Below are positions 1 through 55,201 of a stretch of DNA of 55,201 nt, piece after piece. Position 1 is the first letter of the stretch. Each line of letters starts with the position of its first letter. The stretch spans positions 1-55,201 of the forward strand of contig CALUSA010000004.1 of NCBI GenBank assembly GCA_944323275.1. The letters are read 5' to 3'. The notes below the pieces were generated by a model. It was not told the origin of the DNA. It did not search any database and saw only the letters and a program-made list of their open reading frames with translations. A program made the position numbers and the translations under genes. This DNA comes from Candidatus Gastranaerophilales bacterium (lineage in GTDB: Bacteria; Cyanobacteriota; Vampirovibrionia; Gastranaerophilales; Gastranaerophilaceae).

Positions 1-1
1 A

Positions 2-394
2 TTTGTTTCTCAAACAAGAGAAAAACTCGGTTTATCACAGACAGGGCTGGCTAAAAAGTCGGCTCTGTCTTTAAAAATTATAGAAGATATAGAATCAGGT
101 CAGGAACTTTTTTTAGCTTCCACTATCCGTCAGAAACTCGCAAGAGGATTAAAACTCAACCCTGCCGACATAAAAAAGTACGAAAAACACCCTAACTTGT
201 CTTTGCTGCCGGATAACGAGGCAAGTTTGTATATTAAAACAAAAATTCTCGCCCATGACATAGCTGATCTTGAGTGTCCTGTCTGCGGCTCAAAACTAAT
301 AACAAGAATAGCAAAAATGTATGATTTAGAAGACAATCTTGTGCTTGTGCCAAAGGCACGATGTACAAAATGTCCGTATCAAATAAAGGGCTAA
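2..394 (+). CDS. HTH (XRE-type) plus zinc-ribbon protein, 5' truncated by window edge
   Basis: The reading frame is open from the first bases of the window to the TAA at 392-394, so the gene starts upstream. The visible N-terminal part (about residues 1-50) reads like an XRE/Cro helix-turn-helix: a Q-x-x-LAKKS-type recognition segment followed by 'IEDIESGQ', as in many such domains. The C-terminal part has two Cys pairs, CPVC and CTKC, spaced by about 26 residues, consistent with a zinc ribbon. Together this suggests a small DNA-binding regulator, but no target can be inferred. A TTG at 197 could be read as a start, but the upstream codons continue the domain, so I reject it. Confidence is good that the frame is coding and moderate for the HTH assignment. 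Confidence 0.6.
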   Translation, partial: FVSQTREKLGLSQTGLAKKSALSLKIIEDIESGQELFLASTIRQKLARGLKLNPADIKKYEKHPNLSLLPDNEASLYIKTKILAHDIADLECPVCGSKLITRIAKMYDLEDNLVLVPKARCTKCPYQIKG

Positions 395-426
395 GGTGAT
401 AAACTTTAGCCCTTTGTTTTTATTTT

Positions 427-600
427 GTTTGAGTGTTGCACCGAGTCTGGAATTTTAACTCTGCCGGCGAAACAATTAAGCATTGTTTCAGAGAGGTAGC
501 CCCCGTGCACTTGTTGGCTGTGCCGGACTTGTTGTTAAAAAATGCACTTGTTTATTGCACAGGTTCAACGAGTAGTCGGCGTCAGTTGACTATATGAAAA
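427..600 (+). repeat. Dispersed repeat, copy 1 (long form)
   Basis: One of four same-orientation copies (others at 9164-9300, 31887-31962 and 36557-36730). The shared core runs from GGCTGTGCCGGACTTG through GTTAAA, TTTATTGCACAGG and TTCAACGAGTAGTCGG to the end GTTGACTATATGAA. The 5' half is shared with copy 4 and contains the hairpin GAAACAAT/ATTGTTTC at about 479-488. A second possible hairpin, TAGTC/GACTA, lies at the 3' end. The copy lies between the XRE stop and the convergent PfkB gene and overlaps the last codons of the latter. No ORF or transposase is seen in it. Confidence 0.75.
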
Positions 601-1638
601 TTCTTCTACCCTGAAAGCAGGTGTTTGTTTTAATCTTTCTTCCATTTGTTTAAAGGTTAAAAATCCTTCCTGCGCCCCGAAGTGCGATACAACCGAGGCT
701 GCGTTTACGGAAGCAAGCATCAGTGATTTTTTTATATCCCAGTTTGTATATTCCAGTGCAGCCGTAAAGGTTGAAGAAAGAGCATCGCCAGCACCGAGAG
801 TGCTTACTACTTTAGCGGGGAACTCCGGACAGCGGTAGTATTTTTTGCCGTCATAAGCATATACGCCGTGTTTTCCGTCCGTTATGATTACAACCTTTGC
901 ATCTGTTGATTTTAATTTATCAAGCATTGATTTAATATCGGGATGTATTGTTTCTGTTGAAAAAGATTCGGTTTTAGTGTCGGGACGAACCTGAATTTTT
1001 GTGACAAGCGAGGCTTCTTCTTTGTTCATAACAACGACTTCTGCTGTTGAGAGAATTTTTTCAAAGTATTTAAGACCTCTTTTCAGGCTGGAGCTGCCGG
1101 GGTTTATGGCAACATTTGTACCGTGTTCTTCTGCAAAATGAGCAAGTTTATCCAGTACAGCCCCTGATTCTCCGTTTAAAGGGGCAATGTAGAGCCATTT
1201 TGCTTTTTTTACCGCATCAAAGTTTATGTCTTCTTCTTTAATTTTACCGTTTGCCCCACGGTAAGCAAGCACGGTTCTGTTTCCTTCAAAGCTTAGCAGG
1301 ATAACAGAGGAGCCTGAATTTTCGGTTTTGCTTTTTACAACAAGAGATGTATCTACCCCTGCTTCTTGAACTTTTTCAAGGATATTACGACCCTGAAAAT
1401 CATCACCTATTTTGAAGATGGCTGAGGTTTTTGCACCGAGATGTGCAAAGTTTGCTGCAGCGTTAAGCCCGCCTCCGCCTACTGCGGTTTTGTAGCTTTC
1501 TACTTCAACTTTAGCACCGTACGGATAAGACATAAAATCTATACTGTTGGCTTTTGTGCTTACGGATACTACATTTGCGGCATCAGATTCCACAAAAGAG
1601 TCTATTGTTGCGCTTCCTATTGTGATTACATCAAACAT
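565..1638 (-). CDS. PfkB-family carbohydrate/nucleoside kinase
   Basis: A 357-residue ribokinase-superfamily (PfkB) protein that transfers a phosphate from ATP to a sugar or nucleoside hydroxyl in the cytoplasm. The N-terminal substrate-binding signature is visible (VGGGGLNAAANFAHLG, about residues 53-68, then IGDD). The C-terminal signature contains the anion hole and catalytic Asp in STLGAGDALSS. Length is within the family's range (about 300-360). The substrate cannot be assigned; ribokinase, fructokinase and adenosine kinase-like roles are all possible. The last residues (about SYSQLTPTTR and the stop) are encoded by the 3' end of dispersed repeat copy 1, so the C-terminus was probably altered by the repeat. 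The start ATG is preceded by a GAGGG Shine-Dalgarno-like stretch. Confidence 0.85.
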   Translation of the reverse strand: MFDVITIGSATIDSFVESDAANVVSVSTKANSIDFMSYPYGAKVEVESYKTAVGGGGLNAAANFAHLGAKTSAIFKIGDDFQGRNILEKVQEAGVDTSLVVKSKTENSGSSVILLSFEGNRTVLAYRGANGKIKEEDINFDAVKKAKWLYIAPLNGESGAVLDKLAHFAEEHGTNVAINPGSSSLKRGLKYFEKILSTAEVVVMNKEEASLVTKIQVRPDTKTESFSTETIHPDIKSMLDKLKSTDAKVVIITDGKHGVYAYDGKKYYRCPEFPAKVVSTLGAGDALSSTFTAALEYTNWDIKKSLMLASVNAASVVSHFGAQEGFLTFKQMEERLKQTPAFRVEEFSYSQLTPTTR

Positions 1639-1682
1639 ATTTTTTCCCTCTGTTAAAATAATAAATCTTTTTCGGCAGTTAA

Positions 1683-2597
1683 TTACGCCCTCGGATGAGT
1701 ACTATCATACACCGCTTTTAGTCGTTCTGTCGATACGTGAGTGTAAATTTGGGTATTTGAAATCGACGCATGCCCGAGCAGCTCCTGTACAACCCTTAAA
1801 TCAGCACCGTTTTCGAGAAGTTTTGTGGCAAAGCTGTGGCGAAATACGTGCGGAGTAACTTTTTTGGGCAGTTCTATTTTTTTTACAATATCGTTAAGCA
1901 CTGTGCGGATACTCTGCGGCTGGAGCCTGTAGCCTGTTTTGTTGATAAACACGGGGCTGTCTTCGTTTTCCTCAGGTTTAGTTCCTTCCTCTGCAACCAT
2001 ATAGCGGACATTTTTTATATATTTTTCCAAAAAATCTTTTGCCCGCTGCGAAACCAGTACAATTCTTTCTTTCGCACCTTTGCCCATGACCGTAATTTCG
2101 TTTTCTTCAAGATTGAGATTGCCGAAATTGAGATTACTCATCTCTGAAATTCTCATACCGGTAGCGTACAATAGTTCAAGTATTGTACGATTTCGATACC
2201 CTGCAGGGGTTGTGATTTTAATATTGTTTAGTATTTGTTCAATCTCTGTACCTGTTAAAAATTTAGGCAGGCTTTTATTTTTCTTGGGAGCATGGACACT
2301 GTTTGCAGGGTTATTTTCTATAATTTTTTCTCTGTACAAAAACCTGTAAAAGGTTCTTATTGCTGCAATTTTGCGAGAAAGCGTTGTTTTGGAATAATCA
2401 AAACGCTGTATAAAAACGAGATAATCTTTTAATTTTGTATGGTCGGTTTGCTCTAGCGGCGTTGTGTCCAGCCATACTAAAAAGCTTAAAATATCCGAGT
2501 TGTAGGCACGTATTGTGTGGGGCGAAAAGTTTTTTTCGACCTCAAGATAAATTAAAAAATCTTTTAAATATCTTTTTGTAGCTTCACTTAAACTCAT
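1683..2597 (-). CDS. xerC: Tyrosine site-specific recombinase, XerC/XerD type
   Basis: A 304-residue tyrosine recombinase that would resolve chromosome dimers at dif during cell division. The N-terminal SAM-like DNA-binding domain (about 1-95) and the catalytic domain (about 110-300) are both present. The catalytic set is visible: R149 (ATGMRISE), K173 (GKGAKER), H250-x-x-R253 (HVFRHSFAT), H276 (LLGHASIS) and the nucleophile Y285 (TQIYTHV). An acidic insertion around residues 200-215 (EEGTKPEENED) is somewhat unusual. Size and the absence of neighbouring phage genes favour a housekeeping Xer protein over an integrase. XerC and XerD cannot be told apart from this sequence alone. It lies 45 bp from the PfkB gene on the same strand. 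Confidence 0.85.
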   Translation of the reverse strand: MSLSEATKRYLKDFLIYLEVEKNFSPHTIRAYNSDILSFLVWLDTTPLEQTDHTKLKDYLVFIQRFDYSKTTLSRKIAAIRTFYRFLYREKIIENNPANSVHAPKKNKSLPKFLTGTEIEQILNNIKITTPAGYRNRTILELLYATGMRISEMSNLNFGNLNLEENEITVMGKGAKERIVLVSQRAKDFLEKYIKNVRYMVAEEGTKPEENEDSPVFINKTGYRLQPQSIRTVLNDIVKKIELPKKVTPHVFRHSFATKLLENGADLRVVQELLGHASISNTQIYTHVSTERLKAVYDSTHPRA

Positions 2598-2675
2598 ACA
2601 CTATAATTATATGAGCTGTAGCGCATTTGTGCAAAAAGTATATGTTTTTTAAAATGTAAAGTATAACAGATTTAA

Positions 2676-4700
2676 TTATTTATAATTTTTAAGACTTTCT
2701 AATATGCCGTCGATTAAGAGGTTTTTGAAATCACGGGAATTGAGGTTAGCAACATCAGACTCGTTTTTGAGGTCGCCTGTTTCGATTAATACGCCAGGAA
2801 CTGGAGAAGTGGTTCTGCCGCTAGCAGAAAGCACACCTAAAGATTTTGATTTTTTCTCTGTTATGCCTCTAAACCAGCTGTGTTCGTTGAGCTGGTCAAC
2901 AATGGCTTTTGCGAGTGCATCGTCTTTTTTGTCGAGTCCGCCTCTGTTGTTGGCATAAACGTGTATGCCTCTTTTGCCGCCGCTTGAGTTGCTGTGCAGG
3001 CTGACAATCATATCTATCTTATCTTGCTTCTGAAGGTTTCTTATTGCTTTCATTGCGCTGTAGACAGACCCCTGGACATAGACGACTTTGCCGCCTTCTT
3101 TGTTAATTTTTTTGACGAGTTCGTCGGCTATTCTCTGGTTTACAACCCATTCTTCAAGCGATTTACCGCCGTTGCCGATAAATTGCGTTGTTTCAATGTT
3201 CGGGTTCTTAGGGTTCATAACGGCATTACTTGTGCCGGGGTCAAAGTTTACATTTATTTTTCCGTTTTTGTCAATATTGTTCATTGCTCCGCCGTGACCG
3301 GGGTTTATAAGTATTGTTTTGCCGGATAATTTGCCTTTGCCCGTAGGTGCAAAAGTTTTTACATAAGCTGTAATATTGCCGTTTTTGTCAATTTCCGGTA
3401 AAGGACGTTTTACATATCTGAGCTGTCTTTTGGCTGTTTTTTCCCAGTCAGCGTACAGGGTGCTTACATTCCAGTTGGTTTTACGACCGTTTACGTATAT
3501 GGCGGTTTTGTCAGTTACGGTTGAAGCGTTTGATGGTGTTGATATTTGAGTTTCCGCTTTGTCAGCTTTTTGTTTGGCAATTTCACCTTCTGTGCCGATT
3601 TTTCCGTCTGTCCATTCGTATGCAAGTGCTTTGTATTCTTTAACAACATTTTCATAGGCTGCTGCGGAGATGTCGCCTTTGTTCTTTTCTGCTTCAAGGT
3701 AGTTCAAGCCTCTTTGATAAACAGCCTGAGCAGAGTCTGCCACTACATCAGGCATACCGTTTTTGAAAATTTCTGACGCATTGGCGATATTATATATACG
3801 GCGTTTGCTTAAACCTGCAGCAGGTTTGTGGACTTTTTGCCCTTTAGCGTTTGTTACGACAGAATAATCCTGTGTTAAATTTGCTACAGCATTTGCATAG
3901 TCCTCGTTGTTCAAGGCTGTTAACAATTTTTCGTTATCGCTTATTGCACCTATGCCTTTGTTAAAAGCAAGGTCAAAGACAGATTCTTTAAGGTGTGCGG
4001 GCATGTCTTTGTAAGCCTGTGCGTTTATAACTGATTTTAAATCAGCTTCAATATCAAGTATATCCTGCGCTAATAAAGTATAGACTTCTTCATCGCTGAG
4101 GGTTTTGCCTCTGTAGAGGCTTCTTTCATCAGGTTTTACAAGGTGTCCGATACCGATAGTTTCATTGCCGTTGCGGTCTTTATAAATTTTGTTATGGAAT
4201 TTTTCAAAATCGATGAGGGTTTCCAGATAATCTTCGCTTATACCTGACATTTTTGCGACATCTTCGAGAGATTCGATATTTTTTGCCGTAAATGATTCGG
4301 GAATCAATAATGTATCGTTAGGATAAATTAAGGATTTTTCATCCATGTTGTTGAAGGCAAGAAGTCTTCTTGTAGAAATCCCGTGTTTTTTAGCTATTTT
4401 TGCAGGCGAATCGCCGCTTTTTATAACATATACTGACGGTTCACTTACTTCTACATATTTTTCACGGTTCGTAGTGTCAGCCGGAGCATCGACAATAACA
4501 ATTTTGTTCGGGTCTTTACCTGTTGAACAGTTTTTTACAATCCCGAGCGTCGGAAGTAAAAACAATCCTATGATTGCCCCTGTTTTAGCTTTTGTCACTG
4601 CTTTTTGTATTTGCGGCGGCAATGTCTTTTTAGGCTGAGGCTTTTTGTTTTTGTCAGGTTCCTGCGGCTTAAAAGATACGTTATTAAAGGATATTTTCAT
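2676..4700 (-). CDS. LysM - GH24 lysozyme - Amidase_3 fusion, peptidoglycan hydrolase
   Basis: A 674-residue multidomain cell-wall enzyme. The order is: an early SFKP motif (residues 9-12); a Lys/Pro-rich stretch; a hydrophobic segment (about 41-55); a LysM peptidoglycan-binding domain (about 90-134); a T4-type GH24 lysozyme domain (about 160-310) with the E166...Y-K-D...TIGIGH pattern; a linker; and a C-terminal N-acetylmuramoyl-L-alanine amidase (about 460-674). In the amidase, H469 (NPGHGG), E517 and H569 (SLHSN) are zinc-ligand candidates and E640 (VLIETGDL) is the catalytic Glu candidate. It would cut both the glycan strand and the stem-peptide amide bond. Two hydrolases in one chain is uncommon outside phage endolysins. 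No phage genes surround it, so a chromosomal role is more likely. Possible functions are wall remodelling or predation/lysis. Confidence 0.85.
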   Translation of the reverse strand: MKISFNNVSFKPQEPDKNKKPQPKKTLPPQIQKAVTKAKTGAIIGLFLLPTLGIVKNCSTGKDPNKIVIVDAPADTTNREKYVEVSEPSVYVIKSGDSPAKIAKKHGISTRRLLAFNNMDEKSLIYPNDTLLIPESFTAKNIESLEDVAKMSGISEDYLETLIDFEKFHNKIYKDRNGNETIGIGHLVKPDERSLYRGKTLSDEEVYTLLAQDILDIEADLKSVINAQAYKDMPAHLKESVFDLAFNKGIGAISDNEKLLTALNNEDYANAVANLTQDYSVVTNAKGQKVHKPAAGLSKRRIYNIANASEIFKNGMPDVVADSAQAVYQRGLNYLEAEKNKGDISAAAYENVVKEYKALAYEWTDGKIGTEGEIAKQKADKAETQISTPSNASTVTDKTAIYVNGRKTNWNVSTLYADWEKTAKRQLRYVKRPLPEIDKNGNITAYVKTFAPTGKGKLSGKTILINPGHGGAMNNIDKNGKINVNFDPGTSNAVMNPKNPNIETTQFIGNGGKSLEEWVVNQRIADELVKKINKEGGKVVYVQGSVYSAMKAIRNLQKQDKIDMIVSLHSNSSGGKRGIHVYANNRGGLDKKDDALAKAIVDQLNEHSWFRGITEKKSKSLGVLSASGRTTSPVPGVLIETGDLKNESDVANLNSRDFKNLLIDGILESLKNYK

Positions 4701-4917
4701 TTTTCCAACCTTCCGATTTTGGTTAAAAACACTACGAGAAAATTTATTTCAGAGTCAGGCTGAAGATTGACCTATAACCTGCACCCTTAATTTAAAAAAG
4801 TAGATATATGCGTGAATATTGCCAAATTTTTATTAAACAATTACAAAAGTTTATAATTATTTTACAGTTTGGTATTTTTAATTTAAAATATTAGTACCGA
4901 ATGTTTTTATAGAATCC

Positions 4918-5574
4918 ATGACCAAAAAGCGAGAACAAATGGACATTAGTACAAGGGCTGCTATAAGAAAAAGTCTGTTAGAGTATAACGAACTTATAGA
5001 AACCATTGCAAAAATTGAGTTTAAAAAACTCTCGTCATCTTATCTTATAGATTTTTCGGAACTCGTTAATATCGGTACTCAGGTGGTTCATCATCTGTGT
5101 TCGACTTCCGATATGACAAATTACAATAACTCTTATATTTCTACCGCAATAAAATGGGCAATAAGAAACGAAGTCAGACGCAGATACAAATGGTATTCGC
5201 AAAAGACAAAGCAGGAAAATCCCTCTATATCAGATGATGACGAAACTATGCATGACGATATAAGAGAGGCTGTTTACAAAACCATTTTGTCCATAGATGA
5301 AATGGCTGAGGCTGAAAACCCTACACAAATAAAGGATACCGCCAGAACACCGGCTGAACTTGCTGATTTTCATGAGATGAGCAGTGCAATAAAAGAAGCG
5401 ATGAAAAAACTTCCGGCAAGAGAGCGTGAACTTATTGAGGCAAAGTTCTTTCAAGATAAAAAACTGAGAGAGCTTTCCGATGATTTTAATATTTCTCCGT
5501 CACGTATTTCCAGAATTATTCAATCGGGCTTAAACAAAATAAGAAAAGAGCTGGAAAAAAACAACCTTATTTAA
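4918..5574 (+). CDS. Sigma-70 family RNA polymerase sigma factor (FliA/SigB-like)
   Basis: A 218-residue alternative sigma factor. Region 2 covers about residues 20-95, with the aromatic/basic stretch 'AIRNEVRRRYKWYSQKTKQ' resembling 2.3/2.4. Region 4 covers about 160-215, with the helix-turn-helix LRELSDDFNISPSRISRIIQSGLNKIRKEL that recognises the -35 box. The middle is short and acidic, so region 3 is reduced. No anti-sigma gene is adjacent. The upstream Shine-Dalgarno is poor for both candidate starts (4918 and the second Met at 4939), so the start is uncertain. It is followed by a strong bidirectional terminator. It could direct stress, motility or envelope genes; the target regulon is not visible. 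Confidence 0.8.
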   Translation: MTKKREQMDISTRAAIRKSLLEYNELIETIAKIEFKKLSSSYLIDFSELVNIGTQVVHHLCSTSDMTNYNNSYISTAIKWAIRNEVRRRYKWYSQKTKQENPSISDDDETMHDDIREAVYKTILSIDEMAEAENPTQIKDTARTPAELADFHEMSSAIKEAMKKLPARERELIEAKFFQDKKLRELSDDFNISPSRISRIIQSGLNKIRKELEKNNLI

Positions 5575-5613
5575 TCCGCAGCAATCAAAATCCTTTTGGA
5601 TTATGGTAATAAT

Positions 5614-5648
5614 AAAAAAGTACAGGCATTAAATACCTGTACTTTTTT
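5614..5648. terminator. Bidirectional intrinsic terminator
   Basis: A perfect 13-bp stem, AAAAAAGTACAGG / CCTGTACTTTTTT, around a 9-nt loop. It sits between the converging sigma-factor gene and the membrane-protein gene. A- and T-tracts on both sides allow termination from either direction. Confidence 0.9.
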
Positions 5649-5663
5649 GTATCAGTTAATGTT

Positions 5664-6458
5664 TTACTCTTGAGGCGGGTTGTCAGCATATACCACTTCA
5701 AGCTTGTCTTTATCCTTATATAACGAGTCTATATCTATCTCACGTGCAAATTGCGCAATAAGGTTGTTGTAAACAATGAAGAAATAAAAATACAAAAAAG
5801 GCAGTGCTATTATACCTATTATAGAAATAGTAAAAATTACGCATATAATAAAACCTATAATTGTATATAATATCCCTAAACCAAATAAAAGCCAGACTTT
5901 AGGCTGATAATTTTTAAACATGATAAATACCCTTTTAAAGTCCAAAATTGACAGGATTTTAAAAGTTTTGCCGTAACAAGCAAAAAATAACGGTAATACC
6001 AGATATGTGAGCAAAAGCAAAAGCATCATAATTGGAATACAGACCAGCCCTAAAAGTGATATAAGCAAATTACCTGAACTTAATGATACCAGCAAAAGCA
6101 GCAGTGGTATTATATCTATAATTGCCCAGACAACAGTGAATATCGTTAAAGCAACAAAAGATTTGAAACCGGTTAATAGCAGATTTTTTTCCGACCATTC
6201 GGACATAAGGTTTGTTTTTTCATTTATCTGTTTGCGCAGGGTGGAAAATATAAACCCTGTCAAATATAAAATTAAAATAGCTGTAATTATAAAAATTAAA
6301 AATTCCCACCATAATCGGTTTGACTGTTCCGGCAACAAAGCTGCCACTATCTGGAAAATCCAGGTAAATAGAGTTAATACACCGCCGATAACTATTTTTT
6401 TTATCCAGTGCTTATCTTCGGTAACGCACGAAAAAGCTTTAAATAAATCTATACTCAT
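5664..6458 (-). CDS. Polytopic membrane protein, DUF4013-like
   Basis: A 264-residue integral membrane protein with about six to seven hydrophobic helices, including a very Leu/Ile-rich stretch near residues 110-155. The N-terminus (DLFKAFSCVTEDKHWIKKIVIGG) resembles the start of DUF4013 proteins, which have no known function. The C-terminus (LYKDKDKLEVVYADNPPQE) is hydrophilic and presumably cytoplasmic. It stands alone, transcribed toward the terminator at 5614-5648. The family assignment is from recalled pattern only. Confidence 0.6.
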   Translation of the reverse strand: MSIDLFKAFSCVTEDKHWIKKIVIGGVLTLFTWIFQIVAALLPEQSNRLWWEFLIFIITAILILYLTGFIFSTLRKQINEKTNLMSEWSEKNLLLTGFKSFVALTIFTVVWAIIDIIPLLLLLVSLSSGNLLISLLGLVCIPIMMLLLLLTYLVLPLFFACYGKTFKILSILDFKRVFIMFKNYQPKVWLLFGLGILYTIIGFIICVIFTISIIGIIALPFLYFYFFIVYNNLIAQFAREIDIDSLYKDKDKLEVVYADNPPQE

Positions 6459-6546
6459 AAATCACCTCTATTTTGTAATAGTTTTTATTTTATAAAATAT
6501 TACTTATTTGCACATAATATAAGAGTAGGATTTTAATTTTAAGCGG

Positions 6547-6789
6547 TTATATTAAAACTGTTTTAAGTGCAAGCAAATCTTCATAAGTTGCACCGGCTTC
6601 GGCTAGTTCTTCAGCCGTAATGCCGAAAAGACTTATTACATCTTTTGTGCTTGTGCCAAAATCGTTGGCTTTAATATTTTTTATAATAAATCTGACAGCT
6701 TCTTCTCTTGTACAGCAGGCAGGCAGCACCCCTATAGAGGAGCCTGAGTTAACACAACTTTGAAAATTTCTTTTTTTTGCCTTACCCAT
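6547..6789 (-). CDS. Small protein coupled to the wecA/tagO-like gene
   Basis: An 80-residue soluble protein with a basic start (MGKAKKRNFQ), an early Cys and a later Cys-Cys pair (LPACCTREEA), and an acidic helical C-terminal half (ITAEELAEAGATYEDLLALK). The start codon lies 3 nt after the stop of the glycosyl-phosphotransferase gene, so it is likely translated as part of the glyA-wecA operon. I do not recognise the family. The coding call rests on operon position, tight spacing and plausible amino-acid composition. Confidence 0.55.
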   Translation of the reverse strand: MGKAKKRNFQSCVNSGSSIGVLPACCTREEAVRFIIKNIKANDFGTSTKDVISLFGITAEELAEAGATYEDLLALKTVLI

Positions 6790-6792
6790 ATC

Positions 6793-7836
6793 CTAATCTT
6801 TGTTTTTGCTTGCCATAAAGCTTAATAACAGCATTATAACAGAAATTAAAATTGCATAAATAAAGAATTTTAAAGAGGTTCCAACGATAAAACTTGCTAT
6901 TGCACCCGATATAACAGCCACCGATGCGAGAATTAAAACCGTCTGGTTTTGTGAAAAACCTCTGTGTAAAAGCTTGTGGTGCAAATGTTCCGCATCGGGC
7001 GTAAAAGGTGATACGCCTTTTGCTATTCTTCTCAGTGAAGAAAAAGTTATATCAATGATAGGAACAGCCAGTATAAAGAACGGCACAAACATTGTTAATT
7101 CAGGTGATTTCATAACCCCTGTGATGGAAAGCGTTGCAAGCAAAAAGCCCGCAAACAATGAGCCGGAATCGCCCATAAAAATTTTTGCCGGATGAAAATT
7201 GTAGGTTAAAAATGCAAGCATTGAGCCTGCAAGGATGAAGGCAATTAATGCGCTAATTTCGTTAGAAGGTGCCATATCTACCGCAATAAGCCCTAATGTT
7301 ACTGCACTTATTGTAACAATAGAGCCTGCCAATCCGTCGACTCCGTCGATAAAGTTAAGTGCATTTGATATACCTACAATCCACAGGACTGTTACTATGT
7401 ATGATACAATCAGCCCGAGTTGCACCGGTTCACCGAACGGGTTATAAATAGTGCTTACGCTTATTCCGAGCAAAAAGACTATTGAGGCAATAGCAATTTG
7501 TATCATCAGTTTGAATTTTGCATTTAATCCGTAAATATCATCAATTAACCCGAGCAGAAACATTAAAGATCCGCCCATCAATATGCCTGACAACAGTTTT
7601 CCGTACGGATAATAACTTAAAATTACCAGCAATAAAAAGGAAAGCATCGAGCTTGCCCAGATGGCAATACCGCCTAACCTTGCGATGGGACCGTGATGAA
7701 TTTTTCTTTCATTTGGTTTGTCAACAAGATTATTTTTCTTTGCAAACCAGATGACATAAGGCATAATAAAAAATCCCAGCAAATATGCCATTATCATTCC
7801 TAAAATATGTGCATTTGTAAGTTTTAGCGGAATCAT
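6793..7836 (-). CDS. wecA: Polyprenyl-phosphate GlcNAc/MurNAc-1-phosphate transferase (WecA/TagO family)
   Basis: A 347-residue, roughly ten- to eleven-helix membrane enzyme of the MraY/WecA superfamily. It moves an N-acetylhexosamine-1-phosphate from a UDP sugar to undecaprenyl phosphate, the first lipid-linked step for surface polysaccharides or wall polymers. Visible signatures: KPNERKIHHGPIARLGG after the first helix, LGLIDD, NFIDGVDGLAG, MGDSGSLF, and the WecA/TagO-specific His-rich loop EHLHHKLLHRG. That loop argues against MraY. Its start overlaps the glyA stop by one base (TAATG), so the two are translationally coupled. The LCP-family protein at 11158-12462 would be a natural later partner, attaching polymers to the wall. 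Confidence 0.88.
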   Translation of the reverse strand: MIPLKLTNAHILGMIMAYLLGFFIMPYVIWFAKKNNLVDKPNERKIHHGPIARLGGIAIWASSMLSFLLLVILSYYPYGKLLSGILMGGSLMFLLGLIDDIYGLNAKFKLMIQIAIASIVFLLGISVSTIYNPFGEPVQLGLIVSYIVTVLWIVGISNALNFIDGVDGLAGSIVTISAVTLGLIAVDMAPSNEISALIAFILAGSMLAFLTYNFHPAKIFMGDSGSLFAGFLLATLSITGVMKSPELTMFVPFFILAVPIIDITFSSLRRIAKGVSPFTPDAEHLHHKLLHRGFSQNQTVLILASVAVISGAIASFIVGTSLKFFIYAILISVIMLLLSFMASKNKD

Positions 7837-9086
7837 TATACTCTCATTCCTTCATATAAAGGGTGTTTTTTACATAATTTCAGCGAACGTTCCCTCAGAT
7901 TTTTAAGTGCAATTTCATTATCAGATGCAGTAACGGCAGAAGCAATAATTTTTGCAACTTCTACCATGTCATCTTCTTTAAAACCTCTTGTTGTAACTGC
8001 AGCGGCACCGAGCCTTACACCGCTTGTAACAAAAGGACTCTGCGGGTCGTTTGGTACTGTATTTTTGTTAGCTGTAATACCGACGGTTTCAAGAACATTT
8101 GCAATGTCTTTGCCTGTTTTGTTGAATTTTCTTAAATCCAGTGTCATAAGATGGTTTTCAGTGCATCCGCCTACAATATCCATACCTTCATCCATCAAAC
8201 CGTTAGCAAGAGCTTTGGCATTTTTTACGATTTGTGCCGCATACTCTTTAAAAGATGGGTCAAGTGCTTCTTTCAGCGCAATTGCTTTACCTGCAATAAT
8301 ATGCTCTAACGGTCCGCCCTGCATGCCGGGAAATACTGCTTTATCAATACCTGCAGCATGTTCTGCGTCACACATAATAATACCGCCTCTTGGACCTCTC
8401 AGGGTTTTGTGAGTGGTTGTTGTGACAAAATGAGCGTATCCTGCAGGTGACGGATGTACACCGCCTGCTACAAGTGCCGCTATGTGCGCAATATCTGCCA
8501 TCAGATAAGCACCGACGGAATTGGCAATTTCACGGAATCTTTTGAAATCTATTATTTTGGAGTAGTTGCTTGCACCGGCAATTATAAGTTTTGGTTTATG
8601 CTCTTTTGCTAGTTTTTCAACTTCGTCATAGTTAATTGTTCCGTTTTCGTCTACGCCGTAGCTTACAATGTTGTAATTTATGCCGGAAAAATTGACCGGT
8701 GAACCGTGGCTTAAGTGTCCGCCGTTAGATAAATCCATACCTAAAACAGTATCTCCGATTTTTAAAGCATACATAAAAACAGCCATGTTAGCCTGTGCAC
8801 CGCTGTGCGGCTGGACATTTGCGTGATCCATTTTGAAAAGTTCGCATGCTCTTTTTTGTGCCAGTTCTTCAATAACATCAACATTTTCGCAGCCGTTATA
8901 AAATCTTTTATGAGGTTTACCTTCCGCATATTTGTTTGTTAATACCGAGCCGCATGCCGCCATAACAGCAGGAGAGGTGAAATTTTCGCTTGCAATTAAT
9001 TCTATGGTATTTTGCTGTCTGTGCAATTCTTTTTCTATTGCCTGTGCAACCTCAGGGTCAACTTTTTGTATAACATCTAATTCCAT
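7836..9086 (-). CDS. glyA: Serine hydroxymethyltransferase
   Basis: A 416-residue PLP enzyme that interconverts serine and glycine while loading tetrahydrofolate with a one-carbon unit. The PLP-binding lysine is K227 in [14 protein letters not shown]. Other family signatures include [39 protein letters not shown] and [14 protein letters not shown]. Length matches bacterial GlyA. It is the first gene of a glyA-wecA-small-protein operon. A GGAGG Shine-Dalgarno precedes the ATG on the minus strand. Confidence 0.96.
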
Positions 9087-9396
9087 TGTAAACCTCCATA
9101 GTCTTATTATTTTTTATTTTACAACAGCAAAAGATAAAATCAAAAAAATTTACACCGTTAATATGTCTGAGTGTGACTTCGCTTGTATGAGAGCTTGACT
9201 CCACGCATTTGTTGGCTGTGCAGGACTTGTTGTTAAATAATGGGCTTTTTTATTGCACAGGTTCAACGAGCAGTCGGGGGGAAGTTGACTATATGAAAAA
9301 TTTTTCCACGCAAAAAAATTTATTTTCATATTTTATTAAAACATCTACTGACAAGGTTATGAAAATAATCCGTTAAACATAAAATAAGGATAAAAA
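9087..9396. other. Divergent intergenic region with repeat
   Basis: A 310-bp spacer between the divergent glyA and 9397 genes. It holds the glyA leader (9087-9163) and dispersed repeat copy 2 (9164-9300), followed by about 95 bp of AT-rich DNA carrying the AAGGA ribosome-binding site of the next gene. I see no riboswitch-like fold and no additional ORF. Confidence 0.6.
9164..9300 (+). repeat. Dispersed repeat, copy 2
   Basis: Matches copy 4 at its 5' edge (GTCTGAG-G-GAC) and all copies in the core (GTTGGCTGTG, GGACTTGTTGTTAAATAATG, TTTATTGCACAGGTTCAACG, GTTGACTATATGAA). It lacks the central GAAACAAT/ATTGTTTC hairpin module present in copies 1 and 4. The orientation is the same as the other copies. 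Confidence 0.75.
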
Positions 9397-9801
9397 ATGC
9401 AAATAAATAAAAACTATACAAAATCCCCTTCTTTCGGCGCAAAATTTTTGCACAGCGAGTCGTTAAAACAAATTGTGAAATATTCAATAGAACACAACAA
9501 ATTTGAAAAACTTAATCAGGCAAGAAAAAATATTGACTCGTCATTTTTTTTGACAAGGCTGCGTGTCGATGCAGGTATAAATGAAAAAGGCTTGCCTTAT
9601 GTTACGTTTACAAGATTTGAACCTAAGAAAAGCGTAAATGTTGCGCTTTCAATGGCTGATTTTCAACCGACAAAGATTAGGCTTTTTCAAAGTGAAAAGA
9701 AAGAAAATTTTTTAAAATTTGCATTGGAAAAAATAATCAAACTGGGCAACAATGCACCAAAAAATAATATGTACAAATATGTGGTTGTAAATAAAAAATA
9801 A
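9397..9801 (+). CDS. Unknown small protein with early PSFGAKF motif
   Basis: A 134-residue protein with no recognised domain. Residues 1-10 are polar and basic, followed by PSFGAKF (11-17), which matches the early [S/A/N]-F-x-[G/A] motif seen in several other proteins of this window. The remainder is basic and soluble (FEKLNQARKNIDSSFFLTRLRVDAG ... FLKFALEKIIKLGNN), with no membrane segment or classical signal peptide. An AAGGA Shine-Dalgarno lies 8 nt before the ATG. It stands alone downstream of repeat copy 2. The function is unknown. Confidence 0.7.
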   Translation: MQINKNYTKSPSFGAKFLHSESLKQIVKYSIEHNKFEKLNQARKNIDSSFFLTRLRVDAGINEKGLPYVTFTRFEPKKSVNVALSMADFQPTKIRLFQSEKKENFLKFALEKIIKLGNNAPKNNMYKYVVVNKK

Positions 9802-9842
9802 CTTAAACCGTCTGTACAGATGTTCCATAATGAGATTTTTAT

Positions 9843-11012
9843 TTAGAGCAAAGCAATATTGTCACGTGTAATAACAGCATCATAATTTTTGTAGCCGAGA
9901 ATTGTGAGAATATCGTCTGAATGACGCCCCATAATCCTTTTGCAGTCGGAACAGTTGTAATTAACCATTCCACGTGCAAATTCATTGCCCTGCGTATCCA
10001 CAATGCTGACAATATCACCTTTCTGGCAGTCGCCTTCAATGTTTATTATGCCGATAGGCAAAAGGCTTTTGTATTCTTCCGTGAGAGCTTTTTTTGCACC
10101 GTCATTTACTGTTATACGTGCCTGAATATTTGTTGCGTAGGCTATCCAGCGTTTTTTATTTGTCAGATTTTCGGTGGGCAAAAATATTGTGCCGAGTTTT
10201 TCCGTTTCATTTGTATCAAAAAGACGTTTTACTATATGCGGTGTTTTTCCGTTAGCAATAACAGCTGTTCCGCCTGAGCGTGTGACAACTTTCATTGCCT
10301 CAAGTTTGGTTTTGATTCCGCCTCTGCCGCCGCTTACGGGACTGAGGGCATTTTTTGTAAAGTTTTCAAAATCTTCCGTAATTTTTTCAACCACATCAAT
10401 TTTTTTAGCTTCGGGGTTAACTTTTGGATTGTCATCAAAAAGCCCGTCAATATCAGACAATACAACCAACAAATCCGCATCAAGCTCACTGGCAACAAGA
10501 GCCGAGAGTTTGTCGTTATCGGAAAAACTTACCTCAAAAGCGTCCTGATAAAAGTCCAATTCTTCTGTGGACACAGTGTCGTTTTGATTTATTACGGGGA
10601 TTGTTCCCATATTTATTAATGTGTTAAGTGTGTCATGCAAACTGAGGTATTTTCTTCTGTGTGTAAAGTCTTCTTCTGTCAAAAGTATTTGGGCTGTGAC
10701 AATACCGTATTTGTCAAAACCGTCTTCATAAATAGACATAAGTCTTGATTGTCCGACTGCGGCACATGCCTGTTTTACTGACATGCTTATCGATGAATCC
10801 GTACCCAGCCTTTTAGCCCCCAGTCCTACAGCACCCGAGGTTACAATAATAGGCTCTTTGCCTGTTTTTTTTAAAAGAGCTGTGTCTTCAATAAAAGTGT
10901 ATATTCTTGACAGAGAAATTTCTTTAAAGTCGTTTCTTAATACGTTTGTACCGAATTTAAAGACAATTCTTTTTGCGTCTGTAATTTTTTGTCTGATTTC
11001 TTGATAATCCAT
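9843..11012 (-). CDS. proB: Glutamate 5-kinase with PUA domain
   Basis: A 389-residue enzyme that phosphorylates the gamma-carboxylate of glutamate in the first step of proline synthesis. The N-terminal amino-acid kinase domain (about 1-260) shows KFGTNVL, IIVTSGAVGLGAKRLG, NQNDTVSTEEL, FSDNDKLSALVA and VSGGRGGIKTKLEAM. The C-terminal PUA domain (about 285-375) is complete. Length is slightly above the usual ~370. proA is not in the window, so this gene is separated from its pathway partner. It is divergent from the LCP gene. Confidence 0.93.
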   Translation of the reverse strand: MDYQEIRQKITDAKRIVFKFGTNVLRNDFKEISLSRIYTFIEDTALLKKTGKEPIIVTSGAVGLGAKRLGTDSSISMSVKQACAAVGQSRLMSIYEDGFDKYGIVTAQILLTEEDFTHRRKYLSLHDTLNTLINMGTIPVINQNDTVSTEELDFYQDAFEVSFSDNDKLSALVASELDADLLVVLSDIDGLFDDNPKVNPEAKKIDVVEKITEDFENFTKNALSPVSGGRGGIKTKLEAMKVVTRSGGTAVIANGKTPHIVKRLFDTNETEKLGTIFLPTENLTNKKRWIAYATNIQARITVNDGAKKALTEEYKSLLPIGIINIEGDCQKGDIVSIVDTQGNEFARGMVNYNCSDCKRIMGRHSDDILTILGYKNYDAVITRDNIALL

Positions 11013-11157
11013 AATGTAAATAATTATAAGCGAAAAATTATAAAAAATCTTTAGTTGATTTAAATTTAGTATATATAAATTTATTTTTTTGAAGTAATAT
11101 ATTTAATAATTAATGGTTAGTTATTCTATTTTTTTTTACAACAAGGATATAGTCGAG

Positions 11158-12462
11158 ATGAAAGAATTAAAAGACAAAAATGAGCAATATGACCAGTATT
11201 TGTATAAACATAAGAAGAAACCTTCTAAAGCTAAAAACAGCTTCGGTCGTATGATAGCCGGATTGATGTTGACTGTAATCGTAGTTATTGCAGCTGCTTT
11301 TGCGTATATCGGATATGCCGGCGTAGATAACAAATACACTAAAATGCTGATGAATATTGTGGAAGATATTGACCCTAAAGAACAAAAAGGTTTTTCGCTT
11401 CCTGTTTTGCAGCAAAGACAGAATATTCTTGTTGTAGGCGTTGATTCTAACGGAGAAAATGCCGATAAGTTTAAAGGCACCCGTTCTGACACAATGATTT
11501 TGATAAACCTTGACCCTGCTACACATTCAATTAACGCAATTTCTATCCCCCGTGACAGTAAGGTATATCTGGCAGGGGATCACGGTGTGCAAAAAATTAA
11601 TGCGGCTCACGCTTTAGGCGGAATTGATTTAACGGTTAGAACCGTAGAAGAAACTTTAGGGGTTAAAATAGACAAATATGTAGTAATAAATAATGACGGT
11701 GTTAAAAAGCTTGTTGATGCTTTAGGCGGAGTGCCTGTTTACATCGAAAAAGACATGTATTACAACGACAATGCAGGGCATCTTCATATAAATCTTTCAA
11801 AAGGTTTGCATGTTCTTAACGGCAATCAGGTGGAAGGCTATTTAAGATTCCGTAAAGACGGGCTTGGTGATATAGGCAGAACCGCAAGACAGCAGTGGTT
11901 TGTAAAAGCCGTGCTCGAAAAATTGCAGTCACCTTCCGTTATTCCCAAAATCCCTGAGGTGTTAAATATTGCCTCAGCTTATGTAAAAACAAATCTTTCT
12001 TTGTACGAAATGTCGCATATTGCAGCGGCTTTAAGAAATATAAATATGAGCGATGTTGAGTTTGCAACACTTCCCGGTGCGCCTTCTAAAAAAGGTTATA
12101 TAAGCTACTGGATTTTAGACCCTGAAAAAACTCAGGAGGTTATAGACAGAATGGTTTACAGAGCCAAACCTTCTCCGACAGATAAAAAACTTGTCGCAGG
12201 CATTATGTATGCTTTTGACAAAGAAGATGAAGCAATGAGAATAAAAGACCAGCTTGAAAATTCAGGCTATGAAGTTAACTGTATCGGCAGAGCACATCTT
12301 CCGCATTCACAAATTATCGGTCACAATGCTGCGGTTACAAGTGATTTTGTAAGCTGGTTGAAAAAACAAATACCCGAGGTAAAAACGTCCCAATTTGTTT
12401 ATGACCCAGTGAGAATGTATTGTGTGCACAGTGACTTTACAATAATAGTTTCGGGCAGTTAG
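11158..12462 (+). CDS. LytR-CpsA-Psr (LCP) family protein with LytR_C domain
   Basis: Starting at 11158 gives 434 residues. An AAGGA Shine-Dalgarno at 11143-11147 supports this start over the upstream in-frame ATG at 11113. It has a cytoplasmic basic tail (about 1-40), one membrane helix (MIAGLMLTVIVVIAAAFAYIGYA), an extracytoplasmic LCP domain (about 85-250) and a C-terminal LytR_C-like domain (about 345-434). LCP signatures include NILVVGVDS, GTRSDTMILINLDP, ISIPRDSKVYL, INAAHALGG and RFRKDGLGDIGRTARQQ. LCP enzymes transfer lipid-linked glycopolymers to peptidoglycan or related acceptors. The WecA/TagO-like enzyme nearby could feed such a pathway. It is followed 2 nt later by mazG. Confidence 0.9.
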   Translation: MKELKDKNEQYDQYLYKHKKKPSKAKNSFGRMIAGLMLTVIVVIAAAFAYIGYAGVDNKYTKMLMNIVEDIDPKEQKGFSLPVLQQRQNILVVGVDSNGENADKFKGTRSDTMILINLDPATHSINAISIPRDSKVYLAGDHGVQKINAAHALGGIDLTVRTVEETLGVKIDKYVVINNDGVKKLVDALGGVPVYIEKDMYYNDNAGHLHINLSKGLHVLNGNQVEGYLRFRKDGLGDIGRTARQQWFVKAVLEKLQSPSVIPKIPEVLNIASAYVKTNLSLYEMSHIAAALRNINMSDVEFATLPGAPSKKGYISYWILDPEKTQEVIDRMVYRAKPSPTDKKLVAGIMYAFDKEDEAMRIKDQLENSGYEVNCIGRAHLPHSQIIGHNAAVTSDFVSWLKKQIPEVKTSQFVYDPVRMYCVHSDFTIIVSGS

Positions 12463-12464
12463 TT

Positions 12465-13277
12465 ATGGAAACAACACAAAAACCTAAATATCCTAATCTT
12501 GAGCGTCTTATCGACATACTTGAAACTTTACGCAGTGAAAACGGCTGCGCCTGGGACAGAGAACAAACTCATTATTCTCTTAAAAAAAATATGATAGAAG
12601 AAGCCTACGAGGCTGTAGATGCAATCGAAGATAACGATATGAAACACCTGAAAGAAGAACTCGGCGATGTTTTGCTTCAGGTGGTTTTGCACGCTCAAAT
12701 AGCAAAAGAAGAAAAAGCTTTTGATATTGATGATGTTGCAAAAGGCATATCTGACAAGCTTGTACACCGGCATCCGCATGTTTTTGGCAATACAAAAGTG
12801 AACGGAACAGAAGATATTCTGGCAAACTGGGATAAGCTCAAAGCTGAAGAAAAAAAACACAGAAAATCCGCTATGGACGGGATATCTAAGGCTCAATCAG
12901 CCTTGATGAGTGCCCAAAAAATCAGCAAAAATGCCGTAAAAAAAGGGTTTGAATGGCCTGATGAAGAAGCTTTGTGGGACTGTTTTGAATCTGAAACACT
13001 GGAGTTTAAACAGGCAGTTGCAAAAAACGATAAGCAAAATGCGGAAGAAGAACTCGGGGATATACTGTTTGCTGCGGTTAACCTTGCCCGCTGGAATAAA
13101 ATAGATGCAGAACAGGCTCTTTTAAAAGCTAACAGAAAATTTGCGGCAAGATTCAGAAAAATGGAAGAAATAGCTGCCCAAAATCCTGACAAGCCGATGG
13201 AAACTTATACTTTTGAAGAATATGACAAACTCTGGAAACAGGCTAAAAAAGAAGTAAAAAATCAAAATATTTCATAA
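12465..13277 (+). CDS. mazG: Nucleoside triphosphate pyrophosphohydrolase MazG
   Basis: A 270-residue all-alpha NTP pyrophosphatase that hydrolyses (d)NTPs to monophosphates and PPi, with a housecleaning or stringent-response role. There are two MazG repeats. The first carries CAWDREQTHYSLKKNMIEEAYEAVDAI, EELGDVLLQVVLHAQ and HRHPHVFG. The second carries the metal-binding EELGDILFAAVNLARW. Length matches E. coli-type MazG. It starts 2 nt after the LCP gene, with no strong Shine-Dalgarno, implying coupling. It converges on the TPR gene with a 4-bp gap and no terminator between them. Confidence 0.95.
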   Translation: METTQKPKYPNLERLIDILETLRSENGCAWDREQTHYSLKKNMIEEAYEAVDAIEDNDMKHLKEELGDVLLQVVLHAQIAKEEKAFDIDDVAKGISDKLVHRHPHVFGNTKVNGTEDILANWDKLKAEEKKHRKSAMDGISKAQSALMSAQKISKNAVKKGFEWPDEEALWDCFESETLEFKQAVAKNDKQNAEEELGDILFAAVNLARWNKIDAEQALLKANRKFAARFRKMEEIAAQNPDKPMETYTFEEYDKLWKQAKKEVKNQNIS

Positions 13278-13281
13278 AAAA

Positions 13282-13956
13282 TTATAAATTCGGCAGGTTG
13301 AGTTTTTCTAAATCCTTTTTGTCTATTGGTTCGTCATAAGTTTGTTGTTTAAGGACGTCTTTATATTCAGCATCTGTTGCGTGTAATTCCGACAGACGCT
13401 GTTTTGCCTCTGTGTCCGACGGATTTGTTTTTATTGCTGTATTGTAGTGGAATTTTGCTTTTTCAATATCATTTAATTTTTCATAACAAATCCCGAGTCT
13501 GAGATTTGTCCTGTAATCGTTTTGAAACCCGTAAGAATACGCAAATGAGAAAAAATCTATTGCCTGAAAGTATTCTGCTTCTTTAAAAAATGCCTCTCCA
13601 AGATAATAGTTTACCTTCGGGTTTCGTTCATCTACGTTCAAAGCAACCATTAGAGCATTTTTTGCATCACGGGTGTTTCCTTGATAAAGAGAAATTTTTG
13701 CCATTCCGACAAGCGCATTTTGGTTTGATATGTCGACTCTTAGTGCCTGATAGTAATAATACTTTGCGGCTTTAAGATATTTTGCACTGTCTGTTTTGTC
13801 TGTAAGTTTTTCATAATGATTGAGTATTTTATCGCCTTTAACACAGTACGCTTCAGCCTGTGTTGTATCATGCAAAGGTTGGGCGCACACAGGTGATAAT
13901 GAAGTTATCGCAATAATTATGATTGATAATATTTTTATAATAAATGTTTTTTTCAT
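13282..13956 (-). CDS. Exported TPR-repeat protein
   Basis: A 224-residue protein with an N-terminal signal peptide (basic MKKTF, hydrophobic core to about residue 22, cleavage likely near VCAQ-P). About four tetratricopeptide repeats follow (AAKYYYYQALRVDISNQNALVGMAKI; AKNALMVALNVDERNPKVNYYLGEAFF; YRTNLRLGICYEKLNDIEKAKFHYNTAIKTNPSD). The C-terminus is acidic. It probably acts as a periplasmic protein-interaction scaffold. A Cys at about position 24 could hint at a lipoprotein, but the surrounding SPVCAQ is not a good lipobox. No partner is evident. Confidence 0.8.
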   Translation of the reverse strand: MKKTFIIKILSIIIIAITSLSPVCAQPLHDTTQAEAYCVKGDKILNHYEKLTDKTDSAKYLKAAKYYYYQALRVDISNQNALVGMAKISLYQGNTRDAKNALMVALNVDERNPKVNYYLGEAFFKEAEYFQAIDFFSFAYSYGFQNDYRTNLRLGICYEKLNDIEKAKFHYNTAIKTNPSDTEAKQRLSELHATDAEYKDVLKQQTYDEPIDKKDLEKLNLPNL

Positions 13957-14053
13957 ATAAAAAATTAAGCTTAATAATTCACAACATTCTAATTATAACA
14001 TCACTATCATGTGGTATAAATAAATAAGAATAGTATTTCTACAGGAGCACAGA

Positions 14054-14587
14054 GTGGTTACAAGTTTAATTTATTTTTATTTTTTGTTCTTTGCCTCAAT
14101 CACCTCTGCTCTCGGTGTGATATTTGCGCCTAAAATGTATTTGTCGGCACTGGCTTTATTTTTGTTTGTATGCTTTTCCGCTCTTATTTATCTGTATTTG
14201 AATTCAACATATCTTTCTGTTTTTCAATTTATTCTTTGCTCAATGTTTTTGTCTTTGTATATTTTTCTTTTATTAAAAAAAATAGGAAGATTAAATCTCG
14301 AGTTAAGGCTTGCACCTGTGTCTAAAATTGTTGTCAGCGGTGTGTTTGTGTTGTTGTTCGGAATGCTTTTCATCTTGTATTTTATGCAGGAATTTGACAG
14401 TTCCCTGTATTCTTTTTTCAATGTTGCAGTTGAAAAGTCTTTTAATTCCGTTAATTTTAAACATTATCTTTACCCTTTAAGCCTTGTCGGCATATTTATT
14501 CTCGTGACTACAGCGGTATTGAGGGTATTTCTTGATAATTCACTTGCCGTGGAACAACAAAAAGAAAATGAGGAAAGTAAATCATGA
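14054..14587 (+). CDS. nuoJ: NuoJ-like subunit of complex I membrane arm (degenerate)
   Basis: A 177-residue, five-helix membrane protein at the NuoJ position of a J-K-L-M-N gene order. It uses a GTG start with an AGGAG Shine-Dalgarno at 14042-14046. The N-terminal helix and the TM3 region (TYLSVFQFILCSMFLSLYIF) align with NuoJ by position, but the conserved Tyr-x-Gly-Ala of the TM3 pi-bulge is replaced by C62-S-M-F. In canonical complex I this region links quinone chemistry to the proton path. The assignment rests largely on gene order and topology. It overlaps nuoK by 4 bp. Confidence 0.7.
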   Translation: MVTSLIYFYFLFFASITSALGVIFAPKMYLSALALFLFVCFSALIYLYLNSTYLSVFQFILCSMFLSLYIFLLLKKIGRLNLELRLAPVSKIVVSGVFVLLFGMLFILYFMQEFDSSLYSFFNVAVEKSFNSVNFKHYLYPLSLVGIFILVTTAVLRVFLDNSLAVEQQKENEESKS

Positions 14588-14910
14588 TAAATTCATTGTT
14601 GACAGTAGGGCTGGCTCATTTTCTTGTTTTATCTTTAATCCTCTTTTTAACGGGACTTTTTGGTGTGCTTATTTCCCGTAATATGTTAAGAACGGTAATG
14701 TCGCTTTTTATAATGTCCGTGTCAGCCGTTATAAATTTTACCGCCTTTGGCTACTATTGTGACAATAGTATGGAAAACGCAAATATGATAGGTGTTTTTA
14801 TACTTATACTGTCTGTTATACAAACTATTATTGCGCTTGTTATTTTGTATAAAATTTATCAGGCAAATGAATATCTGGATACCGAAAAAATTAAAGACAA
14901 GGAGAATTGA
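14584..14910 (+). CDS. nuoK: NuoK-like subunit lacking both conserved glutamates
   Basis: A 108-residue, three-helix protein that matches NuoK in topology and landmarks (LFLTGLFGVLISRNMLRTVMSLFIMSVSAVINFTAF). The two intramembrane Glu residues conserved in NuoK (E36 and E72 in E. coli) are F42 and Q80 here. Both are considered important for proton translocation. The C-terminus carries a short charged tail (LDTEKIKDKEN). The start ATG overlaps the nuoJ stop, and the stop overlaps the nuoL ATG by one base. Confidence 0.8.
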   Translation: MINSLLTVGLAHFLVLSLILFLTGLFGVLISRNMLRTVMSLFIMSVSAVINFTAFGYYCDNSMENANMIGVFILILSVIQTIIALVILYKIYQANEYLDTEKIKDKEN

Positions 14911-16067
14911 TGGAATTTTTTACAGATAATATAAATCTGCTTATATTTCTTCCGCTTATTATGTGTTTGATAATAGGGTTTAACCGTTTAATCTCAAACC
15001 GTATAGACAAACCTACAATCTTTGCGATAAGTATAATATCTGCCTTTATATGCATGATATTTTCTGCAGGGGTATATGATTTTTCCGTAATAAAAAATTT
15101 ATCCTTAACAGTAAATTTTCAGTGGATGTCACTGGAAAATATAAACCTTTATCTCGGCACATATATTGATAAAACAGCGGTTATTTTTATACTTATTACG
15201 AACATTGCTGCGTTTTTTATACAAAATTTTGCCTTCTTCAAATTAAGAGAGCATAACGATTTTTCTCGTCTTTTGCTTTATATAAACTTTTTTGCCCTGG
15301 GCTTGAACGGTATATTTTTAAGCTCAAACCTTTTCCAGACGTATTTGTTTTGCGAGGTTGCCGGTGTTGCCAGCTACCTTTTGATAAATTTTGATTTTGA
15401 AAACAGAGCGGAATCAAAAGCCGCAATAAAATCGTATATTTTAAACAGAACAGGTGATTTGATTCTGCTTTTATGCGTACTTGTTACAATGTATTTTTCT
15501 GTTGTATATAACGAATTATCAGGGTTGTCGGCATTATCTTATTCAAATATGAATAACATTGCAGCGAGCATACATTCTCTGATGAGTGAGTCTGTTTTTG
15601 TATTTTTCTGTTCTTTATTGATGTTTGTCATAATAATGAAATTTATGCAGGCGTTTATATATATTACGTTTGAATCCGGCGGCAAAACCGCTACTGCTAA
15701 AATAATTTTGTATCAAAACAGTTTGTTTGCACTTGCCGGTATCTTTTTATTTGTAAGACTGAATCCGTTTTTCTTTGAGCTGGCTAAAAGTTTCTGGTGG
15801 ACGATTCCTGTATTGTTAGTGTTATTTGTATTTTTAGGTATTGCAAACAGAATGTTTATTCCGCTTTGTAGAGCTGCCGGCTGGATAGAAAAATATATTG
15901 TGGAAACGGTTATAAACTTTATTGCGCTGCTTTTTAGAGCATTGTCTTATGTAAGCGGACGTTTTCAGGGCGGAAATTTTCAATCTTATTTGATATATTC
16001 TTTGCTGGGGCTTGTGGCAATATTGATTTTTGTTTTGATATTTTATGTTGTACTGATAAATGTTTAA
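14910..16067 (+). CDS. nuoL: Shortened NuoL-like antiporter subunit
   Basis: Starting at the ATG at 14910 (TGATG overlap with nuoK, AGGAG Shine-Dalgarno at 14899-14903) gives 385 residues against the usual ~600. The N-terminal half is recognisable: YIDKTAVIFILITN, LLLYINFFALGLNG, the conserved Glu in LFCEVAGVASYLL, ILNRTGDLILLL, and a Lys in IIMKFMQAF at the TM7 Lys position. The TM8 His region (HAATMV in NuoL) reads LYQNSLF, and about seven helices of the second half-channel are missing. A C-terminal NuoL-like tail (AAGWIEKYIVETVINF ... GRFQGGNFQSYLIY) follows directly. The frame is intact, so this looks like an internal deletion maintained as a gene, not a frameshift. Confidence 0.75.
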   Translation: MEFFTDNINLLIFLPLIMCLIIGFNRLISNRIDKPTIFAISIISAFICMIFSAGVYDFSVIKNLSLTVNFQWMSLENINLYLGTYIDKTAVIFILITNIAAFFIQNFAFFKLREHNDFSRLLLYINFFALGLNGIFLSSNLFQTYLFCEVAGVASYLLINFDFENRAESKAAIKSYILNRTGDLILLLCVLVTMYFSVVYNELSGLSALSYSNMNNIAASIHSLMSESVFVFFCSLLMFVIIMKFMQAFIYITFESGGKTATAKIILYQNSLFALAGIFLFVRLNPFFFELAKSFWWTIPVLLVLFVFLGIANRMFIPLCRAAGWIEKYIVETVINFIALLFRALSYVSGRFQGGNFQSYLIYSLLGLVAILIFVLIFYVVLINV

Positions 16068-16082
16068 CAGAGGAATTTATAA

Positions 16083-17606
16083 ATGAATTTTTTATCTTTA
16101 ATATGGCTTATATTTCTTCCTGTAATAGCGGCAATAGTGATAATGCTGCCGCTGTTTCCGAATCATCAGGTTAAAATAAGACGTTTTGCAAAAGGGTTTG
16201 CCGGGTTGCATTTTGTTTATGCTCTTTTATTCCTGTTGTGTTTTGACACAAGTATGTACGGAATGTCGTTTGAAAAAGAATTAACCTTTTTTGGTATGAC
16301 ATGGCTCAAAACTTTGGGAATAAGCGCAAAATTTGCATTAGACGGGATAACGCTTTTGCTTTGTGTTCTGACAACATTTGTTGTTTTAATAACTCTGTTT
16401 ATGAGCAAAATGCACATAAGGACAAAACATAAATTGTATTATTCAATGGTATTTTTGCTGGAATCCGCAGTGCTGGGAATATTCTGCGCTAAAGATATGT
16501 TTTTGTTTTTTGTCTTCTGGGAATTGCTGCTTATCCCTGTTTATTTTATCGTTTCGCAGTGGGGAAATTCAGAAGCTAGAAATGCCGCAACAAAGTTCAC
16601 TGTCGGGTCTTTTGTTGCAAACATGTTTTTGTTCTTTGGAATGTTGATTTTGTACTATTATAATTTTGCGATAAGTAATGTTTTAACAGCCAATATCGAA
16701 TCGTTAAACATGGATGAAAAAATTTATCCGATGTGGTTTCAGATAATGGTTTTCGTAAATTTTTTCATCGGTTTTATAGTTCGCATACCGCTTGTGCCGT
16801 TTCACAACTGGTATCCTGATATCCAGAGCAAGGCTGCGGCACCGGTAAATATTTTGATTGCCGGACTGTTAAGTGCGACAGGTGTTTACGGTCTTATCCG
16901 TTTTAATATGCAGGTTTTCCCTGAAATATTTAAACTCTTTGCACCTGTTTTGATGGTATGGGGGCTTGTCAATATTCTTTATTGCGGAGCATTATCCGTT
17001 ATTCAGCAGGACATAAAAAAGATGGTTGCATACTCTAATATTGCGTCAGCAGGTTTTGTGCTGCTGGGGCTGGCTGCTCTTAATCAGACAGGTTTTAACG
17101 GAGCCGTATTTATGACAATAGCGGGAGCGATTGTGTACAGTGCTTTGTTTGTTGTAATTTCAAGCGTCCAGTTCAGAACAAAAACGACTTATATTACAGC
17201 ACTTGGCGGACTGGGGCAGGTTATGCCGAAATGTATGTATCTGGCACTTATCATTTGTTTTGCCGCAATCGGAGTTCCTTTTTTAATGATGTTTGCCCCA
17301 AAACTTATGGTGCTTGCCGGTACTATGCTTTCCAATCTTGACCGGCAGCTTCTGGTTAAAATCACTGCTGCTGTTGGACTGGGAGCAATGATGGTTTCCG
17401 CCGGATATATTTTGTATTTCTTTTACAAGGTATTTTGTTCAGTGCTGCTTGAACAGTGGAAAGGTGTTAAGGATTTGTCACCTCAGGAAACAGGAATTTT
17501 AAGTGCCCTGTGTCTTGTAATTGTATATTTTGGTATAAATCCTATGAGTATAATACAAATTTATCAGTCTGTTTCGACTATAATTCTGGATGTGCTTCAG
17601 GTATAA
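16083..17606 (+). CDS. nuoM: NuoM-like antiporter subunit with substituted channel residues
   Basis: A 507-residue, about 14-helix protein of normal NuoM length. The TM5 Glu is kept (FWELLLIPVYFIVSQWG). Three residues considered essential in E. coli NuoM differ at the same numbers: K234 is R (FIVRIPLVPFHNW), K265 is A (LLSATGVYG) and E407 is K (FAPKLMVLAG). The rest of the family pattern is present (PDIQSKAAAPVNILIAGLL, VIQQDIKKMVAYSNIASAG). In complex I the subunit forms one antiporter-like half-channel pair. The pattern suggests altered or lost pumping, but expression and folding seem preserved. It is 15 bp downstream of nuoL. Confidence 0.85.
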   Translation: MNFLSLIWLIFLPVIAAIVIMLPLFPNHQVKIRRFAKGFAGLHFVYALLFLLCFDTSMYGMSFEKELTFFGMTWLKTLGISAKFALDGITLLLCVLTTFVVLITLFMSKMHIRTKHKLYYSMVFLLESAVLGIFCAKDMFLFFVFWELLLIPVYFIVSQWGNSEARNAATKFTVGSFVANMFLFFGMLILYYYNFAISNVLTANIESLNMDEKIYPMWFQIMVFVNFFIGFIVRIPLVPFHNWYPDIQSKAAAPVNILIAGLLSATGVYGLIRFNMQVFPEIFKLFAPVLMVWGLVNILYCGALSVIQQDIKKMVAYSNIASAGFVLLGLAALNQTGFNGAVFMTIAGAIVYSALFVVISSVQFRTKTTYITALGGLGQVMPKCMYLALIICFAAIGVPFLMMFAPKLMVLAGTMLSNLDRQLLVKITAAVGLGAMMVSAGYILYFFYKVFCSVLLEQWKGVKDLSPQETGILSALCLVIVYFGINPMSIIQIYQSVSTIILDVLQV

Positions 17607-17631
17607 AATTGTAAGTGTGAGTGAGGAATAA

Positions 17632-19059
17632 ATGTCAGAACTAATATCTGCGTATTTACCGGAATTTGTAATACTTGTTTTTATAGTTATAAATCTTGTG
17701 TTTTCGCTGTTTTCAGGCACATCTGTATATCGTATATCAAAATGGACAACGCTTTTGGGAATTATTCTGGCAATAGGTTCTACGGTATATTTGCAGATTG
17801 AGCCTGAAGTTTACGCTTTTAATAATATGTTTTTGACAAATATTTATACGGTATTTTTCAAAATACTTATATTAATAAGCGGTTTTTTTCTTGTATTGCT
17901 TTCCCGTAATATGATAAGAGAAAAACGTGACAGAGCCTCCGAGTATTTTTGCGTATTTTTATCTGGACTTTTGTTTGCAATGTGTGCGGTCAGCTCGGTT
18001 AACTTTGTGTCGTTATTTGTTGCGCTGGAAGCACTTGGGCTGAGCTGTTATCTGCTTTTGTCGTTAAATAAAAATCCGAATGCAAAACAGCTTACCTTTG
18101 GTTATCTTGTGCAAAGTGCGGTTGTGTCGTCTTTGTTTTTAACGGGACTTTCTGTTATTTACGGCATGTGTGCACAGTTTGATTATGCAAAAGTAAGCCT
18201 GTGTTTCAGCCAGAATCCGTCGCAAATACTTTTGACCTTTGCTTTGTTGTTAATGATTTGTACAATGTTGTTTAAATTAGGTCTTGTGCCGTTTTCAAGC
18301 TGGCTGAGCGATACTTTTGAGGGCGCAAATTATCCTATAGGGGCATATATGTCCTGTGTTCCGGTGCTGGCTTGCTTCGGTGTGCTGTCCAGAATTTTAA
18401 TGACATTTTTAGCTTATACTTTTACTATAAAAATTGTGCTTGCCGTTATAGCTGTTTTGACAATATTTTTCGGTTCGCTGTCCGCAATAAGACAGGAAAA
18501 TCTAAAAAGATTGATGGCGTATTCAATGAGCGTTCAATCCGGAATAATGCTGCTGGGGTTGTGTGTATTTTCTGTTTACAGTCTTTCAAGCGTGTTGTTC
18601 TATCTGTTTTGCTATGTCTTTGTGAATATAGGTGCATGGGCTGCAATCATTTTGCTTTATAATTCCGCCAAACTTGAAAAATTAGACGATTTAAAAGGGA
18701 TTTTGTATAACAGACCCTATTACGTTATAGCTTTTACCGTAATTTTAATTGCGCTTGCCGGTCTTGCGCCAACCTGCGGTTTTGTTGCTAAATTGTACGT
18801 CTTTTCCGCTGTAGCACGTTCGGGGTTTGTATTTCTTCCTTTTTTGATGACTGCACTTGTCGCCTCAGTTATTATGATATATGCGTACTGGAGAATAATA
18901 CGTGCTATGTTCAGACGTATTGAAACAACGATTAATGCAGATACAAGACTTATCTCGTCAAAGTATATTTTGTATGCCTGTGCTGCAGCCTCGGTTGTTA
19001 TCTGTATTTTTGCCGATAAAATAATCCGCCTGTGCCAGCTTGTTGCGTATTATATGTAA
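17632..19059 (+). CDS. nuoN: NuoN-like antiporter subunit
   Basis: A 475-residue, about 13- to 14-helix protein and the last gene of the cluster. It is the best-preserved antiporter subunit. It has the TM5 Glu (FVALEALGLSCYLLLSL), the TM7 Lys (MLFKLGLVPFSSWLSDTFEGANYP), the loop IRQENLKRLMAYSMSVQSG and the TM12 Lys (GLAPTCGFVAKLYVF). The His of the usual PFHxW motif is Ser, and the TM8 Lys region reads SCVPVLACFG, without Lys. No catalytic-arm genes (nuoB-G, I) nor nuoA/nuoH are in the window, so what the module couples to is unknown. Confidence 0.85.
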   Translation: MSELISAYLPEFVILVFIVINLVFSLFSGTSVYRISKWTTLLGIILAIGSTVYLQIEPEVYAFNNMFLTNIYTVFFKILILISGFFLVLLSRNMIREKRDRASEYFCVFLSGLLFAMCAVSSVNFVSLFVALEALGLSCYLLLSLNKNPNAKQLTFGYLVQSAVVSSLFLTGLSVIYGMCAQFDYAKVSLCFSQNPSQILLTFALLLMICTMLFKLGLVPFSSWLSDTFEGANYPIGAYMSCVPVLACFGVLSRILMTFLAYTFTIKIVLAVIAVLTIFFGSLSAIRQENLKRLMAYSMSVQSGIMLLGLCVFSVYSLSSVLFYLFCYVFVNIGAWAAIILLYNSAKLEKLDDLKGILYNRPYYVIAFTVILIALAGLAPTCGFVAKLYVFSAVARSGFVFLPFLMTALVASVIMIYAYWRIIRAMFRRIETTINADTRLISSKYILYACAAASVVICIFADKIIRLCQLVAYYM

Positions 19060-19091
19060 TTCTGATAGTGTTGCGGCAGTAACGTTTTTTA

Positions 19092-19931
19092 TTATACATT
19101 TATTACAATTAAACCTGTCAGCATACCGATAATAACAAAAAATGCCGGCAGTTTGCTGCGGTACATAAGTATGGATTGGGGCAGAATCTCTCCGAAGACC
19201 ACATATAACATTGCACCGCTTGCAAAGCTTAAGCTGAGAGCAAGACCTAAAGGTCCGAGATCACCAATCCAGTAACCTAAAATTGCGCCTAATATTGTCG
19301 GGGCACCGGCTAAAGCAGTAATAAGTATTGCCATTCTTCGTCTTACCCCGCCGTTAATCAACGGAACAGCAATAGCCATACCTTCCGGTATGTTATGCAA
19401 GCCTATTAATACCGACAGAACAAGAGCAGAGCCTTGCATCAACCCGTTTGTATTTGCAAATGATGCGCCTATTGTCATCCCTTCCGGCAGATTGTGTAAA
19501 GCTATTGCACAAGCCATTATCACACCTGCAACAAATAATGATACGTTGTCATCGTGTTTTCTTATATGGACGGAAAGATGGTTGCTGTGTATAAGTTCAT
19601 CCAGGTCATCTGCTGTTTCGGGGTGAGCTTTGTCAATGTGCGAAACCTCATGGTTTGTTGCACGGTCGATGAATAAATTTAGCAGATAAACCAGTGCAAT
19701 ACCTATACAAATACCGATACAAACGGTATAAACACCTGTTTTTGTGTCGAGAGCACTCAGTATAAGGTCAAAACAAACTATTGCTATCATGACCCCTGCA
19801 GCAAAGCTCAAAAGCAGGCTTGCCGTTTTATTTGAGTCTTTTTTAAATAATGCGCCGATTATACCGCCCAGCCCTGTTCCGCCGATACCGGCTATGGCTG
19901 TAGCTTTTATTAATAATATTAATTGTTCCAA
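19092..19931 (-). CDS. ZIP-family divalent metal transporter
   Basis: A 279-residue, eight-helix ZIP transporter that imports Zn(II) (or Fe/Mn) into the cytoplasm. The two metal-binding helices carry HNLPEG (IALHNLPEGMTIGAS) and HNIPEG (IGLHNIPEGMAIAVP). The cytoplasmic loop between TM3 and TM4 is His/Asp-rich (HEVSHIDKAHPETADDLDELIHSNHLSVHIRKHDD). It resembles ZupT/GufA-type members. It is downstream of, and probably co-transcribed with, the P1B ATPase (19-bp gap), putting an import-type and an export-type protein under the same SmtB-like operators. That is unexpected if both handle zinc. Iron or manganese import, or intracellular balance, are alternatives. Confidence 0.88.
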   Translation of the reverse strand: MEQLILLIKATAIAGIGGTGLGGIIGALFKKDSNKTASLLLSFAAGVMIAIVCFDLILSALDTKTGVYTVCIGICIGIALVYLLNLFIDRATNHEVSHIDKAHPETADDLDELIHSNHLSVHIRKHDDNVSLFVAGVIMACAIALHNLPEGMTIGASFANTNGLMQGSALVLSVLIGLHNIPEGMAIAVPLINGGVRRRMAILITALAGAPTILGAILGYWIGDLGPLGLALSLSFASGAMLYVVFGEILPQSILMYRSKLPAFFVIIGMLTGLIVINV

Positions 19932-19950
19932 GTTATAAATACCTCTGTTA

Positions 19951-21831
19951 TTATTGTTTAATAAAATCAGATGTATGTAAAGCCCTCAGCGCATTTAAAA
20001 TTGCAATAAAGGTTACGCCGACATCAGCAAAAACTGCGCCCCACATAGTAACAAAACCGATTGCACCAAGGAGCAGGAATAACAATTTTATCCCTATTGC
20101 AAACACAATGTTTTGTTTTACTATGGTCATTGTTTTTCTGGCAATTTTTATCAAAACGTTTACCTTAGAAGGTTTGTCATCCATAATAACAACATCAGCA
20201 GCTTCTATTGCAGCGTCTGAGCCTAATGCCCCCATCGCAATACCTGCGTCTGCAAGAGTTAATACCGGTGCGTCGTTTATGCCGTCCCCTATAAATATAA
20301 CGCTTTTGTTTTTTTGTTTTTCTTTAATAAAATTTTCCGTAATTTCAACTTTTTGTGCAGGCAAAAGCTGAGCATAAACTCTGTCTATCCCAAGTTTTTG
20401 TGCAGTATTTTGTGCTGCTTTTTCGCTGTCGCCTGTCAGCATAACAATATTTTTAACGGAACCTTTTAACCCTTTTATCGCCGCAGCAGCATCGTCTTTA
20501 ATTTCGTCGCAAATTACCGCACAACCGAGATACTCATCGCCTTTGGCTACATAAACAAGTGTTCCTGCTTCGTCTGTTTTTTGATAATTTATATTGAACT
20601 TTTCCATTAAAAGCGCATTACCTGCCAGAACACGTTCACCGTTTACACAGGCTTCTACTCCTGTGCCGGCATGTTCTGTTACACAGGTGACAAGCTTTTC
20701 ATCTATATTTTTGCCGTAAGCTTTTTTTAGTGCAGCAGCAATAGGATGGTTTGAGTATGCTTCTGCCATTGCTGCATAGTAAAGAATTTTTTCCTGTGCG
20801 CCGCCAAGTATTTTCGTTACTCTAAATACACCTTTTGTTAAAGTGCCGGTTTTGTCAAATATTGCGGTTTCAACATGCGAAAGCACCTCGATATAATTGC
20901 TGCCTTTGATAAGCACACCGCATTTTGACGCACCGCCGATACCGGCAAAAAAGCTTAAAGGTACTGATATTACAAGTGCACACGGGCAGGAGATAACAAG
21001 GAAGGTCAATGCCCTGTAAGCCCAGACAGAAAACCGTGCACCCTCTATAAAAAGAGGCGGGATAATCGCAAGCAGCAGTGCACCCGCAACCACAGCCGGT
21101 GTATAATATCCGGCAAATTTTGTTATAAAGTTTTCTGTTTTTGTTTTTTTAGAGCTTGCATGTTCAACAAGTTCCAGTATTTTAGATACTGTTGATTCTC
21201 CGAATTCTTTTGTTACACGGATTTTTAAAGCCCCGTTTGTGTTTATACACCCGCTTAATACATTATCATCTTTTTTAACACTGACAGGAACAGATTCGCC
21301 TGTTAAAGCAGAGGTGTCCACAAGTGCTTCACCTTCTGTTACAACACCGTCTAACGGAATTTTTTCACCTGTTTTTACCGTTATAATGTCGTTAATATGA
21401 ACCATTGACGGTGTAACTTTTTCCGTTTTGCCGTCTTTTTCTATGTTTGCATAATCAGGACGGATATCCATAAGCGATTGTATGGATTTTCTGGATTTTT
21501 CAACGGCACAATGTTGAAAATATTCGCCTATTTGATATAACACCATAACCATTACCGCTTCGGGGTATTCTTTTATTGCGAAAGCTCCTAAGGTGGCAAT
21601 GCACATAAGAAAGTTTTCGTCAAAAATTTTGCCTTTAAATATATTTTTTAATGCACGGTATAAAATCTCCCAGCCGGCGAGCAGGTATGCTGCGGTAAAA
21701 ATAAAGAAGCTTGTCGTATCCTGTGCATTGAATATTAAACCGGCGGCTAAAATGACTGTTGCAAGAGCTATTCTGAGTAATAATGCTTTTTGATTGTCGT
21801 GTTCGTGACAGTGATTATGATGTTCGCACAT
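19951..21831 (-). CDS. P1B-type Zn/Cd/Pb-exporting ATPase
   Basis: A 626-residue heavy-metal ATPase of ZntA/CadA type. Instead of an N-terminal HMA domain it has a short His/Cys-rich start (MCEHHNHCHEHD). The core is complete: actuator motif TGES (SALTGESVPV), TM6 metal site SCPCALV, phosphorylation site DKTGTLTKG, HP motif (YSNHPIA), hinge GDGINDAP, and the C-terminal helix VFADVGVTFIAILNALRAL typical of the Zn/Cd subgroup. It exports metal from the cytoplasm. The ATG has a GAGGCG Shine-Dalgarno. Its promoter contains two SmtB-like operators (21880-21897 and 21848-21863). It is divergent from the sensor gene. Confidence 0.92.
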   Translation of the reverse strand: MCEHHNHCHEHDNQKALLLRIALATVILAAGLIFNAQDTTSFFIFTAAYLLAGWEILYRALKNIFKGKIFDENFLMCIATLGAFAIKEYPEAVMVMVLYQIGEYFQHCAVEKSRKSIQSLMDIRPDYANIEKDGKTEKVTPSMVHINDIITVKTGEKIPLDGVVTEGEALVDTSALTGESVPVSVKKDDNVLSGCINTNGALKIRVTKEFGESTVSKILELVEHASSKKTKTENFITKFAGYYTPAVVAGALLLAIIPPLFIEGARFSVWAYRALTFLVISCPCALVISVPLSFFAGIGGASKCGVLIKGSNYIEVLSHVETAIFDKTGTLTKGVFRVTKILGGAQEKILYYAAMAEAYSNHPIAAALKKAYGKNIDEKLVTCVTEHAGTGVEACVNGERVLAGNALLMEKFNINYQKTDEAGTLVYVAKGDEYLGCAVICDEIKDDAAAAIKGLKGSVKNIVMLTGDSEKAAQNTAQKLGIDRVYAQLLPAQKVEITENFIKEKQKNKSVIFIGDGINDAPVLTLADAGIAMGALGSDAAIEAADVVIMDDKPSKVNVLIKIARKTMTIVKQNIVFAIGIKLLFLLLGAIGFVTMWGAVFADVGVTFIAILNALRALHTSDFIKQ

Positions 21832-21847
21832 AAACGCCTCTTTTCAT

Positions 21848-21863
21848 TTGAATATTTGTTCAA
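21848..21863 (-). promoter_or_regulatory. SmtB-type operator A, ATPase leader
   Basis: TTGAATATTTGTTCAA is a near-perfect inverted repeat of the TGAAyA...TGTTCA type bound by ArsR/SmtB zinc sensors. It lies between the ATPase -10 box and start codon, as a second operator behind the one inside the promoter. Confidence 0.75.
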
Positions 21864-21873
21864 TTATACTATC

Positions 21874-21903
21874 ATTATAGTTGAATAATTGTTCAACTGT
21901 CAA
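21874..21903 (-). promoter_or_regulatory. P1B ATPase promoter with operator B in the spacer
   Basis: On the minus strand, TTGACA (21898-21903) and TATAAT (21874-21879) are separated by exactly 18 bp. That spacer is itself the palindromic operator GTTGAATAATTGTTCAAC (+ strand, 21880-21897). The arrangement implies direct occlusion of sigma-70 binding, or DNA distortion, by the apo-repressor and release on zinc binding. Confidence 0.88.
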
Positions 21904-21941
21904 GTGTAAAAGATTAAAAAATAACTTTTTCTTAATATAAA

Positions 21942-21971
21942 TTGACAATTGAACAACTGTTCATGTATAAT
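21942..21971 (+). promoter_or_regulatory. Sensor-gene promoter with operator C in the spacer
   Basis: TTGACA (21942-21947), an 18-bp spacer and TATAAT (21966-21971). The operator TTGAACAACTGTTCAT (21949-21964) fills the spacer, mirroring the divergent ATPase promoter. The sensor is therefore probably autoregulated. Confidence 0.88.
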
Positions 21972-21990
21972 AATCTGTACAGGGGGTGCC

Positions 21991-22341
21991 ATGGACAATC
22001 GTAATATTGACAATGAAGCCATAAATCAGGAACTGGTCAACAAAATTAAGCCTAATATGCCGCAAAAAGAGTTGTTATATGATTTATCAGATTTTTTTAA
22101 GGTAATGGGGGATAGCACACGCATTCAGCTTTTGTGGGCATTAGAAGAAAGTGAGCTTTGTGTGGGGGAGCTGGCTGCGATTCTTGATATGACAAAATCT
22201 GCCGTATCGCATCAGCTTAAGGTACTGCGCACCGCAAAGCTTGTACGTTCGCAAAAAAGAGGCAAGAATGTTTATTACTCGTTGAATGATGAACATGTGC
22301 AAACTATTGTAAAAATGGCATTAGAACACGTATGCGAATAA
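21991..22341 (+). CDS. ArsR/SmtB-family zinc-responsive repressor
   Basis: The ATG at 21991, with AGGGGGT at 21981-21987, gives 116 residues. The in-frame TTG at 21949 lies inside the operator and before the -10 box, so I reject it. The winged helix is complete (FKVMGDSTRIQLLWAL; recognition helix TKSAVSHQLKVLRTAKLV; wing KRGKNVYYSL). The alpha-5 metal site DxHx10HxxE is exact (D100, H102, H113, E116), which points to Zn(II) sensing as in SmtB/CzrA. The alpha-3 ELCxC site is reduced to ELCVGE, losing one Cys. It represses its own gene and the divergent ATPase/ZIP genes via the operators at 21848-21964. Confidence 0.93.
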   Translation: MDNRNIDNEAINQELVNKIKPNMPQKELLYDLSDFFKVMGDSTRIQLLWALEESELCVGELAAILDMTKSAVSHQLKVLRTAKLVRSQKRGKNVYYSLNDEHVQTIVKMALEHVCE

Positions 22342-22380
22342 AATTTTTTAGTTTGGATATTTATGAAAACAGTTTTGTAA

Positions 22381-22415
22381 AAAATGAGCGTCCTAAAAAT
22401 TAGGACGCTCATTTT
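22381..22415. terminator. Bidirectional intrinsic terminator
   Basis: A perfect 16-bp stem, AAAATGAGCGTCCTAA / TTAGGACGCTCATTTT, with a 3-nt AAA loop and a T-rich tail. It separates the converging sensor gene and the 22428-23138 gene. Confidence 0.93.
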
Positions 22416-22427
22416 ATTTTTTTATAT

Positions 22428-23138
22428 TTATACAATCTGAGGTATATCCGTAAAACCTATGGTGTCATAATCGAATTCGATACCTCTGTAATAATTCCAG
22501 GGGTTTCGTGCTGACGGGTCTGCCGGGGCTAGTTTTGTATAACGTTGAATATTAGGGTCAAATTTTATGTCGTTTCTTTCCGTAACAATTTTAGGCATAA
22601 TCCTCAAATGCTCTTGCATTTTTGGGATTACCTCCTGTATATATTGTTCTGCAGTTTCTCCTTTGTCAGGACGGAAAATTTTGCCCACGCAAATAGTTTC
22701 TGAAAGAGCTTCCATAAGCGGTTCATCTTTTCTTCTTAAGCCTTTTATCACATCGGGGTGTACAAATTTGGGCAATTCTCTGTCTGCCATAAATTTATTA
22801 TAGAATTTTTTTGCGTCGATATATCGCAAATCAAATTTTAACCCCTGCGGCATCTTATCTTTAAATATATCCAAAATATTGCGTTTTTTCTCTGTACCGC
22901 TGATTGTAACAAGAAGATTGTCATCTTCTAATCTGTGGAGATAAGGAATAATCCTTTCTTTTAAAGCGTTTAGCGGTCCCTGGCTGATATCAATGATTTC
23001 GCCTGAGATAACGTCTTTAATCACGTTATTAACAGCTACCCTTGCTCCAAAAGCCGGATGATTTTCTTTATTTTGTTTGTTGACACCTGTATTATGCCTG
23101 TTGTTATTAAAATTATTATTAATTGAGTTGATTTTCAT
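22428..23138 (-). CDS. Unknown protein with Asn-rich start and PAFGARV motif
   Basis: A 236-residue protein with no recognised domain. The first 27 residues are very Asn-rich and polar (MKINSINNNFNNNRHNTGVNKQ...), followed by PAFGARV (28-34). The remainder is soluble, alpha/beta-like and Pro/charged-rich (ISQGPLNALKERIIPYLHRLEDDNLLVTISG; GLRRKDEPLMEALSETICVG). There is no hydrophobic signal. It lies just downstream of another protein with the same N-terminal style (23159-23710), 20 bp apart, probably one operon. The start is set by Asn codons immediately after the ATG and the AT-rich upstream sequence; no strong Shine-Dalgarno is seen. Confidence 0.75.
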   Translation of the reverse strand: MKINSINNNFNNNRHNTGVNKQNKENHPAFGARVAVNNVIKDVISGEIIDISQGPLNALKERIIPYLHRLEDDNLLVTISGTEKKRNILDIFKDKMPQGLKFDLRYIDAKKFYNKFMADRELPKFVHPDVIKGLRRKDEPLMEALSETICVGKIFRPDKGETAEQYIQEVIPKMQEHLRIMPKIVTERNDIKFDPNIQRYTKLAPADPSARNPWNYYRGIEFDYDTIGFTDIPQIV

Positions 23139-23158
23139 TATAATATTACCCCTGTATT

Positions 23159-23710
23159 TTATCCGGCATTAGCTATTTGAGGAGATTCATTCTCATATAG
23201 ATATTTAATTACCGAGTCTTGATTGTGTGTTCTTATAAATTGATTGAACTGATTAGTGGCATTTGTTTCGCCGAGTTTGCCGTATTGCATGCTAAACATA
23301 GGCATATAGCTTTGACCGTCTAAAAATCCGGCAAATTCATCACTGCCCTGTCTGAAAGAGCTTGCAATGTGTTCCGGAAATTGGAAGGTGCTGCTGTTTC
23401 TGTTGGCTATATAGTTTTTTAATTCCCAATCTTTTGCTTTATTTCTTATAAACGAAACTTTTATATCACGGAAGAAATCGCCGCTGACCTGTATAACGGT
23501 ATGGAACATCGGGAATTTTTCTTCCAGAGCGGGTTTAACGTTTTTAATCATTCTCCAGATACCGGGACCGTCCTCGTACAGATTTAAAATATCCTGTTGT
23601 TTTAGACCCTTAACATAAACACCATTAAAAGACGGATTTTGTTTCTGCTGATTTTTTTCAGCAAAATTGATGCGATTTTGTACATTCGCAGAGATTGCAG
23701 TAACTTTCAT
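23159..23710 (-). CDS. Unknown protein with PSFNGVYV motif
   Basis: A 183-residue soluble protein of unknown function. The N-terminus is polar and Asn/Gln-rich (MKVTAISANVQNR ... KNQQKQN) and leads into PSFNGVYV (residues 26-33), the same early-motif style as its downstream neighbour. The rest contains charged helices and aromatic residues (GPGIWRMIKNVKPALEEKFPMFHTVIQVSGDFFRDIKVSFIRNKAKDW). No transmembrane segment is visible. An AAGGAAAAAG stretch upstream on the minus strand is a plausible ribosome-binding site. Confidence 0.75.
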   Translation of the reverse strand: MKVTAISANVQNRINFAEKNQQKQNPSFNGVYVKGLKQQDILNLYEDGPGIWRMIKNVKPALEEKFPMFHTVIQVSGDFFRDIKVSFIRNKAKDWELKNYIANRNSSTFQFPEHIASSFRQGSDEFAGFLDGQSYMPMFSMQYGKLGETNATNQFNQFIRTHNQDSVIKYLYENESPQIANAG

Positions 23711-23847
23711 AAATCTTTTTCCTTTTTTTATTAAATAGTACCACTTTTGTAGTATAAAGTGATAACAAATTTATATCTTTGTTTAAAAAATGTTACAAAG
23801 CTAATATTTATTTCTGCCTATATTACAATCCGTAATTTGTAAAATAT

Positions 23848-24738
23848 TTATATGAAAACCTTTTTAACTGTTAATTGCGCATCTTTTTTTTGTGCTATTG
23901 CAACCAGTTCAGTGTTGTAAATAAGGCTGACGAATTCATTTTCTTTAAAACTTTTTGTTATCAGTGCGTTGCCGTGTTTTACTCTGGCAAACTCCGCCTC
24001 TGAAAGGTTGTATTTGCCAAAAGGAAGTATTTCAACCGGATTTTGCAAATATTTTTGTGCGGTTTGTAAATCCGTAATATCCTCGAGTTTTACGGCGGTT
24101 TTAATATCAAAGCGTCCTGATTTTGTCCTTAACAGCCCGCTCATCACGGCACCGCAGCCCAGCTCCTGCCCTATGTCGTGGACTACGGAGCGTATATATG
24201 TGCCTTTAGAGCAAACAACGTTAATTTTTGCAGTCTGATTTTTTTCATCAAAATCCAGCAGATCGATTTCTTCAATTACAACTTTTCTTTTGGGAATATT
24301 CTCCGGTATAATTCCTTCTCTTGCCAGCTCGTACAGCCTTTTGCCGTTGTAATGTACGGCAGAGTATGCCGGCGGAGTTTGTTCAATTTCTCCTTTGAAT
24401 TTTAAGAGAGCTTCTCTCTGTTCGTCAGCGCAAACTTTTTTGTCTGAAAAATCAACAACAGTGCCTTCAGTGTCATAAGTATCCGAAATTTTGCCAAAAC
24501 ATATCTCGGCAATATAAGCTTTGCCTTCATCTAAGTATTCGATAAGCCTTGAGGCTTTGCCGGCAGCAACAGGCAAAACTCCTTGTGCAAGAGGGTCAAG
24601 GGTTCCTGTGTGTCCGATTTGTTTAATCTTCAACACTTTACGCAGGCGGGCAACAACATCATGAGAAGTCAGCCCCTGTGGTTTGTATATATTTAAAAAA
24701 CCGAACAATTTATTCGTGTCAGACAAATCAGAGTTCAC
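23848..24738 (-). CDS. truB: tRNA pseudouridine-55 synthase
   Basis: A 296-residue enzyme that isomerises U55 in the T-loop of tRNAs. The catalytic Asp is D48 in IGHTGTLDPLAQGVLPV. N-terminal NIYKPQGLTSHDVV and the downstream AGKASRLIEYL, PPAYSAVHYNGKRLYELAREG and CSKGTYIRSVVHDIGQELG are typical. The short C-terminal region (about 240-296) corresponds to the PUA-like tail. It overlaps the rbfA stop by 11 bp and is the last gene of the infB operon. Confidence 0.95.
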   Translation of the reverse strand: MNSDLSDTNKLFGFLNIYKPQGLTSHDVVARLRKVLKIKQIGHTGTLDPLAQGVLPVAAGKASRLIEYLDEGKAYIAEICFGKISDTYDTEGTVVDFSDKKVCADEQREALLKFKGEIEQTPPAYSAVHYNGKRLYELAREGIIPENIPKRKVVIEEIDLLDFDEKNQTAKINVVCSKGTYIRSVVHDIGQELGCGAVMSGLLRTKSGRFDIKTAVKLEDITDLQTAQKYLQNPVEILPFGKYNLSEAEFARVKHGNALITKSFKENEFVSLIYNTELVAIAQKKDAQLTVKKVFI

Positions 24739-25081
24739 CTTTTGAAATTTTGTCTATCAAATCCATTACTCTTGTGCCACGCTCGAGCGAATCGTCAGGT
24801 ATAAAACGGAGTTCCGGAGTCAATCTCAATCTTATACGTTTTCCGACTTCATATCTGATTTTAGGAACATTTTCTTCCAGAGCATCGATGGTCTGTTGTT
24901 TTGCGTCTTCGTTAGCAGAAAATACCGAAAAATATACTTTCGCAAAAGAGTTGTCATGCGCAAGTTCGATATCCGTAATTGATACAACTCCGTTGATACG
25001 GGGGTCTTTGATATCCTTTAATATGATATCGGCAATTTCTTTCATTAATGTTTTTCTGACACGTTCGTTTCGCAGCGACAT
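24728..25081 (-). CDS. rbfA: Ribosome-binding factor A
   Basis: A 117-residue KH-fold protein that binds the 30S subunit during late 16S rRNA 5'-end maturation. Typical family features are the start (RNERVRKTLMKEIADIILKDIKDPRI), then VVSITDIELAHDNSFAKVYFSVFS, and the C-terminal IRYEVGKRIRLRLTPELRFIPDDSLERGTRVMDLI. It sits between a membrane-protein gene and truB in a conserved translation cluster. Confidence 0.95.
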   Translation of the reverse strand: MSLRNERVRKTLMKEIADIILKDIKDPRINGVVSITDIELAHDNSFAKVYFSVFSANEDAKQQTIDALEENVPKIRYEVGKRIRLRLTPELRFIPDDSLERGTRVMDLIDKISKGEL

Positions 25082-25176
25082 ATTAACCTCTGAATTTATT
25101 TCATTACTTAAATTTATAATACCATAAAAGTATTATGATGTTATGCTGCTTCTGTCTTGTATAAAAAAATATATTT

Positions 25177-25722
25177 CTAAAAAAAATTTCCTGACTTTAC
25201 TGATATAAAAAAGATGAAGCTCATTACAAAGGAAAGAATAATGCCCGGCATATATATTAAAGAACCGGCAAATATGTTTTTTGTATTTTTTTCTTTTGTT
25301 GTAATCAAAAATAATATGTATATTATGTTCATTAAAATATTTAATATAAGAAAAATACCAATTAATGGCAAAATCCCCAGCATTGCAATAATTCTAACCA
25401 TATATATATGCATGTTTTGGATAAGAAAAGGCAAAAGCTTTACAATTATGTACATTATTGTAAAACAATACCCTGATATGGCTGTTGCCGGTACAATCAG
25501 GTTGGTATTCTTTCCCCGTTTTTCATCGTCCGTATTGTGCTGCAAAAAGATTGCCGCCCATAATGACAAAACCGTAAAATAGCCAAATACTGCTACTGTT
25601 ATTATGTTTATCGGCTTATGTGTGAATACACCCGGCAATAAGAATATAATTGTACCCAGCAAAAACACAATACATAACGGTATTGAAATTACTGCTAAAT
25701 CTCTTTTGTAAAATTTCAACAT
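25177..25722 (-). CDS. Membrane protein inserted in the infB-rbfA operon
   Basis: A 181-residue protein with five to six hydrophobic helices and a short basic N-terminus (MLKFYKRD). I do not recognise the family. Its start codon overlaps the infB stop (coordinate 25722), so it should be translationally coupled to IF-2. A 95-bp gap separates it from rbfA. Membrane genes are not normally found at this position in the nusA-ylxR-infB-rbfA-truB cluster, so this is probably a lineage-specific insertion. Confidence 0.7.
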   Translation of the reverse strand: MLKFYKRDLAVISIPLCIVFLLGTIIFLLPGVFTHKPINIITVAVFGYFTVLSLWAAIFLQHNTDDEKRGKNTNLIVPATAISGYCFTIMYIIVKLLPFLIQNMHIYMVRIIAMLGILPLIGIFLILNILMNIIYILFLITTKEKNTKNIFAGSLIYMPGIILSFVMSFIFFISVKSGNFF

Positions 25723-28172
25723 TAAACCAGAGCCTGTCTTTCTACTTCTTCGGTTGTTGAAACTTCTATTATATCGCCTTCTTGAATATCATTGAATTTT
25801 GAGAAGGAAATACCGCATTCAAACCCTGTTGCGACCTCTTTGACATCATCTTTAAATCTCTTGAGCTGGTCAATTGTTCCTTTAAAGATTTCTGCGCCGT
25901 TTCTGATAACAACAGCTGTTTTACCTCTGATAATTTTACCTTCCGTAACGTAGCAGCCTGCGATTCTTGAAGTTTTTCCGACCGTAAACACCTGTCGGAC
26001 TTCAGCTTTTCCGAGTTCAACCTCTTTAATTTCAGGCTGCAGCAGACCGAGCATTGTTTTTTCAAGGTCTTCAAGGATTTGATAAATAATATCGAATTTT
26101 TTGATAGTAACATTTTCTCTTGCGGCTGCAAGTTCTGCATTGTTATCTTCTTTAACGGTAAAGCCGAGGATAATAGCGTGGCTTGCTGCTGCAAGCATAA
26201 CATCGGCTTCCGAGATATCGCCCACGCCGACGTGTATAAGTTTTATAACTATTTCTTTTGACTTAAACTGACCTATAGCCTGCGACAGTGCTTCGGCAGA
26301 ACCGTTTGTATTTGCTTTGATAATAAGGTTGAGATGCTGTATTCCGTCATCGCCTTCGCCAACAATTTCGTTTCTGATATGGTTAGGCAGCATTGCTTCA
26401 AGACGAGAGGTTCTTTCTTTTTCTTTGCGTTCTTCAACAATCGCACGCATTGTTTTTTCGTTTTCAACAACTTCAAACTTATCGCCTGCCTGCGGAACTT
26501 CCGTTAAGCCGAGGATTTCAACAGGTGTAGAAGGTGTTGCTTTTTTTACTCTTTCGCCTGAATCAGAAAGCAGTGCTCTGACTTTGCCGCATACATTGCC
26601 TACAACAACGCAGTTGCCTGTTTTTAAAGTACCGTTTTGTACAAGCAAAGTAGCAACAGGACCTTTACCTTTGTCTAAGTTAGCTTCGATAACAACACCG
26701 CTTGCCGGTGCGTCAGGATTAGCTTTCAGGTCAAGCACTTCTGCCAGTAAAAGGATATATTCCAATAGTTCATCAATACCGGTGCCCTGCAGTGCACTGA
26801 CTTTGACACAAACGGTATCACCGCCCCATTCCTCCGGAACAAGACCGTGCTCTGTTAATTGCTGCAGGATTTTGTCAGGGTTTGCATCTGGTTTGTCAAT
26901 TTTGTTTACGGCAACGATAATAGGTACATTTGCCGCTTTTGCGTGGTTGATAGCCTCGATTGTTTGAGGCATTATGCCGTCATCGGCAGCAACCACAAGA
27001 ATTGCAATATCAGTAGCCTGAGCACCTCTTGCTCTCATTTCCGTAAAGGCTTCGTGCCCCGGAGTATCGATAAAGACAATTTTTTTGTTATTTAAATATA
27101 CTGTATAAGCACCGATAGACTGAGTTATACCGCCTACCTCGGTAGAAACAATTTTGTGTTTTGATGCTCTGATAGAGTCTAACAGCGTAGTTTTACCGTG
27201 GTCAACGTGCCCCATAATGCTTATAACCGGTGCCCTGCGTTTTAAAAGTTTGGGGTCTATTGCTGCAAGCTCTTTTGCTTCTTCTTCTTTTTGAAGTTCT
27301 TCTTCCATGTAAGCTTCGAGGTCTTCTGCCAGAACTTCGATTTCAAAATTTTCACAAACTTTTTTTGCTGTTGCTACATCTATAACCTGATTAACCGTAG
27401 CAAGGATACCGTGCATCATAAGGAATTTTACAATTTCTGCTGAGGCTTTATGAATTTTTTCAGACAACTCACCGACTGTCAACGGCTGGTTAATAACAAC
27501 GCTTTTGACTTCTTCAACAGCTTCTTCTGCGTGTGTTCTTTTTTTATGTTTCTGGGCATTTGCCTTTTCTAAACTTATTCTTTCCTGTTCTTCTTCTTTT
27601 GAGTTATAGGATTTTTCTCTTTTTTTAGAACCTTTTTTCTTTGAGTTGCCTTTTGCTTCGTAAATTTCCTGAGGAATTACGTGTCGTTGTATAGGTTTTT
27701 TCTCGGCACGCTGGGATTCTTTTTTCTCTTGAGATTTTTTATCTTTTGGTTGTTCTTTGTCTTCTGTATCCTGTTTTTCTTTTTTAGGCTGCGGTTTTTG
27801 CGCAGGTTTTGCAGGTTTCGGAAATTCAACTTTACCGAGTTTTACACGTGGCAGCGGCTGAACCACAGGCTGTTCAATTTTTCCGAGTTTAACTTTTTCC
27901 TGAGGTTTGGCTTCTTCTGCTGGTTCTGTTTTTTCTTCAGGCGGTTCTTCTTTAACTTTAGCCTTTTTAACGATAAAAGCCTTAGGCTTTTTAGAGGTTT
28001 CTGCCTTAGGCTCCGATAAAAGTTGTTTTAATTTGTTTGCCTGAATAGAAGAAATAACGCTGGAGTGTGATTTAACTTTAACGCCAAGCAGCGAGTCCAA
28101 CTTTTCAATAACTTCTTTGTTGGTCTTGCCCAGTTCTTTTGCCAAATCATATACTCTTATTGTTTCTGTCAT
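25722..28172 (-). CDS. infB: Translation initiation factor IF-2
   Basis: An 816-residue GTPase that brings fMet-tRNA to the 30S subunit and promotes subunit joining. It has an IF2_N helix bundle (about 1-55), then a long Lys/Glu/Pro-rich low-complexity linker (about 55-225), then a second IF2_N-type segment (LTVGELSEKIHKASAEIVKFLMMHGI). The G domain shows GHVDHGKTT (G1), DTPGHEAF (G3) and NKIDKP (G4), followed by domains II-IV. Length is normal for cyanobacterial or Gram-negative-type IF-2 with an extended N-terminus. A GGAG Shine-Dalgarno precedes the ATG. Confidence 0.97.
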   Translation of the reverse strand: MTETIRVYDLAKELGKTNKEVIEKLDSLLGVKVKSHSSVISSIQANKLKQLLSEPKAETSKKPKAFIVKKAKVKEEPPEEKTEPAEEAKPQEKVKLGKIEQPVVQPLPRVKLGKVEFPKPAKPAQKPQPKKEKQDTEDKEQPKDKKSQEKKESQRAEKKPIQRHVIPQEIYEAKGNSKKKGSKKREKSYNSKEEEQERISLEKANAQKHKKRTHAEEAVEEVKSVVINQPLTVGELSEKIHKASAEIVKFLMMHGILATVNQVIDVATAKKVCENFEIEVLAEDLEAYMEEELQKEEEAKELAAIDPKLLKRRAPVISIMGHVDHGKTTLLDSIRASKHKIVSTEVGGITQSIGAYTVYLNNKKIVFIDTPGHEAFTEMRARGAQATDIAILVVAADDGIMPQTIEAINHAKAANVPIIVAVNKIDKPDANPDKILQQLTEHGLVPEEWGGDTVCVKVSALQGTGIDELLEYILLLAEVLDLKANPDAPASGVVIEANLDKGKGPVATLLVQNGTLKTGNCVVVGNVCGKVRALLSDSGERVKKATPSTPVEILGLTEVPQAGDKFEVVENEKTMRAIVEERKEKERTSRLEAMLPNHIRNEIVGEGDDGIQHLNLIIKANTNGSAEALSQAIGQFKSKEIVIKLIHVGVGDISEADVMLAAASHAIILGFTVKEDNNAELAAARENVTIKKFDIIYQILEDLEKTMLGLLQPEIKEVELGKAEVRQVFTVGKTSRIAGCYVTEGKIIRGKTAVVIRNGAEIFKGTIDQLKRFKDDVKEVATGFECGISFSKFNDIQEGDIIEVSTTEEVERQALV

Positions 28173-28226
28173 TCTATATATATTTCTCCATAGTTATTTT
28201 TGCTTCTAATATATTTGTAACACAAT

Positions 28227-28490
28227 CTATTTTTCAAGTACAGCCCTGATTTTTTCTTTTAAAATTTCATTATCTTTAATTTTTAAAATTTTGAAGATTT
28301 TCCCCTTTTTAAAGGCGTTGTTGACGCATTCTTCATTTTTGCAGATGTAGGCAGAGCGTCCGAAAAATTTTGAATCAGGATTAATTTTTATTTCGCCTGT
28401 AGTTTTTTGTCTGGTAATTTTTATTAGAGTGTCACGAGTTTTTATTTGATTACAGGCTATACATTTGCGATAAATTTCGTTTTCCTTCAT
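28227..28490 (-). CDS. ylxR: YlxR-family RNA-binding protein (DUF448)
   Basis: An 87-residue protein with the family hallmarks: RKCIACNQIKTRDTLIKITR near the start, then GRSAYICKNEECVNNAFKKGKIFKILK. YlxR proteins bind RNA (RNase P RNA in one studied case) and usually lie between nusA and infB. Here nusA is replaced by purD, whose stop is 1 nt upstream, and infB follows 54 bp downstream. Confidence 0.9.
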   Translation of the reverse strand: MKENEIYRKCIACNQIKTRDTLIKITRQKTTGEIKINPDSKFFGRSAYICKNEECVNNAFKKGKIFKILKIKDNEILKEKIRAVLEK

Positions 28491-28491
28491 A

Positions 28492-29757
28492 TCAACACCC
28501 TATGATAAGCGTTTTGCCTATATCTTTACGGTATTTCATAGATTCAAAACCGATAAGTTCAACGCATTCGTATAATTTTTGTGCGGATTTTTCCAGAGTA
28601 GAAGCTTCTGTTGTCAGAACAATATTTCTGCCGCCTGTTGTAAGAATATTGCCGTTTGCATCTTTTGTTGTGTTAAAGTATGCAATTTCGCAGTGTTCTT
28701 CGATTTCATCAAGCCCTGTAATTACTTCGCCGTAAGAGCCTTCTGCAGGATAATTGCCCGAGCTTAATACAACGGAGGTTGCAAAAAACGGTTTTGCCGC
28801 TATTTCTCTGTACTCATCCACAAGCGACCCGACAACAGCCGCATTCATTATTTGAGTAAGATCCTCGTTGAGAAGTTGCAGCACACACTGTGCATCAGGT
28901 TCTTTAAGAAACGAGTTAAACTCTATTACGTTGAGGTTTCCGCTTCTGTCAAGAATAATATCTATACCGAGAATTCCTACATACTGATTTTTGCTTTTTG
29001 AAAGTTCATCCAGTGCGGGATAAACTATTTGTTTAAAAATTTTGCTTTCCAGCTTGCTGTCTATCATATAAAACGGCGCATAAGCTCCGAGCCCCGAGGT
29101 TACAGCCCCGCCGTTGCCTTCGAGTACGGATTTGTAAGGCACCACAGAATTGAGCGGCATTGCGTTGTAGCCGTCACTTATTATGTAATAAGAAAATTCC
29201 TGTCCGGCAATATAGTCTTCTATGATAACTTTTTTTTGTGCGCTGTCAAAAAGGTCTTCGATAATTCTTTTTGCAATTTTGAAATTATCGCAGATAAATA
29301 CGTTTTCGCCGTGCTGGTGTGCATCAGTTTTTATTACAAGCGGATATTTCGATTTGCGGGCATAGTCAACCGCCATATTTTCTCTGTCAAAAATACCGAA
29401 TTTAGGAGTCGGGATTTTTGTTTTGTACATAAATTTTTTGGCAATTGATTTGGAATTTGTTATTTTTGCCGCTTCTTGTGTCGGCGCAAATATCATAAGA
29501 CCGGCTTCGTTAAATTTGTCCGCAATTCCGTTTGAGATTGATTTTTCGGAGGCTGCGATTGTCATATCAATTTCATTTGCTTTGGCGAATTCAACAAGAT
29601 TTTCAGTATCATCAGCTTTTATATCAATGCAGTTGGCAAAATCAGCTATTGCATCATTGCCAGGTGCAACGAACACAAGTTCCGTTTCTTCATATTGAGA
29701 AACAAGTTTTGCTATTGTATATTCTTTAGCCCCTGAACCAACTATCAATATTTTCAT
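28492..29757 (-). CDS. purD: Phosphoribosylamine-glycine ligase, divergent
   Basis: A 421-residue ATP-grasp enzyme joining phosphoribosylamine to glycine in purine synthesis. The recognisable order includes: N-terminal MKILIVGSGAKEYTIAKL; SKSIAKKFMYKTKIPTPKFGIF; ATP-grasp strands YPLVIKTDAHQHGENVFIC and VIIEDYIAGQEFSYYIISDG; NGGAVTSGLGAYAPF in place of the usual NTGGMGAYSP; and IEFN...EPDAQCVLQLL in place of MEFN.RFGDPE. Several signature residues deviate, so activity should not be taken for granted, but length and domain order fit PurD. It lies between alr and ylxR on the same strand. Confidence 0.82.
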   Translation of the reverse strand: MKILIVGSGAKEYTIAKLVSQYEETELVFVAPGNDAIADFANCIDIKADDTENLVEFAKANEIDMTIAASEKSISNGIADKFNEAGLMIFAPTQEAAKITNSKSIAKKFMYKTKIPTPKFGIFDRENMAVDYARKSKYPLVIKTDAHQHGENVFICDNFKIAKRIIEDLFDSAQKKVIIEDYIAGQEFSYYIISDGYNAMPLNSVVPYKSVLEGNGGAVTSGLGAYAPFYMIDSKLESKIFKQIVYPALDELSKSKNQYVGILGIDIILDRSGNLNVIEFNSFLKEPDAQCVLQLLNEDLTQIMNAAVVGSLVDEYREIAAKPFFATSVVLSSGNYPAEGSYGEVITGLDEIEEHCEIAYFNTTKDANGNILTTGGRNIVLTTEASTLEKSAQKLYECVELIGFESMKYRKDIGKTLIIGC

Positions 29758-29885
29758 ATAAATTCCTTTTTATCTGCTAATTATTTTATAGCATAAATCA
29801 GTGAGAACTGAAAGCATCGGGCGGAATAATATACATAGTTTCAACCGTAATAAAGCCGGAGTTGTCGGGGCGGTTTAATATTATT

Positions 29886-31019
29886 TTATCTTGTGTAAAC
29901 TCTCGGCAGGCGTACTCTTAGAGCGCAGGTGAGTTCATAGTGTATAGTGTTTAAAATTTTTGCCCATTCGTCAATTGCAATATTTTCATCTCCGTCTTTG
30001 CCGATGAGGGTTATAATATCACCTTCCCGTGCATCACAGTCCGTTATGTCAAACATCATCTGATCCATTGTGATGTTGCCGATTTGTTTGACTTTTTTGC
30101 CGTTGATTATTCCGTAAATTTTGTTTGATAACCCTCGGGGCACTCCGTCTGCATAGCCTATCGGAATTGTTGCGATTTTGGTTTCTTTGGTTGTTTCAAA
30201 AGTGTGACAGTAGCTTACACCCTCATCTTTTTGAGCTGTGTGGATATTTGTGATTCTGCCTTTCAAAGACATTGCAGGGTGTAAATCAGGTTTTTGTGTA
30301 CCCTCGGTTAAGTCGGGCTGCAATCCGTAAATGCCTATACCGACACGCACCATACTGTTGTCAAAATCTTTGTAGCAGACTGTTGCTGCCGTGTTGTTGC
30401 AATGGACAAGCAGACCTTTGGCGTCAACTGCATCGATTACGTTTTTGAATTTTTTATACTGTGTATAAGCGTATTCTTCGACTTCTGCTGTTGCAAAGTG
30501 GGTAAAAATTCCTTCAAGTTCAATAAAGTCGCAGTTTTGTATTTTTTTTATAAATTCAACTGCATTTTCAGGGCGTACGCCGATTCTGTTCATTCCCGTA
30601 TCGATTTTTACATGGACTTTAGGCTTAATTTTGAGTTTGTCATAAGTCTGTTTACAGGCTTGTATGTGCTCTTGCGAGAATACGGAGATTGATATATTGT
30701 TTTTTGCAGCCCTGTCAAAAGACCAGACCGGCACTGCACCAAGCACAAGTATCGGCGCATTGATTTCCGCTTCTCTAAGCTGTAAACCTTCATCTATTGA
30801 GGACACTCCGAGAAAATCCACACCCGAAGCCAGCAGAACAGGTGCAATCATAACGGCACCGTGCCCGTATGCATCTGCCTTAACAACAGCAAAAAGTTTT
30901 GTATCCGGTTTTAAATATTTTTTAAACTCGAGAAGGTTATGTTCTATACAGTCTAAGTTAACTTCAACCCAGGCATCACGGTGGGTATTTAAAAAAGATG
31001 TTCTGTTGAATTTTTTCAC
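29886..31019 (-). CDS. alr: Alanine racemase
   Basis: A 377-residue fold-type III PLP enzyme that makes D-alanine for peptidoglycan. The PLP lysine is K47 in FAVVKADAYGHGA. The second catalytic base (Tyr) lies in the region EGVSYCHTFETTKETKIATIPIGYADGVPRG. Other signatures are HVKIDTGMNRIGV and ITMDQMMFDIT. Length is normal. It is the first gene in the run leading to purD-ylxR-infB, with a 128-bp gap to purD, and is divergent from the phosphoesterase gene. Confidence 0.95.
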   Translation of the reverse strand: MKKFNRTSFLNTHRDAWVEVNLDCIEHNLLEFKKYLKPDTKLFAVVKADAYGHGAVMIAPVLLASGVDFLGVSSIDEGLQLREAEINAPILVLGAVPVWSFDRAAKNNISISVFSQEHIQACKQTYDKLKIKPKVHVKIDTGMNRIGVRPENAVEFIKKIQNCDFIELEGIFTHFATAEVEEYAYTQYKKFKNVIDAVDAKGLLVHCNNTAATVCYKDFDNSMVRVGIGIYGLQPDLTEGTQKPDLHPAMSLKGRITNIHTAQKDEGVSYCHTFETTKETKIATIPIGYADGVPRGLSNKIYGIINGKKVKQIGNITMDQMMFDITDCDAREGDIITLIGKDGDENIAIDEWAKILNTIHYELTCALRVRLPRVYTR

Positions 31020-31125
31020 GATTGCCCCGCAATTAGTTAAGTTGTATTTGTAATTAAAATTTTATATCAAAAAATAAATGCATGATAAAATCTAGTTATA
31101 AGATTTTAATATAGAGGTAAGTTTT

Positions 31126-31875
31126 ATGAAATGTGCGGTAATTTCTGATATTCACGGAAATATAGAGGCTCTTGAGGCGGTATTGGACGATATTGAAAAT
31201 GTTGAAAAAGCCGATAAAATTCTTTGTCTTGGCGACCTTGCAATGGCTGGACCCGAGCCTGCTAAGGCAGTTGACAGAATCAAAAAACTTGTAGAAGACG
31301 GCAAAGTTATCTGTATTCAAGGTAATACCGATAAAATGATTGCTGATTTCAACGGCGATATTCTTGCAAATTTGAAAGAGAAAAACGAAATTATGGCAAA
31401 TGCTCTACAGGCTGATGTTAAGGCATTGGATAACGAACAAAAAACTTTTTTGAAAAATTTGTCGGTTAATCATGAATTCAGTTACCTTAATACAAGGATT
31501 CTTATGGTTCATGGTTCACCCAGAAGAAATGATGAAAACATTTTTCCTGAAATGCCGATGAACGAAATAGAGGAAATGGTTAAAGACACTGATGCGGATA
31601 TAATACTCTGCGGACATACTCACATTCCCTGCGGGTATCAGACGGAAAGCAGAAAAACAATCGTTAATGACGGCAGTGTCGGCAGACCGTTCAGTGAAGA
31701 ACCAAAAGCCTGCTATGCAGTCCTTGATATAACTATGGGCTGTGTTTCAGTTCGTCATAAGCATATTGGTTATGATGTGGATACAGCTTCAAAAAAACTT
31801 CTTTCAAGAGGCTTTGACGGATGTGATAAACTGGCAAAAATGCTTATCCACGCAACTTCAAGATATCCGCAGTAA
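31126..31875 (+). CDS. Calcineurin-like metallophosphoesterase (YfcE/MJ0936-type)
   Basis: A 249-residue dimetal phosphodiesterase. Metal-ligand motifs are visible in order: D-x-H (ISDIHGN), GD (LCLGDLAMAGP), GN (IQGNTDK), H (LMVHGSPRR) and GHTH (LCGHTHIPCG). The usual fold is a small cyclic- or phosphodiester hydrolase; the substrate is unknown. An AGAGGT Shine-Dalgarno precedes the ATG. Dispersed repeat copy 3 begins almost directly after its stop codon, with purB after the repeat. Confidence 0.9.
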   Translation: MKCAVISDIHGNIEALEAVLDDIENVEKADKILCLGDLAMAGPEPAKAVDRIKKLVEDGKVICIQGNTDKMIADFNGDILANLKEKNEIMANALQADVKALDNEQKTFLKNLSVNHEFSYLNTRILMVHGSPRRNDENIFPEMPMNEIEEMVKDTDADIILCGHTHIPCGYQTESRKTIVNDGSVGRPFSEEPKACYAVLDITMGCVSVRHKHIGYDVDTASKKLLSRGFDGCDKLAKMLIHATSRYPQ

Positions 31876-31886
31876 TTGACTTCAGG

Positions 31887-31962
31887 CACTTGCCGGCTGT
31901 CCGGACTAGTTGTTAAATAACGGACTTGTTTATTGCGCACGGAGTCAGTTGACTATATGAAG
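31887..31962 (+). repeat. Dispersed repeat, copy 3 (short form)
   Basis: The shortest copy: CACTTGCCGGCTGTCCGG, GTTGTTAAATAACGGACTTG, TTTATTGC and GTTGACTATATGAAG are kept. The approximately 20-nt segment corresponding to CAGGTTCAACGAGTAGTCGG is deleted. It fills the gap between the phosphoesterase stop and the purB ribosome-binding site, so any purB transcript from upstream must contain it. Confidence 0.7.
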
Positions 31963-31978
31963 AATCGGGAGTACAGAT

Positions 31979-33274
31979 ATGATAGAACGTTACAGCTTAA
32001 AAGAAATGAAAGAGATATGGGAGTTAGAGTCTAAGTTTAACTTCTATTTACAGGTAGAGCTTGCGGTATGCGAGGCTTACAATGAAATCGGCAAAATCAG
32101 TGACGAAGACCTTGATACAATAAAAAAACGTGCCTCTTTTTCAGTAGAACGTATAGATGAAATAGAAAAAGAAGTCGGGCACGATGTTATAGCGTTTTTA
32201 ACCGACGTCAACGAGAACGTAGGCGAAGCTTCAAGATTTATACACATGGGAATGACAAGCTCCGATGTTATTGATACTGCTTTTGCCCTGCAGATAAAAA
32301 AAGCCGCTGATATTATTCTTAAGGATTTGGATAACGTAATTGAAACAATTAAAAATAAAGCGGTTGAACATAGAGATACTGTCTGTATAGGTCGTTCCCA
32401 CGGTGTGCACGCCGAGCCAATGACCTTCGGTGTTAAGCTGTGCAGCTGGCTTGACAACTTTCAGCGTGCTAAAAAACGTTTTGAAATAGCACTGGAGGAT
32501 ATTTCTGTCGGACAAATTTCCGGACCGGTCGGTACTTACAGCAATATTTCGCCGGAAATAGAAGAAATAACCTGTAAAAAACTCGGTCTTGCACCTGCAA
32601 AAATTTCCACGCAGGTAATATCACGTGACAGGCATGCTTATTTTATGCAGGCTCTGGCTCTTATTGCCTGTGCAATAGAACAGTGCGCAGTGGAAATAAG
32701 GCACCTGCAGCGAACAGAAGTTCTTGAAGTCGAAGAAGCTTTTAAAAAAGGACAAAAAGGTTCTTCTGCAATGCCGCATAAAAAAAATCCCGTATCGTCA
32801 GAAAATCTTTCAGGGCTTGCAAGAGTGATAAAAAGTAACTCGATTGCAGCTCTTGACAATATTGCATTGTGGCACGAGCGTGATATATCGCACAGCTCTG
32901 TTGAAAGGGTTATTTTCCCTGATTCGTGCATACTTATTGATTATATGCTTAATCGCTTTAATAATCTGGTACAGGGGCTTGTTGTACACAAAGATAATAT
33001 GCTCAAAAATTCTTCCTTGTTCGGTGGAATTGTTTATTCACAGCGAGTTCTGCTAGAACTCACGGATAAAGGGCTGACAAGAGAGCAGGCTTATGCAATC
33101 GTACAACGTAATGCGCTTGAGGCTTTTAACAATCCGGACGGTAATTTTAAACAGAATCTGTTAAACGACAGAGAAGTTACCTCTACTTTGAGCGAAGACG
33201 AAATTGAAAATTGTTTTGATCCGGCGTATTATTTGAGAAATGTTTGCGAAATATATGAGAGATTCGGCGTCTAG
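31979..33274 (+). CDS. purB: Adenylosuccinate lyase
   Basis: A 431-residue fumarase-superfamily lyase. It acts twice: on SAICAR in IMP synthesis and on adenylosuccinate in AMP synthesis. The signature loop is GSSAMPHKKNPVSSENLSGLAR. Others are HMGMTSSDVIDTAFALQ, GRSHGVHAEPMTFG and ISGPVGTYSN. It belongs to the shorter (about 430 aa) PurB clade. The ribosome-binding site GGGAG at 31967-31971 lies just beyond the end of repeat copy 3. Confidence 0.96.
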   Translation: MIERYSLKEMKEIWELESKFNFYLQVELAVCEAYNEIGKISDEDLDTIKKRASFSVERIDEIEKEVGHDVIAFLTDVNENVGEASRFIHMGMTSSDVIDTAFALQIKKAADIILKDLDNVIETIKNKAVEHRDTVCIGRSHGVHAEPMTFGVKLCSWLDNFQRAKKRFEIALEDISVGQISGPVGTYSNISPEIEEITCKKLGLAPAKISTQVISRDRHAYFMQALALIACAIEQCAVEIRHLQRTEVLEVEEAFKKGQKGSSAMPHKKNPVSSENLSGLARVIKSNSIAALDNIALWHERDISHSSVERVIFPDSCILIDYMLNRFNNLVQGLVVHKDNMLKNSSLFGGIVYSQRVLLELTDKGLTREQAYAIVQRNALEAFNNPDGNFKQNLLNDREVTSTLSEDEIENCFDPAYYLRNVCEIYERFGV

Positions 33275-33294
33275 ACAGGGCTTGAGGTAATTAA

Positions 33295-34047
33295 ATGGGC
33301 TGTTTAAAATTATTAATAAAAGTTGTAATAATTATTTTTGCCATAATCGGTTTTAAAGCTGCAGGCTGCTGGGATTGGTGCGTTAAAACTTTTCATATTT
33401 TGAAGGAAACTCCATCTCAGGAGGCAATGATAGAAAAAAGCCGTGACGTTGCTGATTTTTCTGCTATTCCTGATGAATATGAAATCGCAAAATCGGCAAA
33501 TATTCTGGGGTATCGGGCTGTTATTGCCGGACATGATGCAACAGGTCAAAAATTTGCGGTTGTGAATGAAAATAAAGCTCTTAAGCTTACAAAACAGGAT
33601 TTTAAAGACGGGTCGCTCAAAAAAAAAATCGACGCTGTAAACAAAAAACTGGAGTATCAGTATATTCATGTTGAAAATTTTCAAATCCTAAAACAGGGTA
33701 CAATGAAAGCTATGGGGCAAACGGTTCCTTATGCGCAGTTTCAGGCTGATGTAACAAATTTGCCTGTTAAAACCTTAAAGGGTATTATTGCCGTTGCTCA
33801 GGATGATGAGGGCAAAAGCAAGATTCTTGTTTCTGCAAACGAAAAAGGCAAGTATTCTCAGATTATAGCAGAGCAGTTTTTCAGGCACGTTAAATTTACA
33901 CGGGAAGAAGCAGAAAAAGGTGCAAAAAAAGAAGTTAAAGATAAAGAGCAGCTAAATGAAGATAAAGAAAAAATTGCCGAAACCGCACAAAAAGCAAAAG
34001 AATTAATTGAAAATAAAATCAAAAAAACGGAAAAAAATGCAGAATAA
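33295..34047 (+). CDS. Membrane-anchored protein of unknown function
   Basis: A 250-residue protein with an N-terminal hydrophobic anchor (about 4-25, LKLLIKVVIIIFAIIGFKAAGCW). The exported or surface domain (about 40-200) contains IPDEYEIAKSANILGYRAVIAGHDATGQKFAVVN and LPVKTLKGIIAVAQDDEGKSKILVSAN. The C-terminal tail is a highly charged Lys/Glu-rich helix, likely coiled coil (EEAEKGAKKEVKDKEQLNEDKEK...). No family is recognised. A GAGG Shine-Dalgarno precedes the ATG, 20 bp after purB. It overlaps ribD by 11 bp, so it is coupled. Confidence 0.75.
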   Translation: MGCLKLLIKVVIIIFAIIGFKAAGCWDWCVKTFHILKETPSQEAMIEKSRDVADFSAIPDEYEIAKSANILGYRAVIAGHDATGQKFAVVNENKALKLTKQDFKDGSLKKKIDAVNKKLEYQYIHVENFQILKQGTMKAMGQTVPYAQFQADVTNLPVKTLKGIIAVAQDDEGKSKILVSANEKGKYSQIIAEQFFRHVKFTREEAEKGAKKEVKDKEQLNEDKEKIAETAQKAKELIENKIKKTEKNAE

Positions 34048-35149
34048 AATTTATGAAAAATATATAAAAAAGTGTATCTCGCTTGCCCGAAAGGGTGAAG
34101 GCAATGTATCGCCGAACCCTCTTGTCGGTGCGATTGTACTAGATAAAAACGGAAATCTTGCAGGATACGGGTGGCATAAAAAATGCGGTCAGGCTCATGC
34201 AGAGGTTAACGCTTTGAAGATGGCTGAAGAAAAAGGTATTGAGGTTAAAGGCGGCACTGTTTTTGTCAGTCTTGAGCCTTGTTCTCATTACGGAAAGACA
34301 CCGCCCTGCGCTGATAAGTTAATAGAAAAAGGCATAAAAAAAGTAGTTTCAGGTTGTACAGATCCAAATCCGAAGGTTGCGGGCAGAGGACTGAAAAAGC
34401 TTGAATCAGCAGGTGTTGAAGTTGTCTGCGGGGTATTGGAGGACGATTGTAAAAAGCTGAATGAAATTTTTATAAAAAATCAGACGCAAAATGCGCCTTT
34501 TGTTGCTGTTAAAACCGCCGTGACTTTAGACGGAAAAATCGCAACAAAAACAGGTAATTCCAGATGGATAACCTCTGAAAAATCCCGTAATTATGTCCAA
34601 AAGCTTAGGAATAAATACGATGCAATACTGACAGGCTCGGGAACAGTTGTTGCAGATGACCCGTCTTTAACCTGCAGGCTTAAAAAAGGAGTGAATCCGG
34701 TTAGAATTATTGTTGATTCTAACGCTGTTACGCCTGCAGGGGCAAGAGTTTATAATAATGACTCCACAAGGGTAATCCTTGTTGTTAAAGAAGATATACC
34801 TGCCGATAAGCTAAAAAAATACCCTCAAAACGTGGAAATTTTGAAATGCCCGATAAAGAATGACAGCGGGAAAATTGACCTTGTGTATCTTTTAAATAAG
34901 TTGTATGAAAAAGGTATAATGAGTATTCTTATAGAAGCCGGCGGTGTTTTGAACGGGGCTTTTTTTAGAGAGGGGCTTGTCGACAGATTGTATCAGTTTG
35001 TTGCACCAAAACTGCTCGGGGATGACAGCGCAAAAGCTTTTGTTCAAGGATTTGATGTGCAAAAAATCGACGACTGTGTAAGATTTGAACTTGAAGAAGT
35101 TAAACGTTTCGGGCAGGATGTGTTGTTAATATTGACTGCAGCCGGCTGA
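34037..35149 (+). CDS. ribD: Bifunctional riboflavin deaminase/reductase RibD
   Basis: Starting at the ATG at 34037 gives 370 residues, beginning where the deaminase fold starts. The N-terminal deaminase domain (about 1-145) has zinc ligands H54 and C82/C91 and catalytic E56 (HAEVNAL ... PCSHYGKTPPCADKL). The C-terminal reductase domain (about 146-368) begins at PFVAVKTAVTLDGKIATKTGNSRWIT and includes IILVD-like NAD(P)H-binding strands and IEAGGVLNGAFFREGLVDR. It carries out the second and third steps of riboflavin synthesis. Other rib genes are absent here, and no FMN riboswitch is visible upstream. An in-frame non-ATG start at 34007 would add only basic residues inside the upstream gene. 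Confidence 0.95.
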   Translation: MQNKIYEKYIKKCISLARKGEGNVSPNPLVGAIVLDKNGNLAGYGWHKKCGQAHAEVNALKMAEEKGIEVKGGTVFVSLEPCSHYGKTPPCADKLIEKGIKKVVSGCTDPNPKVAGRGLKKLESAGVEVVCGVLEDDCKKLNEIFIKNQTQNAPFVAVKTAVTLDGKIATKTGNSRWITSEKSRNYVQKLRNKYDAILTGSGTVVADDPSLTCRLKKGVNPVRIIVDSNAVTPAGARVYNNDSTRVILVVKEDIPADKLKKYPQNVEILKCPIKNDSGKIDLVYLLNKLYEKGIMSILIEAGGVLNGAFFREGLVDRLYQFVAPKLLGDDSAKAFVQGFDVQKIDDCVRFELEEVKRFGQDVLLILTAAG

Positions 35150-35290
35150 GCGGGGTGTTTTATCAAAAAAAATTTTTTGAATTGTTAAATCATGTTAAGA
35201 TTTTTGATAAAATAACAAAAAACATTAAAGTTTTAAATACTACCTTCCGATATCTATTATGTGATGATTCAAAGAAATGGATGGAAAGAA

Positions 35291-35488
35291 ATGACAGCAA
35301 CAAACTTTTTTTCAAATCAAGACCCCGATTTACCCAACTTAAAAAATTTAAAGCTTCCTAAAATCAGAAAAGGACTTCCTAAAATTCATATGACAAAGGA
35401 TTCTGATTTGTTGTTTGAAATTGACGGCAAAAATGTTTTAATGGACGATGTTGCCAGTGAATTCAGCAATTTATATTTCAATTCATAA
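35291..35488 (+). CDS. Small unknown protein
   Basis: A 65-residue protein from the ATG at 35291 (GGAAAG just upstream). An ATG at 35261 would add ten residues. The sequence is Lys/Leu/Pro-rich at first (PDLPNLKNLKLPKIRKGLPKIHM), then acidic (DSDLLFEIDGKNVLMDDVASEFSNLYF). There is no membrane segment. It lies 141 bp after ribD and ends just before a hairpin that faces the opposite strand. The coding call is based on composition and the available ribosome-binding site. Confidence 0.5.
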   Translation: MTATNFFSNQDPDLPNLKNLKLPKIRKGLPKIHMTKDSDLLFEIDGKNVLMDDVASEFSNLYFNS

Positions 35489-35490
35489 AT

Positions 35491-35520
35491 AAAAAAGCCG
35501 GGATGTAATAATCCCGACTT
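35491..35520 (-). terminator. Intrinsic terminator for the minus-strand gene at 35551-36207
   Basis: Stem CGGGAT (35499-35504) / ATCCCG (35511-35516), extended by flanking pairs with one mismatch. On the minus strand it is followed by a run of Ts (the AAAAAA at 35491-35496). Confidence 0.75.
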
Positions 35521-35550
35521 GATGTTGGTTGTTAAATTTATAAACGTATA

Positions 35551-36207
35551 TTAAGCTGAAACTTGTTTATTATCCAGAGTCGTTTTAGGAGTTTGTGTAT
35601 CCATAGCTTTTGTAGTTGTTTTCAACTCGTTTAAAGCTTTTTCTAATATTTTTTTATTTTCTTCTTTTTGTTTCCTTTGCGGGAACAGCTTGTCACCGAT
35701 TTTGTAACCCAGAGTACTGCTTGCTATTGAACCGGCAACAAAAGTTATACCCTGCAGAATTAACAGTATGCTTTTTGCATATTTATTGTTCAAACCGTTT
35801 CTGAAGTTCTGCATTAATTTTGAGTTGAAAAATGTACTCATTAATGCTTCGCCTATGAACATTGAGGTCATTCCAAGACCTTCTCTCTTGAGAGCCTGCG
35901 GTTTGTCCTCTGCAACAGCTACTCGGTAAGCAGCTGCACCTATCAAAAGAGGGTTTACATGGTTTGATGCCCAGGCTGCGCCTTTGCCGGCTTGGGCAAG
36001 AATTTGGCTCCGGTTTGCAACATTATTCATTTTGCCGATAGCAGCACAAGCACCTCTGCCAAGGGCATTGTCAAGTTGAGCTACTGTTTGAAAAGCCTTT
36101 GTAAATTGACCGATATCAGCAAGACATCTGCCTTTGTCATTTGTGGTCAGAACTTTGTCTGCGTTTCTTACTCCGAATAATGTTGACCTGACAATTACGT
36201 CGTACAT
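35551..36207 (-). CDS. Putative membrane protein of unknown function
   Basis: A 218-residue protein with about two to three moderately hydrophobic helices (VNPLLIGAAAYRVAVA; LGMTSMFIGEALMSTFF; SILLILQGITFVAGSIASSTLGYKIG). It has a basic segment and a Lys/Glu/Thr-rich tail (QRKQKEENKKILEKALNELKTTTKAMDTQTPKTTL). The early segment STLFGVRN resembles, but does not clearly match, the early F-x-G/A motif. It is monocistronic, with a terminator downstream. It resembles the 40061-40924 protein in style (internal membrane region plus a charged tail), but I cannot show homology. Confidence 0.65.
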   Translation of the reverse strand: MYDVIVRSTLFGVRNADKVLTTNDKGRCLADIGQFTKAFQTVAQLDNALGRGACAAIGKMNNVANRSQILAQAGKGAAWASNHVNPLLIGAAAYRVAVAEDKPQALKREGLGMTSMFIGEALMSTFFNSKLMQNFRNGLNNKYAKSILLILQGITFVAGSIASSTLGYKIGDKLFPQRKQKEENKKILEKALNELKTTTKAMDTQTPKTTLDNKQVSA

Positions 36208-36341
36208 GTTTACACCTGCTTACTAATCACTTCCATATATATAAACAATTTTTTTAGTAAAAAATTGCCTAATTTTTCAATTTGTTTACATTTGTAATAT
36301 AATTATTAAAAAGCAGTGTTAGTCAGTGTTTTAAGGTTCGT

Positions 36342-36551
36342 ATGATGAAGAAATTTTTAATATTTTTAATAAATATTTATCAAAAATTTTCAAGATTAAA
36401 ACCGCCTGTCTGCAGGTTTTATCCGACCTGCTCGGAATACACAAAACAGGCGTTGTTAAAATACGGGGTTTTAAAAGGACTATATCTGGGTTTTAAACGT
36501 ATTTTAAAATGTCATCCGATGCACCCCGGAGGATATGATCCGCTGCCGTAA
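36342..36551 (+). CDS. yidD: Membrane protein insertion efficiency factor YidD
   Basis: A 69-residue (or 68 from the ATG at 36345) protein with the complete family signature: [27 protein letters not shown] ... [24 protein letters not shown]. YidD helps YidC/Sec insert membrane proteins. AAGG at 36333-36336 gives better spacing to the second ATG (36345). It is not next to rnpA/yidC, which is unusual. Repeat copy 4 begins immediately after its stop. Confidence 0.93.
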
Positions 36552-36556
36552 TAAAA

Positions 36557-36730
36557 TGTCTGAGCGGGACCTCACTTGTAGTGCGCTACACACTCTGCAG
36601 AAGAACCAATTAGTATTGTTTCTGAGAGGTTGCCCCGTGCACTGCTGGCTGTGCCGGACTTGTTGTTAAATAATGGATTTGTTTATTGCTCAGGTTCAAC
36701 AAGTAGTCGGTTTCAGTTGACTATATGAAG
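36557..36730 (+). repeat. Dispersed repeat, copy 4 (long form)
   Basis: The most complete copy. It starts GTCTGAG, includes the hairpin-like GAACCAAT/ATTGTTTC module shared with copy 1, and then has GAGAGGT-GCCCCGTGCAC, GGCTGTGCCGGACTTG, GTTAAATAATGG, TTTATTGC-CAGG, TTCAACAAGTAGTCGG and GTTGACTATATGAAG. It fills most of the 277 bp between yidD and the vWA gene. Confidence 0.75.
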
Positions 36731-36828
36731 ATTTTCTTTAATCAAGCAAAAGATGGATTTATTTTGATAAAATTTAATTGTAAAATAGAAGAAATTGTTC
36801 CCCAAAACTATGAATATAAAGGATAGAT

Positions 36829-37497
36829 ATGAATAAAAATTTAATAAAACTGTTAATAGTTATAATTGCAGCTCTAGCCGGGCTTGCATTGCTTATTTTT
36901 GCATTAAAAAATATAAAGGTGGATGATTTTCATCCTGCGGCTGTTATTTTTGTTATTGATTCCTCTGCTTCTAACCAGCAAAAACTGGATGAACAAAAGG
37001 ATTTTGTTGCACAAGCATGTAAAAGACTGGATCCGGAAGATCATGTAAAAATTATAAGAGTGTCAGAGGATGCTTATTTAATCTATGAAGGCTCAGCTCT
37101 AAGCTCACGAAATATAAGAAAATCACTTGATGCTTTCACTCAGTATGACGAAAAAGAATGGGGTACAGCATACGGAGAAGGGGTTAATAAAGCTGTTTTG
37201 TACTCACAAACTATGTTTGAAGAAGGCTATAATCCCGCAATAATTGTTGTAGGTGATTTGGAAAACGAAGGTAAACAGGATAAGCAGATAAATTGGGATA
37301 ATCTGCCAAAACAGCTCAAACTGTTAAAAGCAGAGGTCCCTAATCTGGCAATGATGTTTGTATATGCTCATCCTCAAAAATTAGATATGGTAAAAACAAA
37401 ATTAACACCGGTACTCGGTGAATCGAATCTTATTGTTTCTACTGAAGAAAATCTGGATAAATCTTTAAGCAGATTTTTAAAAGCAATTGAAAGATAA
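36829..37497 (+). CDS. Membrane-anchored von Willebrand factor A domain protein
   Basis: A 222-residue protein. It has an N-terminal membrane helix (about 6-27), then a vWA domain (about 37-220) with the MIDAS metal motif D44-S-S-A-S48 (VIFVIDSSASN), a Thr/Gly loop (EWGTAYGEGVNKAV) and an Asp strand end (IIVVGDLENEG). vWA domains mediate metal-dependent protein contacts. AAGGA precedes the ATG. It is the first gene of a three-gene unit with an FHA-like membrane protein (18 bp downstream) and a TonB-C-like protein. The combination suggests an envelope-spanning assembly; no function is known. Confidence 0.82.
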   Translation: MNKNLIKLLIVIIAALAGLALLIFALKNIKVDDFHPAAVIFVIDSSASNQQKLDEQKDFVAQACKRLDPEDHVKIIRVSEDAYLIYEGSALSSRNIRKSLDAFTQYDEKEWGTAYGEGVNKAVLYSQTMFEEGYNPAIIVVGDLENEGKQDKQINWDNLPKQLKLLKAEVPNLAMMFVYAHPQKLDMVKTKLTPVLGESNLIVSTEENLDKSLSRFLKAIER

Positions 37498-37515
37498 TGA
37501 AAGGACAAATTATAA

Positions 37516-39120
37516 ATGGCTGTATTGATAGCTACCGGCACCCAGAAAAAAATTTTTAATAAAAGCGTTATAACAATCGGTTCTACTCCGGATTGTGATT
37601 TTGTGGTGAATATTGGACAGGGACAGCTGGTGCTTCAGTATTCACAAAACCATGATAAATATCTGCTGATGAATAAGTCTGCAAACCGTAATGTATTACT
37701 CAACGGTTCAGTTTTATCTTCGGTTATTCAAATTGAAAACGAGTTAAAACTTTCTATCTCCGGCTCTAATGATTTTATTGCAATAAAAATCGTCAAACTT
37801 TCACAGGATACAAAGTCTTTTAACAGAACACAAATGTCTTCTGATATGCAGGTTAACTCCACTACCGCCGTTTTGAAAAATATGGCATCGGAAACTAATG
37901 ACATGTCACCTAAAGAAGCTGTAGAATATCAAAAAACAGTGCTGGAAAAGTTGAGAGCACCTATTATAAAACAGGTGGGATTTGCTATTAATGATTTTAA
38001 GAGTAAATTGTCTTTAAATAATAAAGCGTCAATATTTACTCATATTGCGTTGTTTTTTACCTCGCTGGTTTTGTCTTTCGGGGTATCTAACTTTATAACC
38101 GGCTTGAAAATAGAAGAAACTAAAAACTTTATTAACCTGCCTACAAATATAAAAATCCTTGTATTGTTTACGGTTATTATTTACGGGCTGTCTTTGATTT
38201 TGAAACAGGGGGCATATTTGTTCTTTTATAACAAAAAACGTGCTACCCACGACAGTAAATCGGCAGAGATGTTTTTTCTTGCTTCGTCGGCAATTATTTA
38301 TACAGGTATTTATGTAATAAATTTGATTTATTATCTTACAATAAACCCGATATTTTCAATACTTATGTCTTTGTTCTTTGTAGCACTGAGCGTTATTCTC
38401 GCTGTTGCCTGCGGTTATTTCAAAAATGCCGGGCATGAAATGTCTTATGAACTTGATAAGTATGAATACCGTGAAGATTTTGAAGATGTTATGTCAGAGT
38501 ACAGACTCTGGATTGAAAGATATATAAACACACTCAGTGATAATAAAATTAACAATTTAAAAGACCATTTGTTTAACCTTAATATAAAATCGTGCTGGGA
38601 AATCCTTCTGGGGATTGTAACCGCACCGTTTTTGGCTTACGGTGTTTCTATTACTCTGGCAATGTGTTTCCCTGATGCAGCAGGCTGGATAAGAATTTCA
38701 GGCTTAAGATTAAGCCCTGTGTTCCTTACTCTTGCCACCTTCATGATTATTTTTGCCTTCTTTTCATTTGTTAATGCGTTTGTTTGTATAAGAAAACTGC
38801 AGGCATCTACTGTTATTAAAAATGACGGCTTTAGTGATTATCAGGCACACGGTGTAAATATTATGGGGATACAGGGTGCAAAAAAATTAGAAAGTGAAAA
38901 AATCCGCTCTCTTGTAATCGGCTGCTCCATAATATTTATTGAATTTACAATGAACACATCTTATTTCTGTACGGAAATTGGCGGCGACCTGCAGGGGATA
39001 TTGCTGAGCCTTATTGCTGCTTCTGTTCCTACAGCTCTTTTGATGGCGGAAACTTATATGCTCAGCCAGACAAAATTTGATATTTCCGCTGCAAATGATT
39101 TACTTGCAAAAAGAGATTAA
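37516..39120 (+). CDS. FHA-like domain plus polytopic membrane protein
   Basis: A 534-residue protein. Residues 1-100 resemble a forkhead-associated domain (VITIGSTPDCDFVVN ... KYLLMNKSANRNVLLNG). However, the phosphothreonine-binding Arg (GR, here GS) and the Ser/His of SR-x-H are not seen, so phosphopeptide binding is doubtful. A linker and short helical segment (about 130-160) precede about eight membrane helices, grouped as two at 175-235, three at 245-310, then a soluble loop (about 312-370) and further helices to about 520. I recognise no transporter family. It is coupled to the vWA gene upstream and the TonB-like gene downstream. Confidence 0.72.
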   Translation: MAVLIATGTQKKIFNKSVITIGSTPDCDFVVNIGQGQLVLQYSQNHDKYLLMNKSANRNVLLNGSVLSSVIQIENELKLSISGSNDFIAIKIVKLSQDTKSFNRTQMSSDMQVNSTTAVLKNMASETNDMSPKEAVEYQKTVLEKLRAPIIKQVGFAINDFKSKLSLNNKASIFTHIALFFTSLVLSFGVSNFITGLKIEETKNFINLPTNIKILVLFTVIIYGLSLILKQGAYLFFYNKKRATHDSKSAEMFFLASSAIIYTGIYVINLIYYLTINPIFSILMSLFFVALSVILAVACGYFKNAGHEMSYELDKYEYREDFEDVMSEYRLWIERYINTLSDNKINNLKDHLFNLNIKSCWEILLGIVTAPFLAYGVSITLAMCFPDAAGWIRISGLRLSPVFLTLATFMIIFAFFSFVNAFVCIRKLQASTVIKNDGFSDYQAHGVNIMGIQGAKKLESEKIRSLVIGCSIIFIEFTMNTSYFCTEIGGDLQGILLSLIAASVPTALLMAETYMLSQTKFDISAANDLLAKRD

Positions 39121-39129
39121 AACTTTGAT

Positions 39130-40014
39130 ATGGTAAAATATTTATCGTTTTTTTTCATATTTATTCTTATACTAACCGGTTTTATCCTGTCTTTTAATCC
39201 TTCTATGCACAAAAGCGTTTCTATCGGTGATTCAAAATCTAATATAGCACTGGAAACCAAAGATAATATTTCAATAAATGATGAAAAAATAAAAAATCAG
39301 GATAATATAAAATCGCAGGGTACAAAATTTAAAAATATCGATAATCTGTCGTCTGCCGATATAAAGTTTAATAATCAGGATAATATTACCGGGGTAGGGG
39401 CTGGAATTTCCCCTTCTGATAACACGTATGCGGATATCGGTTTCGGCTTAAGTAATCAGGATAATATTTCTCAAGTACCGGCACAATCTTATACTCCGCA
39501 AAATTATCAAAAACCGTCACAAAGTAATTATGAATACGATTATGATGACCTTTATGACGAATTCCGTACACCGTCACAAGAACCTGAGCCGCAACAGGTT
39601 GCACAACAGCCGCCTGTTTATAATCAGCCTCAAACATCTTCTGCTCAACGAAATCAGACTTCTGATAATGAGGTTATTTCCTGGAATATATGGCGCAGTA
39701 ATCTTGGAAATTATATTGCCGATGACTTTGAAAAATGGGCAACCGTAAACGGAACGTATATTTTTTATTTTAGTGTTGATAACCAGAGAAAAATTTCAAA
39801 CCCCGTAATTTTGGTTGTGGGTATGGCATCTAATGAAGCCAGAATGGCTGCTTACAGATATTTGTACAGTTTATCAGGCTCGCAAATTCTAGAGTTTCCG
39901 TCAGGCTCAAATCGTAAAATTGTGAATGCAATGTATTCGATTTATATAGACGATAATACGGAAGACAGCAGTTTGCATTCGTCAGATTTTTCTGATTATG
40001 AAAAAATAAGATAA
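39130..40014 (+). CDS. Anchored protein with NQDNI repeats and TonB-C-like domain
   Basis: A 294-residue protein with a hydrophobic N-terminal segment (about 5-22). An Asn/Asp-rich region follows, with an imperfect repeat whose core is N-[QI]-D-N-[IL] (at least four occurrences, about residues 48-115). Next is a Tyr/Pro/Gln-rich linker (about 120-180) like TonB periplasmic linkers. A C-terminal domain (about 185-275) with WNIWRSNLGNYIADDFEKW ... FYFSVDNQRKISNPVILV ... EARMAAYRYLYSL resembles the TonB C-terminal fold. The usual TonB proline repeats are not present. It has no clear Shine-Dalgarno, and translation is probably coupled to the upstream gene (9-bp gap). It could link the FHA/vWA proteins to the outer membrane. 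Confidence 0.68.
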   Translation: MVKYLSFFFIFILILTGFILSFNPSMHKSVSIGDSKSNIALETKDNISINDEKIKNQDNIKSQGTKFKNIDNLSSADIKFNNQDNITGVGAGISPSDNTYADIGFGLSNQDNISQVPAQSYTPQNYQKPSQSNYEYDYDDLYDEFRTPSQEPEPQQVAQQPPVYNQPQTSSAQRNQTSDNEVISWNIWRSNLGNYIADDFEKWATVNGTYIFYFSVDNQRKISNPVILVVGMASNEARMAAYRYLYSLSGSQILEFPSGSNRKIVNAMYSIYIDDNTEDSSLHSSDFSDYEKIR

Positions 40015-40060
40015 TTTTATATTGCGCTGCTTTAAGAACAAACTGTTAATACTTGTATAA

Positions 40061-40924
40061 TCAGCTTTTTTTATCAGGTTGTGCGTTTTCAACTTCCTCA
40101 GCATTTTTTATACCCTTAAAATTAAACGCCTGTTTAAGATTTATATGCTGAAAATCAATGGAATCAATTGCGTCATCCCATTTGTCATGATATTTTTCGG
40201 AAACTTTTCGACCCGCATACGCACCTGCGGTCAGTGCCCCAAATAAAACCGGATATTTTATATACCATTTTTTATTTTCTACAGGTAGCGAGGCTGCGGA
40301 TATTATAATTGTCGGTATGAGAGAGTTTGCGATAAGCTCTTTTGCCGTTCTTTTGATTTTGTTGTTGTAACCTTCTGTTTTTGCAACTGACATGCCTGTC
40401 AAAGCCAGCATGGGAGCTGCCGTTAAAAGACTCATATTAGGCAGTGCCAGCACTGTAAAAGCCGTTTGTTTAAACTGATTGTTTACATAATTGAAGTTTT
40501 TGAAAACATTACTTTCAAAAAGCAATTTACTGTTTTCGGCGGGTTGTTCCTGTTCTTTGTTAAAATACGGACGGTTAAGAATAAATTTGTGTGCGAATGA
40601 GTTTGCCCAAATAGCACCCATTATACCGCCGAAGGTCACAATCAATGCACCGGCTGTTTGTCTTGCTATGTATTCGGTTTGTTTTAAAACAATTTTGTTA
40701 AAATGATTTTTGTTGCATAAAGCCTTTGCAATTGGATTTGTCGCTATAAAACCCAATAGTGAGCCTGTAAGCATTGCAGAATCTTTAACAAGTACGGACT
40801 TTTTCTTTGAGGGTTTTGTTTTTTCATAGTCATGTATTGTTTTACCGGTGCTTACGGCAAGAAATACCGTAGGTGCGAGCACCTGCGGGCTAGTTATTGC
40901 TTTTGATACCTGTTTTATATTCAT
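40061..40924 (-). CDS. Membrane protein of unknown function with C-terminal FNFKG
   Basis: A 287-residue protein with about five to six hydrophobic segments (TVFLAVSTGK; AMLTGSLLGFIATNP; AGALIVTFGGIMGAIWANSF; VLALPNMSLLTAAPMLALTG; LIPTIIISAASLPV; YPVLFGALTAGAYAG). Hydrophilic loops and a charged C-terminus follow. Near the end it contains QAFNFKGIKNAEE, with FKG in the style of the early motifs in other window proteins. I do not recognise the family. It is monocistronic and convergent with the 39130 gene. Confidence 0.68.
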   Translation of the reverse strand: MNIKQVSKAITSPQVLAPTVFLAVSTGKTIHDYEKTKPSKKKSVLVKDSAMLTGSLLGFIATNPIAKALCNKNHFNKIVLKQTEYIARQTAGALIVTFGGIMGAIWANSFAHKFILNRPYFNKEQEQPAENSKLLFESNVFKNFNYVNNQFKQTAFTVLALPNMSLLTAAPMLALTGMSVAKTEGYNNKIKRTAKELIANSLIPTIIISAASLPVENKKWYIKYPVLFGALTAGAYAGRKVSEKYHDKWDDAIDSIDFQHINLKQAFNFKGIKNAEEVENAQPDKKS

Positions 40925-41054
40925 GCTTTATCCGTAAACTCGCTGTGCAAATAATATTAAACCCCTAAATATAATTTTTTGCCTCATACAATTGTATTGT
41001 AAAGAAATGTAACAGTATATACTAAAAAGTGAAATTTTATATTTTGTATATACT

Positions 41055-41220
41055 TTATATATATGTAAGCATTAAATAAAACGAGAAACCAAAAACAAAA
41101 CATCATAAACATTTTAAATAAGATGAGACTTTCACACTAACACTAACTAACCTACCTAACTTCCTAACCTTCCCTTCCTATTAAAAGTATTGCTCTAAAT
41201 AAAATTAGAGCTTTTTTTTT
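41055..41220 (+). ncRNA. Candidate small RNA or leader with CU-rich tract
   Basis: The tract at 41131-41180 is built from variants of CTAAC and ends CCTTCCCTTCCT. It has almost no G, so it should be single-stranded, and its end is complementary to Shine-Dalgarno sequences (AGGAAGG). It lies between TATACT -10-like boxes and a strong terminator. It may be a free sRNA of roughly 130-165 nt. Alternatively it may be an attenuated leader of the exported protein gene starting 58 nt after the terminator. The 5' end is a guess. Confidence 0.4.
41192..41220 (+). terminator. Intrinsic terminator
   Basis: GCTCTAA / TTAGAGC stem followed by ten Ts, plus-strand direction. It lies upstream of the 41278 gene, not behind a coding gene, which is what raises the small-RNA or attenuator possibility. 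Confidence 0.88.
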
Positions 41221-41277
41221 GCTTAAAAAATTAAATTTTAAATATGCAAAAATCGTTTTTTGAAGTAAAATATCCTT

Positions 41278-41922
41278 ATGAAAAAATTTTTGTCAACAGT
41301 GTTGGTTATATTAGCTATATGTCAGAGTGTTTATGCATTTTCTGTTGACACCTCTGACTGGGTTTGTTCGGAAGAACCGGGACAGTTGTCTGTTGTTGCT
41401 GCGGAAATTGATTTAAAAAGCGATTTAAAGCAGGAATATCGTGTTTATCAAACTTCTCTTGAGAATAAGACTAATTCCACGCTTGATATATCAATACCGT
41501 CGAATGCCATTGTTGATTCAACCGTAACAAAAATTTTAAACGGCGGCTTATCAATCAAAGAGTTAATGCAGCTGCCCAAAGAAATTGCTGTTGAAAGTTA
41601 TAAAGAAGATGTAGGCGATGGCTGTATAGCAGCAGCACATAAAGGTTTGATATATACAACGGCTACAGCAGGTGCAATAGCTGCCGGTGCAGGGCTTATC
41701 GGTGTTTACCCCCAGCAAAAAATTGAAGAATATTTTGCTCATAAAAAAATGAAAAAAGAATATAAAAAATATTTCGGCAATTTAATCAGTGAGTTTACTA
41801 TGCCGCCGATGTCGCAAAAAGATTTGATTATTTTTGTTCCGATAGAAAATACAAATTGTGTTATCAATGTAAATAACAGAATTGACCGTGACGACATTTA
41901 TTCGGATTATCACCAGTTATAA
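41278..41922 (+). CDS. Exported protein of unknown function
   Basis: A 214-residue protein with a classical signal peptide (MKKFLSTVLVILAICQSVYA-F). The mature part contains a possible beta domain (EYRVYQTSLENKTNSTLDISIPSNAIVDSTV), a short Gly/Ala-rich hydrophobic segment (about 120-137, TTATAGAIAAGAGLIGV) and a basic stretch (HKKMKKEYKKYFG). Next comes PPMSQKDLIIFVPIENTNCVINVNN, reminiscent of domains that bind or assemble at surfaces. No family is recognised. It lacks a visible Shine-Dalgarno and follows the candidate attenuator. Confidence 0.72.
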   Translation: MKKFLSTVLVILAICQSVYAFSVDTSDWVCSEEPGQLSVVAAEIDLKSDLKQEYRVYQTSLENKTNSTLDISIPSNAIVDSTVTKILNGGLSIKELMQLPKEIAVESYKEDVGDGCIAAAHKGLIYTTATAGAIAAGAGLIGVYPQQKIEEYFAHKKMKKEYKKYFGNLISEFTMPPMSQKDLIIFVPIENTNCVINVNNRIDRDDIYSDYHQL

Positions 41923-41937
41923 TTAAGAATTAAATAA

Positions 41938-41968
41938 AAAAACACCCGTCTTGATTAGGCGGGTGTTT
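41938..41968. terminator. Bidirectional intrinsic terminator
   Basis: AAAACACCCG / CGGGTGTTTT stem around TCTTGATTAGG. It lies between the converging exported-protein and gdhA genes. Confidence 0.92.
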
Positions 41969-41993
41969 TGGTATAAAACAGTTTTTGTTTTAA

Positions 41994-43358
<1,365 letters not shown>

Positions 43359-43529
43359 TTATGCGGTCTTTATTCTATTGTGAAAAAAATTATAGCATAT
43401 TTTTTTTTATATCCCTCTGATGTAAATATTTTCTTTATATCTTGAAGAATAAATATAAAAAATAAAATTTTTACGGTACAATTTTTTTGTATGAATTCAA
43501 AACTTAAAACAAAAAGGTGGAATTATTAA

Positions 43530-44915
43530 ATGAATGTATCAGAGTATAATGTTGCTATTGTAGGTGCCGGTCCTGCCGGTATTTTTGCCGCACTTGAAAT
43601 TATGAAATTAAAACCCGAGTGGAAGGTTGTCATAGTTGAAAAAGGTTTAAAAATAGAAGAAAGAAAATGCTTTTTAAGAGAAGGGGTTAAGAAATGTCTT
43701 AACTGCAAAACCTGCGGCTTGCTTTGCGGATGGGGCGGTGCAGGTGCATTTTCCGACGGAAAATTAACACTTACGCCTGATGTTGGCGGACATTTGCTTG
43801 ATTATATGGACAGAAAACAGGTAGAAGAACTTATAAAATATACTGATGATATCTATCTGAAATTCGGCGCAACCGATGAAGTTTTCGGCACAAACAGAGA
43901 TGACTTTGCAGAAATTGAAAGAGCGGCGACTCTTGCCGAATTAAAGCTGGTTCATTCTCCGGTAAGACATCTCGGTACGGAAAGAAGCCTCGGCGTTTTG
44001 AAAAATATGCAGGACTATCTTAGCAGTAATGTTACTATTTTAAACAAAACAACGGCCTCGAGCCTGATTGTGGAAAACGAACAGGTAAAAGCTTTTGTTA
44101 CTGCTGACGGTGAAGAAATCCGCTCTCAATATTTAATAATCGCTCCGGGCAGAGAAGGTGCTGACTGGCTTACAAAAGAATTTGCAAAAAATAAAATAGG
44201 TATGGTCAACAATGCGGTTGACGTCGGGGTGAGAGTAGAACTTCCCGCACCGGTATTTTCCCATATTACTGACAAACTCTATGAGTCAAAGCTTGTTTAT
44301 CACTCAAAAACCTTTGGTGATGAGGTGCGTACTTTCTGTATGAACCCGTATGGCGAGGTCGTTGCTGAAAATTATAACGGTATTGCAACGGTAAACGGAC
44401 ACAGCTACGCAGAAAAAAGAACTCAAAATACAAACTTTGCACTGCTTGTAAGCGAAAAGTTTACGGAGCCTTTTAAAGAGCCTATTGCTTACGGTCAGCA
44501 CGTTGCAAGACTTGCTAATATGTTGTCCGGCGGTATTCTTGTACAAAGATTCGGCGACCTTTTAGACGGCAGACGTTCCACACCGGAAAGAATAAAAGCC
44601 AGCATTATCACTCCGACCCTGCAGTGTGCAACCCCCGGTGATTTAAGTCTTGTTCTGCCTTACAGACAGATGACCGCTATTATTGAAATGCTGCAGGCTT
44701 TAGACAAAATTGCACCCGGCGTTGCATCAAGATACACCTTGTTATATGGTATTGAGGTTAAATTCTATTCAGGTCGTGTAAAACTCACTAACGAGCTTGA
44801 AACAGAACAGGTCAAAAACCTGTTTACAATAGGCGACGGTGCAGGTGTTACAAGAGGACTTATTCAGGCTTCCGCTTCCGGCATACACGCTGCAAGAGTC
44901 ATTTGTTCAAGATAA
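43530..44915 (+). CDS. FAD-dependent dehydrogenase, COG2509-like
   Basis: A 461-residue flavoprotein. The N-terminal Rossmann motif is VAIVGAGPAGIFAALEI (GxGxxG), followed by a Cys-rich segment (CFLREGVKKCLNCKTCGLLCGWGGAGAFSDGKLTL). Further family features are LIIAPGREGADWL and the C-terminal FAD motif LFTIGDGAGVTRGLIQASASGIHAA. It resembles the uncharacterised 'FAD-dependent dehydrogenase' group; the substrate is unknown. The four clustered Cys near residues 51-66 might be redox-active or bind a cofactor. GGTGGA lies upstream of the ATG. Confidence 0.82.
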   Translation: MNVSEYNVAIVGAGPAGIFAALEIMKLKPEWKVVIVEKGLKIEERKCFLREGVKKCLNCKTCGLLCGWGGAGAFSDGKLTLTPDVGGHLLDYMDRKQVEELIKYTDDIYLKFGATDEVFGTNRDDFAEIERAATLAELKLVHSPVRHLGTERSLGVLKNMQDYLSSNVTILNKTTASSLIVENEQVKAFVTADGEEIRSQYLIIAPGREGADWLTKEFAKNKIGMVNNAVDVGVRVELPAPVFSHITDKLYESKLVYHSKTFGDEVRTFCMNPYGEVVAENYNGIATVNGHSYAEKRTQNTNFALLVSEKFTEPFKEPIAYGQHVARLANMLSGGILVQRFGDLLDGRRSTPERIKASIITPTLQCATPGDLSLVLPYRQMTAIIEMLQALDKIAPGVASRYTLLYGIEVKFYSGRVKLTNELETEQVKNLFTIGDGAGVTRGLIQASASGIHAARVICSR

Positions 44916-44954
44916 TTTTTTGTCATAGCTGAGTACGATTTTTTATATAAAAAC

Positions 44955-44993
44955 AAAAGACACAGAAAATTAAATTTCCTGTGTCTTTTATTT
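44955..44993. terminator. Bidirectional intrinsic terminator
   Basis: AAAAGACACAG / CTGTGTCTTTT stem with a 13-nt AT-rich loop and flanking A- and T-rich sequence. It lies between the converging dehydrogenase and hup genes. Confidence 0.9.
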
Positions 44994-45009
44994 TTAACAG
45001 TTTAAAAAA

Positions 45010-45300
45010 CTATTTTTTGCAAGCTTTGCAATCAACAGCTTCTTTGAATTTTTTACCAGCTGAGAAAGCAGGAACTGTTTTAGCAGCAATTTTAATTTCT
45101 TTACCTGTTTGAGGATTGCGGCCTGTTCTTGCAGCTCTTTTTCTAGCTTCAAAAGTACCAAAGCCAACTAATGTAACTTTTTTACCTTTAGCAACTGTTT
45201 TTTCGATTGTTTCCATTAAAGCGTTAACAACTTCAGCTGCTTCTTTTTGAGTAACTTTAGCTTTTTTTGATACTTCTTGTACTAATTCTTCTTTGTTCAT
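45010..45300 (-). CDS. hup: HU-family DNA-binding protein with Cys-containing tail
   Basis: A 96-residue histone-like protein that bends DNA as a dimer. The family pattern is complete: MNKEELVQEVSKKAKVTQKEAAEVVNALMETI, VTLVGFGTFEARKRAARTGRNPQTGKEIKI (beta-arm with conserved RNPQTG) and VPAFSAGKKFKEAV. The C-terminal extension DCKACKK adds two Cys residues that are not typical of HU. A minus-strand promoter precedes it. Confidence 0.95.
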   Translation of the reverse strand: MNKEELVQEVSKKAKVTQKEAAEVVNALMETIEKTVAKGKKVTLVGFGTFEARKRAARTGRNPQTGKEIKIAAKTVPAFSAGKKFKEAVDCKACKK

Positions 45301-45336
45301 AGTGGTAAACCCCTTTTCTTAAAATGTACAATTCTT

Positions 45337-45364
45337 ATTATATAGAATTCTCGAATTATAGCAA
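45337..45364 (-). promoter_or_regulatory. Putative hup promoter
   Basis: On the minus strand, TTGCTA (45359-45364) and TATAAT (45337-45342) are separated by 16 bp. This lies 37 bp upstream of the hup start codon, whose Shine-Dalgarno-like AAGGGG is within the leader. Box quality is good at -10 and moderate at -35. Confidence 0.55.
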
Positions 45365-45546
45365 GTACTTTTTTTCCTCTATTTGTTGGTTTTTTTATTT
45401 TTCTTATGTTGTAAAGCCTTTATATCAGGCGAATAACAGGTAGTAAATTTGTTTTTTTCGGCAAATAAAGTATTTTAAAGGAGCTTTCATATAGTTTTGA
45501 CTGCAGTATAATACAGCATGCCGGACAGGGCATAATTAATCCGGTG

Positions 45547-47142
45547 TTATTTAGCGGCAACGGGCGTTTGAGCAGCTTTTTGCTTTTTGTACTTAACCTT
45601 TTTAAAAAGGAATATCAAAGGTACCAGCAATACAAGTAACAGCGCAAATATCTTAAAACAATCCATATAAGCCATAAGCGTTGACTGCTGTACAAGCTGT
45701 TTGTATGCCATTGTATTGGCTTTTATCTCGGCAAGGGCATGCCCGGACATCATTGCTATAGCTGATTGCATTGCACCGACCTTTTCTGTGAAACCTGTGT
45801 GCGAATATGTTAAATTTCGTATTAAATGAGTCTGGTGCACCTGGCTCATTCTGGAAACCATTGTGTTCACCGCAGAGGTGCCGATTGCGCCGCCAACGCT
45901 TTTGGCAAGGTTAAATACGCCTGTGGCGTTGGTCATCTGGTTGTTTTTTAAGGTAACAAAAGCCACTGTCATAAGCGGAATCATAAGCACAGAAAATGCA
46001 AATCCGCAGATAATGTTGGGTATAATAATATTTGACATGGAAATTTGCAGATTTAACGTGCCGAACATAAGGTTCGATACAGCAAGAACTATCAAACCGC
46101 CTGCCATAACCCATCTCTGGTCAACACGGTTGGCAAGTACTGCACAGGTGACAAGCCCAGCAAATGAACCGAAACCTCTAGGACTTATTGCCAGTCCGCT
46201 GAGCGTTGCTGTGTAACCCATTAGCTGTTGTAAAAATAAGGGCAGTATAGCAAGCGTTGAATAAAGCACAGCGCCGATTACAAAATGTAAAAATGTACCT
46301 ATCGCAAAGTTTTTATCTTTAAAAACTTTCAGGTTAACAATCGGTTCTTTTGCCATTAACTCTCTGACAATGAAGGCAATAAACGTAACACCGACAACTG
46401 CCGCCGACCATCTTACCCAGCGTGCGCCGAACCAGTCGCATTTTTGTCCGTTATCAAGTATCACCTGCAAAACAAAAAGCCAGATTATAAGAAAAATAAA
46501 ACCCCAGTAATCAACTTTGTTAACTTTGCCTTTACGTGCGTACGGCGGGTCTTCTATAAATTTTTTAATAAGCCATAATGAAATAAAACCTATTGGTACA
46601 TTTATAAGGAAAATCCAGTGCCATGAGTAGGTGTCCGTAATCCATCCGCCTAAAGTCGGACCGATAATAGGGGCAAAAATTACCCCGAAACCGAACACTG
46701 ACATAGCAACACCCCTGTCTTCAGGTTTAAATTCCTCCATCATAACAGCCTGTGCAATAGGCATAACAGCACCGCCGCCTATACCCTGTATTACACGGGC
46801 TACTATAAGCATAGCCATACTTGTTGCCATACCGCACATGGCTGACGATAGCGTAAACATCAGCGTGGATAAAAGCAGAAAATTCTTTCTGCCCATAAGC
46901 GTAGAAAACCACGCAGTAGACGGTATTATAACACCGTTAGCTACAAGGTAGCTTGTCAAAACCCAGGTGGATTCATCTCTTGTTGCTGAAAATGAACCGG
47001 CAATATGCGGCAGTGCTACGTTTGCGATGGACGAATCCAGCACAACCATAAATATTGTAAGCATTACTGCTCCTGCACTGAGCCACGGATTCTTTCCCGA
47101 GGTAGCATCCTCAATATTTGTTACTGCTGTTTCATTGCTCAT
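45547..47142 (-). CDS. emrB: EmrB/QacA-type (DHA2) 14-helix multidrug transporter
   Basis: A 531-residue major facilitator with 14 predicted helices. Motifs: LDSSIANVALPHIAG (motif D1-like), ARVIQGIGGGAVMPIAQAVM (motif C region) and GPTLGGWITDTYSWHWIFLINVPIG. It exports hydrophobic or cationic compounds with proton exchange. Its start is 6 bp after the emrA stop. Together with the adaptor and the divergent TolC-like protein it should form an EmrAB-TolC-type pump spanning both membranes. Confidence 0.93.
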   Translation of the reverse strand: MSNETAVTNIEDATSGKNPWLSAGAVMLTIFMVVLDSSIANVALPHIAGSFSATRDESTWVLTSYLVANGVIIPSTAWFSTLMGRKNFLLLSTLMFTLSSAMCGMATSMAMLIVARVIQGIGGGAVMPIAQAVMMEEFKPEDRGVAMSVFGFGVIFAPIIGPTLGGWITDTYSWHWIFLINVPIGFISLWLIKKFIEDPPYARKGKVNKVDYWGFIFLIIWLFVLQVILDNGQKCDWFGARWVRWSAAVVGVTFIAFIVRELMAKEPIVNLKVFKDKNFAIGTFLHFVIGAVLYSTLAILPLFLQQLMGYTATLSGLAISPRGFGSFAGLVTCAVLANRVDQRWVMAGGLIVLAVSNLMFGTLNLQISMSNIIIPNIICGFAFSVLMIPLMTVAFVTLKNNQMTNATGVFNLAKSVGGAIGTSAVNTMVSRMSQVHQTHLIRNLTYSHTGFTEKVGAMQSAIAMMSGHALAEIKANTMAYKQLVQQSTLMAYMDCFKIFALLLVLLVPLIFLFKKVKYKKQKAAQTPVAAK

Positions 47143-47148
47143 GTAAAA

Positions 47149-48219
47149 TTACTCTGCCTGTTGTGCGGTTTCTTGTTCTTGTTCCTGCGGGTCAACTTTT
47201 ATGTAAACTTTGGGCACAACACTCATGCCGGGTTCGATACTATAGTTTTGATATTCTTTATCGGTAAATACAATTTTTACCGGAACTCTCTGTACAACTT
47301 TTACATAGCTGCCTACGGCATTTTCAGGCGGGAACATACTTGTTTTTGCACCTGTGCTGGATTGGATTGAGTCAATCTTGCCCATAAGTTTTAAATGAGG
47401 ATATGCGTCTACTTTAATTCTGACAGGCTGTCCTATTTTCATTCCGTCAAGCTGGGTTTCTTTAAAGTTGGCAACCACCCATCTGTTATCAGGTACTATT
47501 GAAAACAGCGGTGCGCCTGCATTTATGTATGCGCCTTCTTCCGCAGAACGGTTTGTAATTTTTCCGTCCTCTGAGGCGTATATTTTTGTATAAGACAGTT
47601 CAAGCTCTGCCTGTTTCATTGCGGCTTCGAGTCTTTTTAATTCAGCATCGGCAACTTTGTTTTTTTCTTTTGAAAATACAGCCTGTTGTGCTGTTGCAAG
47701 GTTTGCTTTTGCAAGGTCATATTTGGATTTTGCTCTGTCATATTCCTGTTGGGATACGGCACCTTTTTCGTATAAATTTTTGTATCTGTCGTAGTCCTGT
47801 TGAGCCACTTTCATATCTGTTTCTGCTGCATTTTTGTCGACAACGGCTGATTTTTGTTTATACAGAGCCATTTCATAAGCGGCTTTAGCCTGCTCATATT
47901 TTACTTTATAATCTCTGTCGTCAATAACAAGCAGCAGGTCGCCTTTTTTTACATGCTGGTTATCATCTATGTATAATTTTTCAATAATACCGGTGATTTT
48001 CGGGCTTATTCTTATGATGTGACCTTCGACAAATGCATCGTCGGTTGTTTCAAATGTAGAAAAATACATCCATCCCAGCAAGCATAAAACGAGTATCACC
48101 AGCGAGGGAATTAAAAATCTTTTTTTAACAACTTTTTTTGTTTTCTTTTTGCGTTTCGGTTTGAGTTCTGTTTCGGCATTTGATGCCATAACTTCTTCTG
48201 TGTTATTGTTTTCTTCCAT
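47149..48219 (-). CDS. emrA: EmrA-type membrane fusion (adaptor) protein
   Basis: A 356-residue HlyD-family adaptor. It has an N-terminal basic cytoplasmic tail (KPKRKKKTKKVVKKR), one membrane helix (about 33-50), a lipoyl half-motif (GHIIRISPKITGIIEKLYIDDNQHVKKGDLLLVID) and a long coiled-coil hairpin (about 95-195). The second lipoyl half (YTKIYASEDGKITNRSAEEGAYINAG) and the beta-barrel domain follow. It bridges EmrB and the outer-membrane factor. Downstream of marR by 9 bp. Confidence 0.93.
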   Translation of the reverse strand: MEENNNTEEVMASNAETELKPKRKKKTKKVVKKRFLIPSLVILVLCLLGWMYFSTFETTDDAFVEGHIIRISPKITGIIEKLYIDDNQHVKKGDLLLVIDDRDYKVKYEQAKAAYEMALYKQKSAVVDKNAAETDMKVAQQDYDRYKNLYEKGAVSQQEYDRAKSKYDLAKANLATAQQAVFSKEKNKVADAELKRLEAAMKQAELELSYTKIYASEDGKITNRSAEEGAYINAGAPLFSIVPDNRWVVANFKETQLDGMKIGQPVRIKVDAYPHLKLMGKIDSIQSSTGAKTSMFPPENAVGSYVKVVQRVPVKIVFTDKEYQNYSIEPGMSVVPKVYIKVDPQEQEQETAQQAE

Positions 48220-48228
48220 ATTTACCTC

Positions 48229-48690
48229 TTAGATTTCTAAATCATATTCTTCTTTAAAATTTTCTCTTACTTTTCTCAAAAGCCTGACAAGGGTCATTAT
48301 TTCTTCATTGCTCAGACCTCTGTACTGCACTTCTGAAAATTTTTCTTTTAACGGTTTCGCTGTTTCAGCTTTTTCAAGCCCTTTAGGAGTAATAAATACT
48401 TTTAAAATACGTCTGTTATTTGCATCTTTTTCACGTCTGATAAAGCCTTTACCCTCTAAAATATCAATCATTCTTGTTATATTAGGTCTGTCCTTGCCAA
48501 GTAAATTAGCTATCTGGGTTTGATACAATCCATCTTTTAGTGTAAGAAGGATTAATATACTGAATTGTTCTTTAGTGATATCATCAAGCCCGTTGAGTTT
48601 GAGGCTTTTTTGTCCTGCCGCCCTGTAAGCGGAAGACGTTAAACCTATTTCCAACCCCAAATTAATTTCCGTATTATCAATCTCTCTCAA
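48229..48690 (-). CDS. MarR-family transcriptional regulator
   Basis: A 153-residue winged-helix dimer. The HTH (about 60-85, TQIANLLGKDRPNITRMIDILEGKGFIRR) and wing (KDANNRRILKVFITPKGLEKAE) are typical. No ATG occurs until residue about 74, so the TTG at 48690 is the likely start, with a weak ribosome-binding site. It should repress emrAB and the divergent TolC-like gene through the palindrome at 48708-48740, and respond to pump substrates. It is first in a marR-emrA-emrB operon. Confidence 0.85.
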   Translation of the reverse strand: MREIDNTEINLGLEIGLTSSAYRAAGQKSLKLNGLDDITKEQFSILILLTLKDGLYQTQIANLLGKDRPNITRMIDILEGKGFIRREKDANNRRILKVFITPKGLEKAETAKPLKEKFSEVQYRGLSNEEIMTLVRLLRKVRENFKEEYDLEI

Positions 48691-48707
48691 AGTCTAATCT
48701 TTCTAAA

Positions 48708-48740
48708 ATGTTATTAATACAACAATTAGTATTGTAACAT
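48708..48740. promoter_or_regulatory. Putative MarR operator
   Basis: A nested imperfect palindrome: outer arms ATGTTA / TAACAT and inner arms AATAC / GTATT around AACAATTA. It lies midway in the 90-bp gap between the divergent MarR and TolC-like genes, which suits autoregulation and control of the pump. Confidence 0.6.
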
Positions 48741-48780
48741 AACAAATTAAAAAAAAACAAGTAAAAAGAAAGAGGCGCAA

Positions 48781-50148
48781 ATGAAAGCTAAAAATGTTGC
48801 AAAAACAATAATTGTGCTGGTCTTTTTGCTGTTTCCGCAGTCGGCTTTTTCACAACAGGAACCCGTCAAAACAGGGGTACGGGCATACAATGTTAACATT
48901 AACTGGTGGAGAAATTTTTCAGACCCTTATTTGCAAGAATATATTTACAGAGCACTCGAAAAGAACCATGACCTGAAACGGCAGAATTATATAACGGAAC
49001 AATATCGTCAAACAATAAAAACAGTAATGTCTGACGAATTGCCTTCTTTAACATTATCACCGGCTTTTGCCCGTATAAAAACCGCACGACAGCAGATTTT
49101 TGACGTAGAAACCGCAACGCTCAGAACAAACAATTATGCTATCCCTCTGGCGGCATACTATGAGGCGGATATATTTTTAAAAAACCATGACAAAACCGCA
49201 GCGGCAAAAAAAGAGTACGATTCTTATAAATACAAAGAAAAAGCTGCGGATATCACACTAGCCGCTGATGTCGCAGCGGTTTATATAAATATTTTAAAAC
49301 TTGATAAAACAATAAAAACTCAGCAAAAGATTACAAATATCAGGCAAAAAATAAAAGACCTTACGCAGGAACGTTATAAAATGGGGTTGGCTTCTTTGTA
49401 TGATGTAACATACACCGACAAGCTGCACACACAGGCGCAGATTGAGCTTAATGATTTAAAAAAAGACAGAAGTCTGCTTTTACACCGTATGGAGGTTCTT
49501 ACTGATACCGCTTTTGCTCAAAGCGGACAATTTTTGTGCGGTGACTTTGACAAAATTGAGTACACTGCCAAAATACCCGATTATATTTCTTCAGAAGTTG
49601 TCATACAGCGTCCTGATTTGATGAAAGCGGAAGCAGAGCTTCAAAAAGCTAAAATAGATGTAAAGGTTGCACGCAAAGAGTTTTTGCCCTCAATTCAAAT
49701 TTTTGGCGTTGCCGGATATAATTCGCTTTTATTAAAAAATCTTTTTAACTGGGAAAATATTTTCGCCTTAATTGCAGCTGCTGCAATGCAAAAGATTTTT
49801 ACCGGCGGATATTTGACCGCTAATTTGCAAAAGAAAAAGCTCGTCTATTTCGAACTTTTTGAAGCTTACAAACAGACTGATTTGATTGCCATACAGGAAA
49901 TTAATGATGCATTATGCAAAATAAAACACGACACACAAAAAGATTCTGACAATTTGAAAAAACTTCAGCTCGAAGCCTCTAATTTTAACCTGATACAAGA
50001 GCGATACAAAGCGGGTATTGAGTCATATTTAAATCTTATTCAATATGAAGAAAACCTTATGAGTCTGCAAAAAGAAAAGGACGATTCAAAAGCACAAAGG
50101 CTTGTAGATTGCATAAGTCTTTACAAAGCAGCAGGGGCAAAGCTTTGA
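48781..50148 (+). CDS. TolC/NodT-like outer-membrane efflux protein
   Basis: A 455-residue outer-membrane factor with a signal peptide (cleavage near AFS-Q). The start motif NINWWRNFSDPYLQEYIYRALEKNHDLK resembles the 'WW..F.D..L..L...AL..N' pattern of the NodT group. Two homologous repeats with coiled-coil helices follow. The second includes RPDLMKAEAELQKAKIDVKVARKEFLPSIQIFGVAGY. It lacks the usual lipobox Cys. A GAGG ribosome-binding site precedes the ATG. It is divergent from the marR-emrAB operon and probably its outer-membrane partner. Confidence 0.88.
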   Translation: MKAKNVAKTIIVLVFLLFPQSAFSQQEPVKTGVRAYNVNINWWRNFSDPYLQEYIYRALEKNHDLKRQNYITEQYRQTIKTVMSDELPSLTLSPAFARIKTARQQIFDVETATLRTNNYAIPLAAYYEADIFLKNHDKTAAAKKEYDSYKYKEKAADITLAADVAAVYINILKLDKTIKTQQKITNIRQKIKDLTQERYKMGLASLYDVTYTDKLHTQAQIELNDLKKDRSLLLHRMEVLTDTAFAQSGQFLCGDFDKIEYTAKIPDYISSEVVIQRPDLMKAEAELQKAKIDVKVARKEFLPSIQIFGVAGYNSLLLKNLFNWENIFALIAAAAMQKIFTGGYLTANLQKKKLVYFELFEAYKQTDLIAIQEINDALCKIKHDTQKDSDNLKKLQLEASNFNLIQERYKAGIESYLNLIQYEENLMSLQKEKDDSKAQRLVDCISLYKAAGAKL

Positions 50149-50427
50149 CGGCTTTTTAAAATTTAACAGCCTTTTTTTCAAATAAAAGCCTTGTACATAC
50201 AACCGGTACAACTGAGCCTGTTATTACTTTAGCCGGAAAAGTCTATAGCAGGTTCTTTTTCAATATCATCGTTATCAGCAGAACCGCACCTGCTTGAGGA
50301 AAATTTATTTTTATCTTATTTAAAGCGTTGAAAAATATCATTATTAAGATTGATTAAGATTTGTTATGCCACTGGCAAAAAAAATTTTTATAGTTTTTTA
50401 ACCAACTATAAAAATGGAGGTTTTATA

Positions 50428-50667
50428 ATGAATGGTATTAATTTTAAAGGACAAGTGTTTCTTGCCGGCAGCACGAAAAATTTATCCCCTAAAAATGAAG
50501 TAAAAGAAATCCAAAAATTTGCAACAAAAAATGATTGTGATGTTATGGTTTATAACAGGGATTATTATATTAACGGAGCAGGTATTTATCAAGCGTTTTT
50601 GGTAAAAGAAGATAAGCATACAGGTCAAAACCTTGTTGTTGAAAAAACTTTTAATTTTCAAAAATAA
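50428..50667 (+). CDS. Small protein with early INFKGQV motif
   Basis: A GGAGG Shine-Dalgarno fixes the start at 50428, giving 79 residues. Upstream in-frame codons (to 50350) lack one. The N-terminus is MNGINFKGQVFLAGS, with the early N-F-K-G motif as in other window proteins. The rest is a small alpha/beta-like soluble domain (EVKEIQKFATKNDCDVMVYNRDYY...FLVKEDKHTGQNLVVEKTFNF). The family is unknown. It is followed by a bidirectional terminator. Confidence 0.78.
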   Translation: MNGINFKGQVFLAGSTKNLSPKNEVKEIQKFATKNDCDVMVYNRDYYINGAGIYQAFLVKEDKHTGQNLVVEKTFNFQK

Positions 50668-50708
50668 AACTCGTGAAAAGCAGGATTTAATATTAATTTA
50701 TATAAAAT

Positions 50709-50742
50709 AAAAAAGGAAATAACCAAAGTTATTTCCTTTTTT
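50709..50742. terminator. Bidirectional intrinsic terminator
   Basis: AAAAAAGGAAATAAC / GTTATTTCCTTTTTT with a 4-nt CAAA loop. It is immediately followed by ATGGTGGAGTAT, a partial match to the 3' end of the tRNA-Val at the right end of the window. Confidence 0.9.
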
Positions 50743-50825
50743 ATGGTGGAGTATTTAGTCAGTGTAGTATTTTTCTATATTTCAACATATAATAAATAAG
50801 TTATTAAGATACAGTAAGTAAAAAG

Positions 50826-53800
50826 ATGTCGTCAACTTTAAAAAAAATTAGTTCTCCATTTGCAACAGGAGGAGGTGGGATAGACTTTGAACATGATGTT
50901 CAAAGTGCATTTGTAACGCTCATGTTGGCTAATGGCGTATTTCACCACCTCGGACAGCACCCTATCCGCCAAATAGATTTGCAGGCAAAATATCGAGGCT
51001 ATAATACAGACGACATAGTAGTTTATTGTGCTGATGAAAATGGACGTAATCAGAGAAAAATGATTGCGCAAATAAAACATAAGATACAAGTTTTAAAGAC
51101 AGATGAAAAATTTAAGAATACAATAATTGCAGCTTGGGCGGATTACAATAATCCAAAATTGTTTGATAAAAATAAAGATATAATAGCACTCATAACCGGA
51201 CTATTGCCGGAAACAGAAACAAATGTGGTTAGAGGACTTTTAGAAAATGCAAGAGCAGCAAAAGATTTTGAAGATTTTAATGCTAGATTAAAAACTAATG
51301 GTTTATATGTTAAAAGACAGCAAGAAAAATTTCAGGTCTTTAAGTCAATAATAAATGATGCAAAGACAGATAACCAAATCAATGATAAAGAAATATATGA
51401 GTTTTTAAAAGTTTTGCATCTGTTTATTTATGATTTAGATGTGAAAGGGATTACTCTATCCTTGCTAAAAAGCGTTATAGAACAACATTCACCGCAAAAT
51501 TCCGGTTCTGTATGGGCGCAAATTCAAAGCTATGTCAGAGATGTAGATAAATCCGCAGGTTGCATAACTTTAGATTGTATTCCGGATGATATTAAATCAT
51601 ATTTTAAAAATCAAAAAGCATTTGAAATTCCTGATAAATATGTGTTTAAACAAGAACAGCTATCAAAACAATTAGTTATCTCTAATTATGCACATGAATT
51701 AGCTCAAGCCTTTTTGATTGGAAGTTGGAACGAAAATAAAGGCGCAGATAAACAAGCGATTTCTTTAATTGTGAAAAAAGATTATTCGGCTTGGATTCCC
51801 AAAATGAGGGAAATCATCCAATTCCCAAATTCACCTTTGCAGCTGAAAAATGGTATTTGGAGTATAAAAGACAGATTACAGTTTTTTTATCAAGTAAAAA
51901 ATATGATATTTGATGAAGATCTTGATACATTAAAGTCTATGGCCGCTATTGTTTTAAAAGAGAAAGATCCTCAGTTTGAACTGGAGTCTGATCAACGATA
52001 TGCCGCCCAAATATATGGAAAAGTTATGGAGTATTCTTCCAATATAAGAGCAGGAATTGTTGAGGGATTAGCAATAATAGGAAGTCACGCAGAAGATATT
52101 ACTTATTGTTCTAAATATAAACCTGAAAATACAATTTATTCATTGTTAGAGGATGTTTTTAAAGATGCGGACTGGCAAATTTGGGCAGGCTTAAACCAGC
52201 AGTTACCATTGTTGTTTGAAGCCTCACCTAAAAAAATGCTTGAAAATATAGAATATGAATTAAGCAAGAAAAACAATGTTTTTTGTGAATTATTTAAACA
52301 GGAAGGCACCGGGATTTTGGGGGGATGTTGTTATATTACAGGTATTTTATGGGGGCTTGAAAGGCTTGCCTGGAGTTCTGAATTTTTACCTCGCATTACT
52401 CTTATTCTTGGAGAATTAGCAAGTATTGATCCCGGCGGGAATTGGGGAAATCGTCCGGCGAATAGTCTTAGTGATATCTTTTTACCCTGGCATCCGCAAA
52501 CAACAGCAACAGTACAACAAAGAATAACGGCAATTAAAGCTCTTAATATAGAATTTCCTGATATAGCTTGGCATTTATTAATTGCATTGCTTCCTATGCA
52601 GCATCAAACAACTTGTGGCACCGCAAAACCTGTATATAGAAACTATGTTCCACAAGAGTGGAAAGTCAAAGTTTTGCAAAAAGATTATGTTCAGCAGGTT
52701 TTGGTCTACTCTAATCTTCTTGTTGATAAAGCTAATGGTGATATAAATAAAATCAAAGAACTTTTAAAATATATAAATAATTTACCTTTGGATAGTTTAA
52801 ACAAGTATTTGGATATTCTTGATTCAAAATTTGTTCTGACTATAGAAGAAAACAAACGCACCTTGTTATGGGAAGATTTGAAAAGTTTAATTTCCAGACA
52901 TAAACATTTTTGCAATTCAGATTGGGCAATGAAAGGTGAAAAGTTAGGTAGACTGGAAGAGATTGCAAACAAACTTGCACCTGAAAATCTGATAGATAAA
53001 TATTCTCGACTTTTTGAACGTTCTGTCTTTGAGGAATTTGAAGAGCCGTATATCGAAAACAAATTATTTGACTATAAGGCAACAGAAAAAAAAGTAGAAG
53101 CAGTAAGACTGGAAGCTTTAAAAAATATACTGACAGAATATGATTTTGAAACTGCAATTAATAAACTACTAAACAAAGTACAAGACAGCTATATACTTGG
53201 TGGTGTTTTAGGAAAAATAGAAGATCCCTCTTATGACAAATATATTATACCCAAATTTTTAAATGACAAAACTTTTAAGATAAGACAATTTACATCATCA
53301 TATGTATCAGGAAAATTCTCTGTATCCGGTTGGCAATGGGTAGATAATATATCGTTTACCGACTGGTCAAATAAAGAAATTTCAACATTTTATACTTATT
53401 TGCCGTTTGACATAGAGATTTGGGAAAGAGTTTCTTCTATATCAAAACCTGTAGAAAATTTGTACTGGAAAACTGTTGTGATTCATACATTCGGGCATCG
53501 AAATATTGATACGATTATAGATAAAATGATTAAATATAAAAGACCAATAGATTTAATTAATGCAATAAGTTCGGCATTGTATATGAAAAAAAATGTTGAA
53601 CCAGATAAAATCATTTGTGCTTTGAATATGTATTTAGAAAGCAAAAAAGAGCAAAGTTCCAGTGATTGCTATTATATAACAAGGCTGATAAAACAATTAC
53701 AATCTGATAATTCTGTATTAGAGGATGATTTACTTTCAATTGAAATAAAATATTTTCGCCTATTAAATAATGAAAATGGGGTTAAACCTGTTACTGTTAA

Positions 53801-54374
53801 CAGAAAGTTATGCGATGATGCTGAATTTTTCTGTGAATGCATACAGCTAGCTTATAAATCAGACAAAGAAGATAAACGAAAAAAAACATTGTCTAAACAA
53901 GATGAATCAATGGCAAAACTTGCTTGGGAAATTTTACGCCAATGGAAAATTCCCCCCGGATCCAATACTAATGGTGAATTTGATGAACAAGCTTTTGAAA
54001 ACTGGTACCAAAAAGCTGTTAAAATTTGTACAGAATCTGGTCATCTGGATGTATGTTTATTAACTATTGGCAGTGTTTTGTTTTACACACCGAAAGATAA
54101 ATCAGGATTATTTATAAATAAAGAAGTTGCTAATATACTAAATAAAAAGGAAAATGAGCTTTTAAGAAGGGCTTATCGGTCAGAATGCATTAATTCGAGA
54201 GGTGTGCATTTTTTTGACAAAACGGCGAAACAAGAAAAAGAACTTGCTGAAAAATATACAAAGCAAGCTCAAAGTGCAGAAAGTGAAGGTTATGTTAGGC
54301 TGTCCGGTATTTTAAAAGAACTGGCTGAAAGCTATGAAGAAGAAGCAAAAAGAATATTAGAAAAGCCTTATTAA
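50826..54374 (+). CDS. Giant PD-(D/E)XK-like nuclease-domain protein, putative anti-phage effector
   Basis: A 1182-residue soluble protein. The N-terminus has the layout of Cap4/DUF4297-type dsDNA nuclease domains: GGGGIDFEHDVQSAFV with E22, then QAKYRGYNTDDIVVYC with D62/D63, then AQIKHK with the Q82-x-K84 motif. I see no Walker A, so it is not an obvious STAND/NACHT protein. Residues about 535-560 carry a striking block, DPGGNWGNRPANS followed by LPWHPQT, and about 580-600 LLPMQHQT, that I recall from large unannotated bacterial proteins. The rest looks helical and repeat-like (possibly TPR/HEAT). It stands alone with a weak Shine-Dalgarno, is AT-richer than its neighbours by eye, and lies beside a tRNA-linked insertion site. 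The defence role is an inference. Confidence 0.65.
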   Translation: MSSTLKKISSPFATGGGGIDFEHDVQSAFVTLMLANGVFHHLGQHPIRQIDLQAKYRGYNTDDIVVYCADENGRNQRKMIAQIKHKIQVLKTDEKFKNTIIAAWADYNNPKLFDKNKDIIALITGLLPETETNVVRGLLENARAAKDFEDFNARLKTNGLYVKRQQEKFQVFKSIINDAKTDNQINDKEIYEFLKVLHLFIYDLDVKGITLSLLKSVIEQHSPQNSGSVWAQIQSYVRDVDKSAGCITLDCIPDDIKSYFKNQKAFEIPDKYVFKQEQLSKQLVISNYAHELAQAFLIGSWNENKGADKQAISLIVKKDYSAWIPKMREIIQFPNSPLQLKNGIWSIKDRLQFFYQVKNMIFDEDLDTLKSMAAIVLKEKDPQFELESDQRYAAQIYGKVMEYSSNIRAGIVEGLAIIGSHAEDITYCSKYKPENTIYSLLEDVFKDADWQIWAGLNQQLPLLFEASPKKMLENIEYELSKKNNVFCELFKQEGTGILGGCCYITGILWGLERLAWSSEFLPRITLILGELASIDPGGNWGNRPANSLSDIFLPWHPQTTATVQQRITAIKALNIEFPDIAWHLLIALLPMQHQTTCGTAKPVYRNYVPQEWKVKVLQKDYVQQVLVYSNLLVDKANGDINKIKELLKYINNLPLDSLNKYLDILDSKFVLTIEENKRTLLWEDLKSLISRHKHFCNSDWAMKGEKLGRLEEIANKLAPENLIDKYSRLFERSVFEEFEEPYIENKLFDYKATEKKVEAVRLEALKNILTEYDFETAINKLLNKVQDSYILGGVLGKIEDPSYDKYIIPKFLNDKTFKIRQFTSSYVSGKFSVSGWQWVDNISFTDWSNKEISTFYTYLPFDIEIWERVSSISKPVENLYWKTVVIHTFGHRNIDTIIDKMIKYKRPIDLINAISSALYMKKNVEPDKIICALNMYLESKKEQSSSDCYYITRLIKQLQSDNSVLEDDLLSIEIKYFRLLNNENGVKPVTVNRKLCDDAEFFCECIQLAYKSDKEDKRKKTLSKQDESMAKLAWEILRQWKIPPGSNTNGEFDEQAFENWYQKAVKICTESGHLDVCLLTIGSVLFYTPKDKSGLFINKEVANILNKKENELLRRAYRSECINSRGVHFFDKTAKQEKELAEKYTKQAQSAESEGYVRLSGILKELAESYEEEAKRILEKPY

Positions 54375-54385
54375 TAATATTTTAA

Positions 54386-54607
54386 TTACACGGAATTAAC
54401 AGTGAAAAAACAGGGAAAACTTTCAATATAAAAATAAATATAAGAATCAGGAATCCCCTTTGTAGGTTTATTTGTACCATCTTCCGAGCCTAACGAACAT
54501 ATATTAGAAAAATTATACTTTTTGTATAAATACCTGTCACAAAGTTTTTGGAAGTTGCCGCCACTCAATTCTTTAATTTTCTGTTGTATTATATTTATTT
54601 TGCCCAT
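54386..54607 (-). pseudogene. Truncated remnant of a nuclease-type defence gene
   Basis: Only 73 codons. The visible start (MGKINIIQQKIKELSGGNFQKLCDRYLYKK ... GSEDGTNKPTKGIPDSYI) matches the N-terminal pattern of large restriction/defence proteins whose first domain is PD-(D/E)XK-like: FQKLCDxYL, then G-x-x-x-G-x-x-K-x-x-x-G-x-PD (P53-D54). The usual downstream strand with (E)-x-K (YVFVEYTTQ-type) is missing. The frame ends in unrelated residues and a stop, 12 bp from the end of the convergent giant gene. The full-length gene would be several hundred codons longer, so this is probably a deletion or insertion remnant. Confidence 0.6.
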
Positions 54608-54803
54608 AAGTCTATTTTATTAGTTTTGATATTTATATTTTAGAATGTCAAACAGTTATATAAATAAAATAATATCAAATAAGTTTTTGAAACTGTATAA
54701 AAGTTTTATTTAACTAATTTATTTCTTAACAATTAAACAAAGCCTTTAGTAATTATTCTTCATCGTGAGTGCCAAACAAAAAGACTTTTGCAAGAGTTTT
54801 ATT
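54608..54803. other. AT-rich spacer, no gene seen
   Basis: About 195 bp between the remnant gene and the first tRNA-3'-end repeat. It contains only AT-rich sequence and, at about 54778-54800, a weak hairpin (AAAAGACTTTTGCAAGAGTTTT) that sits in the terminator position relative to the following repeat. Confidence 0.5.
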
Positions 54804-54821
54804 AAATGGTGGGCGATACTG
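54804..54821 (-). repeat. tRNA-Val 3'-end repeat R1 (att-like)
   Basis: AAATGGTGGGCGATACTG matches, base for base, the 3' end of the tRNA-Val at 55129-55201 plus three flanking bases. It begins structured element E1 (54804-54946). Further copies at 54972 (R2) and in the tRNA (R3) make three in tandem, spaced 168 and 154 bp. Confidence 0.88.
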
Positions 54822-54946
54822 TCTTCATCTGTAGGTGAACTTGTGAACCGTACAGATGAGGATACTGCCGATTTGCAAAGCAAATCGGACACGTAGACCG
54901 CAGGTCTTTTTGAGCAGAGCGAAAACTAGAGCTGCGTAGGACAGTA
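54817..54946 (+). other. Structured element E1
   Basis: Stems on the + strand: closing TACTGTC (54817-54823) / GACAGTA (54940-54946); P2 CATCTGTA (54826-54833) / TACAGATG (54851-54858); P3 CCGATTTGC (54868-54876) / GCAAATCGG (54880-54888); and P4 AGACC (54895-54899) / GGTCT (54903-54907). P2 is followed by AGGATACT, as in E2. No ORF of note. Function unknown. Confidence 0.65.
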
Positions 54947-54970
54947 AAAAAACTCTCAAAAGAGAGTTTT
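54945..54970 (-). terminator. Intrinsic terminator after tRNA-3'-end repeat R2 (minus strand)
   Basis: AAAACTCTC (54949-54957) / GAGAGTTTT (54962-54970) with an AAAA loop. The longer T-run is on the minus strand. It follows R2 on that strand in the same position as the terminator following the tRNA. Confidence 0.85.
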
Positions 54971-54971
54971 A

Positions 54972-54995
54972 AAATGGTGGGCGATACTGGACTCG
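54972..54995 (-). repeat. tRNA-Val 3'-end repeat R2 (att-like)
   Basis: Identical over 24 bp to the tRNA-Val 3' region at 55126-55149 (AAATGGTGGGCG then ATACTGGACTCG). This covers the CCA, the acceptor 3' strand and part of the T-arm. It diverges immediately after, so it is a partial tRNA duplication of the kind left by tRNA-targeting integrases. Confidence 0.9.
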
Positions 54996-55097
54996 CTTGA
55001 GTCGTAGTCGAGCAGCACGAGCTGTACGACTCAGGATACTCGAAAGAGTAGAACCAGTGAGGATTTTCCGGCAGAAAATCCGAATCGTGAGAGTCCA
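54988..55097 (+). other. Structured element E2
   Basis: Stems: closing TGGACTC (54988-54994) / GAGTCCA (55091-55097); P2 TGAGTCGTA (54998-55006) / TACGACTCA (55025-55033); P3 TACTC (55037-55041) / GAGTA (55046-55050) with a GAAA tetraloop; and P4 GGATTTTC (55061-55068) / GAAAATCC (55074-55081). AGGATACT again follows P2. The stem sequences differ from E1 but the order is the same. Function unknown. Confidence 0.65.
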
Positions 55098-55101
55098 TTA
55101 A

Positions 55102-55125
55102 AAAAGGCACTCAGAAGTGCCTTTT
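55102..55125 (-). terminator. Terminator downstream of tRNA-Val
   Basis: AAAAGGCACT / AGTGCCTTTT hairpin with a 4-nt loop. It has flanking T-runs on the minus strand, directly after the tRNA CCA end. Confidence 0.85.
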
Positions 55126-55128
55126 AAA

Positions 55129-55201
55129 TGGTGGGCGATACTGGACTCGAACCAGCGACCCCCACAATGTCAATGTGATGCGCTACCAACTGCGCCAACC
55201 G
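55129..55201 (-). tRNA. tRNA-Val (anticodon GAC), 5' end cut by window edge
   Basis: Read on the minus strand: acceptor part, D-arm GCGC-AGTTGGTA-GCGC, anticodon stem TCACA/TGTGG with loop TTGACAT (anticodon GAC, valine), variable loop GGGTC, T-arm GCTGG-TTCGAGT-CCAGT, acceptor 3' strand ATCGCCC, discriminator A, and encoded CCA. The 3' acceptor strand predicts about three more Gs upstream, beyond the window. The gene is the apparent insertion target of the neighbouring accessory DNA. Confidence 0.93.

Follow-up and report, generated by a model that had tools for sequence, protein, structure and literature searches.

The nuoJKLMN cluster and its surroundings

The window, i.e. the whole stretch of 55,201 nucleotides analysed here, belongs to a Candidatus Gastranaerophilales MAG of 2.27 Mb that consists of 165 contigs and is 97% complete. 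It carries a cluster of five genes in the order nuoJKLMN on the plus strand (Table 1). All frames are intact and neighbouring genes overlap or lie at most 26 bases apart, so that coordinates and overlaps agree with the original prediction of five intact, well-coupled genes. An AGGAG ribosome site is located ahead of the nuoJ start codon, GTG, and a search for sigma-70-type promoters gave matches no more frequent than in shuffles. Pfam and NCBIfam assigned all five products, and hence the membrane subunit set J, K, L, M and N, to Nuo subunits. The profile matches identify NuoM, NuoN and NuoK as clear Nuo proteins, but are weak for J and partial for L, in which the NuoL models cover the first ~300 residues and nothing beyond. 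The nuoJ-like gene has the highest evolutionary rate among the five. NuoM of the window is 70-91% identical to NuoM of many Candidatus Gastranaerophilales MAGs.

Table 1. Genes of the nuoJKLMN cluster and neighbouring features (window positions; residues in E. coli numbering).
Feature	Position	Strand	Properties
TPR protein gene	13282..13956	-	signal-like N-terminus (by eye); divergent from nuoJ
nuoJ-like	14054..14587	+	177 aa; PF00499 E 1.7e-5, below curated cut-off; TM3 Tyr59 to Cys
nuoK	14584..14910	+	108 aa; PF00420 E 2.6e-16; E36 to F, E72 to Q
short nuoL	14907..16067	+	386 aa, or 385 aa from ATG at 14910; internally deleted
nuoM	16083..17606	+	507 aa; above TIGR01972 cut-off; K234 to R, K265 to A, H348 to G, E407 to K
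nuoN	17632..19059	+	475 aa; E133, K217, K395 retained; K247 to V, K158 to G
ZIP-type metal transporter, P-type metal ATPase-like, ArsR-like regulator	19092-22341		last two by eye
small protein 1	9397-9801		N-terminal PSFGA/PAFGA/PSFNG-like motif shared by the three small proteins
small protein 2	22428-23138		shared motif
small protein 3	23159-23710		shared motif

The order nuoJKLMN is constant between loci while the flanking genes differ, and no conserved soluble enzyme gene was found beside the cluster among the flanking families inspected. The TPR gene adjoins nuoJ in all 30 loci with a short NuoL that were compared, several intact clusters have a homologue next to nuoA, and the nuoJ of genus g45 has a TPR gene as its direct neighbour, which matches the arrangement in the window. 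We considered the TPR protein as an obligate nuo partner and rejected this role: the closest copies occur in nuoM-bearing genomes, yet a profile search retrieved related TPR genes from genomes without nuo as well, and in g56 the scores were equal whether or not a species had a nuoM match. The TPR gene is linked to the cluster, and we claim no more than this linkage.

Several features of the flanks were noted in passing. In four loci (L025, L028, L029, L035) the TPR gene is extended to ~297-352 aa, and nuoN is followed by a run of genes that by eye resemble those of flagellar export. Small proteins 2 and 3 (families f7 and f8) recur beside nuoN in several relatives; the placement of the metal genes just downstream of nuoN is not conserved in relatives.

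Loss of the redox arm and selection on the remaining genes

The original prediction had noticed the absence of nuoA-I from the window and proposed a search of the rest of the genome, which extended this absence: profiles for NuoD (PF00346), NuoH (PF00146) and NuoB (PF01058) found no match anywhere in the window's genome. These profiles were positive in 11 of 14 control genomes, and PF00146 was found in intact relatives, unlike in the window's genome. Within the cluster, to which this part of the search was confined, NuoA, NuoC and NuoI were not found either. All three Proton_antipo_M genes of the genome lie in the nuoJKLMN cluster. A NuoD protein search across the genus was negative, and 17 of its 23 species lack any NuoD- or NuoB-type gene. 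The genomes of the other six carry genes of both types side by side, away from nuoJKLMN and with scores of ~100 bits, and these pairs probably represent the hydrogenase-related complex described for gut Melainabacteria (PMC3787301). One example of this second cluster is G081:C9:86796-93480; the window's genome is among those without one.

The short NuoL is present in all 23 species of the genus examined. It marks a clade of three genera (g1, g43, g51), whose 30 compared loci encode a NuoL of 384-387 aa and keep all five frames open (150/150). The genomes compared, all of them MAGs, span intact, intermediate and membrane-only clusters within one family. Intact relatives (L031, L067, L068, L083, L086 and others) possess nuoABCDHIJKLMN, i.e. 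11 subunits. Three species of g16 (L066, L078, L079) have nuoAHJKLMN with a full-length NuoL, and L033 has the same set with a NuoL of 478 aa. In g38 (L080, L081) we found nuoHJKLMN with a NuoL of 574-575 aa, J being undetected in one of the two, and in g45 (L082) nuoJKLMN with a NuoL of 636 aa. Taken together, clusters without a redox arm beyond the short-NuoL clade (g16, g38, g45, L033) have a NuoL of 478-649 aa and variably contain NuoA and NuoH. Among 288 genomes of the family, NuoM (E<=1e-60) was detected in 96 and NuoD in 59; the surplus of NuoM falls mostly to g1, g43, g51, g16, g38 and g45, plus a few fragmentary genomes.

In an IF2 tree, g1, g43 and g51 form one clade (100/100), and g45 is placed within a group of intact lineages. 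A single origin of all membrane-only states including g45 was rejected (p-AU 6e-40); therefore, at least two losses of the redox arm occurred in the family, the g45 case resting on one genome that is 85% complete. A common origin was not rejected for the short-NuoL clade together with g16 and g38 (p 0.44) or with g16 alone (p 0.14).

Between near relatives, the median dN/dS was 0.086 for J, 0.065 for K, 0.068 for L, 0.041 for M and 0.033 for N, at dS values above 1 that are partly saturated. The closer and unsaturated pair L008/L009 (dS 0.15-0.45) gave 0.014-0.12, and intact genes of g41 gave a comparable 0.02-0.11. Given these low ratios and the open frames at all 30 loci, the nuoJKLMN genes are under purifying selection and are not decaying. 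Decay in all relatives, named beforehand as a possible refutation, was not borne out for the window's clade by these checks of dN/dS and conservation. As a separate observation, g16 appears to evolve faster, with a higher but saturated dN/dS of 0.13-0.5.

Channel residues and the anatomy of NuoL

Residues were called, in E. coli numbering, after aligning the sequences with those of E. coli and of seven intact relatives in MAFFT, and we take TM numbers to follow those of known complex I structures. The intact relatives match E. coli at the tested sites of NuoL, NuoM and NuoN except for naturally variable ones (H334, D400, D542 and D563 of L, H322 of M, H224 and H305 of N). The alignment agrees with the predicted R, A and K at NuoM positions 234, 265 and 407 and adds the change at H348. 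An artefact of poor alignment, in which a better one would restore the missing residues, is rejected, as the losses of NuoK E36, NuoM K265 and H348 and NuoN K247 persist. Throughout the 30 loci of the clade, NuoK E36, a glutamate in all intact relatives, is F, L or C; NuoM K234 is R; and NuoM K265 is A, N, C, S or I. NuoM H348 is lost across the clade, E407 is K in 29 loci and R in one, and NuoN carries V or P in place of K247 and G in place of K158. The predicted changes of NuoJ Tyr59 and NuoK E72 are likewise present in the window, but both sites vary in some intact relatives too and are therefore weak markers of loss. The membrane-only lineages outside the clade show partly different losses; none of them retains NuoM E407, and K265 survives in a single g16 species only.

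The loss of residues is patterned rather than wholesale. In the half of NuoL that remains, conserved charged residues have been kept more often than nonpolar ones (7/9 vs 6/31); the corresponding counts are 9/17 vs 19/40 in NuoM and 4/8 vs 12/17 in NuoN. The TM5-TM7 pair tends to be preserved, and all three subunits have lost the central TM8 residue (H254 to Q in L, together with the K265 and K247 replacements of M and N). In NuoN, E133 and K217 are mostly and K395 is always retained across the clade. The claim that NuoN alone keeps most channel residues nevertheless fails, as NuoN lacks its central Lys and the NuoL half keeps E144, D178 and K229 at all 30 loci.

The changed NuoM sites differ in their weight. 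We take K235 of Nqo13 to be the equivalent of E. coli NuoM K265. Isolated T. thermophilus modules no longer conduct protons when Nqo13 carries K235M (PMC11496545), whereas NuoM E407K in the complete E. coli complex reduces pumping yet leaves 1.5 H+/e- (PMC9271201). The importance assigned to these sites by the original prediction thus holds for K265 and not for E407 by itself, and it is K265 that carries the argument for a non-pumping state.

NuoL is as short as predicted, but the missing helices result from an internal deletion and not from truncation of its end. The protein consists of an N-terminal half that extends to roughly residue 280 of the E. coli protein, followed by a lateral-helix-like C-terminal stretch and a final TM; the second half-channel is deleted and Pro234 of TM7 is replaced by Phe at all 30 loci. 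An AlphaFold2 model (mean pLDDT 77, pTM 0.76) contains one helix spanning 296-353 and a final one from 358 to 385, the C-terminus being of low confidence (pLDDT 44-60). In VIA-align, the fold comes closest to NdhF from T. elongatus and to NuoL from E. coli, at Z about 30. Residues 2-294 are matched to NuoL 1-280 (Z about 30), and with several structures the match continues to ~331 in alignment with the lateral-helix region (about 545-604), on which we base the internal position of the deletion and the apparent retention of the lateral brace. E. coli complex I becomes fragile when the end of NuoL is truncated (PMC3274701). With this brace apparently retained and the TM5 Glu and TM7 Lys/Arg pairs largely kept, the L-M-N-K-J array probably still assembles.

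A proposed membrane-only derivative of complex I and its possible roles

An 11-subunit complex I has been described for gut Melainabacteria and Gastranaerophilales (PMC3787301, PMC8235220). The cluster shares its gene order J-K-L-M-N, its NuoM is 33-46% identical to that of the family's intact clusters, and it is directly homologous to this complex and to cyanobacterial NDH-1, in line with the nearest folds of NuoL. It differs by the missing subunits, NuoB, D and H from the genome and A, C and I from the cluster, by the deletion in NuoL and by proton-channel residues that are not conserved (NuoK E36, NuoM K265, NuoN K247, second half of NuoL). In the searchable literature we found no description of a membrane-only complex I in Gastranaerophilales, although papers beyond its reach may differ; the largest recent survey, from 2025, left out Candidatus genomes (PMC12361115).

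We hypothesize here that nuoJKLMN encodes a five-subunit membrane complex that would have arisen by reduction of the 11-subunit complex I of Gastranaerophilales, with loss of the peripheral electron-transfer arm and of the coupling subunits A and H as judged from gene content (for A, that of the cluster). Redox-driven pumping would then be impossible because nothing is left to drive it, and the loss of the central TM8 residues of L, M and N, of NuoK E36 and of the second half-channel of NuoL would probably have cut the transmembrane proton wires. The brace-like stretch and last TM of NuoL would hold the array together, and its job may be that of a stable, non-translocating assembly that serves in structure or regulation, possibly together with the TPR protein. 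To such an assembled, non-redox and non-translocating complex under selection we give about an even chance. An unrelated soluble partner might have escaped detection. The non-pumping state is suggested by sequence as well as by gene content, and the selection on the genes indicates that the module may have been re-purposed. The predicted module, retained but non-pumping or re-purposed, is therefore partly supported and the best-supported reading: it agrees with the selection, the missing redox arm and the residue losses at all 30 loci, and the statement on NuoN and two of the markers did not stand.

The better survival of charged residues in the first half of NuoL could also reflect some persisting movement of ions or protons. 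A gated conduit, i.e. a passive or pmf-driven H+/cation channel or exchanger that works without a redox arm in the manner of Mrp antiporters, appears unlikely; it would use the retained half-channels formed by TM5 Glu and TM7 Lys, along with the TM12 Lys of NuoM and NuoN. The retained residues of NuoL and NuoN would suit it, protons pass through isolated antiporter modules in liposomes (PMC11496545), and E. coli complex I tolerates NuoM E407K (PMC9271201). However, those Nqo12 and Nqo13 modules, which likewise function as antiporter-like subunits without a redox arm, are engineered single subunits with intact channel residues, whereas the window presents a natural set of five genes that has lost the middle Lys, and loss of this Lys blocked conduction in Nqo13 (PMC11496545). 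The missing central TM8 residues of three subunits, the deleted second half of NuoL and its lost TM7 Pro argue against a conduit as well. Mrp antiporters also combine relatives of NuoL/M/N and NuoK without redox subunits, but by NCBIfam profiles the L, M and N products score as Nuo and not as Mrp type (372.6 bits for NuoM with TIGR01972 vs 143 with the best antiporter-D model), and inspection of the flanking gene families, rather than a profile search, turned up no recognisable gene of the MrpB, E, F or G type.

It is improbable that the arm is coupled to an unrecognised electron-transfer or enzymatic module elsewhere in the genome that replaces the lost subunits. The NuoD/NuoB-type cluster of six genomes could provide one, but the other 17, including that of the window, do not have it, no conserved soluble enzyme gene adjoins nuoJKLMN, and NuoH, the usual interface, is lost as well. 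In inorganic-carbon uptake by DabAB, the NuoL-like DabB acts together with DabA, and a NuoL relative thus works without the redox subunits of complex I. DabA was rejected as a partner here since its profile (PF10070) had no match in any of the 23 genus genomes, with two positive controls.

Any probability left beyond these three readings belongs to decay, artefact or something we have not thought of. Slow decay after loss of the redox arm would fit the unequal erosion of residues and NuoL length between sister lineages and the raised ratios of g16, but for the window's clade it is disfavoured and quite improbable given the open frames, the low dN/dS, the constant length of NuoL, the fixed replacements NuoM K234R and E407K and the conservation of NuoM, with 70-91% identity, across the clade. 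An artefact of incomplete MAGs or misassembly, conceivable for a genome in 165 contigs, is rejected as highly improbable because the TPR gene and the five-gene unit recur in 30 loci with varied flanks from many assemblies, several of them 99% complete.

The usual view holds that the membrane arm of complex I is useless without the redox arm. In the Gastranaerophilales, by contrast, membrane arms may repeatedly have outlived it, and the three-genus clade may have gained a stable new complex with a selected non-redox, non-pumping function, a proposal as apt to prove right as wrong. If true, this complex might act as a gated ion path or as a structural membrane platform. Nature's own dissection experiment, in which a single family harbours clusters that are intact, intermediate or reduced, provides a natural series in which to ask what the membrane arm is capable of by itself and to tell residues that serve pumping from those that serve assembly. 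It also calls for caution, as the presence of nuoL, nuoM and nuoN in gut Melainabacteria is no proof of proton pumping.
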